Source: Acidimicrobiaceae bacterium
GTDB lineage: Bacteria > Actinomycetota > Acidimicrobiia > Acidimicrobiales > Aldehydirespiratoraceae
DNA length: 33,877 nucleotides
NCBI GenBank assembly: GCA_009844405.1
Contig: VYBO01000022.1
Coordinates: forward strand, 1-33,877
Reading direction: 5' to 3'
The translations under genes and the position numbers were made by a program. The number at the start of each line of letters is the position of its first letter. Position 1 is the stretch's first letter. The notes beneath the pieces are model-generated. The model saw only the letters and a program-made list of their open reading frames with translations, had not been told where the DNA came from and searched no databases. Shown here piece after piece: positions 1 to 33,877 of the stretch.

Positions 1-30
1 TTCGCGGCGGGTGTTCGGTCTGCGGCGGAT

Positions 31-72
31 TTGGCAGCGTTTTGTGCCCCATGGGGGGCATTCTGCTGCCAA
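31..72. repeat. Nested inverted repeat ahead of the carboxylase gene
   Basis: Outer arms TTGGCAGC (31-38) and GCTGCCAA (65-72) are perfect complements. They enclose a second perfect dyad, TGCCCC (45-50) and GGGGCA (55-60), centred on CCATGG. The structure ends 18 nt before the chosen GTG start at 91. It could be the terminator of an upstream gene outside the window, an operator, or a 5' UTR hairpin. No T-run follows it. A shorter relative, with TTTGGGCGTT and GCTGCCAATTCG, lies in the uvrC-SDR gap near 24612-24638, so it may belong to a small repeat family. Confidence 0.5.
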
Positions 73-90
73 TTCGGGTGGGAGCGGGGT

Positions 91-2148
91 GTGACGAGGA
101 TCGGGACGCTGCTGGTGGCGAACCGTGGTGAGATCGCCCGACGGGTGTTCCGCACCGCCCGGGCCATGGGCATGCGCTGCGTGGCCGTGTACTCCGACGC
201 CGACGCCGATGCCCCGTTTGTGGCCGAGGCGGACGTGGCCTTGCGGCTGCCCGGCGGCTACCTCGACAGCGACGCTTTGGTGGCCGCCGCGGTCGCGGCC
301 GGCGCCGACACCGTGCATCCCGGCTACGGCTTCCTGTCCGAGAACGCCGGCTTCGCCCGGGCGGTGACCGCCGCCGGCCTGGTGTGGGTCGGCCCGGGTC
401 CCGATGCCATCGAGACCATGGGCGACAAGCTGGCGGCCAAGGCCGCGGCCGCGGCTGCAGGCGTGCCCACGCTGCCGTCGTCCGATGACCCCGGCGACCC
501 GAGCGATGTCGGCTTCCCGCTCATGGTCAAGGCGGCCGCGGGCGGGGGCGGCAAGGGCATGCGCCTGGTCTCGGATCCTGCCGACCTCGCCGAGGCCGTG
601 GCCGCTGCCCGGCGCGAGGCGTTGGGCGGCTTCGGCGATGACACCGTGTTCCTGGAGCGCTACCTGCGCCGGTGCCGCCATGTGGAGATCCAGATCCTGG
701 GCGATGCCCACGGCGATGTCGTCCATCTCGGTGAGCGGGAGTGCTCCATCCAGCGCCGCCACCAGAAGATCATCGAGGAGTCGCCGTCCATCGCGGTCGA
801 CGATGCCCTGCGGTCCACCATGGGCGACGCCGCGGTGCGGCTGGCCCGGTCGATCGGCTACATCTCGGCGGGGACGGTGGAGCTGCTGGTCGACGACGAC
901 ACCGGCGAGTTCTTCTTCCTGGAGGTGAACACCCGCCTGCAGGTGGAGCACCCGGTCACCGAGGAGGTGACGGGAATCGACTTGGTCCGCGAGCAGCTGC
1001 GGGTCGCCGCCGGCGAGCCGCTGGGCTACACCCAGGCCGACATCGCTTTCGCGGGCCACGCCGTCGAGGCCCGCCTCTATGCCGAGGACCCGGCGGCCGG
1101 CTTCCTGCCCGCAGTGGGCACCCTGGCTGCCTTCGCTCCCCCGGTGGACCCGGCCGTGCGGTGGGACAGCGGCGTCGAGGCCGGCAGCGAAGTCGGGCTC
1201 GACTTCGACCCGATGCTGGCCAAGGTCATCGCCCACGCCCCCAGCCGGACCGAGGCGGCGGGACGACTGGCCCTGGCCTTGGAGAGACTGCACATTGGCG
1301 GGGTGACCACCAACCGCCACTTCCTGGCGGCCGCGCTCCGCTCGGAGGCCTTCCTGGCCGGCGACACCACCACCGACTTCATCGAGCGGGTCGATCCGAG
1401 CCGGGCCGCCGCCCTCTCGCCGGCCGAGTGCCGACACGCCGCGGTGGCCGCCGCCATGTGGCTCCAGGCCGCCGAGCGGCAGGAGGCTCGGACGCTTCGT
1501 TGGATGCCCAGCGGTTGGCGGCACGGCCGTCTCCCGCCCGAGCGGGCGGAACTGGCCGCCGAGACCGCGGCCGGACCCGTCGAAGTGCGCGTCTCGTACC
1601 GGCCCCAGCGGGACAGCTCCTTCACCGTCCGGGCCGAATGCGCCGTCGCCGCGGTCGAGGCCGCGGCTGCCGTGGCGGGTGGGTCGCCCGGAGGCGGTCG
1701 CGTCGAGCTGCCAGCCGTCGCCGCGGTCGAGGCCGCGGCGACCATCGCGGCCTGGCGGTCCGATGGGCTCGATCTGGAGTGGGATGGACGTCGGGTCCGG
1801 TATGCGGTGGCCGTTGACGGCGAACGGCTGCACCTGACCGGCGACTCCGAGACGGTCACGGTGACGGTCCTTCCCCGCTTCGGCGTCCCCGGCCGCGGCC
1901 TGACCGCCGGCGGGTTCGCGGCGCCCATGCCGGGCGTGATCACCGAGGTGCGGGTCACCCCCGGCGAGAAGGTGGCGGCGGGCAGCACACTGGTGGTGAT
2001 GGAGGGGATGAAGATGGAGCACCACGTGAGCGCCCCGTGCGACGGCACAGTCGTCGAGGTGCTGGTCAACCCCGGGGACCAGGTGGACAACGGCTCGCCG
2101 CTGCTGGTGTTCGAAGCGGCCGAGGCCGGAGAGGCCGGCGGTGGCTGA
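91..2148 (+). CDS. Biotin-dependent acyl-CoA carboxylase, alpha subunit (biotin carboxylase + BCCP)
   Basis: This 685-residue protein would carboxylate its own biotin with bicarbonate and ATP and pass the carboxyl group to a carboxyltransferase partner acting on an acyl-CoA. The biotin carboxylase part opens with LLVANRGEIARRV. It has the ATP-grasp glycine loop AAAGGGGKGMR and the active-site segment EVNTRLQVEHPVTE. The C-terminus is a biotinyl domain starting APMPGVI, with the biotin lysine at about K641 in MEGMKM; the usual motif is EAMKM. Length and single-chain BC-BCCP layout match the alpha subunits of methylcrotonyl-, geranyl- and propionyl-CoA carboxylases. I chose GTG 91 because GGGAG lies about 7 nt upstream and the family N-terminus begins here; an in-frame opening at 31 would add 20 unrelated residues. 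The beta subunit is not in the window and may lie upstream. The substrate cannot be read from sequence; the AtuA and hydratase neighbours favour a branched or terpenoid acyl-CoA. Confidence 0.93.
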   Translation: MTRIGTLLVANRGEIARRVFRTARAMGMRCVAVYSDADADAPFVAEADVALRLPGGYLDSDALVAAAVAAGADTVHPGYGFLSENAGFARAVTAAGLVWVGPGPDAIETMGDKLAAKAAAAAAGVPTLPSSDDPGDPSDVGFPLMVKAAAGGGGKGMRLVSDPADLAEAVAAARREALGGFGDDTVFLERYLRRCRHVEIQILGDAHGDVVHLGERECSIQRRHQKIIEESPSIAVDDALRSTMGDAAVRLARSIGYISAGTVELLVDDDTGEFFFLEVNTRLQVEHPVTEEVTGIDLVREQLRVAAGEPLGYTQADIAFAGHAVEARLYAEDPAAGFLPAVGTLAAFAPPVDPAVRWDSGVEAGSEVGLDFDPMLAKVIAHAPSRTEAAGRLALALERLHIGGVTTNRHFLAAALRSEAFLAGDTTTDFIERVDPSRAAALSPAECRHAAVAAAMWLQAAERQEARTLRWMPSGWRHGRLPPERAELAAETAAGPVEVRVSYRPQRDSSFTVRAECAVAAVEAAAAVAGGSPGGGRVELPAVAAVEAAATIAAWRSDGLDLEWDGRRVRYAVAVDGERLHLTGDSETVTVTVLPRFGVPGRGLTAGGFAAPMPGVITEVRVTPGEKVAAGSTLVVMEGMKMEHHVSAPCDGTVVEVLVNPGDQVDNGSPLLVFEAAEAGEAGGG

Positions 2149-2190
2149 GCGCGGGCGCGAAGTGACCTGGGATACTCGCGGCGAAGTCCT

Positions 2191-3981
2191 ATGACGTCGC
2201 GGCCCTTCCGCTCGGCCTCCGGGCCCATCCGGATCGCCAACTGCTCCGGCTTCTACGGCGATCGCCTCTCGGCCGCGGCCGAGATGGTCAACGACGGACC
2301 CATCGACGTCCTCACCGGCGACTGGCTGGCCGAGCTGACCATGCTCATACTGGCCCGCACCCGCGAGCGCCGGCCCGGCGGCGGCTACGCCCGGAGCTTC
2401 GTCAAGCAGATGGAGCAGGTGATGGGCACCTGCCTGGACACGGGCATCAAGGTCGTCTCCAACGCGGGCGGGCTCGATCCCCGTGGCTGCGCGCAGGCGG
2501 TCGCCGAGGTGGCCGAGCGGCTGGGCCTGCGCCCGAGGATCGCCTTCGTGGACGGCGACGACCTCATGGCGCGGCTGGGCCCCGGCGCGGCCGACGCGGT
2601 GACCCTCCGGTCGTTCGCCACCGGCGAGCCGATGACCGACACTTCCGATCTCATCACCGCCAACGCCTACCTGGGCGGCTGGGGTATCGCCGAGGCCCTG
2701 CGCCGCGGCGCCGACGTCGTCGTGACCGGGCGGGTCACCGACGCGGCCGTGGCCTGCGGTCCCGCTGCTTGGCACCATGGTTGGGCGGTCGACGACTGGG
2801 ACGCCCTGGCCGGCGCGGTGGCGGCCGGGCATGTCATCGAGTGCGGCACCCAGGCCACCGGCGGGAATTATTCGTTCTTCACCGAGGTGGAGGGCATGGA
2901 CCGGGCCGGCTTCCCGTGGGCCGAGATCGCGGCCGACGGCTCGTCGGTGATAGGCAAGCACGACGGCACCGGCGGCGAGGTCACCGTGGGGACGGTCACC
3001 GCGCAGTTGCTCTACGAGATCGATGCGCCCGGCTACCTTGGCCCCGACGTCACCGCCCGCTTCGACACCATCCGGCTGACCCAGGCCGGCAGCGACCGGG
3101 TGCGGATCGACTCGGTGCGGGGCGAGCCGCCCCCGCCCACCCTCAAGGTGGCCACCAACCAGCTGGGCGGCTACCGCAGCGAGATCAACGTCGCGCTCAC
3201 CGGACTCGACATCGACGCCAAGGCCGCTCTGGTGCACGACGCGTTCTGGCGGGCCTGTCCCCACGATCCGGGCGACTACGCCAAGGTCACCGAGCGAGTG
3301 GTGCGCACCGACAAGACGGATCCGGCCACCAACGAGGAGGCCGTAGCCGTGTGGCGGCTGACCGTGTTCGACCACGACGAGGACCGGCTCGGGCGCACCC
3401 TGTCGGACGCCACGAACGAGCTGGCGCTGGCCACCATCCCGGGAATGTTCTCGGCAGGATCGGCGGCCCGGCCCCGCGCCTTCGGCGTCTACCGGCCGGC
3501 CACCGTGCCGGCCGAGACTGTTCCGCAGTACGTGACGTTCCTCGACGGCGAGCGCACCGTCGTCGACCCCGTGCCCGTTCCGGTGGCGCCGGTGCCGCCC
3601 GTGCCGTCCCCCGCAGCAGCCGCAGCCGTCCGGGACTGGGGCCCGGTGGTGCGAGCGCCGCTGGGCCGCGTCGCAGGCACCCGCTCCGGGGACAAGGGCG
3701 GCAACGCCAACCTGGGGGTGTTCGCCCGCTCCGCCGATGCCTTCGAGTGGCTCGACGGCTTCCTCACCACCGAGCGGGTGCGCGAGCTGTTGCCGGAGGC
3801 GGCCCCGCTGCGGGTTGACCGGCACCGGCTCGGCAACATCTGGTCGCTCAACTTCGTCGTCCACGGCCTGCTGGGCGACGGGGTGGCCGCCTCGGACCGG
3901 CAGGACCCGCAGGCCAAGAGCCTGGGCGAATGGCTCCGGGCCCGGGTAGTCGACGTGCCCGAGACCCTGCTCGACCGGTGA
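2191..3981 (+). CDS. AtuA-like protein (acyclic terpene utilisation family, DUF1446)
   Basis: This 596-residue protein has the two-part AtuA architecture. A large N-terminal domain (about 8-450) begins with IRIANCSGFYGDR and carries DVLTGDWLAELTM, VVSNAGGLDP, VVVTGRVTDAA and ATGGNYSFF, all hallmarks of DUF1446/AtuA. A small C-terminal domain (about 490-590) contains AGTRSGDKGGNANLGVFAR and ends in WSLNFVVHGLLGDGV. AtuA is encoded in the Pseudomonas citronellol/geraniol pathway next to the geranyl-CoA carboxylase, but its reaction is not settled. Here it sits 42 bp after a biotin carboxylase subunit and upstream of an enoyl-CoA hydratase, the same functional company. No strong Shine-Dalgarno precedes ATG 2191, so translation may depend on the upstream gene. 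Family membership is firm; an actual terpene pathway is inference, since many actinobacteria carry AtuA homologues in general acyl-CoA clusters. Confidence 0.88.
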   Translation: MTSRPFRSASGPIRIANCSGFYGDRLSAAAEMVNDGPIDVLTGDWLAELTMLILARTRERRPGGGYARSFVKQMEQVMGTCLDTGIKVVSNAGGLDPRGCAQAVAEVAERLGLRPRIAFVDGDDLMARLGPGAADAVTLRSFATGEPMTDTSDLITANAYLGGWGIAEALRRGADVVVTGRVTDAAVACGPAAWHHGWAVDDWDALAGAVAAGHVIECGTQATGGNYSFFTEVEGMDRAGFPWAEIAADGSSVIGKHDGTGGEVTVGTVTAQLLYEIDAPGYLGPDVTARFDTIRLTQAGSDRVRIDSVRGEPPPPTLKVATNQLGGYRSEINVALTGLDIDAKAALVHDAFWRACPHDPGDYAKVTERVVRTDKTDPATNEEAVAVWRLTVFDHDEDRLGRTLSDATNELALATIPGMFSAGSAARPRAFGVYRPATVPAETVPQYVTFLDGERTVVDPVPVPVAPVPPVPSPAAAAAVRDWGPVVRAPLGRVAGTRSGDKGGNANLGVFARSADAFEWLDGFLTTERVRELLPEAAPLRVDRHRLGNIWSLNFVVHGLLGDGVAASDRQDPQAKSLGEWLRARVVDVPETLLDR

Positions 3982-4031
3982 TGAACAGGCTGGTTGAGAT
4001 TGGGTGGCGCAGGCGGGTCGGCACACGATGT

Positions 4032-4059
4032 CTTCCTAGGACGATAGCTTTCTAGGAAG
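4032..4059. promoter_or_regulatory. Inverted repeat bracketing a -10-like box
   Basis: CTTCCTAG (4032-4039) and CTAGGAAG (4052-4059) are perfect 8-bp complements with a 12-nt spacer. The spacer contains TAGCTT (4045-4050), a plausible -10. A transcript starting after it would have a short leader containing GGGAGG before the GTG at 4073. This layout suits an operator for a dimeric regulator of the 4073-5709 genes. A terminator for the upstream gene is the alternative, but the stem is short and AT-containing. No convincing -35 is visible. Confidence 0.45.
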
Positions 4060-4072
4060 GGAGGCGCGGATC

Positions 4073-4885
4073 GTGAAGCTGGCCGACCTGCTCCAGGACC
4101 TGCTCGACGAGCAGGCCAGCCTCGACGAGATCGTGGCATCGCTGGATGGAGGCGACTGGGACCGGCCGACTCCGAGCCCCCGATGGTCGGTGACCGACCA
4201 GATCGGCCACCTGTGCTACTTCGACCGGTCCGCTGCGCAGGCCGTCCGCGATCCCGAGGCGTTCTCCTCCGAGGCCCGGCGGCTCATGGAGGCGTCGCTG
4301 GTGAGCGAGACCTCAGGGGACGACTTCACCCTGGGCGACTTCCGCCGCCTGTCTCCCGCCGACCGTATCGAGCGCTGGCGGCAGGGCCGCGCCGAGCTGG
4401 CTGCGGCCGCGGGCACCCTCGCAGAGCGCGACCGGGTGAGCTGGTACGGCCCCTCGATGGGGGCCAAGTCCTTCGTCACTGCCCGGCTCATGGAGGCGTG
4501 GGCCCACGGCACCGACGTGTGCGACACCGTGGGCGCGCACCGCGAGCCCACCCACCGGCTCCGTCATGTGGCCCAACTCGGCTACATCACCCGGGCCTGG
4601 ACCTACGTGAACCGCGGCCTCACCCCGCCCGAGGGCGATGTCCGGGTGGCACTCACCGCGCCATCCGGAGATCTGTGGGCCTGGGGTGACGTCGCCGCAG
4701 CCGGGGACAACTCGGTGAAGGGACCTGCTCTCGACTTCTGCCTGGTGGTGACGCAGCGCCGCCACATGTCCGACACAGCCCTGGAGGTCTGCGGGGAAAG
4801 CGGCCGTGAGTGGTTGACCATGGCGCAGGCCTTCGCCGGGCCGCCCACCGATGGACCATCCGCACGTGAGAGGATCGGCTTGTGA
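4073..4885 (+). CDS. TIGR03084-like metal-binding protein (DinB / maleylpyruvate isomerase fold)
   Basis: This 270-residue protein begins LADLLQDLLDEQASLDEIV and has RWSVTDQIGHLCYFD and ARLMEAWAHGTDVCD. These supply the metal-binding triad of the mycothiol-dependent maleylpyruvate isomerase fold: H46, E141 and H145. The family typically sits beside acyl-CoA metabolism genes in actinobacteria and its reaction is not established. By analogy it could be a thiol-dependent enzyme using mycothiol, which is inference only. GTG 4073 has GGGAGG about 8 nt upstream. Its stop overlaps the next start (GTGA at 4882-4885), so it is probably translationally coupled to the enoyl-CoA hydratase. The spacing from AtuA (91 bp) and the dyad in that gap suggest it may have its own promoter. 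Confidence 0.85.
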   Translation: MKLADLLQDLLDEQASLDEIVASLDGGDWDRPTPSPRWSVTDQIGHLCYFDRSAAQAVRDPEAFSSEARRLMEASLVSETSGDDFTLGDFRRLSPADRIERWRQGRAELAAAAGTLAERDRVSWYGPSMGAKSFVTARLMEAWAHGTDVCDTVGAHREPTHRLRHVAQLGYITRAWTYVNRGLTPPEGDVRVALTAPSGDLWAWGDVAAAGDNSVKGPALDFCLVVTQRRHMSDTALEVCGESGREWLTMAQAFAGPPTDGPSARERIGL

Positions 4886-5709
4886 GCCTGGTCGAGACGG
4901 CCCGGGACGGCCGTGGCGTGGTCACCGTCACGCTGGCCGACGAGGCCAACCGCAACGCCCTGAGCCGCCGGCTGCTGGCCGAGCTGTCCGCGGTCCTGGA
5001 CGGCGCCGACGCCGACCCGGCGGTGCGGGTGGTCGTGCTCACCAACGCGGGCCGGGTCTTCTGCGCCGGCGCCGATCTGCGGGAGACCGGGGCCCGAGCG
5101 GCCCGTGAGCGCAGCGAGCAGGAGCGGGAGACCGGGGCCCCCGCTGGCGACAACGTCGTGGTGGTCAGGGCCGGCGAGCTCTTCGGGCGCTTCCGCCGGT
5201 CCCCGAAGCCCTACGTGGGACGCATCGCCGGGCACTGCGTGGCCGGCGGGATGGGCTTGGCCGCGGCCATGGACATCTCCATCGCCCGTGACGACGCCCG
5301 GTTCGGGTTCACCGAGGTGCGGGTGGGGGTGGCTCCCTCCATGATCTCGGTGCTGTGCCTGCCCAAGATGCGCCGGTCCGAGGCGGCCGCGGCCTTCCTG
5401 CGGGGCAACCGCTTCAGTGCCGCCGAAGCCGCCCGCCTGGGCCTCATCAACGCAGCCGTGCCCCCGGAGAGCCTCGACGACGAGGTGGAGGCGGTGGTAA
5501 CCGACCTGCTGGCCGGAGGCCCGTCGGCGCTGGCCGCGGCCAAGCAGCTGGTCCATCGAGTCCCTGAGACGTCCTTCGACGACGCCCTCGACTGGGCCGA
5601 GCGGCTCTCGGCCGAGCTGTTCGCCGGCGACGAGGCGGCCGAGGGCATGGACGCCTTCTTGAACAAGCGCACCCCAGGTTGGGTGCCGGAAAACGGGGAC
5701 AGCCCATAG
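4882..5709 (+). CDS. Enoyl-CoA hydratase/isomerase family protein, with in-frame repeat insertion
   Basis: This 275-residue crotonase-fold protein should hydrate or isomerise an acyl-CoA double bond. Both oxyanion-hole segments are present: FCAGADL (60-66) and HCVAGGMGLAAAMD. The glutamate-bearing segment reads FTEVRVGVAPSMIS, closer to methylglutaconyl-CoA hydratase (AUH/LiuC) and AtuE-type enzymes than to the short-chain enzyme, which fits the carboxylase and AtuA upstream. Residues 71-85 (ARAARERSEQERETG) form a charged insertion after the ADL segment. It is coded by a piece of the dispersed repeat described elsewhere in this annotation. The site is a surface loop in crotonases, so function may survive. 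The start overlaps the preceding stop by 4 nt. The full repeat copy 1 begins within this gene's own TAG stop codon. Confidence 0.9.
   Translation: MSLVETARDGRGVVTVTLADEANRNALSRRLLAELSAVLDGADADPAVRVVVLTNAGRVFCAGADLRETGARAARERSEQERETGAPAGDNVVVVRAGELFGRFRRSPKPYVGRIAGHCVAGGMGLAAAMDISIARDDARFGFTEVRVGVAPSMISVLCLPKMRRSEAAAAFLRGNRFSAAEAARLGLINAAVPPESLDDEVEAVVTDLLAGGPSALAAAKQLVHRVPETSFDDALDWAERLSAELFAGDEAAEGMDAFLNKRTPGWVPENGDSP
5079..5140 (+). repeat. In-frame fragment of the dispersed repeat with flanking 17-bp duplication
   Basis: Positions 5091-5128 match the central box of the dispersed repeat (for example 7614-7651) at 36 of 38 positions. The flanks GCGGGAGACCGGGGCCC at 5079-5095 and 5124-5140 are identical, 45 bp apart, so the gain is exactly 15 codons. 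The same reading frame of the box, ARAARERSEQER, is open in repeat copy 2. The arrangement looks like an insertion with duplicated ends, or a recombination that captured repeat DNA. Confidence 0.8.
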
Positions 5710-5842
5710 AGGCCCCGCGGATAGACGGGCGACCCGGCCCATACGGGGCGGGGCCGTGGCCCGAGCGGCCCGTGAGCGAAGCGAACAAGAGCGGAAATGA
5801 CCACCCCGCGCCGCAATTGCCTGCCGATCAATCCGCGCTCGC
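5709..5842 (+). repeat. Dispersed 134-bp repeat, copy 1 (with partial tandem duplication to 5914)
   Basis: The copy starts with GAGGCCCCGCGGATA inside the stop codon of the hydratase gene. It has the hairpin arms GGCCCCGC and GCGGGGCC, the conserved box GGCCCGAGCGGCCCGTGAGC, and an ATG at 5797 opening MTTPRRNCLPINPRS (25 residues, stop at 5872-5874). Its distal part is duplicated at 5871-5914: 38 identical nt ending in CAATCCGCGCTCGC, 74 bp downstream, shifted by two bases so that it reads in a different frame. That second frame, from ATG 5871, continues into the alcohol dehydrogenase remnant. Confidence 0.85.
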
Positions 5843-5960
5843 GACATCGCCACGAAGGATTATCGGGGGGATGATCCCCGCGCCGCAATTGCCTGCCGAT
5901 CAATCCGCGCTCGCCCATGACAGAGATCCTCAATTCAGTGTCGACGATGACTGCGCAGTG

Positions 5961-6083
5961 GCTCCAAGGGGCGCTCTGGACGAGATGATCTCCCGCACCG
6001 CCGGCCTCGACGGCCTCCAGGGCGCCTTCGATGCCCTCAAGACTGGAGCCGAGGCCCGCACAGTCCTACTGCCCAACTGCTGA
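5961..6083 (+). pseudogene. C-terminal remnant of a zinc-type alcohol dehydrogenase
   Basis: The frame ending at 6083 reads ALDEMISRTAGLDGLQGAFD followed by ALKTGAEARTVLLPNC. This resembles the last 35-40 residues of medium-chain Zn-dependent alcohol dehydrogenases (pattern LDELIT...L.....GF..L..G...R.LL). Nothing of the nucleotide- or zinc-binding domains lies upstream; the frame runs back into the duplicated part of repeat copy 1. It appears to be a gene end left after deletion or insertion. A short hypothetical peptide started at ATG 5871 cannot be excluded. Confidence 0.5.
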
Positions 6084-6100
6084 GCATCCCAGAATCTCCT

Positions 6101-6715
6101 TCAGGATGCCGCCTCGTCGAGGCAGCGGGTCAGCTGCTCCATCTCGGCGACCAGGCACGCCGACACCGATGCTCTGGCAACGGCTTCGCAGCGGGCAAGA
6201 TCCTTGGTGGCGAAGGGGCTGATCACCACCAGCGTCACGCCCAGCCCGTCGTCGCGGACGAGGCTGACGCACAGCGCTATGCCGTTCTCGTCGGGGATTT
6301 CCGGAGTGTCGGCTGCGCATCCTGGTGCCGGAGCCGTGTTCAGGCTCGTCAACAGGTCGTCCACCCGGGATGCGGGCAGCGACGTGGTGAAGGCGAAAGA
6401 CGTGGTCTCGCAGCCCACTACCCGGTAGAGGCCGCCCCCGAGGTGGCCCATGTCGATGCCCGATGAGGTGAGGGTCAGCGTCGGCTCGTCCACCAGGGCG
6501 AAGCCCAGCATCGTTCCGAGCAGCTGGAAGTCTCCGGTGGCCACCACCAGCTCGCGGAACTCAGCGGGGTGCAGGGTGCATCGGGGGTCGGTCATCGGGC
6601 CGATCGAGCAGCGGTGGCCGCTGGGGCTGCTCAACTCCAGCCGGGCGCCCGGCAGGTGGAAGACTAGGGCGGCCGCTATCTGAAGGGTTCCGGCTGTGGG
6701 GGCGGGCGAGGGCAT
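6101..6715 (-). CDS. Hypothetical protein, 204 aa
   Basis: I do not recognise this family. The product has no evident signal peptide or membrane segment. It contains FRELVVATGDFQLLGTMLGF, GIDMGHLGGGLYRVVGCE and a C-terminal region rich in charged and cysteine residues (ARCEAVARASVSACLVAEME). The start is well supported: AAAGGAG lies 7-8 nt upstream of ATG 6715, one of the best ribosome sites in the window. It is isolated between gene remnants and is the only intact frame in the 5.7-7.9 kb stretch. A hairpin (6745-6766) lies just upstream of its ribosome site. Confidence 0.65.
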   Translation of the reverse strand: MPSPAPTAGTLQIAAALVFHLPGARLELSSPSGHRCSIGPMTDPRCTLHPAEFRELVVATGDFQLLGTMLGFALVDEPTLTLTSSGIDMGHLGGGLYRVVGCETTSFAFTTSLPASRVDDLLTSLNTAPAPGCAADTPEIPDENGIALCVSLVRDDGLGVTLVVISPFATKDLARCEAVARASVSACLVAEMEQLTRCLDEAAS

Positions 6716-6744
6716 GGGTGTGCTCCTTTGGGCGTGGGTGATGC

Positions 6745-6766
6745 CGCCGCCAGAGCTGTGGCGGCG
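6745..6766. other. Hairpin in the leader of the 6715 gene
   Basis: CGCCGCCA (6745-6752) and TGGCGGCG (6759-6766) form a perfect 8-bp stem with a GAGCTG loop. It lies about 30 nt upstream of ATG 6715 on the minus strand, next to the AAAGGAG ribosome site. It could affect initiation or be incidental in GC-rich DNA. Confidence 0.35.
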
Positions 6767-6878
6767 AAGGGAGCGGGTTACGTGCGGGCGCTCCGACCCG
6801 GGCCTGTGCTCCGTCGCGTGGGGCGAGGGCTCAGCGATCGGCGGGTGACTCTAGCCACCAACCCGCACGGCCGCGTCG

Positions 6879-7258
6879 CTAATTCTTGAAGGCGCGCCAG
6901 CCGTCGCGCAGTTCGCGCATGGTGGTCAGCTCGTAGGGCGGGACTCCAGCCAGTCCTTCCAACCGGCGGTGCTGAGCTGTTCGTACTCGTCGGTGCGGAC
7001 ATAGAACTGGTCAGGCTCGATTCTCTCGATCTCGGCGCCGCCGGGGGCGTTCGGGTGGAAGGCGCAGTAGGTGAGGCCGGATCCGGGGTCGCCGAGCAAG
7101 GCCCGGTAGTCGGCCGGCCGGCTGCGGGGCCGGGAGAAGTCCGACGCCAGCGCCCGGTCGAACACGGGCATCCCTGCTGATCGGGCCGCGGCGGAAGCGT
7201 CGGCGAAGGGGTCGTCGTCGACGCCGGCCAAGTGGTTGCACGGCGCCGGGGCCAACAC
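6879..7258 (-). pseudogene. Frameshifted C-terminal remnant of a YdjC/ChbG-type carbohydrate deacetylase
   Basis: Read from 7258 downward, one frame gives DYRALLGDPGSGLTYCAFHP, then IERIEPDQFYVRTDEYEQLS and TAGWKDWL. Around 6945 homology moves to another frame, which reads PPYELTTMRELRDGWRAFKN and stops at 6879. The order of a leucine-rich P-G-L-T segment, a His-Pro, a D-(F/W)-x-x-R-x-x-E-Y segment and a final T-x-R-E-L-R-D is the usual C-terminal half of YdjC/ChbG deacetylases (PF04794). The N-terminal metal-binding half is missing. Shift plus truncation make this a broken gene. Confidence 0.6.
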
Positions 7259-7266
7259 GTCGGGCG

Positions 7267-7443
7267 GGCACGGCCCACTACGGCATCCAGGTCGAGTCGC
7301 ATCCCGAGCTCGAGGAGATGCGGGAGCACATCGACTCAGCGGGAATGGCCCGGGCCGGCCAGGACGACCTGGTGTGCGGCTACCAGCCCCAGCACAAGTC
7401 CTGGGTCACCGACCCGGACGGAGTCAGGTCGGGGATCGGCTGG
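7267..7443 (+). pseudogene. C-terminal remnant of an ArsI/CadI-like VOC-family protein
   Basis: The frame reads GTAHYGIQVESHPELEEMRE and later KSWVTDPDGVRSGIGW. This is the second beta-alpha-beta module of glyoxalase/bleomycin-fold (VOC) proteins of the ArsI/CadI type, whose hallmark is GTAHFGIQVES...Y..Q.K.WVTDPDGN. The first half of the domain is absent, replaced by the opposing YdjC remnant. The usual N after DPDG is V here. ArsI cleaves C-As bonds in organoarsenicals and CadI is metal-inducible, but this fragment should be inactive. The frame stays open for another 180 codons without recognisable homology. Confidence 0.65.
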
Positions 7444-7563
7444 CCGAACTGGGCGGGCCGTCGCCGCTCACGTCATGGGTGGCACGCAAACAGACCGGGC
7501 TGCCGTCAGAGGATGCCTACGGGTCACCAGCCCTTTCTTCGGCACCCGGACCTGGAACGCTCA

Positions 7564-7696
7564 GAGGCCCCGCGGATAGGCGGGCGACCCGGCCCATACG
7601 GGTCGGGGCCGTGGCCCGAGCGGCCCGTGAGCGAAGCGAACAGGAGCGGGTATGACCACCCTGCGACGCGATTGGCCGCCGATCAATCCGCGCTCG
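7564..7696 (+). repeat. Dispersed 134-bp repeat, copy 2
   Basis: GAGGCCCCGCGGATAGGCGG opens the copy. The hairpin's right arm has one change (GGTCGGGGCC instead of GGGCGGGGCC). The central box is followed by AGGAG-CGGGT-ATG with the ATG at 7652. It differs from copy 4 at very few positions over its whole length. Sequence on both sides is unrelated to that of the other copies. Confidence 0.88.
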
Positions 7697-7753
7697 CTCT
7701 CAGATCACGTCATCGAACACTACACGGAACTGCTGGCCCACATCACCGCCTAA
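7652..7753 (+). CDS. Putative small protein starting inside repeat copy 2 (33 aa)
   Basis: ATG 7652 is preceded by AGGAG at a 5-nt spacing. The frame runs to TAA at 7751-7753, giving a 33-residue peptide. It begins MTTLRRDWPPINPRSL, coded by the repeat, and ends SDHVIEHYTELLAHITA, coded by unique DNA. Equivalent starts in the other copies give MTTPRRNCLPINPRS, MTASHRKTLASNPRS and MTTLRRDWPPINPRSLLG, so start and NPRS are kept while the tail differs. It may be a real small protein, the remnant of a longer gene headed by the repeat, or chance. Confidence 0.3.
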   Translation: MTTLRRDWPPINPRSLSDHVIEHYTELLAHITA

Positions 7754-7776
7754 CGGATTCATGGCCGATAGCTGTG

Positions 7777-7792
7777 GTCGCCATCTGGCGAC
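7777..7792. terminator. Hairpin between repeat copy 2 and the carbonic anhydrase gene end
   Basis: GTCGCCA (7777-7783) and TGGCGAC (7786-7792) are perfect complements around TC. The hairpin lies 24 nt after the stop of the small frame and 83 nt beyond the stop of the minus-strand carbonic anhydrase, so it could end transcripts from either side. There is no T-tract, so factor-independent termination is uncertain. Confidence 0.3.
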
Positions 7793-7874
7793 TGTCGCCG
7801 CTGTGCAGATCCTCACAACCGGATGAGAAGATCGAACATGGCGCCGACGCCAGCCGAGCCGCCGGCCGGTCCAG

Positions 7875-8396
7875 TCAGGAGGCCGGCGTCCCCGCTTCGT
7901 GGAGCTTGCCGTCGTCGACGTCGTACACGAAGCCCCATATGTGGTCCTTGTGCGGCAGGAACGGGGAGGAGCGCAGGCGCCGGATCGACTCGGCTACATC
8001 CTCGTAGGGGTCGGCGAACGTCTCGAGCGGCCACGACGGCCTCGATCCGGTCTCCGCTTCGAGTTCGGCCAGGAACCGGTCCTCGTCGATCAACTGGAGC
8101 CCGCAGTCGGTGTGGTGCACCAGGACCACCTCCCGGGTCCCCAATGCTCGCTGCGACAGGCACAGCGACCGTATCACGTCGTCGGTGGCCACTCCCCCGG
8201 CGTCGCGGATGATATGGGCCTCGCCGGCGCGCAGTCCGAGGATCCTGAGCACATCGAGCCGGGCGTCCATGCAGGCCACCACGGCCAGCCGGCGCGCCGG
8301 CGCGGCCGGCATCCCGGCACCGTCGAAGTCCCGGGCGTAGGCGGCGTTGCCGGCTAGCAGCTCCGGCGTGCTGGGAAGGAAGTCGTCGCCCGTCAC
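7875..8396 (-). CDS. Beta-class carbonic anhydrase (short form)
   Basis: This 173-residue enzyme should interconvert CO2 and bicarbonate in the cytoplasm. The zinc site is visible: C42 in VVACMDARLD, which also gives the D44-R46 dyad, and H95/C98 in VHHTDCGL. Short length and the CMDAR / HHTDCG motifs match the small actinobacterial beta-carbonic anhydrases such as the mycobacterial Rv1284 type. GTG 8396 has GAGAGG upstream and lies 10 nt after the stop of the lipoprotein gene, so the two form an operon. Bicarbonate could serve the biotin carboxylase at 91, but that link is speculation. Confidence 0.9.
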   Translation of the reverse strand: MTGDDFLPSTPELLAGNAAYARDFDGAGMPAAPARRLAVVACMDARLDVLRILGLRAGEAHIIRDAGGVATDDVIRSLCLSQRALGTREVVLVHHTDCGLQLIDEDRFLAELEAETGSRPSWPLETFADPYEDVAESIRRLRSSPFLPHKDHIWGFVYDVDDGKLHEAGTPAS

Positions 8397-8406
8397 CGGA
8401 GCCCTC

Positions 8407-9312
8407 TCAGGAGATCTCCAGCTGTAGGAGCAGCCGGCCCGAGCCCTCGAACTCGACCTCGAACACACCCGGGATCTCCGCAGTGAAGGCGAAACGGGCC
8501 GGGTGGCCTTCAGAAACGGATCGCAGGATGTCGTAGCCGTGGACGTGCACCTCCTCGGCGATGTCGGAAGTGACCATCAGGGCCACCACCGAGCCGAGAT
8601 CGACCTCGATCCGGCGGACGCCGCCCACCGGGGCGCCGCCGCCAACGTCCACCGTGATCGTCTGGTCGGCGTCGGCCAAGTCCGCGTCGTACCGGGTCGG
8701 TTCACCCGCCGGTCCGTGATCGTGGTCGTGGTCGTGCGGGTCGTCGGTACTGGCTTCGTGGTCATGGACCATGGCGTGGTCGCCCATCCCCGGAGCCACG
8801 ATGACGGCGGTGGCGTCGATGATGTCGCCGTCCACCGCCATGGCCGAATGGTCGTTGGCCGACAGCTCGACCCGCACCTCGTGCTCGCCGGGCGCGAGCG
8901 GGCCTATGTGATGCCATTCCCCGTAGAGCCGCGAAACCTTCTCGCCGTCGATGTAGAGGTGCATGTGGCCCTCCCCGTCGACGTGGGCGGTGGACACGTT
9001 CTCGGGCGCGATCCGGAAGTCGGTGGTGAGCACCCGGAGGTTCCATCCCTCCACCGGATCCTCTGTGACTTCGATCTCGATGGTCGGCACCGGCACGCCC
9101 TCGGCCACTTCGATAGAGCCGCCGTGGTCGTGATGGCTGCCGCCGGCCATGTCGCTCATCTCTTGGTCGTGCTGCATCTCGGCCGTGCCGGCCGTCTCCG
9201 AGGCGGTGGTTGCCGGGCCTTCGTCAGATCCACTGCAGGCCGCGGCCAGCAGGATCAGGGCCAGTGCTGCTGCCCTGAAGCCTCGCCAAGGGGTCGTCGC
9301 GGGAGCCTTCAA
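8407..9312 (-). CDS. His-rich metal-associated lipoprotein with cupredoxin-like C-terminus
   Basis: From TTG 9312 the product is 301 residues. GAGGA lies 6-7 nt upstream, and the protein begins with a basic N-region and a hydrophobic stretch ending LLAAAC-SGS, a lipobox with C26 as lipid-attached residue. The mature part has a His/Met-rich stretch (MQHDQEMSDMAGGSHHDHGG). A middle domain (about 70-165) follows with HMHLYIDGEKVSRLYGEWHH and a PGEHEVRVELSANDHS segment. A second His/Asp-rich stretch is VHDHEASTDDPHDHDHDHG. The last 90 residues look cupredoxin-like (EEVHVHGYDI, IPGVFEVEFEGSGRLLLQLE). It is probably an extracytoplasmic copper- or zinc-handling protein; metal identity is not readable. 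It is followed 10 nt later by the zinc enzyme carbonic anhydrase. Longer in-frame extensions upstream are antisense to the oxygenase and not credible. Confidence 0.75.
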   Translation of the reverse strand: MKAPATTPWRGFRAAALALILLAAACSGSDEGPATTASETAGTAEMQHDQEMSDMAGGSHHDHGGSIEVAEGVPVPTIEIEVTEDPVEGWNLRVLTTDFRIAPENVSTAHVDGEGHMHLYIDGEKVSRLYGEWHHIGPLAPGEHEVRVELSANDHSAMAVDGDIIDATAVIVAPGMGDHAMVHDHEASTDDPHDHDHDHGPAGEPTRYDADLADADQTITVDVGGGAPVGGVRRIEVDLGSVVALMVTSDIAEEVHVHGYDILRSVSEGHPARFAFTAEIPGVFEVEFEGSGRLLLQLEIS

Positions 9313-9365
9313 GTCTGTTCCTCGTGTCGGGGGTCCACGTGGCCCGCACGCTAACGGCCTGCGTC

Positions 9366-9371
9366 TAGATT
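9366..9371 (+). promoter_or_regulatory. -10-like box TAGATT, 7 nt before the oxygenase start
   Basis: TAGATT (9366-9371) is followed by exactly 7 nt and GTG 9379. With the usual distance from -10 to +1, transcription would begin at or next to the start codon, giving a leaderless mRNA. No clear -35 is visible. The 66-bp gap also carries the divergent lipoprotein start. Confidence 0.45.
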
Positions 9372-9378
9372 GGGGCGC

Positions 9379-10557
9379 GTGACCAGCATCGAGACCCGGG
9401 CGTCCGAGCGCCCCGCGCCCTCCGACGGCGACAGCGCTTCCACCGCGGGAATCGCCGCCGGTTACGACCCCGATCCCACCCGTTCGATGTCCCTTCGGGC
9501 CGACGCCTACATCGAGCCTCGCTGGCTGGAGATCGAGCAGCGCGAGATCTTCGCCCGCTCCTGGCAGTGGGTGGGCCACGTCGAGTCGCTGCGGGAGCCG
9601 GGCTCGTACGTGGCGTTGGAGGTGGCCGGCATGCCCGTCGCGCTGGTGAGGGGCGGCGACGGCGGGTTGCGGGCGTTCTACAACGTGTGCCAGCACCGCG
9701 CCCACGAGCTGCTGGCGGGATCGGGGCGCACCGGCAGCATCGTGTGCCCGTACCACGGCTGGACCTACGAGCCGACCGGCCGGCTCGCCCAGGCCCGGCG
9801 CACCGCGGACGTGGCCGGGTTCGATGTATCGAGCGTCTGCCTGAGCGAGGTCCAGGCGGAGGAGTTCGGCGGCTTCGTGTACGTCAACCTCGACCCCGGG
9901 GCCGCGCCCCTGGCCGAGCAGTCCGAAGGTCTCTGCGACGAGATCGCCCGCTGCGCGCCCGACGTGGACGACCTCACCCATGTGCGCCGCATCCACTACG
10001 ACATCGCCTCCAACTGGAAGAACGTGGTCGACAACTTCCTGGAGTGCTACCACTGCCATGTCGCCCACAAGGACTTCGTGACGCTGGTGGAGATGGACAC
10101 CTACGAGGTCACCACCCACGGCATCTACTCCAGCCAGGTGGCCAGGGCCGGGTACTCGGACAACGCCGCCTACGACGTGTCCGGGTCCACGGTAAAGGAC
10201 CTGGCCGTGTGGTGGCTCTGGCCCAACACGTGCCTGATGCGCTATCCGGGCCGGGGCAACTTCAGCGTCATGCAGATGGTCCCGGCCGGGCCGGAGCGCA
10301 CCCTGGAGACACTCGACTTCTACTTCGAGACGTCGGAGCTGACCGAGGCCGACACCGAGTCGATCCGCTACATGGACGACGTGCTCCAGCCCGAGGACAT
10401 CGCCATAGTGGAGAGCGTGCAGCGGGGCATGCGCACCCCGGCCTTCGACCAGGGCCGCATCGTCTGCGACCCGGGCGGCTCGGGCCTGTCCGAGCACGGC
10501 GTGCACCACTTCCACGGCCTGGTGCTCGACGCCTACCGCCGGGCCGGCGCGGCCTAG
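9379..10557 (+). CDS. Rieske non-heme iron oxygenase, alpha subunit (GbcA/CntA-like)
   Basis: This 392-residue oxygenase has a [2Fe-2S] Rieske site, C104-x-H106 in NVCQHRAHE and C123-x2-H126 in VCPYHGWTY. Its mononuclear iron site is in NWKNVVDNFLECYHCHVAHK, with H225 and H230 and the bridging acidic residue E222; the third ligand is probably the Asp of EDIAIVE. ECYHC and the C-terminal SEHGVHHFHG are typical of enzymes that oxidatively demethylate or cleave quaternary amines (glycine betaine GbcA, carnitine CntA, stachydrine), so a trimethylamine-type substrate is likely but unproven. No reductase subunit is adjacent. GTG 9379 has no Shine-Dalgarno but sits 7 nt after TAGATT, suggesting leaderless translation; a TTG 9 nt upstream overlaps that box. 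Confidence 0.88.
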   Translation: MTSIETRASERPAPSDGDSASTAGIAAGYDPDPTRSMSLRADAYIEPRWLEIEQREIFARSWQWVGHVESLREPGSYVALEVAGMPVALVRGGDGGLRAFYNVCQHRAHELLAGSGRTGSIVCPYHGWTYEPTGRLAQARRTADVAGFDVSSVCLSEVQAEEFGGFVYVNLDPGAAPLAEQSEGLCDEIARCAPDVDDLTHVRRIHYDIASNWKNVVDNFLECYHCHVAHKDFVTLVEMDTYEVTTHGIYSSQVARAGYSDNAAYDVSGSTVKDLAVWWLWPNTCLMRYPGRGNFSVMQMVPAGPERTLETLDFYFETSELTEADTESIRYMDDVLQPEDIAIVESVQRGMRTPAFDQGRIVCDPGGSGLSEHGVHHFHGLVLDAYRRAGAA

Positions 10558-10594
10558 CGGGCCGTCCAGCTTCGTCGGGTGTGGCCACTCCGGT

Positions 10595-11014
10595 CTAGCG
10601 GTTGATCAGGCCCGCCGCGCTGGTCGGCGTGAAGCGGGCCATCAGGCGGCCCTCGTCGATCATCGCCTGGCGGTACTCGTCCCAGTCGGGGTGCGGCCCG
10701 GCCAGCTGCTCGTAGTAGTCGACCAGAGCGTCGCTGGTGGCGTCGCCGGGCGTCGTGGTGGGCGGCGACAGCTCGACTGTCCCGTCGAGCGACACGTAGG
10801 ACCACGCCTTCTCGTCGGAGATGTGCAGCACGGCCCTCGGGTCACGCCTCAGGTTGACCGCCTTGGCCCTGCCGACGGTCATCGAGATGTAGAACACTCC
10901 GGTGTCGACGTAGTAGACGATGTCGGACGACTGGGGCCGGCCGTCGGATCGGATGGTGACCAGCACGCCGAGTTTGCGCTCGGCGGACCACTCGATTGCC
11001 TCTGAGAGTTCCAT
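10595..11014 (-). CDS. PPOX-fold flavin/F420-dependent protein
   Basis: This 139-residue split-barrel protein starts MELSEAIEWSAERKLGVLVT. It contains DGRPQSSDIVYYVD, then MTVGRAKAVNLRRDPRAVLH and WSYVSLDGTVELS, the order seen in actinobacterial PPOX-class F420-dependent oxidoreductases of the Rv1155 type. Cofactor (F420 or FMN) and substrate cannot be assigned. I chose ATG 11014 because AGGAAA precedes it and the family N-terminus fits; an in-frame start at 11050 would lie inside repeat copy 3. That copy ends 16 nt upstream, and its small frame (16 residues) stops just before this gene's ribosome site. The gene converges on the oxygenase with a 37-nt gap. Confidence 0.85.
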   Translation of the reverse strand: MELSEAIEWSAERKLGVLVTIRSDGRPQSSDIVYYVDTGVFYISMTVGRAKAVNLRRDPRAVLHISDEKAWSYVSLDGTVELSPPTTTPGDATSDALVDYYEQLAGPHPDWDEYRQAMIDEGRLMARFTPTSAAGLINR

Positions 11015-11029
11015 GCCGCGTTTCCTAGT

Positions 11030-11163
11030 GCGAGCGTGGATTGCTCGCAAGCGTCTTGCGGTGCGATGCTGTCATTCCCGCTCCCGTTAGCTTCGCTCAC
11101 GGGCCGCTCGGGCCACGGCCCCGCCCCGTATGGGCCGGGTCGCCCGCCTATCCGCGGGGCCTC
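11030..11163 (-). repeat. Dispersed 134-bp repeat, copy 3 (minus strand)
   Basis: On the minus strand it begins GAGGCCCCGCGGATAGGCGG at 11163. It has perfect hairpin arms, the box GGCCCGAGCGGCCCGTGAGC, then GGGAGCGGGA-ATG. The small frame gives MTASHRKTLASNPRSH and stops. The first ~88 nt are nearly identical to copies 2 and 4. The segment after the ATG is diverged except for the NPRS codons and the GCTCGC end. It sits directly upstream of the PPOX gene in the same direction. Confidence 0.87.
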
Positions 11164-11193
11164 GAATACGCATGCAAAATATAGACTCAGGTG

Positions 11194-11316
11194 GTGGCTA
11201 CCACGACGATCCGCGTCGACACCGATACGCACGCCCGGCCCGATCTCGCGGGTCTTCGCGCAGTACACCGCGGCCGCCTCAGGAACAGCCCCCAACGTGT
11301 CGGAGGGGGGACTTGA
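11194..11316 (+). pseudogene. N-terminal remnant of a type II antitoxin
   Basis: GTG 11194 opens MATTTIRVDTDTHAR, the standard N-terminus of small ribbon-helix-helix/VapB-type antitoxins in actinobacteria. After about 15 codons similarity stops and the frame ends at 11316 inside the tRNA-Leu gene. TAGACT (11182-11187) lies 6 nt before the GTG, so the original promoter seems preserved. It lies between repeat copy 3 and the tRNA, so the rest of the gene was probably lost in a rearrangement there. Confidence 0.45.
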
Positions 11317-11382
11317 ACCCCCACGCCCAATCTGGGCACTAGCCCCTCAAGCTAGCGCGTCTGCCAATTCCGCCACTCCGAC
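11298..11382 (-). tRNA. tRNA-Leu (anticodon GAG)
   Basis: On the minus strand the acceptor stem GTCGGAG pairs with CTCCGAC, followed by discriminator A at 11298. The anticodon stem-loop is CTAG-CTTGAGG-CTAG-like, with GAG in the loop. A variable arm (TGCCCAGATTGGGCG) and a T arm with GGTTCAAGTCC are present, as expected for a class II leucine tRNA. CCA is not encoded. It lies 36 nt after the methyltransferase gene on the same strand. Confidence 0.95.
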
Positions 11383-11418
11383 GTGGGCCGTCAGCTGCTA
11401 CCGACGGGGAGGGTGATG

Positions 11419-12360
11419 CTACCGGCGACGGTGCCTGCCGCCACGGCCGGAGACCCTCTGCGAGAGGCCGTCGGCGGTCGCCTGTACTCGCTTCCGCATG
11501 CGGCGCAGGAGTCGGCCGGCGGTTGCCTCCGCCTCCCTGAGCCGGCTGCTGGCATTGGCCCGCTCGCCCAGGCCCGTCAGCAGGCGAGCAACGGTCGAAC
11601 CCGCGCAACCAGGAATCTGTGAAGCCTTCTCCGCGATGTCGGTCTCCCGGGCATCGGCCTCGGGGACTGCCACGCGGATGAAGCGGGCCGACAGCACGCC
11701 GTAGCGTCGGCGAGCGTCGGCGTGGTTGAAGAACTCGCCCTGCTCGGCGCTCCGGTAGGCGCCTCCCCCCAGTTTCTCGCAGCAGCGCAGCGACTGTACG
11801 GCGAACTCCGGCGCGAACATCTCGACGATGTTCCAATCGAAGCAGACCGGTTCCTGCGGTGTCGGCCTGTCGTGGACGTCGGTGATGACGAGCAGCAAGC
11901 CCCCGACTGCTGTGAGGCGCTTCATCTCCGCGATCGTGGCTTCCAAGTCGTCTACGTGGTCGAGCGAGTTGAACGAGCAGACGATGTCGAACCTGTGGTC
12001 TTCGAACGGGATGGACTCGGCGCCCGCGGCGACGTAGGTCATGGCATGGTCGGCGGCACCCATCTGCAGGTAGTCGTCCGCCAGCGGGTCGACTCCGATC
12101 CGCTCGCGGGCCATCGTCGCCCACTCGAGCGATCCCCGAGGACCGCAGCCGATGTCCAGCACCCTCCTGTCGCTGTAGTCGTCGCGGGTCAGACCGAAGT
12201 GGCCGGTGTAGAAGCCCTCGAACCAGCTGTTCTGCAGCACTCCCTCCGCGTCCGCGCGTCTCGACCAGTAGTCGAGTTCGCCGGCGCGCTTGGTCCGGCC
12301 CTGTCCGTCGCTGACGCCGGTCGCTTCTCGGCTGATCCCTGACTGGTCGTCACTGGTCAT
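11419..12360 (-). CDS. Class I SAM-dependent methyltransferase
   Basis: This 313-residue protein has the SAM-binding motif VLDIGCGPRGSLEW, an acidic end of beta-2 (RIGVDPLAD) and DIVCSFNSLDHVDD, then GGLLLVITDVHD: a complete Rossmann methyltransferase core in residues about 60-210. The N-terminal 40 residues (GELDYWSRRADAEGVLQNSW) and a basic C-terminal tail (LLRRMRKRVQ...GRGGRHRRR) are extra. The substrate is unknown. ATG 12360 has no ribosome site but is 7 nt downstream of TAAGCT (12373-12368), so a leaderless transcript is likely. Repeat copy 4 begins immediately upstream of that box. The tRNA-Leu gene follows. Confidence 0.82.
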   Translation of the reverse strand: MTSDDQSGISREATGVSDGQGRTKRAGELDYWSRRADAEGVLQNSWFEGFYTGHFGLTRDDYSDRRVLDIGCGPRGSLEWATMARERIGVDPLADDYLQMGAADHAMTYVAAGAESIPFEDHRFDIVCSFNSLDHVDDLEATIAEMKRLTAVGGLLLVITDVHDRPTPQEPVCFDWNIVEMFAPEFAVQSLRCCEKLGGGAYRSAEQGEFFNHADARRRYGVLSARFIRVAVPEADARETDIAEKASQIPGCAGSTVARLLTGLGERANASSRLREAEATAGRLLRRMRKRVQATADGLSQRVSGRGGRHRRR

Positions 12361-12367
12361 TCGAGCC

Positions 12368-12373
12368 AGCTTA
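12368..12373 (-). promoter_or_regulatory. -10-like box TAAGCT abutting repeat copy 4
   Basis: On the minus strand TAAGCT is followed by 7 nt and ATG 12360. The repeat begins at 12374, directly next to the box, so any -35 would lie inside repeat DNA. Confidence 0.4.
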
Positions 12374-12506
12374 GAGGCCCCGCGGATAGGCGGGCGACCC
12401 GGCCCATACGGGGCGGGGCCGTGGCCCGAGCGGCCCGTGAGCGAAGCGAACAGGAGCGGGTATGACCACCCTGCGACGCGATTGGCCGCCGATCAATCCG
12501 CGCTCC
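12374..12506 (+). repeat. Dispersed 134-bp repeat, copy 4
   Basis: It starts GAGGCCCCGCGGATAGGCGG and has perfect hairpin arms, the central box, and AGGAG-CGGGT-ATG at 12462. Its frame begins MTTLRRDWPPINPRSLLGSG and stays open to 12728, antisense to the end of the transporter gene, so most of it is unlikely to be used. The copy is nearly identical to copy 2. It lies between two minus-strand genes and points away from the methyltransferase it abuts. Confidence 0.88.
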
Positions 12507-12575
12507 CTCTTAGGTTCGGGCGCGGCGAACCGGCCTGCAGCCGATGCAGGAGTCGCTCCCGGCCGCTTGAGTGCC

Positions 12576-13211
12576 CTAGCCGCAGCAGGTGTCTTCAAGG
12601 GAGTTGGCCCGCCACACATTCACGGTCTCGTAGGCGGCCAGCGAGGCTATGAACAGCCCGGCCAACGGGTCGGCCCACCACCATCCCTGGGCCGCGTTGG
12701 CGCCCAGCCCGAGGAGCAGCCCGCCTGACATGAGCGCGCACAGCACCGTCTGGGTGGCCTCGGCCTCCACTGCTCGCGACCCGACAACCGGAGCGAGGCG
12801 TCGCTTGGCTAGGGCCAGTGCCGGCATGACCACCAGCGACAGAGCCGCTATCGCGATCCCTACCGGCGACCCGTCGGGACGGTGGGCCAGCACCAGGTCC
12901 CGGACCGACTCCACACCCACGTAGACGGCCAACGCAGCGAAGCTCACCGCGATGAGGCGCTGGGCCCGCCTGTCGGCGTCCTGCTTGCAGCCGGTGCGGC
13001 GCTCCTGGGCCAGCCGCCACGCCAGGATCACCGCGGCCGACACCTCGATGCCGGAGTCGAGGCCGAAGCCGATCAGACTGACCGAGCCGGCGGCGACGCC
13101 CGCGGCGACCGCGACCGCTCCCTCGACGACGTTCCAGCCGATGGTGGCGCCCGTCAGCCACTTCTGGCGGGCGACGGCCTGATCCCTGCCCATGGGCGCC
13201 GTCAGTGCCAT
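12576..13211 (-). CDS. Cation-diffusion-facilitator-like transporter (single domain)
   Basis: This 211-residue membrane protein has about six hydrophobic segments. The acidic helices carry GFGLDSGIEVSAAVILAW and WWWADPLAGLFIASLAAYE, corresponding to the metal-site helices of CDF proteins, although the usual His partners are replaced. A short basic loop (QERRTGCKQDADRRAQR) lies after the second helix pair. The cytoplasmic C-terminal domain of classical CDF exporters is missing, and the protein ends SLEDTCCG with adjacent cysteines that could touch metal. A divalent-cation exporter is the best guess. ATG 13211 has a very strong ribosome site, AGGAGGTGA, about 8 nt upstream. Confidence 0.75.
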   Translation of the reverse strand: MALTAPMGRDQAVARQKWLTGATIGWNVVEGAVAVAAGVAAGSVSLIGFGLDSGIEVSAAVILAWRLAQERRTGCKQDADRRAQRLIAVSFAALAVYVGVESVRDLVLAHRPDGSPVGIAIAALSLVVMPALALAKRRLAPVVGSRAVEAEATQTVLCALMSGGLLLGLGANAAQGWWWADPLAGLFIASLAAYETVNVWRANSLEDTCCG

Positions 13212-13314
13212 CCAGCCGTCACCTCCTCTGGCGTCTCCCTGTTGAACGAAACCGGAAGTTGGCGGGTGCTATTCCAGGGTCTGTGAGCACAGGGGATCTG
13301 TTCGCCTTGCCGGG

Positions 13315-13342
13315 TTGCATTTGATTGGCAGTGTGATACATT
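13315..13342 (+). promoter_or_regulatory. Promoter of the DUF3467-type gene (leaderless)
   Basis: TTGCAT (13315-13320), a 16-nt spacer and TACATT (13337-13342) form a plausible promoter. ATG 13350 follows after exactly 7 nt, so the mRNA probably starts at the start codon. The local AT-richness stands out in this GC-rich window. Confidence 0.55.
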
Positions 13343-13349
13343 AAAATAC

Positions 13350-13643
13350 ATGACATCAGACGACACTGTCATGAATGTCACATTCAATGAGTCCGTGCCT
13401 CCCGGCGGCACGTACGCCAACGGCGCGCTCGTGTGGAACACCCCCCATGAATTCACGATCGACTTCACCTCCCACCGCTCGCCCGTCCAGGACGGCGACG
13501 CCCAGGACGTGCTGGTGGTGGCCCGGATGAAGATCCCGACCAGCGCCATGTTCCGGATCGTCCAGGCCATGTCGGCCAACATCGACCGCTACGAGCGACA
13601 GCACGGCCGCATCACTCCGAGACCAACGAAGGAGGCTCCATGA
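13350..13643 (+). CDS. DUF3467-like protein
   Basis: The 97-residue product has the DUF3467 layout: a segment like GGTYANGALVWNTPHEFTID followed by FTS, then a basic hydrophobic strand (VLVVARMKIPTSAMFRIVQA) and a C-terminal MSANIDRYERQHGRI. Family function is unknown. A later in-frame ATG at 13371 (MNVTFNES) is possible, but the promoter spacing favours 13350. The stop overlaps the next start in ATGA, so the two are translationally coupled. Confidence 0.72.
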   Translation: MTSDDTVMNVTFNESVPPGGTYANGALVWNTPHEFTIDFTSHRSPVQDGDAQDVLVVARMKIPTSAMFRIVQAMSANIDRYERQHGRITPRPTKEAP

Positions 13644-13813
13644 GCAACAACGGCAGCGGTCCGGCCGGCGCCGGCGGCGGACGCTTCGACTTCACTGTCA
13701 GGGCCGACGACGATCACGTCTCGATCTCCCGGCCGGTCAGCCCCGAAGACGTGGACCGGGTGCGAAGCCAGCTCGCAGAGTGGGCGACCCGCCGCCCCGC
13801 GCAACCCGCCTAG
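13640..13813 (+). CDS. Small coupled protein, 57 aa
   Basis: ATG 13640 overlaps the previous stop, and AAGGAGG at 13629-13635 is a near-perfect ribosome site. The product begins MSNNGSGPAGAGGGRFDFTV, continues RADDDHVSISRPVSPEDVDR and ends in a charged helix with RPAQPA. I do not recognise it. The strong ribosome site and coupling to the DUF3467-type gene argue that it is real and partners that protein. Confidence 0.65.
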   Translation: MSNNGSGPAGAGGGRFDFTVRADDDHVSISRPVSPEDVDRVRSQLAEWATRRPAQPA

Positions 13814-13853
13814 CTTCGCACTTCGGTCGGCCAGCATGATGGGGAGGGTTGTA

Positions 13854-13870
13854 GTGCTACCATGTAGCAC
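13854..13870. promoter_or_regulatory. Perfect operator-like dyad at the toxin-antitoxin start
   Basis: GTGCTAC (13854-13860) and GTAGCAC (13864-13870) are perfect complements around CAT and end exactly at ATG 13871. The sequence also contains TACCAT (13858-13863), a -10-like box 7 nt before the start. This suits negative autoregulation by the antitoxin or toxin-antitoxin complex, as is usual for such operons. Confidence 0.55.
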
Positions 13871-14161
13871 ATGGAGCGGATCGGAGTGCGGGAGCTGCGA
13901 CAGCACGCCAGCCGGTGGCTGCGGCGCGTCGCGGAGGGCGAGACCTATGAGATCACCGTCCGGGGTGTTCCCGTGGCGCGGCTAAGTCCGGTGGCACCGC
14001 CGGGAAGCGTCCTGGAGCGACTGGCCGCCGAGGGACTGGTCACGCTCGCGACCGAGAATCTCGACGAGGTGATGGAAAGGCTCGGGCTGCCGCTGGAGAT
14101 CCCGCCCGGCGAGCAGTCGCCCAGTGAGCGCCTGGCCGAACTGCGTCGCGATGAGCGGTGA
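13871..14161 (+). CDS. Phd/YefM-type antitoxin
   Basis: This 96-residue protein starts MERIGVRELRQHASRWLRRV and continues AEGETYEITVRGVPVARLSP, the DNA-binding Phd/YefM fold. A C-terminal segment with LAELRRDER would wrap the toxin. It overlaps the PIN toxin gene by 11 nt. The product likely binds the dyad directly upstream and represses the operon. Phd-family antitoxins paired with PIN toxins are common in actinobacteria, where they are often called VapB. Confidence 0.85.
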   Translation: MERIGVRELRQHASRWLRRVAEGETYEITVRGVPVARLSPVAPPGSVLERLAAEGLVTLATENLDEVMERLGLPLEIPPGEQSPSERLAELRRDER

Positions 14162-14552
14162 TCAGTGGTTCTTGGACGCTTCGGCCTTCATCAAGCTGCT
14201 AGTAGCCGAGCCGGAATCGGAGGAGCTGGTGCGACTGACGGACGGCAGCCCGCTGGCATCGTCAGACTTACTTCGAACCGAGGCTCGGCGCGCGGTCGCT
14301 CGCCAGCCGGCATATGTGATGCGAAGCTGCGACGAACTCCTGGCCGGAGTCCACAAGGTCCGGCTCACCCCCGCCCTGTTGGACCGGGCCGGCCGCATTC
14401 CTGGCCCCGGACTGCGCTCGCTCGATGCGATCTACGTGGCATGCGCCGAACAACTCGGTGACGATTTGGCCGGCTTCGTCAGCTACGACAGCCGCCAGCT
14501 TGCCGCGGCGCGGGAGTTGGGTATTCGCACAGCCTCCCCCGGCGTGTTGTGA
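14151..14552 (+). CDS. PIN-domain toxin (VapC-like ribonuclease)
   Basis: The 133-residue product has the four acidic PIN residues: D9 (FLDASAFIKLL), E44 (LRTEARRAVA), D92 (RSLDAIYVACA) and D113 (VSYDSRQLAAA). Such toxins are Mg-dependent RNases that cut tRNA or rRNA and are held inactive by their antitoxin. ATG 14151 lies inside the antitoxin gene; an in-frame opening at 14124 would add residues that do not fit the family. Confidence 0.88.
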   Translation: MSGDQWFLDASAFIKLLVAEPESEELVRLTDGSPLASSDLLRTEARRAVARQPAYVMRSCDELLAGVHKVRLTPALLDRAGRIPGPGLRSLDAIYVACAEQLGDDLAGFVSYDSRQLAAARELGIRTASPGVL

Positions 14553-14640
14553 TCTACGGCCTAGCCGCCGTCATGCTCTCTCTCGGTGGGGCCTGAGCGG
14601 CACCCGCTCCCAGCGGCGTGGCCGGTGACGAGGCAACCGA

Positions 14641-14646
14641 TACGTT
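14641..14646 (+). promoter_or_regulatory. -10-like box TACGTT, 7 nt before GTG 14654
   Basis: TACGTT (14641-14646) precedes GTG 14654 by exactly 7 nt, again the leaderless arrangement. No Shine-Dalgarno is present for this gene. The preceding 90 nt contain nothing else I recognise. Confidence 0.45.
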
Positions 14647-14653
14647 CTAACCG

Positions 14654-15337
14654 GTGACCGGCGAGCATTCGCCCCAGGAGCCCGGTGACGAGCGGGCGGC
14701 GCTGTTGAAGGCCGCGTACGCGGTCAAGAGCCCCGACGACAACCGGGCGCTGTACGCCAAGTGGGCGGCCACCTATGAGCAGTTCCTCAACGACTACCGC
14801 TACATCTATGCCCGGCAGGCGGCCGAGATGTTCGCCGAAAGGTCGCCGGCTGAAGGCGAACCGGTGCTCGACGCGGGATGCGGCACGGGTCGCCTGGGGT
14901 GGGAGCTGTCCCGGCTCGGGATCTCGCCGGTAGACGGGATCGACATCTCGCCCGAGATGCTGGCCAAGGCCGGCACCATGTCAGGGCCCGACGGGGCGCC
15001 CTCCTACCGCCACCTCATGGCGGGCGACCTCACCGGTTCCATCGACCTGGGTACCGACAGCTACTCGGGCCTGGTCAGCTCCGGCGTGTTCACCCATGGG
15101 CATCTCGGGCCGGACGCGCTGGCGGAGCTGCTGCGGGTGGTCCGGCCCGGCTCCGTCGGCGTGATCGGCGTCAACGCGTCCCTCTTCGAGTCCAACGGCT
15201 TCAAGGACCGCTTCGAGCGCTACGCCTCCGACGGTGTCATCGACGACCTGGACGTGCAGTTGCGCAGTGTGTACGAGGACGCCGACGACAGCAACGCCAA
15301 CCACTTCGCCTCCATCGCCACGTTCATCGTCAACTGA
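14654..15337 (+). CDS. Class I SAM-dependent methyltransferase
   Basis: This 227-residue protein has VLDAGCGTGRLGWELSRLG (SAM motif I), DGIDISPEMLAKA (motif II) and LLRVVRPGSVGVIGVNA (post-motif segment). The N-terminal helix region (YAKWAATYEQFLNDYRYIYA) is like that of small WBSCR27-type methyltransferases. The substrate is unknown. It is not obviously related to the methyltransferase at 11419-12360. It stands alone between the toxin-antitoxin pair and the convergent secG gene. Confidence 0.82.
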   Translation: MTGEHSPQEPGDERAALLKAAYAVKSPDDNRALYAKWAATYEQFLNDYRYIYARQAAEMFAERSPAEGEPVLDAGCGTGRLGWELSRLGISPVDGIDISPEMLAKAGTMSGPDGAPSYRHLMAGDLTGSIDLGTDSYSGLVSSGVFTHGHLGPDALAELLRVVRPGSVGVIGVNASLFESNGFKDRFERYASDGVIDDLDVQLRSVYEDADDSNANHFASIATFIVN

Positions 15338-15365
15338 CGGAAGACGGCTGCTCGTCGACGGTCGC

Positions 15366-15590
15366 TCAGATGATCAGGGCGTAGGAGATCGACGCGAAGG
15401 CGAAGACCAGAGCGGCGACCACGGTGATCCGGTCGAGGTTGCGCTCCACCACGGTGGAACCGGCCGCCTGGGCGCCGAGCCCGCCGCCGAACATGTCCGA
15501 CAGGCCGCCGCCCTTGCCGCTGTGCAGCAGCACGAGGAACACCAGCAGCATCGCCGACAGCACGTGCAGCGGGGCGACGAACCAGATCAC
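15366..15590 (-). CDS. secG: Protein translocase subunit SecG
   Basis: The 74-residue protein has two membrane helices (residues about 3-23 and 54-73). The conserved loop between them contains LHSGKGGGLSDMFGGG, the SecG hallmark. SecG aids SecYEG-mediated export. It is the last gene of the gap-pgk-tpiA-secG run, a common actinobacterial order. GTG 15590 lies 6 nt after TAGCCT (15602-15597), so it may also have its own leaderless transcript. Confidence 0.93.
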   Translation of the reverse strand: MIWFVAPLHVLSAMLLVFLVLLHSGKGGGLSDMFGGGLGAQAAGSTVVERNLDRITVVAALVFAFASISYALII

Positions 15591-15596
15591 GGTGCG

Positions 15597-15602
15597 AGGC
15601 TA
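15597..15602 (-). promoter_or_regulatory. -10-like box TAGCCT, 6 nt before secG
   Basis: On the minus strand TAGCCT (15602-15597) is followed by 6 nt and GTG 15590, within the 50-nt gap after tpiA. This would allow separate leaderless transcription of secG. Confidence 0.35.
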
Positions 15603-15640
15603 CCAGTGCTCCGAGCCGGCGCCGCCGGCCGCGGTCGGGC

Positions 15641-16465
<825 letters not shown>

Positions 16466-16487
16466 CGGCTCGTCCTTTCTCGTCGTC

Positions 16488-17618
16488 TCACTGCAGGCTC
16501 TGTCCTCTCAGCGCTGCCAGCCCCGGCAGGTCGCCCTTCTCGATCAGCTCCAGCGACGCTCCGCCGCCGGTGGACACGTGATCCATGTCCCGGTCGACCC
16601 CGAAGCGTCGAGCCGCCGCCGCGCTGTCGCCCCCACCCACCACAGTCATGGCCCTGGTCTCGGCCATGGCTGCGGCCACCGCGCCCGTCCCGCCGCCGAA
16701 GCGGGGATCCTCGAACACGCCCATCGGGCCGTTCCAGAAGACCGTCCCGGCCTCGTGGATCACGTCCCCGAATTGGGCCGCGCTCCCGGGACCGATGTCC
16801 ACCCCCATCCACCCGTCGGGCACGCCCGCTCCCACCTGGCGCACTTCGCCGCCCGCGCCGGGGTCGCCCAGCACGCCGCCGGGACCCAGCGCGGTAAGGT
16901 CGTAGGGCAGGTGGATCGGAGTGGGCCCGTCGAGCAGTTCCCGGCAGTGGTCCACCATCGAGTCCTCGCACAGCGAGGCGCCCACCCGGTGGCCCCGGGC
17001 CTTCAGGAAGGTGAAGCACATGGCTCCGCCGATCACCAGGGCGTCCACCAGCGCCAGCAGCGCGTCGATCACTCCCAGCTTGTCCGACACCTTGGCCCCG
17101 CCCAGCACGGCCACGAACGGCCGCCGGGGCGCGTCCCGCAGGCCGCCCAGCACCTCCACCTCCCGGGCCAGCAGCCGGCCCGCGGCCGACGGCAGCCATC
17201 GGGGCGGGCCCACGATGGAGGCATGAGCCCGGTGCGACGCCCCGAAGGCGTCGTTCACGTAGGCGTCGTGGCCCTCCACCAGGCGCTCGGCGAGACCCGG
17301 ATCGTTGGCGGTCTCGCCCGGCTCGAAGCGCAGGTTCTCGAGCAGCTCCACCTCCGGGGCCAGCTCCTCCAGCCGCCGGCGGACCGGCTGCACCGAGTAG
17401 CGGGGATCGGGTCGTCCCTTCGGGCGGCCCAGATGGGTGCAGGCGGTGACGGTCGCCCCGCGGGCCAGCAGCCAGCGCAGCGTGGGAAGCGCAGCCCGGA
17501 TGCGCAGGTCGTCGGCGATCTCCGTGCCGTTGGTGAGCGGGACGTTGAAGTCGACCCGCACCAGTACCGAGCGGCCCTCCAGCGCGCCCAGGTCCTCCAG
17601 ACAGGGAACGGGCAGCAC
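16488..17618 (-). CDS. pgk: Phosphoglycerate kinase
   Basis: This 376-residue kinase makes ATP from 1,3-bisphosphoglycerate. Family segments in order are VLVRVDFNVPL, HLGRPKGRPD, NDAFGASHRAHAS, LGGAKVSDKLGV, GGAMCFTFLKARG, FWNGPMGVFE and VGGGDSAAAARRFG. Length is slightly below the usual 390-400. The start is GTG 17618, 28 nt after gap, with no clear ribosome site, so coupling to gap is possible. Confidence 0.96.
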   Translation of the reverse strand: MLPVPCLEDLGALEGRSVLVRVDFNVPLTNGTEIADDLRIRAALPTLRWLLARGATVTACTHLGRPKGRPDPRYSVQPVRRRLEELAPEVELLENLRFEPGETANDPGLAERLVEGHDAYVNDAFGASHRAHASIVGPPRWLPSAAGRLLAREVEVLGGLRDAPRRPFVAVLGGAKVSDKLGVIDALLALVDALVIGGAMCFTFLKARGHRVGASLCEDSMVDHCRELLDGPTPIHLPYDLTALGPGGVLGDPGAGGEVRQVGAGVPDGWMGVDIGPGSAAQFGDVIHEAGTVFWNGPMGVFEDPRFGGGTGAVAAAMAETRAMTVVGGGDSAAAARRFGVDRDMDHVSTGGGASLELIEKGDLPGLAALRGQSLQ

Positions 17619-17646
17619 AGGCTGGGCGATACGGCGGCGCGACCGC

Positions 17647-18657
17647 TCAGAGGTTGGCCGCGCCGACGATCTTGGCCATGTCCACCAGCCGGTTCGAGTA
17701 GCCCCACTCGTTGTCGTACCAGCCGTTGACCTTCACCAGGTCGCCCATGGCCATGGTCAGCCCCGCGTCGAAGGTGCAGGATGCGGGCGAGCCGACGATG
17801 TCGGCCGACACCAGTGGGGCCTCGCTGTAGTCGAGCACACCGGCCAGCGGACCGTCGGCGGCGGCCTCGGCGAAGGCCTGGTTGATCGCGTCGACGCTGG
17901 GCTCGGCGGCCAGCCTGGCCGTGAAGTCGGTGATGGAGCCGTCGGGGATGGGCACCCTGAGGGAGATCCCGTCGAGGCGTCCCTGCATCGCTTGCAGCAC
18001 CAGCCCGGTGGCCCGGGCCGCGCCGGTGGAGGTCGGCACGATGTTCACAGCGGCGCCGCGGGCCCGGCGCAGGTCGGAATGGGGACCGTCCACCAGGGCC
18101 TGATCGCCGGTGTAGGCGTGGACGGTGGTCATCAGGCCCCGATCGACCCCGAAGGCGTCGTCGAGCACCTTGACCATGGGCACGAAGCAGTTGGTGGTGC
18201 ACGACGCGTTCGACACCACGGTGTGCACCTCCGGGTCGAACTGGTCGTCGTTGACGCCGACCACGAATGTGGCGTCCGCCCCCGAACACGGCGCCGAGAC
18301 CAGCACCCGGGGAGCGCCCCCGTCGAGATGGCGGGCCGCGGCGTCGCGCTTGGTGAAGATGCCGGTGGACTCCACCACCACGTCCACTCCGAGGTCGCCC
18401 CACGGGAGCTCCTCGGGATTGCGAGCCGACAGGACCCGCAGCGAGTCGCCGCCGACGCTCAGCACATCCCCGTCGACCGACACCCCGTCTCCGAGGCGGC
18501 CGTGGACCGAGTCGTAGCTCAGCAGGTGGGCCATGGTGTCGATCGACCCGATGTCGTTGACCGCCACCACGTCGAGGTCCGCACCCTGGTTCCGCGCGGC
18601 CCGGTAGAAGTTGCGTCCGATGCGGCCGAAGCCGTTGATGCCCACTCGAATGCTCAT
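17647..18657 (-). CDS. gap: Glyceraldehyde-3-phosphate dehydrogenase
   Basis: This 336-residue enzyme oxidises glyceraldehyde 3-phosphate with NAD(P) and phosphate. It begins IRVGINGFGRIGRNFYRAAR (dinucleotide-binding). The catalytic cysteine is C153 in SNASCTTNCF, with H180 in TTVHAYTGDQ. The C-terminal WYDNEWGYSNRLVDM is complete. The coenzyme-selecting segment is VAVNDIGSID. There is no Shine-Dalgarno; TAGCCT lies 7 nt before ATG 18657, suggesting a leaderless start of the glycolytic operon independent of rapZ. Confidence 0.97.
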   Translation of the reverse strand: MSIRVGINGFGRIGRNFYRAARNQGADLDVVAVNDIGSIDTMAHLLSYDSVHGRLGDGVSVDGDVLSVGGDSLRVLSARNPEELPWGDLGVDVVVESTGIFTKRDAAARHLDGGAPRVLVSAPCSGADATFVVGVNDDQFDPEVHTVVSNASCTTNCFVPMVKVLDDAFGVDRGLMTTVHAYTGDQALVDGPHSDLRRARGAAVNIVPTSTGAARATGLVLQAMQGRLDGISLRVPIPDGSITDFTARLAAEPSVDAINQAFAEAAADGPLAGVLDYSEAPLVSADIVGSPASCTFDAGLTMAMGDLVKVNGWYDNEWGYSNRLVDMAKIVGAANL

Positions 18658-18664
18658 GGCGCAG

Positions 18665-18670
18665 AGGCTA
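18665..18670 (-). promoter_or_regulatory. -10-like box TAGCCT, 7 nt before gap
   Basis: TAGCCT (18670-18665 on the minus strand) is followed by exactly 7 nt and ATG 18657, inside the 49-nt gap after rapZ. It would drive gap-pgk-tpiA-secG as a leaderless transcript. Confidence 0.45.
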
Positions 18671-18706
18671 GGCCGGGCCGGGCGGCCTCCGGGGGGATGT
18701 CCGCGC

Positions 18707-19570
18707 CTATCTGTCGATGTCGCGGTGCACCACCGCCGGCTCGTGGCCCATGGCGCCCAGCACCCCGGCGAAATGCTCGGTGACGGCCACCGAGCGGTGC
18801 CGCCCGCCGGTGCAGCCGAAGGCCACCGTCAGGTACGACTTGCCCTCGTTCACGTACTGGGGCACCAGCACAGCCAGCAGCGATTCCATGCGCTCGAGGA
18901 ACTCTTCCGTCACCGGCTGCGACATCACGTAGCCGGCCACCTGGGCGTCGAGACCGCTGAGGGGCCGCAGCTCGTCCACATAGTGGGGGTTGGGCAGGAA
19001 CCGGCAGTCGATCACGATGTCCACGTCGAGGGGGATGCCGTGCGTGTAGCCGAACGACAGGACCGTGATCCGCATGGTCTGGCCCTCGCCGACGCCGAAC
19101 AGCTCGGCCATGCGATCCCGCAGTTGGTGGATGTTGAGATCGGAGGTGTCGACGACCACGTCGGCGGTGGCCCGCACCGGCTCCAGCGCCGCCCTCTCGG
19201 CCTCGATGGCCTCGGCCAGCGTGGCCGTGGAGGCCCCGCCGGCCTCCGCGAACGGGTGGCGGCGCCGGGTGGACTCGTACCGCCGGACGAGCACGTCGGT
19301 GGCGGCGTCGAGGAACAGGATCCGCATCTCGGAGATGCCGGAGCGCAGGCCGTCGATCGTGCTCACGATCTCGTCGTGGTAGCGGCCGGTTCCCACCACC
19401 AGAGCGAGACGGTCGATGCCCGCGCCGGGAGCTCCGGCCAGCTCCGCCACCTTGGGAATGAGCGACGGCGGCAGGTTGTCCATCACGAACCAGCCGAGGT
19501 CCTCAAGGTTGTTGGCGGCGTGGCTGCGGCCCGCTCCCGACATCCCCGCGATCACGACGAATGCACTCAC
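18707..19570 (-). CDS. rapZ: RapZ/YvcJ-type nucleotide-binding protein
   Basis: This 287-residue protein starts with a P-loop, VIAGMSGAGRSHAANNLEDL, followed by GWFVMDNLPPSLIP. It has the conserved C-terminal segments DCRFLPNPHYVDELRPLSG and YLTVAFGCTGGRHRSVAV. RapZ homologues are RNase adaptors or nucleotide-sensing regulators. The P-loop lysine is Arg (GAGRS), as is common in actinobacterial members. GTG 19570 is the start. In most actinobacteria yvcK and whiA follow rapZ before gap; here gap follows after 49 nt. Upstream, an SDR/hydantoinase block separates it from uvrC, its usual neighbour. Confidence 0.92.
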   Translation of the reverse strand: MSAFVVIAGMSGAGRSHAANNLEDLGWFVMDNLPPSLIPKVAELAGAPGAGIDRLALVVGTGRYHDEIVSTIDGLRSGISEMRILFLDAATDVLVRRYESTRRRHPFAEAGGASTATLAEAIEAERAALEPVRATADVVVDTSDLNIHQLRDRMAELFGVGEGQTMRITVLSFGYTHGIPLDVDIVIDCRFLPNPHYVDELRPLSGLDAQVAGYVMSQPVTEEFLERMESLLAVLVPQYVNEGKSYLTVAFGCTGGRHRSVAVTEHFAGVLGAMGHEPAVVHRDIDR

Positions 19571-19600
19571 GCGCCGATCATGGTAGTTGCGGGCCCCGCG

Positions 19601-19710
19601 CTAGATGATCGCGGTCTCGACGAACGGCTCGCCCCGGGCGATGCGAAGAACGCCACCGAGGAGCCCATGATCGCCCCGCCTGCGATCACCACGTCGTAGG
19701 AGTGCTTCAA
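19601..19710 (-). pseudogene. Remnant of an FAD-dependent oxidoreductase (DAO family)
   Basis: TTG 19710, with GAGGGTGA upstream, opens LKHSYDVVIAGGAIMGSSVA, the FAD-binding N-terminus of sarcosine/glycine oxidase-like enzymes (GxGxxGxxxA pattern as GGAIMGSSVA). After about 20 residues the dinucleotide fold is lost. A shift of one base gives LRIARGEPFVETAII and a stop at 19601-19603, which resembles the C-terminal end of the same family. So the middle of the gene appears deleted, joining both ends. It lies 7 nt after the hydantoinase gene, so the intact gene was probably part of that operon. Confidence 0.6.
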
Positions 19711-19717
19711 TTCACCC

Positions 19718-22700
19718 TCAAGACACGTAGCCCTGGGCGAGGTCGTTGGCCGCCGCGGCCGGGTCGCGGCGGGCCGGGTCGCCGAAGCCGCCTCCACCGG
19801 GGAGCTCCAGGATCAGCCGCCGGCCCGCGGGCACGGTCTGCTTGCCCTTGGACCCGAAGGGCGTGCCGTCGTCGAGGCGCACCGCGCCGGATGCGCCGTC
19901 GAGGCCGCCGGCCCGGCCCCGGGCCGGGTTGTCGACCCGGTCGAACATGGCCGAGAACTCGAACAGGTACCCGTCGGCCGGAGCGATCTCGATGACCTGG
20001 CCCAACCCGCCCCGGAAGCGGCCGGCACCCCCGCTGTTCTCGCGGATCTCCTTGCGCCACACGATGATCGGGCCCACCTGCTCGGTGGCCTCGACGCTCA
20101 TGGTCCGCACCCCCGACGGGAAGGCGGTGGCGGTGAGCCCGTCGAGGCCGGGCCGGGCGCCGGTGCCCCCGCTGTTGAACATCAGGATCTCCACCGGCGG
20201 CCGCGGGTCGGCCGGATCGGCGCCGCGGGCGCTGGCCTGGAAGTTCCACAGCGCCCCCGAGCCCTCGGCCGGCACCGCGTCGGGCCGGGCCGGCGCGACC
20301 GCGCCCAGGCACAGGTCGGTCACGAAGTGGCCGATCACATGACGAACCGCCACCGGGGCGGGCGCCACCGCGTTGAGGATGGTGCCCGGCGGCGAGCTCA
20401 CGGTGAACGGCGCCAGCGAGGCGTAGTTGTTGGGCAGCTCTGGCACCAGGGCCACCAGCATCCCGTAAGTGAAGTAGGCCTGCGCGTAGGTGATCGGGAC
20501 GTTGATGCCGAACGGGCTCACCGGCGAAGTGCCTGTGAAGTCGGCGTGCATCCCCTCATCGGTGACGGTCACCTCCGCCGACAGGGTCACAGGGTCGCCG
20601 TAGCCGTCGACCCGCATCGTGTTGCGGTAGACGCCGTTGGGTACCCGCGCCAGCGCGTCGAGGGTGGCCCGGCGTGTGCGGTCGAACACGAAGGCGGCCA
20701 ACTCCTCCAGGTCGGCCAGGCCGAACTCGGACAGCATGTCGAGCAGCCGCCGCCGGCCGGTCTCGTTGGAAGCGGCCAGGCCGTGGATGTCGCCGATCAC
20801 CTGGTCGGGCTCCCGGACGTTGGCGCGCACGATCTCGACCAGGTCGCGGTTGAGCCGGCCCCGCTCGGCCCAGCGCATGATCGGGACGCGGAGGCCCTCC
20901 TCGTATAGCTCGCGCCCGTCGGGCCCGAACCCCCGACCGCCGATGTCCACCACGTGCGCGGTGGAGGCGAAGAAGCCGATCAGGGTCCCGTGCTCGCCGG
21001 GGCTGCGCTCCGTGAACACCGGCGTGGCCACGGTGAAGTCGTGGAGGTGGCCGGTGGCCTTCCACGGGTCGTTGGTCAGGTACACATCGCCCGGCCTCAT
21101 GCTGTCGACGCCGATCTCGTTGATGAAGTGGCCCAGGGACGCGGCCATGGTGTTGACGTGGCCGGGAGTGCCGGTGACGGCCTGCGCGATCATGCGGCCG
21201 GAGCGGTCGAACACGCCTGCCGACAGGTCCCCGGCCTCGCGCACCGAGGTTGAGAAGGCGGTCCGCACCAGGGTCAGGGCCTGCTCCTCCACCACCGAGA
21301 CGAGCCGGTTCCACATGATCTGCAGCGGCACCTCGCGGCTGGCGGCGCCGGCTCCGCTCTCGCGGCGCTGGTCCGGGGCCTCCGTCGGGCTGGGCAGTGC
21401 GTGCCGGCTCCGCGCCGCGTGGCTGTGTGCCCGCTGCCAGCCGGGCGCCTCGGTCGCCTCGGATGCTCGGGGACGGCCGGACGCGGCGATCCGTAGGGTC
21501 AGGTCGGCCTGCACCACGGCCTGATGGCCTGAGGCGACCACGGTGGTGGTCTGGTCCTCGGTGATCAGCGCCGGGCCGGCCACTGTGTCCCCGGCGGTCA
21601 GGGTGCCGCGGTCGAACACGGCCGTGGGCACCCTGCGGCCGGCGGCCAGGTCGTGCACCAGCCGAGTGCTCACGGCGTTCAGCGGCTCGCCGGCCGCGGC
21701 CGGCGCCACCGTGCGGGGAACCTCGCGCACCGAGGACACGGTCACCGACCAGCTCACCGCCTCGATGGTCAAGCCGTCGATGGCTCGACCGAAGAACGCC
21801 TCGTACGCCTTGATGAAGGCACCGGTGAGTTCCTGGGCGGCGATGTCGTCGAACTCCCCCTGGGGCAGCGCCACCGGGATCTCCCATCCCTGGCCCCGGT
21901 AGCGCATCAGCACCTCGCGTTCGGTGGTCACCGCCTCGGTGGTGCCCATCCGGACGAACGCTTCGGCCTCGGCGGTCAGCTCGTGTAGCACCGACTTCAC
22001 GCCCTCGGTGTCGAAGTCGTCGGAGGTGGCGTAGAAGCTGCGGGTGGCCTCGTAGGAGAACGGGGCGAGCAGGAACCCGATGGCTGAGCCGACGCCGGCG
22101 CCGACCGGCACCAACACCTCGTCGATGCCCAGCTTGTCGATCAGGCGGCAGGCGTGCAGCGGCGCCGCGCCCCCGAAGGCGACCATGGAGTATCCGGTGA
22201 GGTCCTTGCCGCTCTCCACCGCGTGGGTCCGGGCCGCGTTGGCCATGTTCTCGTCCACCACCGCGGCCACGCCCACCGCGGCAGCGTCGATGTCCGGGCG
22301 CGGTGGCGCCCCGGTGTCCGGTCCGGTGGTTTGGGCTGTTCCGGCCGCTCCGACTGCGGCTGTGCCGGCATCGAGTCCCAGGGGGTCGCCCACAGCTGAC
22401 CTGAGCGCCTCGGCCGCCCGCTGGACCGACAGAGAGATGCCGGAGGCGCCGAAGGTATCGGGGTGCAGCCGGCCAATCTGCACGTTGGCGTCGGTGACGG
22501 TGGCGGCCGTGCCCCCGCGGTCGTAGGACGCTGGGCCCGGATCGGCGCCCGCGCTCTGCGGGCCCACCCGGATCTGGCCCAGCGCGTCGACCGCGGCGAT
22601 GGAGCCGCCGCCCGCGCCGATCTCGATCATCTCGATGGTCGGCACCGAGATCGGCATGCCGCTGCCCTTCTTGAAGCGGGCGGTGCGGGCCGTCTCGAAG

Positions 22701-23635
22701 GTCTTGGCCGTGCGGGGCGCACAGTCCTCGATCAGGGCGATCTTGGCGGTGGTGCCGCCCATGTCGTAGGAGACGATCCGGTCGCGGCGATGGAGCCGGG
22801 CCAGGTGCGCGGCGAAGATCGCTCCCCCGGCCGGGCCCGACTCGACCAGCCTCACCGGGAACGAGGCGGCGGCGTCGCTGCTCATCAGGCCGCCGCCGGA
22901 GTGGATCAGCAGCAGCGGGCAGGCCGCCCCCATGCGGCGCAGCTCGGACTCGAGCCGGCGCAGGTACGAGGCGATGAGCGGCTGCACGTAGGCGTTGGCG
23001 CAGACCGTGTTGAAGCGCTCGAACTCGCGCATCTGGGGCGAGACCTCGCAGCTGAGCGACACCGCCAGCGACGGGGCGGCCTCGCGCAGCAGTTCCCGGA
23101 ATCGGCGCTCATGGTCCGGGTTCCGGTAGCTGTGCATGAACCCGACCGCCACCGAGGTGTAACCTCCGTCCACCAGCCGGGCGACAACGCCGCGGGCGGC
23201 CCGCTCGTCGAACACCAGCAGCACCTCGCCGCGGGCGCCGATGCGCTCGGGCACGACGTAGCGGTCCTTGCGCTCGATCAGCGGCGGGGGCAGCACGATG
23301 TCGAGGTCGTACTGCTCGAAGCGGCTCTCGGTGCGGGTCTCGATCACGTCGCGGAACCCGGCCGTGGTCACCAGCGCGGTCCTGGCGCCCCGGCGCTCTA
23401 TCAGGGCGTTGGTGGCCAGGGTCGTGCCGTGGATGATCTGCGTGACCTTGTCGAGGGCGATGCCCTCCCGCTCGATGACGGCCGAGATGCCGGCCAGGAC
23501 AGCCTCCTCGGGCCGCTGATGGGTGGTGAGAACCTTGATGGATGCGAACGTGCCGTCGGGCCGTTCGAGGGCAACGTCGGTGAACGTCCCGCCGACGTCC
23601 ACTCCGATCCGGGGCCCTGCCGTGGTTGGCCTCAT
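19718..23635 (-). CDS. Fused HyuA-HyuB hydantoinase/oxoprolinase
   Basis: This 1305-residue protein joins both subunits of ATP-dependent N-methylhydantoinase/5-oxoprolinase-type enzymes, which open a lactam or hydantoin ring. The HyuA half (1 to ~718) begins RIGVDVGGTFTDVALERPDG and has IIHGTTLATNALIERRG, SYDMGGTTAKIALI and EIGAGGGSIAAVD. A proline- and alanine-rich linker of about 50 residues follows. The HyuB half (771-1305) has LVRTAFSTSVREAGDLSAGV, VYLTNDPWKATGHLHDF and the C-terminal ELPGGGGFGDPARR. The size is close to eukaryotic 5-oxoprolinase. HyuA also carries a low-complexity insert (GTAAVGAAGTAQTTGPDTGA). ATG 23635 starts the family N-terminus; GAAGGA lies upstream in the loop of an 8-bp hairpin. 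Substrate unknown. Confidence 0.88.
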   Translation of the reverse strand: MRPTTAGPRIGVDVGGTFTDVALERPDGTFASIKVLTTHQRPEEAVLAGISAVIEREGIALDKVTQIIHGTTLATNALIERRGARTALVTTAGFRDVIETRTESRFEQYDLDIVLPPPLIERKDRYVVPERIGARGEVLLVFDERAARGVVARLVDGGYTSVAVGFMHSYRNPDHERRFRELLREAAPSLAVSLSCEVSPQMREFERFNTVCANAYVQPLIASYLRRLESELRRMGAACPLLLIHSGGGLMSSDAAASFPVRLVESGPAGGAIFAAHLARLHRRDRIVSYDMGGTTAKIALIEDCAPRTAKTFETARTARFKKGSGMPISVPTIEMIEIGAGGGSIAAVDALGQIRVGPQSAGADPGPASYDRGGTAATVTDANVQIGRLHPDTFGASGISLSVQRAAEALRSAVGDPLGLDAGTAAVGAAGTAQTTGPDTGAPPRPDIDAAAVGVAAVVDENMANAARTHAVESGKDLTGYSMVAFGGAAPLHACRLIDKLGIDEVLVPVGAGVGSAIGFLLAPFSYEATRSFYATSDDFDTEGVKSVLHELTAEAEAFVRMGTTEAVTTEREVLMRYRGQGWEIPVALPQGEFDDIAAQELTGAFIKAYEAFFGRAIDGLTIEAVSWSVTVSSVREVPRTVAPAAAGEPLNAVSTRLVHDLAAGRRVPTAVFDRGTLTAGDTVAGPALITEDQTTTVVASGHQAVVQADLTLRIAASGRPRASEATEAPGWQRAHSHAARSRHALPSPTEAPDQRRESGAGAASREVPLQIMWNRLVSVVEEQALTLVRTAFSTSVREAGDLSAGVFDRSGRMIAQAVTGTPGHVNTMAASLGHFINEIGVDSMRPGDVYLTNDPWKATGHLHDFTVATPVFTERSPGEHGTLIGFFASTAHVVDIGGRGFGPDGRELYEEGLRVPIMRWAERGRLNRDLVEIVRANVREPDQVIGDIHGLAASNETGRRRLLDMLSEFGLADLEELAAFVFDRTRRATLDALARVPNGVYRNTMRVDGYGDPVTLSAEVTVTDEGMHADFTGTSPVSPFGINVPITYAQAYFTYGMLVALVPELPNNYASLAPFTVSSPPGTILNAVAPAPVAVRHVIGHFVTDLCLGAVAPARPDAVPAEGSGALWNFQASARGADPADPRPPVEILMFNSGGTGARPGLDGLTATAFPSGVRTMSVEATEQVGPIIVWRKEIRENSGGAGRFRGGLGQVIEIAPADGYLFEFSAMFDRVDNPARGRAGGLDGASGAVRLDDGTPFGSKGKQTVPAGRRLILELPGGGGFGDPARRDPAAAANDLAQGYVS

Positions 23636-23719
23636 CGCTGCCGGTCCTTCCCGGCAGCAGGGCCGTACCGCGTCACGGTTCTCGCCGCTGCCGTGGTTGG
23701 CCTCACCGTTACAGGTCCT
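23617..23719 (-). repeat. Duplicated start region of the hydantoinase gene with a 24-codon leader frame
   Basis: Positions 23617-23648 and 23688-23719 match at 28 of 32 bases, 71 bp apart, 18 of them identical in a row. The distal copy gives GTG 23706, whose frame begins with the same VRPTTA codons as the real protein. It runs 24 residues and stops at 23632 in an ATGA overlap with ATG 23635. On the minus strand GCTGCCGG-GAAGGA-CCGGCAGC forms an 8-bp hairpin (23658-23637) showing the ribosome site in its loop. Either a leftover duplication or a translated leader that couples hydantoinase translation to the SDR gene. Confidence 0.6.
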
Positions 23720-24512
23720 CGACCGCCGGGAAGGTGCTGGGCGGAACGATGTCCACAGTGGCCGAGCGCTGCTGGGCCAGCATCCCGCCGTCCACTCGCA
23801 GCGTCTCACCGGTGATGTAGCCGGCGTCGTCGGAGGCCAGGAACAGCGCGGCGCCGGTCAGGTCGAGGGCCTCGCCGACTCGGCCCAACGGAACGTTCTC
23901 GCCCCGCGGCGCCCGCTCCTCCGCCGACATGCCGCTGGTGTCGATCGCGCCGGGAACCAGCGCGTTGACCCTCACGTTGTAGGGGCCGAGGTCCAGCGCC
24001 ATCGCCCGGGTGAGGGCCTCGATCCCGCCCTTGGTGGCGTCGTAGGCGGTGAACGACCGGTGGGCCCGGGTGGCGCCGCCGGAACTCATGTTGATGATGC
24101 TGCCGCCGCCGCGGGTGGCCATGACACGGGCCACCGGATGCGACACCAGGAAGTGCCCGGTCAGGTTGACGTCGATGATGCGGCGCCACCAGGCCTCGTC
24201 AGCCTCGAAGAAGTGGAGGGTGGGGCTGACGATCCCTGCGTTGTTGACCAGCACGTCGATGCGGCCGTGCTCGGCCATGATGGCGTCGACCATGGCGCCG
24301 ACCTGCGTGCTGTCGGACACGTCGGCCGGTGCCGCCATCGCGGTGCCGCCGCGGTCGGTGATCGCCTTTGTGGTCCCGGCAGCGACGTCGCCGTCGATGT
24401 CGTTCGCCGCGACGGCGGATCCGGTCTCGGCGAAGCGTTCGGCGATGGCCCGGCCGATGCCGCGCCCCGCCCCGGTCACCAACACAACCTTGCCTACCAA
24501 CGACTCGTGCAC
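23709..24512 (-). CDS. Short-chain dehydrogenase/reductase
   Basis: This 267-residue NAD(P)-dependent oxidoreductase has VVLVTGAGRGIGRAIAERF (cofactor loop), VLVNNAGIVSP, the catalytic serine region NMSSGGATRAH, Y157 and K161 in AYDATKGGIEA, and a C-terminal GYITGETLRVDGG. AANDIDGDV after strand two carries an Asp, which favours NAD(H). GTG 24512 has GGGAGGT about 8 nt upstream; a longer in-frame start at 24569 adds non-family residues. It lies upstream of the hydantoinase in one operon, and the pair probably works on one small-molecule substrate. Confidence 0.92.
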   Translation of the reverse strand: MHESLVGKVVLVTGAGRGIGRAIAERFAETGSAVAANDIDGDVAAGTTKAITDRGGTAMAAPADVSDSTQVGAMVDAIMAEHGRIDVLVNNAGIVSPTLHFFEADEAWWRRIIDVNLTGHFLVSHPVARVMATRGGGSIINMSSGGATRAHRSFTAYDATKGGIEALTRAMALDLGPYNVRVNALVPGAIDTSGMSAEERAPRGENVPLGRVGEALDLTGAALFLASDDAGYITGETLRVDGGMLAQQRSATVDIVPPSTFPAVEDL

Positions 24513-24646
24513 CAGGGGACCTCCCGTAGTAGCGCTCCGCAGCAGCCTATTCCCCGTCCACCACGGCACGAGCCGACTCCGGCCGGGTGAATCGGCAGCG
24601 GCGGGTGCCCGTTTGGGCGTTCCGGGCTGCCAATTCGCGGCCGGGA

Positions 24647-26503
24647 TCAGCCCCCGGGACGGAACGCGGCGTGGACGTTCTCGGCTACCGCGTCCGGTAG
24701 CCAGGCCAGGGCCTTCAGCTCGTGCAGCTCGGCCCGCTGGACGGCTCGCACACCTCCGAACTCCTTGGTGAGGCGGGCCTTGCGGACCGGGCCCAGGCCG
24801 GATATCCCGTCGAGTGCGGAGCGGGTCATGCGCTTGCCCCGCAGCGTGCGGTGGTAGGAGATGGCGAACCGGTGGCTCTCGTCACGGATGCGCTGGAGCA
24901 TGTACAGCGCCTCCGACTGGCGCGGGATGCGCACCGGCTCGGCCCGGCCGGGCACGAACACCTCCTCGAACTGCTTGGCCAGCGCCGCGGCCGGGATCTC
25001 GTGGTCGAGGCCCAGTTCCTCAAGCACCTGCACGGCCACGCCCAGCTGCCCCTTGCCGCCGTCCACCAGCAGCAGCTGCGGCGGATAGGAGAACCTCCCG
25101 TCGCGGTCGGCCACCGGCAGGGACCGCTGCTCCAGGTAGCCGGTGAGGCGCCGGGTAAGCACCTCGTGCATGGCCGCGAAGTCGTCGTTGCCCGGCACTG
25201 TGCGGATCTTGAACCGCCGGTAGTCGGCCTTCTTGGGCAGGCCGTCCTCCAGCACCACCATCGAGCCCACGTAGTCCTGCCCCGACAGGTGGCTCATGTC
25301 GTAGCACTCGATCCTCAGCGGCGAGGCGGCCAGCCCAAGCTCCCGCTGCAAGTCGTTGAGGGCCCGGGCCCGGCTGTTGTGGTCGGTGCTGCGCTTGAGC
25401 CGGTGACGGGCGAACGACTCCTCGGCGTTGCGGGTCACGGTGGCCTGGAGCGCCCGCTTGGCGCCCCGCTGCGGCACCCGGATCTGCACCCTTGATCCCC
25501 GCATCTCGCTCAGCCACTCGGTGTAGAGGCCGGCCTCGTCCGGCATGTCAGGGACGAGCGCGAGCTTGGGCCAGCCCAGCGGGTTGTCGTCGAAGTACAG
25601 CCGCTCCAGGGCCCGGCTCACCAGCTCGGCCCGGTCGAGGTCCTCGGCCTTGTCGATCATGAAGCCCCGGCGTCCCATCACCCGGCCCCGGCGCACGAAG
25701 AACACCTGCACCGCGGCCTCCAAGGCGTCGTCCACCAGCCCGATCACGTCGAAGTCCTCGTTGCGGGAACCCACCATCTGCTGGGTCTCGACCGCCTTGC
25801 GCACCGCGGCCAGGCGGTCGCGCACGCGGGCGGCCCGCTCGTAGTCGAGTTCGTCGGCCGCGGCCGACATCTCTTCTTCAAGGCGGTCGAGCACCGGATC
25901 GCTGTCACCCTCCAGGAAGCGCAGCAGCTCGGCCACCATCTCGGCGTAGTCGTCAGCGGACACGTCGCCCACGCACGGCCCCGAGCACTTCTCGATGTGA
26001 TACAGCAGGCACGGCTTGCCCAGGCTGGCGTAGCGGCGGAACTTGCCGTCGGTGCAGGTGCGGATCGGGAACGTGCGCAGCAGCAGGTCGAGGGTGTCGC
26101 GGATGGCGTAGGCGTGGCCGTAGGGACCGAAGTAGCGGTTGCCCTTGCGTCGCCGGCCCCGCATCACCATGGCCCGGGGCCACTCGTCGACCATGGTCAC
26201 GCACAGGAACGGGTACGACTTGTCGTCGGTGTAGCGCACGTTGAACCGGGGCTTGTGGCGCTGGATCAGCGAGAACTCGAGCATCAGGGCCTCGACCTCG
26301 TTGGCCACCTGGATCCACTCCACCGAGGCGGCCGCGTCCACCATCTGGCGGGTGCGCAGCGGCAGGTGCGAGCCGAAGTAGTTGTTCAGCCTGGAACGCA
26401 GGCTCTTGGCCTTGCCGACGTAGATGACCCGGCCGTCGGCGTCGAGGAACTGGTAGGACCCGGGCGCGTCCGGGATGGACCCCGCCGACGGCCGCTTCAG
26501 CAC
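24647..26503 (-). CDS. uvrC: Excinuclease ABC subunit C
   Basis: This 618-residue nuclease makes both incisions in nucleotide excision repair. The N-terminal GIY-YIG domain has G15-S-Y17 and Y28-V-G30-K-A-K-S-L-R. A UVR motif ([20 protein letters not shown]) binds UvrB. The RNase H-like domain includes [20 protein letters not shown] and [11 protein letters not shown], and the protein ends with a helix-hairpin-helix segment ([20 protein letters not shown]). GTG 26503 overlaps the uvrA stop by 7 nt, so the genes are coupled. A cysteine cluster ([13 protein letters not shown]) is present as in many UvrC proteins. A much longer same-strand open frame beyond this start is an out-of-frame shadow of uvrA. 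Confidence 0.96.
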
Positions 26504-29418
26504 AGCAATGAGCGCAGGTAGCGGCCGGTGTGGCTCTCGGGCACTTCGGCCACCTGCTCGGGGGTGCCCTCGGCCACGATGCGGCCCCCGCCGGAGCCGC
26601 CCTCGGGGCCGAGGTCGATGATCCAGTCGGCCGTCTTGACCACGTCCAGGTTGTGCTCGATCACCACGACGGTGTTGCCCTGGTCCACCAGCCGGCCGAG
26701 CACGCCCAGCAGCTTGCGGACGTCCTCGAAGTGCAGCCCGGTGGTGGGCTCGTCGAGGATGTACATGGTGTGGCCGGTGGAGCGCTTGGCCAGCTCGCTG
26801 GACAGCTTGACCCGCTGGGCCTCGCCGCCCGACAGCGTGGGCGCGGGCTGGCCCAGTCGCACGTAGCCGAGGCCCACGTCCACCAGGGTGCCCATGTGGC
26901 GGGCGATGGGCGGCTGGTTGGCGAAGAACTCCAGCGCGTCGGTGCACGGCATGTCGAGCACCTCGGCGATGTTGCGGCCCTTGAAGGTGACCTCCAGGGT
27001 GTCGCGGTTGTACCGCTCGCCCTTGCACACCTCGCAGGGCACGTACACGTCGGGCAGGAAGTGCATCTCGATGCGGATGGTGCCGTCGCCCCGGCAGGCC
27101 TCGCAGCGCCCGCCCTTCACGTTGAACGAGAACCGTCCCGGCATGTAGCCCCGCACCCGGGACTCGGCCGTGTTGGCGAACAGCTTGCGCACGTGGTCGA
27201 ACACCCCGGTGTAGGTGGCCGGGTTGGACCGGGGGGTCCGGCCGATGGGCGACTGGTCGATGCAGATCACCTTGTCGAGGTGGCCGACGCCGTCGAGGCG
27301 GGTGTGGCGCCCGGGCGGGGTCTTGGACCGGTAGATGTGCTGCATCAGCGCCCGGTGCAGGATCTCGTTGACCAGCGACGACTTGCCCGAACCCGACACC
27401 CCGGTCACGCACACGAATTGCTGCAGCGGGAACGCCACGTCGATGCCGGCGAGGTTGTTCTCCCGGGCGCCCCTGACCACCAGCCGTGTGCCGTCGCCGG
27501 TGCGGCGCATCTGCGGGACTGCGATGCGGCGCTGGCCCGACAGGTACTGGCCGGTGATTGATTCCTCCAGCTCCAGCAGGCCTTCCAGCGGCCCGGAGTG
27601 CACGACGGCCCCGCCGTGCTCGCCCGCGCCCGGCCCTATGTCGACCACGTGGTCGGCGACCCGGATGGTCTCCTCGTCGTGCTCGACCACCATGACCGTG
27701 TTGCCCAGGTCGCGCATGCGCACCAGCGTCTCGATCAGCCGACGGTTGTCGCGCTGGTGAAGCCCGATCGACGGCTCGTCGAGCACGTACAGCACGCCCA
27801 CCAGGCCCGAGCCGACCTGGCTGGCCAGCCGGATGCGCTGGGCCTCTCCGCCGGCCAGGGTGGCCGCGCTGCGCGACAGGTTCAGGTAGTCGAGGCCCAC
27901 GTCCAGCAGGAAGCCGAGCCGGGACCGGATCTCCTTGAGCACCTGCTCGGCGATCATGGTGTCGCGGTCGTTGAGGTTCATCTCGGCCAGGGTCTTGGCC
28001 GCCTCCGCGATCGACATGGCGCACAGATCGTGGATGTTGCGGTCGTCGACGGTGACGGCCAGGGCCAGCGGGTTGAGCCGGGCGCCGCCGCAGTCCGGGC
28101 ACGGCACCTGGCGCATGTAGCCCTCTATGTTCTCCCGGGAAGCGTCGCTGTCGGTCTCGTTGTGGCGGCGCATCAGGTGCGGGACGATGCCCTCGTAGCG
28201 GGCCTGGTACACCCGGCGGCGGCCGAAGCGGTTCTGGTAGCGGACCTGCACCCGGCCCTTGACGCCCTTGGCGTACAGCAGCATGTCGTGCTGGCGAGGG
28301 GTGAGCTCTCGCCAGGGGACGTCGCGAGGGATCGCGTATTCCTCACATACCGCCTGCAGCAGGCGGGGGTAGTACCGCGATCTGCTCTCGGACCAGGGCG
28401 TGATCGCGCCGCCGGCCAGCGTTGCGTCGGGGTCGGGCACCACCAGCTGGGGGTCGACCTCGAACACGGTGCCCAGGCCGTCGCAATGGGTGCAGGCCCC
28501 GTAGGGCGAGTTGAACGAGAAGTTGCGGGGGGCCAGCTCCTCGAAGGATTTGCCGTCGGACGGCCGGGCCAGGTGCTGGCTGAACACGATCCGCCGCGGC
28601 GCCTCATTCCTGTCGTCTCCGCCGCTGGCGCCCGCATCGGCGGCGCCGTCGGCAGGCTTGGGTCCGGAGACGATCTCGATCTCGGCGATCCCGTCGGCCA
28701 GGCGCAGGGCGGTCTCGACCGAGTCGGTGAGGCGCCGATCGACGCCCTCGCGCAGCACCAGACGGTCGACCACCACCGCGATGTCGTGCATCTCGTAGCG
28801 GGCCAGCTCCAGGCCGTCGGCGCCCCCGGACAGGCCGGTGGCGCCCGCGAGGTCGGTGAGCTCGATCAGCTCGCCGTCGACGATGGCCCGGGCGAAGCCC
28901 TGGCCGGCCAGATCGGCCAGCAGCGTGTCGTAGGTGCCCTTGCGGCCCCGCACCACCGGGGCCAGCACCTGGAATCGGGTGCCGGGCGCTATCTCCAAGA
29001 TCCGGTCCACGATCTGCTGGGGGGTCTGGCGGATGAGCCGCTCACCGGTCTCGGGATCATGGGGCACGCCGATGCGGGCGAAGAGGAGCCGCAGGTAGTC
29101 GTAGACCTCGGTGATGGTGCCGACGGTGGATCGGGGATTGCGCGACGCGCTCTTCTGATCTATCGAGATCGCCGGCGACAGGCCCTCGATGAAGTCGACG
29201 TCGGGCTTGTCCATCTGGCCCAGGAACTGCCGGGCGTAGGCCGACAGCGATTCCACATAGCGGCGCTGGCCCTCGGCGTAGATCGTGTCGAAGGCGAGCG
29301 AGCTCTTTCCGGAGCCCGACAGCCCGGTGATCACGATCAGCCGGTCCCGGGGAAGGTCCAGGTGAACGTCCTTGAGGTTGTGCTCGCGCGCCCCCGAGAT
29401 CACCAGCCGCTCAGCCAC
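26497..29418 (-). CDS. uvrA: Excinuclease ABC subunit A
   Basis: This 973-residue damage-recognition ATPase has two ABC modules. The first has Walker A GLSGSGKS (32-39); the second has [19 protein letters not shown]. Signature segments include [20 protein letters not shown] and [19 protein letters not shown]. The C-terminal zinc finger is intact ([11 protein letters not shown]...YVPCEVCKG), as is [11 protein letters not shown]. The first zinc module is not: C309 and C312 are present in [10 protein letters not shown], but the expected partner pair near 284-287 reads ARPS. The usual CPxCG after RIGVPH is also absent ([14 protein letters not shown]). A small low-complexity insert ([18 protein letters not shown]) precedes that module. 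GTG 29418 follows TAGAGT by 6 nt. No uvrB in the window. Confidence 0.96.
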
Positions 29419-29424
29419 GCTCAG

Positions 29425-29430
29425 ACTCTA
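29425..29430 (-). promoter_or_regulatory. -10-like box TAGAGT, 6 nt before uvrA
   Basis: TAGAGT (29430-29425 on the minus strand) is followed by 6 nt and GTG 29418. It would give a leaderless uvrA-uvrC transcript. No SOS-box-like dyad is evident in the 69-nt gap. Confidence 0.4.
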
Positions 29431-29487
29431 CCCGCTGAGGCTCACGACCTGGCGAACAGTTGTTCGCAGAATGACGGGATGCGGGGG

Positions 29488-30294
29488 TCAGCGCCAGAGG
29501 GCGACGGCGATGGTGGCGTTGTCGTCCAGGCCGAGGCCCACAGCCCCGGCCAGGATGTTGTTGGCGACCTCTTCGGCTGTCGATACGCCAGTTCCGCAGG
29601 CAGCCCCGATGCCGCCGCCCGCAGAGTCGTCCGAGAACCATTCGACGCCGTGCTCGTACACGAACGGCTCCCAAGCGCCGTCGCTGGCCAGGATCACCGC
29701 GTCGGGCCGGATCCCGTCGCCGGACTCCCCCACTATCTCGACTTCCACCGGCCCGGGCTCGGCGCCGGCGGGCGGCATGCCTAGGCAGATCTCGATGCTG
29801 CCGCCCGGGACCCGGTGCGGGCGGCCGCAGAGGAATCCCCCGAACCCGCCGGGTCCGTCGTCGGCGAGGAACGGCAGCGTGTCGCCCATCCAGCCGATCA
29901 GCAGGCCGCCCTCGGGCGTCCAGGCGGCAACGCACAGGGTGCTCATCGGGAACATGAACAGGGGCAGGTTCCTCTGCCACGTCGCCGGCCCGGTCAAGGC
30001 CAGCACCCGCTCGTTGGCCTCTCCGAAGGCGACCGCCATCTCATCGGCGCCGGCAATCCGCGATGGCAGCCCCTCCACCGCCGCCTGAGCGGCCTCGTCG
30101 CCTCGGGTGTGCCCGCCGAGCCCGTCGGCCACCGCGATAACCCAGCTCCCGTCGGATTCAGACAGCACCGCCAACGCCCGGTCCTCGTTCACCCGCCGAG
30201 GCCCGATATCGCTCACAACTGCGACTGATGCTGCTCGTCCCGAACGATCCACGGCCTCACTCACACCCCGATCATGCCACCGCAGCGTCGTCAC
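29488..30294 (-). CDS. PP2C-family serine/threonine phosphatase
   Basis: This protein of up to 268 residues has the metal-dependent phosphatase motifs in order: GPRRVNEDRALAVL, VIAVADGLGGHTRGDEAA, STLCVAAW, LIGWMGDTLPF, AVILASDGAWEPF and LDDNATIAVAL. The acidic metal ligands lie in the RVNED, DGLGG, SDG and DDN segments. There is no membrane segment and no partner kinase nearby. The start is uncertain: GTG 30294 gives MTTLRWHDRGVSEAV, and GTG 30264 (VSEAVDRSG) is ten codons shorter with all motifs kept. Confidence 0.87.
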   Translation of the reverse strand: MTTLRWHDRGVSEAVDRSGRAASVAVVSDIGPRRVNEDRALAVLSESDGSWVIAVADGLGGHTRGDEAAQAAVEGLPSRIAGADEMAVAFGEANERVLALTGPATWQRNLPLFMFPMSTLCVAAWTPEGGLLIGWMGDTLPFLADDGPGGFGGFLCGRPHRVPGGSIEICLGMPPAGAEPGPVEVEIVGESGDGIRPDAVILASDGAWEPFVYEHGVEWFSDDSAGGGIGAACGTGVSTAEEVANNILAGAVGLGLDDNATIAVALWR

Positions 30295-30358
30295 CGCCCT
30301 GATGCTCGATTACGGCGAGGACGGCTCCGCTCGCTCCTCAAGCTCCGCCAACCTGGCG

Positions 30359-31654
30359 CTATGCGATCGCGCAGAGCGGCTCAATCACAAGGTCGTCGGT
30401 CTGGCACTGACCGCGGGGTGGGCCACGGCGCCCTCGCGAGTCGGGCGGGTCGTTGATCGGCGGCGGGTCGGGTGTCCGCGCCGGGCCGTAACGGACCCGC
30501 TCCGGGGGCGCGATGGTGTGCAGTCCGCGCCCGTCGGGCACCACCTGCCACCCGTGGAGGTGGACGTTGTCGTGGCATCCCCAGCACAGGGGCATCAGAT
30601 TGTCGATGTTGGTCGGGCCGCCCTGCGACCGAGGCCGGATGTGATGGACCTGGCAAACGAGAGTGTGCTGGCCGCAGCCCCCGCACCCGCCGTAGCGGGC
30701 GATGAGCGCGTCCATCTGCGCCTTGCTGGGCCGCGGCAGCGCTGATCCCCGCCATAGCGGCAGGCCGTCGCTGCTGAAGACGACTCCCACGATCCTGGCG
30801 TTGCAGAAGTGCTCCTTGAGCACGCTCGGGGGGATCACGCCGCCGTCGGCGATCTCCGCGAACGCCTTGTCTCCTTCCGGGGACAGGTGCTGGACGATTG
30901 TGATGTCGGCCCGCGAGCCGTTCCTCTGCCCGTCGCCCGAACTGCCTGTCGCGGTCAGCGTCTCCAACGCGTCGGCCAGACGCTGGGGAAGACTCCGCTT
31001 CTCGCCGGGCTTGCCGAGGTCGGATCGCCGTAGTTGCTCGGCCTCCTTGAGCGGCCGCGCGCGCAGCTTGGCCCCGGCCACCGGGTCCAACTCGCCCCGC
31101 AGGTGAACCATGCCGTCGGCGTCGTCCTTCCAGACGCTCAGTCGCCGCCGAGCCCGCTGCCGCCGGTACTCGCCCTCGCCACCGTCGTCCTGGCGCTGCG
31201 CCACCCACCGTCCAGCCTCCCGGGCGAACTGCTCAGGCGACAGCGATGCAGCCTTCTCAAGCAGGTCGCCGTCTTGCCGGACCTGACCAGCGCTGGTCTT
31301 CTGTGAAGCCTGGGCGAGAGCCCTGGCGTTGGCCATCGGAATCTCGCCGCCGGTCACCGCAGCGCGCAGGCCGGGCACCGACTGCAACTGCTCGACGGTC
31401 TTGACCTGCACGGCTGCATCCCTGCGGGCCAGCCCCGCGGCCTGGGCCAGCACCCCGGCCCCGCCGTCGCCGTGCTGCTCGCCGGCGGCGACCAGCGCAG
31501 CCGCATCAGCCTGCAACACCGCCACCTGGGCTGCGAACGACTTCGACTCAGACAGCACCCGCCGCGCGTCCACAGTCGAAGCGCCCCCGGAGTTGACCAG
31601 ACGGATCAATTCCGCCAGCCCCTCCCGCACCCGCTGCGCCGCTTCCAACACCAT
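30359..31654 (-). CDS. DUF222/HNH endonuclease (13E12-repeat type)
   Basis: The 431-residue protein has an N-terminal helical DUF222 domain (segments SFAAQVAVLQADAAALVAAG and AREAGRWVAQRQDD) and a C-terminal HNH nuclease: CGGCGQHTLVCQVHHIRPRS followed by LMPLCWGCHDNVHLHGW, where the Cys pairs bind zinc and HH..N..H form the active site. These multicopy actinobacterial genes are often associated with mobile elements; their role is unclear. The frame also opens at TTG 31690, but TTGACA there (31690-31685) looks like a -35, with CAGTAT 18 nt on and ATG 31654 after 6 more. I therefore favour ATG 31654. Two dyads overlap the promoter region. Confidence 0.82.
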   Translation of the reverse strand: MVLEAAQRVREGLAELIRLVNSGGASTVDARRVLSESKSFAAQVAVLQADAAALVAAGEQHGDGGAGVLAQAAGLARRDAAVQVKTVEQLQSVPGLRAAVTGGEIPMANARALAQASQKTSAGQVRQDGDLLEKAASLSPEQFAREAGRWVAQRQDDGGEGEYRRQRARRRLSVWKDDADGMVHLRGELDPVAGAKLRARPLKEAEQLRRSDLGKPGEKRSLPQRLADALETLTATGSSGDGQRNGSRADITIVQHLSPEGDKAFAEIADGGVIPPSVLKEHFCNARIVGVVFSSDGLPLWRGSALPRPSKAQMDALIARYGGCGGCGQHTLVCQVHHIRPRSQGGPTNIDNLMPLCWGCHDNVHLHGWQVVPDGRGLHTIAPPERVRYGPARTPDPPPINDPPDSRGRRGPPRGQCQTDDLVIEPLCAIA

Positions 31655-31677
31655 ATTCACATACTGCCATAGGGCTG

Positions 31678-31715
31678 TGACATCTGTCAAGCATTGTCAG
31701 AATATTTCAATATTC
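31678..31715. promoter_or_regulatory. Two short dyads upstream of the HNH gene
   Basis: TGACA-TC-TGTCA (31678-31689) overlaps the TTGACA -35-like box. GAATATT-TC-AATATTC (31700-31715) is a perfect 7-bp dyad just upstream. Both are AT-rich for this genome. They look like operator sites for the HNH gene; the second could also be a terminator for the HicB gene, which stops at 31767. Confidence 0.4.
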
Positions 31716-31766
31716 GTTATGTGGTCCTGAGACGATCCAAGGACGCAAGCTGATGACCGGCACCAC

Positions 31767-32165
31767 CTACTGGGAGAGGATCTGGCTGACGCGCTGATGG
31801 GACACGCCCAAGAGTTGCCCGATGTCGCGCATCGGGAACCCAGCGTCGCGGAGCAGCTTAGCCGCCTCCCGCCTCGCCCTGGCTGCGGTTGCGCTCGCGT
31901 CCTCGGCGACCGATACGGAATGGTGCAGCTCGTCCAGGAGGCCCACCACCTCATGCGGAGGCTGCACCTGCACGTCGATGGGCCCGACTTCTGACTCGTC
32001 GATGTCGAGCATCATCGCTATGGCCTCGCGGGCCGTCGCCTCCACCCGGTTCAAGCGCTTGGCCTGTGAGAAGACTCCCCGCAGGTCAGGCACGCTGATC
32101 GCCCACCAGTCGCCGGAGCGAACCGCGTCGACCCGGTAGCCCTGACGCGTCGGATCCATCGTCAT
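31767..32165 (-). CDS. HicB-like antitoxin with C-terminal helix-turn-helix
   Basis: The 132-residue protein begins with a partial RNase H-like HicB fold (YRVDAVRSGDWWAISVPDLR followed by GVFSQAKRLNRVEATAREAI). It ends with a helix-turn-helix (LLRDAGFPMRDIGQLLGVSH, QRVSQILSQ) that should bind the operon promoter. Its start overlaps the HicA stop (ATGA). It should neutralise the HicA RNase. The central segment has a charged helix (SATAARARREAAK). Confidence 0.8.
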   Translation of the reverse strand: MTMDPTRQGYRVDAVRSGDWWAISVPDLRGVFSQAKRLNRVEATAREAIAMMLDIDESEVGPIDVQVQPPHEVVGLLDELHHSVSVAEDASATAARARREAAKLLRDAGFPMRDIGQLLGVSHQRVSQILSQ

Positions 32166-32362
32166 TGTCCGGTGGTCCGCCTCGCATCAGCGAGGATTCC
32201 CTCGGCGGTCCTCTCGTTTATCTCCCTGTGACGCGGGACCACGAGTCTGTTCCCTCCCGGGGTCCAGATCTCATGGCGTCCACCCTGTCGAAGGAGCCTG
32301 AGGCGGATGCCACCGGCCTCGGCCATCGATCTGATACGACTCATGAGTTCTCGCTTCTTCAC
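32162..32362 (-). CDS. HicA-like mRNA interferase toxin
   Basis: The 66-residue protein shows the dsRBD-like HicA fold with the catalytic histidine H30 in RQGGRHEIWTPGG, then RLVVPRHREINERTAEGILA. Toxin precedes antitoxin, the typical hicAB order. GTG 32362 is not preceded by a ribosome site but lies 7 nt after TAGCCA with TTGACT 17 nt upstream, a leaderless promoter. A downstream ATG (MSRIRSMAE) is an alternative start. Confidence 0.82.
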   Translation of the reverse strand: MKKRELMSRIRSMAEAGGIRLRLLRQGGRHEIWTPGGNRLVVPRHREINERTAEGILADARRTTGQ

Positions 32363-32363
32363 T

Positions 32364-32398
32364 GGATGTTGGCTACAAGCCTAGACATCCTGAGTCAA
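32364..32398 (-). promoter_or_regulatory. hicAB promoter and dyad operator
   Basis: On the minus strand TTGACT (32398-32393), a 17-nt spacer and TAGCCA (32375-32370) form a good promoter, with GTG 32362 after 7 nt. A compound dyad covers it: GGATGT (32364-32369) pairs with ACATCC (32385-32390), and GGCT (32371-32374) pairs with AGCC (32378-32381). This suits HicB-mediated autorepression. Confidence 0.6.
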
Positions 32399-32460
32399 GG
32401 ATACTAGCCATATCAGCACGCCGCGGGACGCCGCCCGGCCTGTCCGGAGATGGGCGCCTG

Positions 32461-32566
32461 CCCATGCAGCGCGGCCTGCACGAGCTCATCGCGAGTTGGG
32501 GCGACGCTGCGCACCTCTGTGCGCCCACGCGCCCATGCAGCGCGGCCTGCACGAGTTGATCGCGAG
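32461..32566 (+). repeat. Two copies of a 35-bp direct repeat
   Basis: 32461-32495 and 32532-32566 match at 33 of 35 positions, 71 bp apart. Each begins CCCATGCAGCGCGGCCTGCA and would encode MQRGLHELIA; the differences are in one Leu codon (CTC/TTG). They lie 140-210 bp upstream of the restriction helicase. They may be a duplicated gene start, a regulator site pair, or junk from a rearrangement. Confidence 0.6.
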
Positions 32567-32707
32567 GCCCGCCTTGTCGCAGCCGTGCTGTAGCTTCGCG
32601 TCCGTGGGATCACGCGAGATCGAGGCCTGGGCCGCTTACAGGGCCGGGTGCGGCGACCGGCCCCTGCCGCCGCCCCGGCTTGCGCGGAGTGAGCGGTCGA
32701 CGGTCCC

Positions 32708-33877
32708 GTGACGGCCGACGCGACGACGCCGCGGTTCGATCCGGCCGCCGATCCGATCCTGTGCTCGCCCTACCGCGAGCCCGACCGTCATTGGCGCCTC
32801 GACAGGGCGGGCCGGGCGATGGCGGTCCAACCGCTGGAGGGCCGCCGCCCGTCGGCGCTGCTCCGCCCGGTGCCCGAGGACCACAAGGCCGCCCAGCTTG
32901 CGATGGACCTCCCGACCGAGGTCCACAACGAGGCGGTCATGGCGGTGCGCGAACGGGTGCGCCAGTGGCGGCACGCCGGCTATCCGGGCACGACGTCGGT
33001 CACGGGCACGCTGCTGCGCCACTGGGCCGACGACGACGCCCACCGTCAGCTTCGCCCGTTCTTCGCCCAGCGCGAGGCGGTCGAGACGTTCATCTGGCTG
33101 CGCGAGGTCGCCCGGCGCGACACGCCTGAGCGCCGCCGGATCGAGGAGGAGTCGCGCCGGGCCAACGACGGGATCGTGCGGTACTGCGCCAAGATGGCCA
33201 CCGGCACCGGCAAGACGGCGGTCATGGGAATGCTGATCGCCTGGCAGACGCTGAACGCGGTGCGGACCCGCAGGCAGCGCAACCTCCGGCACTCGTCGCG
33301 GTTCCTGGTGCTCGCGCCGGGGCTCACCGTCCGCGACCGCTTGGCGGTGCTGTCGCCGTCGCACGCCGACAACGTCTACAACGAACTGGGGCTGGTGCCT
33401 GGCAGCCTGCGCGGCGACCTCAACTCGGCCCGGGTGGAGATCGTCAACTGGCAGGCGTTCCGCCGGCGCGACCCCACCGAGGCCACCGGGGCCCAGAAGT
33501 CCGTTCTGGGACCGGGCCGTGTGGACCAGACCGAGTCGGCGGCGGCGATGGTCCGCCGGGTCGCACGGGGACTGCTGGACCGCGGCGGAGCCCACGGCGA
33601 CCTGGTGGTCATCAACGACGAGGCGCACCACTGCTACCTGCCCGGCAGCGTCGACGCCGACGGCGAAGCCTCCAGGCCGTCGGCCGAGGAGAAGGACGCC
33701 GACAAGATCGCCGCGGTGTGGTTCAACGCGATCCGCACGCTGCGCGACGTCGGCGCGCTCGGCGAGCGCTATCCGGCGGGCGGGCAGGCGTCGCCGGTGT
33801 ACGACTTCTCGGCGACGCCGATGTGGATAGCGCGCTCGCGTCGCAGCGAGTCGCCGATGTTCGAGTGGGTCGCCTCC
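32708..33877 (+). CDS. Restriction-type DEAD/DEAH helicase (type III Res-like), 5' part
   Basis: An uninterrupted frame runs from GTG 32708 to the window end (390 codons, incomplete). It begins VTADATTPRFDPAADPILCS. It has a Q-motif-like QREAVETFIWLREVA (121 on), Walker A ATGTGKT (164-170), a DEAH box in VVINDEAHHCY (304-307) and SATPMW (368-373), the SF2 helicase core of type III restriction subunits. The N-terminal PYREPDRHW and RPVPEDHKAAQL segments and the wide spacing before DEAH resemble the family labelled BPTD_3080 restriction endonucleases; that name is from memory. A nuclease domain and a partner methyltransferase would lie beyond the edge. All frames drawn on the opposite strand here are shadows. 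Confidence 0.85.
   Translation, partial: MTADATTPRFDPAADPILCSPYREPDRHWRLDRAGRAMAVQPLEGRRPSALLRPVPEDHKAAQLAMDLPTEVHNEAVMAVRERVRQWRHAGYPGTTSVTGTLLRHWADDDAHRQLRPFFAQREAVETFIWLREVARRDTPERRRIEEESRRANDGIVRYCAKMATGTGKTAVMGMLIAWQTLNAVRTRRQRNLRHSSRFLVLAPGLTVRDRLAVLSPSHADNVYNELGLVPGSLRGDLNSARVEIVNWQAFRRRDPTEATGAQKSVLGPGRVDQTESAAAMVRRVARGLLDRGGAHGDLVVINDEAHHCYLPGSVDADGEASRPSAEEKDADKIAAVWFNAIRTLRDVGALGERYPAGGQASPVYDFSATPMWIARSRRSESPMFEWVAS

Follow-up and report, generated by a model that had tools for sequence, protein, structure and literature searches.

An in-frame repeat unit inside an actinobacterial crotonase and its probable source in a coding minisatellite of the adjoining gene

Introduction

How does a piece of a dispersed repeat come to lie in frame inside a conserved enzyme, and from where was it copied? 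The question is raised by a crotonase gene of an uncultured Acidimicrobiaceae bacterium, found in a 33,877-nt stretch of contig VYBO01000022.1 that is called the window here; the genome examined (G000) is a 3.35-Mb draft in 150 contigs. Selfish repeats that conserved enzymes have captured in frame are best described from Rickettsia. The present locus offers a high-GC actinobacterial setting in which several stages are visible, from the complete MITE-like element through isolated and tandem boxes to coding arrays of 0-5 units and a single unit within an enzyme. It would thereby become possible to follow, at the level of single bases and in extant relatives, how proteins gain insertions by repeat transfer, and to test this on a small, easily assayed enzyme fold.

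A lineage-specific in-frame unit in the crotonase

The genes 5′ of the crotonase encode a biotin carboxylase-like protein, an AtuA-family protein and a TIGR03084-family protein, a set that suggests branched-chain or terpenoid acyl-CoA breakdown. The TIGR03084-family gene (MDMPI_N; 4073..4885, + strand; TIGR03084 with 295.9 bits against a cut-off of 247.95; PF11716) has a stop codon that overlaps the crotonase start (GTGA). The crotonase, an open reading frame of the enoyl-CoA hydratase family at 4882..5709 (+), matches PF00378 with 160.1 bits, and its fold model is that of a crotonase, with 3myb as the best match of the fold search. As an earlier note based on the letters of the window had reported, two identical copies of the 17-mer GCGGGAGACCGGGGCCC lie inside this frame, at 5079..5095 and 5124..5140 (+), 45 bp apart; with the box GAGCGGCCCGTGAGCGCAGCGAGCAGGAGCGG between them they make up 62 bp (5079-5140) and add 15 codons to the enzyme. 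The central box of the repeat is likewise found in the coding sequence as stated there, the 38 bases at 5091-5128 agreeing at 36 positions with the copies at 7613 and 12423, and at 34 positions with the copy at 5758; the core of the box (5096..5127, +) is translated as part of RAARERSEQERE. Because the two 17-mers are identical, the exact extra 45 bp cannot be fixed: 5086..5130 (+) is one possible phase, no better than any other 45-bp stretch within 5079-5140.

The insert follows the ADL segment, in a stretch that varies between 18 and 75 residues among 121 aligned sequences and has 34 here, in line with the loop position first proposed. All 15 residues are lacking in 119 of the 120 listed homologues, and the homologue alignment contained no orthologue from a repeat-free organism with the same 15 residues; they are present in a single listed homologue, P0001, which shares 97% identity with this crotonase (10 amino acid differences) and has an identical insert. 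The site was readable in 14 of the 15 other same-genus genomes (G003 gave no match), and all 14 lack the insert, 12 by DNA and two (G011 and G013) by translation. In G012 the empty site reads CTGCGGGAG AGC TCG GCC, and it is similar in the others. The crotonase thus has a repeat-derived in-frame insertion that is lineage-specific. Three crotonases of other lineages (P0075, P0091 and P0093) have different repeat-like insertions in the same stretch (DDGVRADRAERPPG and similar, in one or two copies), and different long insertions occur at the very place of the insert in P0091, P0093 and other homologues.

A collapsed repeat could also leave such a tract as an artefact of assembly or binning, and repeats do break contigs in this genus, since contigs of G015 end in an array and one array of G000 is interrupted by a run of N. 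We nevertheless hold an artefact to be extremely improbable, as the frame is kept, both sides align with orthologues, and P0001 is a separate record whose 10 differences leave the insert identical.

The dN/dS values of this crotonase against five relatives are 0.21-0.33, compared with 0.12-0.22 for six insert-free pairs, and the gene is still under purifying selection, perhaps slightly relaxed. Residue S153 is an alanine in P0001 and in at least 90% of the sequences of alignment A1, and changes at well-conserved places such as this one could mean loss of function. We infer that the extra residues are tolerated since the loop varies in length, and that the enzyme would still work. The AlphaFold model has a mean pLDDT of 75.9 but a value near 50 in the insert region, and therefore no claim is made on the shape of the insert.

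The repeat family and its MITE-like form

The 32-mer core has 254 matches in the 3.35-Mb genome at up to 3 mismatches, against none for the reversed pattern, so the repeat is not due to chance. At the same threshold, core copies are present in 15 of the 16 same-genus genomes, with 4 to 303 in each and none in G005; a 145-bp probe gave matches in 24 of 61 genomes, comprising all 16 of the genus (G000 included) and 8 of the 45 others. Full copies are mostly 136 bp long, running from GAGGCCCCGCGGAT to ATCCGCGCTCGCTC, and have imperfect terminal inverted repeats (GAG..CGCGGAT / ATCCGCG..CTC) when the flank listing is read by eye. Exact 3-bp target duplications flank 39 of the 63 full copies with distinct flanks, a few of the 39 being tandem copies, whereas 5.8 are expected with shuffled flank pairing; 17 of the 39 duplications are TNA and 22 are other triplets. 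Because 136-bp copies have 3-bp duplications well above expectation, the full repeat is, by its sequence features, a 136-bp MITE-like element that behaves as a MITE. Within the window, full copies at 7564..7699 (+) and 12374..12509 (+) have the 3-bp duplications TCA and TTA, respectively, and G015 has no copy at the latter place; a MITE-like copy at 11028..11163 (-) is without an exact 3-bp duplication.

Another copy adjoins the crotonase, at whose 3′ end the earlier note had located the whole repeat. The full repeat is indeed present from 5709, its first base being the last base of the TAG stop (5707-5709), but that account is incomplete in that the repeat, according to the relatives, is itself an insertion. 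In 11 of 13 relatives read, no repeat separates the crotonase from the next gene, and the stop of the one directly overlaps the start of the other (ATGA or GTGA); the junction at 5709 reads ...CCCATGACAGAG or similar there. In G000, by comparison, 5709-5976 has a MITE-like element at this overlap place, with CCAT on both sides. The copy itself (5709..5844, +) has its own right end without an exact 3-bp duplication, and it is followed at 5876..5914 (+) by a second copy of its right-hand part (family D3, 100% identical to 5804-5842) and then by CCATGACAGAG. About 2 kb that come next in G009, G010, G012 and G014 are missing here, and the next gene is reduced to its first bases.

GAG ends mark the IS1031 subgroup of the IS5 family, and this subgroup is a possible mobiliser of the full element. 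In the part of the literature consulted on it, 3-bp target duplications of the subgroup are described as preferring TNA (PMC12016507). The element is similar in its 3-bp duplications and in the 17 of 39 that are TNA, but dissimilar in the 22 of 39 that are not; at the three PF01609 (IS5-like) places of G000, no transposase with matching ends was found, only loose partial end matches, and the 987-kb sample described below yielded no longer element that convincingly carried the two ends and could be an autonomous partner. A REP/RAYT system was rejected as well, with 0 matches to PF01797 (Y1_Tnp) in G000 (95% complete) and a positive control in 5 of 14 genomes, and so was a structured RNA: with E values up to 0.5 allowed over window positions 4000-13000, Rfam matched none of the repeats and gave a tRNA gene at 11298-11382 only. 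Folding was no better than that of shuffled sequences for the 62-bp tract (z -0.81) and the box (z 1.22), and z was 0.20 and -1.40 for two complete copies. The literature searched contained no description of the repeat, and the text matches, among those listed, were to an 11-base DNA string only and never to the peptide.

The wider distribution of the box was read from a 987-kb sample of 61 stretches, which were partly picked where copies were known and are thus not random, with cores taken at up to 5 mismatches. Although 89.6% of the sample is called coding, 84 of its 109 cores are intergenic, while crude gene calls enclose 20 and have 5 at their edges; by context, 41 belong to full elements, 26 are partial, 41 are isolated or tandem, and one is too near an end. 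Tandem pairs less than 60 bp apart number 13, with a spacing of 43 (5), 44 (6) or 45 bp (2); 11 of them are outside called genes, and the two others, in L112 and L121, are inside called ORFs. Many of the boxes called coding by the crude gene caller are not evidence of coding use, as four are possible N-terminal GTG extensions and others fall in short weak ORFs.

Tandem period or target duplication

The 17-mers had at first been taken for duplications of an insertion site. This was not borne out by the relatives, whose empty site is GCGGGAGAGCTCGGCCC (G012) or a close variant, and the 17-mer is therefore, over much of its second half, not native. Only GCGGGAG and the final GCCC of the insert borders are native-like, and the relatives read do not have the part between. 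The same linker stands instead between the tandem units of the upstream gene in relatives, as GCGGGAGACCAGGGCCC in G006 and G009 and as GAGACCGGGGC at a contig end of G015, and GCGGGAGACCTGGGCTC is the linker type in a 45-bp-period tandem of G000 itself (C95:90066). Since the linker matches 45-bp-period tandems elsewhere, the insert is a complete period with a partial one on either side, and the apparent 17-bp flanking duplication is, on this comparison, the repeat's own 45-bp tandem period.

These data bear on two forms of direct insertion. In one of them, a small mobile box would have inserted and made a 17-bp target duplication in the manner of a Rickettsia palindromic element, which would account for identical 17-mers on both sides of the core and for a box that is repeated across the genome. 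We judge this highly improbable: the 17-mer is not native in relatives but recurs nearly unchanged as an inter-unit linker, and the transposing element differs in its ends and generates duplications of 3 bp. A 17-bp target-site duplication as such is ruled out by the empty-site sequences together with the linker comparison. In the other form, the MITE-like element would have transposed directly into the crotonase; this was rejected, as there are no element ends and no 3-bp duplication at 5079-5140.

Coding arrays at the end of the upstream gene

In relatives, the TIGR03084-family gene ends in tandem in-frame units RARAARERSEQERET, each composed of the central box of the genus-wide MITE-like repeat and a GAGACC linker. 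There are two units in G006 and G009, one in G014 and none in G012 and G000; in G015 both contig ends carry units, and the array stops with the contig. DNA comparison places the corresponding empty site of the window, which is array-bearing in G006, G009, G014 and G015, at 4850..4869 (+), with the insertion point after 4857. Among 120 listed TIGR03084-family proteins, including the window's own (P0139), 24 have 1-5 C-terminal units at up to 2 mismatches and 96 have none; ten of the 24 have one unit, seven have two, five have three, one has four and one has five. The units of the upstream gene are spaced by 45 bp in 15 cases and by 48 bp in 9, in contrast to the 43-45 bp of the genome sample, which indicates that the arrays in the gene keep the frame. 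The array is thus, as far as the compared sequences go, a coding minisatellite of tandem units whose copy number (0-5) varies between relatives. The G015 assembly breaks inside the array (at the ends of L295 and L073), and array copy numbers in MAGs are therefore probably under-reported.

P0121 has four units, some of them with the linker ETGA that also occurs in the crotonase insert. P0181, counted among the 96, has three tandem units in another frame (GPERPVSAAKVSG; GPERPVSAAKVSGKLA) at the same C-terminal place, with 48 bp spacing, which suggests an independent capture.

Source of the crotonase unit

We consider it likely that the insert is one 45-bp unit of the upstream-gene minisatellite, copied within the operon by local short-homology recombination or template switching. 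The distance from the upstream-gene insertion point to the crotonase unit is 229 bp. The G015 array ends with its contig, which leaves 52 bases for comparison; 51 of them agree with the insert, and the one difference, at 5118, is synonymous. A complete pattern scan of the 16 same-genus genomes (52 bases of the 62-bp tract as the pattern, with two positions left free and at most 3 mismatches allowed) found 12 places besides the crotonase insert, five of which are upstream-gene arrays (one in G015, two each in G006 and G009). The G015 upstream array was the only place with 0 mismatches; three places, namely the G006 and G009 upstream arrays and G014:C83 outside the operon, had 2, and eight had 3, two of these being in G000. 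A BLAST-type search with the 62 bp (at most 40 candidates scored per genome, 16 genomes) ranked, outside this locus, the upstream arrays of G006 and G009 first, then G004:C9 and then the G015 array. In the crotonase tree, G000 groups with G015 with supports of 0.76 and 0.87, in a tree of one gene that is distorted by G001 with only 21 codons.

The empty crotonase site of relatives holds GCGGGAG, which is also the unit end and is in the same codon phase (CGG GAG). The native CTG-CGG-GAG, as a nascent strand or broken end, could have paired with the CGG-GAG of the GAG-CGG-GAG unit end of the array; one period (45 bp, 15 codons) would then have been copied and rejoined at the native GCCC with the frame kept. 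This would leave two partial repeats flanking the core and the native serine codons replaced. G000 would have lost the upstream array later, or never fixed it, and an array in the common ancestor with later loss in G000 is plausible. Several observations weigh against the neighbouring gene as the source. The upstream gene of G000 is without a unit, so that the donor is seen in relatives only; at C52:26048-26090, G000 has a sequence that matches over 43 bases at 98% and shares the 5118 base of the insert, unlike the G015 array; G014:C83, outside the operon, does as well in the pattern scan as the best units of G006 and G009; and no outgroup with both states polarises the direction of transfer, the recombination step being one that we infer.

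An alternative is that some other box of the genome, dispersed or in tandem, supplied the unit by ectopic gene conversion or a similar process, and that the arrays of the neighbouring gene are independent captures. The 254 boxes of the genome would provide many donors, among them C95:90040-90116, where boxes joined by the linker GAGACCTGGGCTC form a 45-bp tandem that lies outside called genes, and the variant base at 5118 is present in C52:26048; the other-frame units of P0181 at the same C-terminus further indicate that captures recur there. The two other G000 places in the complete scan, however, have 3 mismatches each over 52 bases, as against 0 at the specified positions for the neighbour array of G015, and we regard a dispersed source as unlikely. 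Copying from the upstream-gene array remains our preferred reading. In a broader and more tentative form, which we would put forward as a possibility less likely than not, the central box of the MITE could be a self-standing coding module that forms 45/48-bp in-frame tandem units at the stop/start overlap of operon genes, and whose units may be passed into the folded domain of the next gene via CGG GAG codon-phase homology; a selfish repeat would in that event be a renewable source of in-frame loop insertions.

Comparison with known repeat systems

The Rickettsia palindromic element (RPE), to which the insert had been likened, is a parallel that holds for how the insert works and not for what it is, as 84 of the 109 boxes in the sample are intergenic and the nearest source is the 45-bp array of a neighbouring gene. 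According to the portions of the reports consulted, RPE is found in 19 reading frames, an active guanylate kinase with an insert is reported (PMC2229807), and the element is about 105-150 bp in size (PMC2229807, PMC10969869). As in these accounts, and as in the protein-coding palindromes of Wolbachia, a repeat-derived peptide lies here in frame in a conserved enzyme and is apparently tolerated. An RPE would be a palindromic, foldable element inserted whole, whereas the crotonase piece is 45 bp long, about one third of the element, lacks its ends and folds like shuffled sequences; moreover, most copies of the present repeat are outside genes, and the likely source is an adjoining coding tandem array.

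Mycobacterial interspersed repetitive units (MIRUs) are often located at gene overlaps in operons, where they extend the upstream frame. They are characterised, in the part of the source consulted, as tandem units of 46-101 bp at many loci with variable copy number (PMC3914561). The upstream-gene array is MIRU-like by description, in its unit size, its variable copy number and its location at a GTGA overlap. It differs in having as its unit the core of a MITE-like element, one that is found in the interior of the downstream enzyme as well. The crotonase insert works like RPE and MIRU, and membership in either family is not claimed.

BrickBuilt of Porphyromonas gingivalis likewise links a MITE with a minisatellite, having interior 23-nt units and being always intergenic in the account consulted (PMC4596501), whereas the units here are 43-48 bp long and at least one gene contains them in frame. 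For intragenic ERIC/IRU and further MITEs of bacteria, in-frame fusions to host genes are reported in the sections consulted (PMC2229807, PMC10969869); the enzyme here differs in holding a sub-unit without element ends. In-frame repeat capture is thus known, as in RPE, and what is likely to be new is a coding minisatellite derived from a MITE core, one unit of which would have been transferred into the neighbouring enzyme.

A second coding case and other repeat-associated sites

A TgpA-like transglutaminase-domain protein (L131:3403-6078, -; the same gene is also in L275, and a relative's copy is in L276) has about 70 extra in-frame residues in its N-terminal half. The insert contains two boxes, with 2 and 5 mismatches, read in the frame PVSAANKSG, which differs from the crotonase frame. 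A related insert is present in G015, 13 other same-genus genomes match without it (12 by alignment, and G014 as a further match), and G002 gave no match. From these two proteins, in-frame capture is not confined to the crotonase, but clear cases inside conserved domains are rare in the sample.

Other boxes of the sample touch the ends of called genes. The called start is a GTG beside a box (VARAARERSEQERE or VARAARERSENERE) at L110:10210-11400 (-), L118:2332-3813 (-), L127:816-1748 (+) and L153:13754-14449 (-), and these starts are either repeat-supplied or spurious extensions. The C-terminus enters a repeat box in a HIT-domain protein (L102:1824-2309, +), which ends in RGGAVARAARDRSEQERE, and in a 552-codon gene (L154:10854-12509, -), which ends in GPERPVSAANESGRGAA. 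Within the window, the tRNA gene at 11298-11382 (-) lies near the MITE-like copy at 11028-11163, and a 36-nt direct repeat, 94% identical with 71 bp spacing, is found at 32460-32566.
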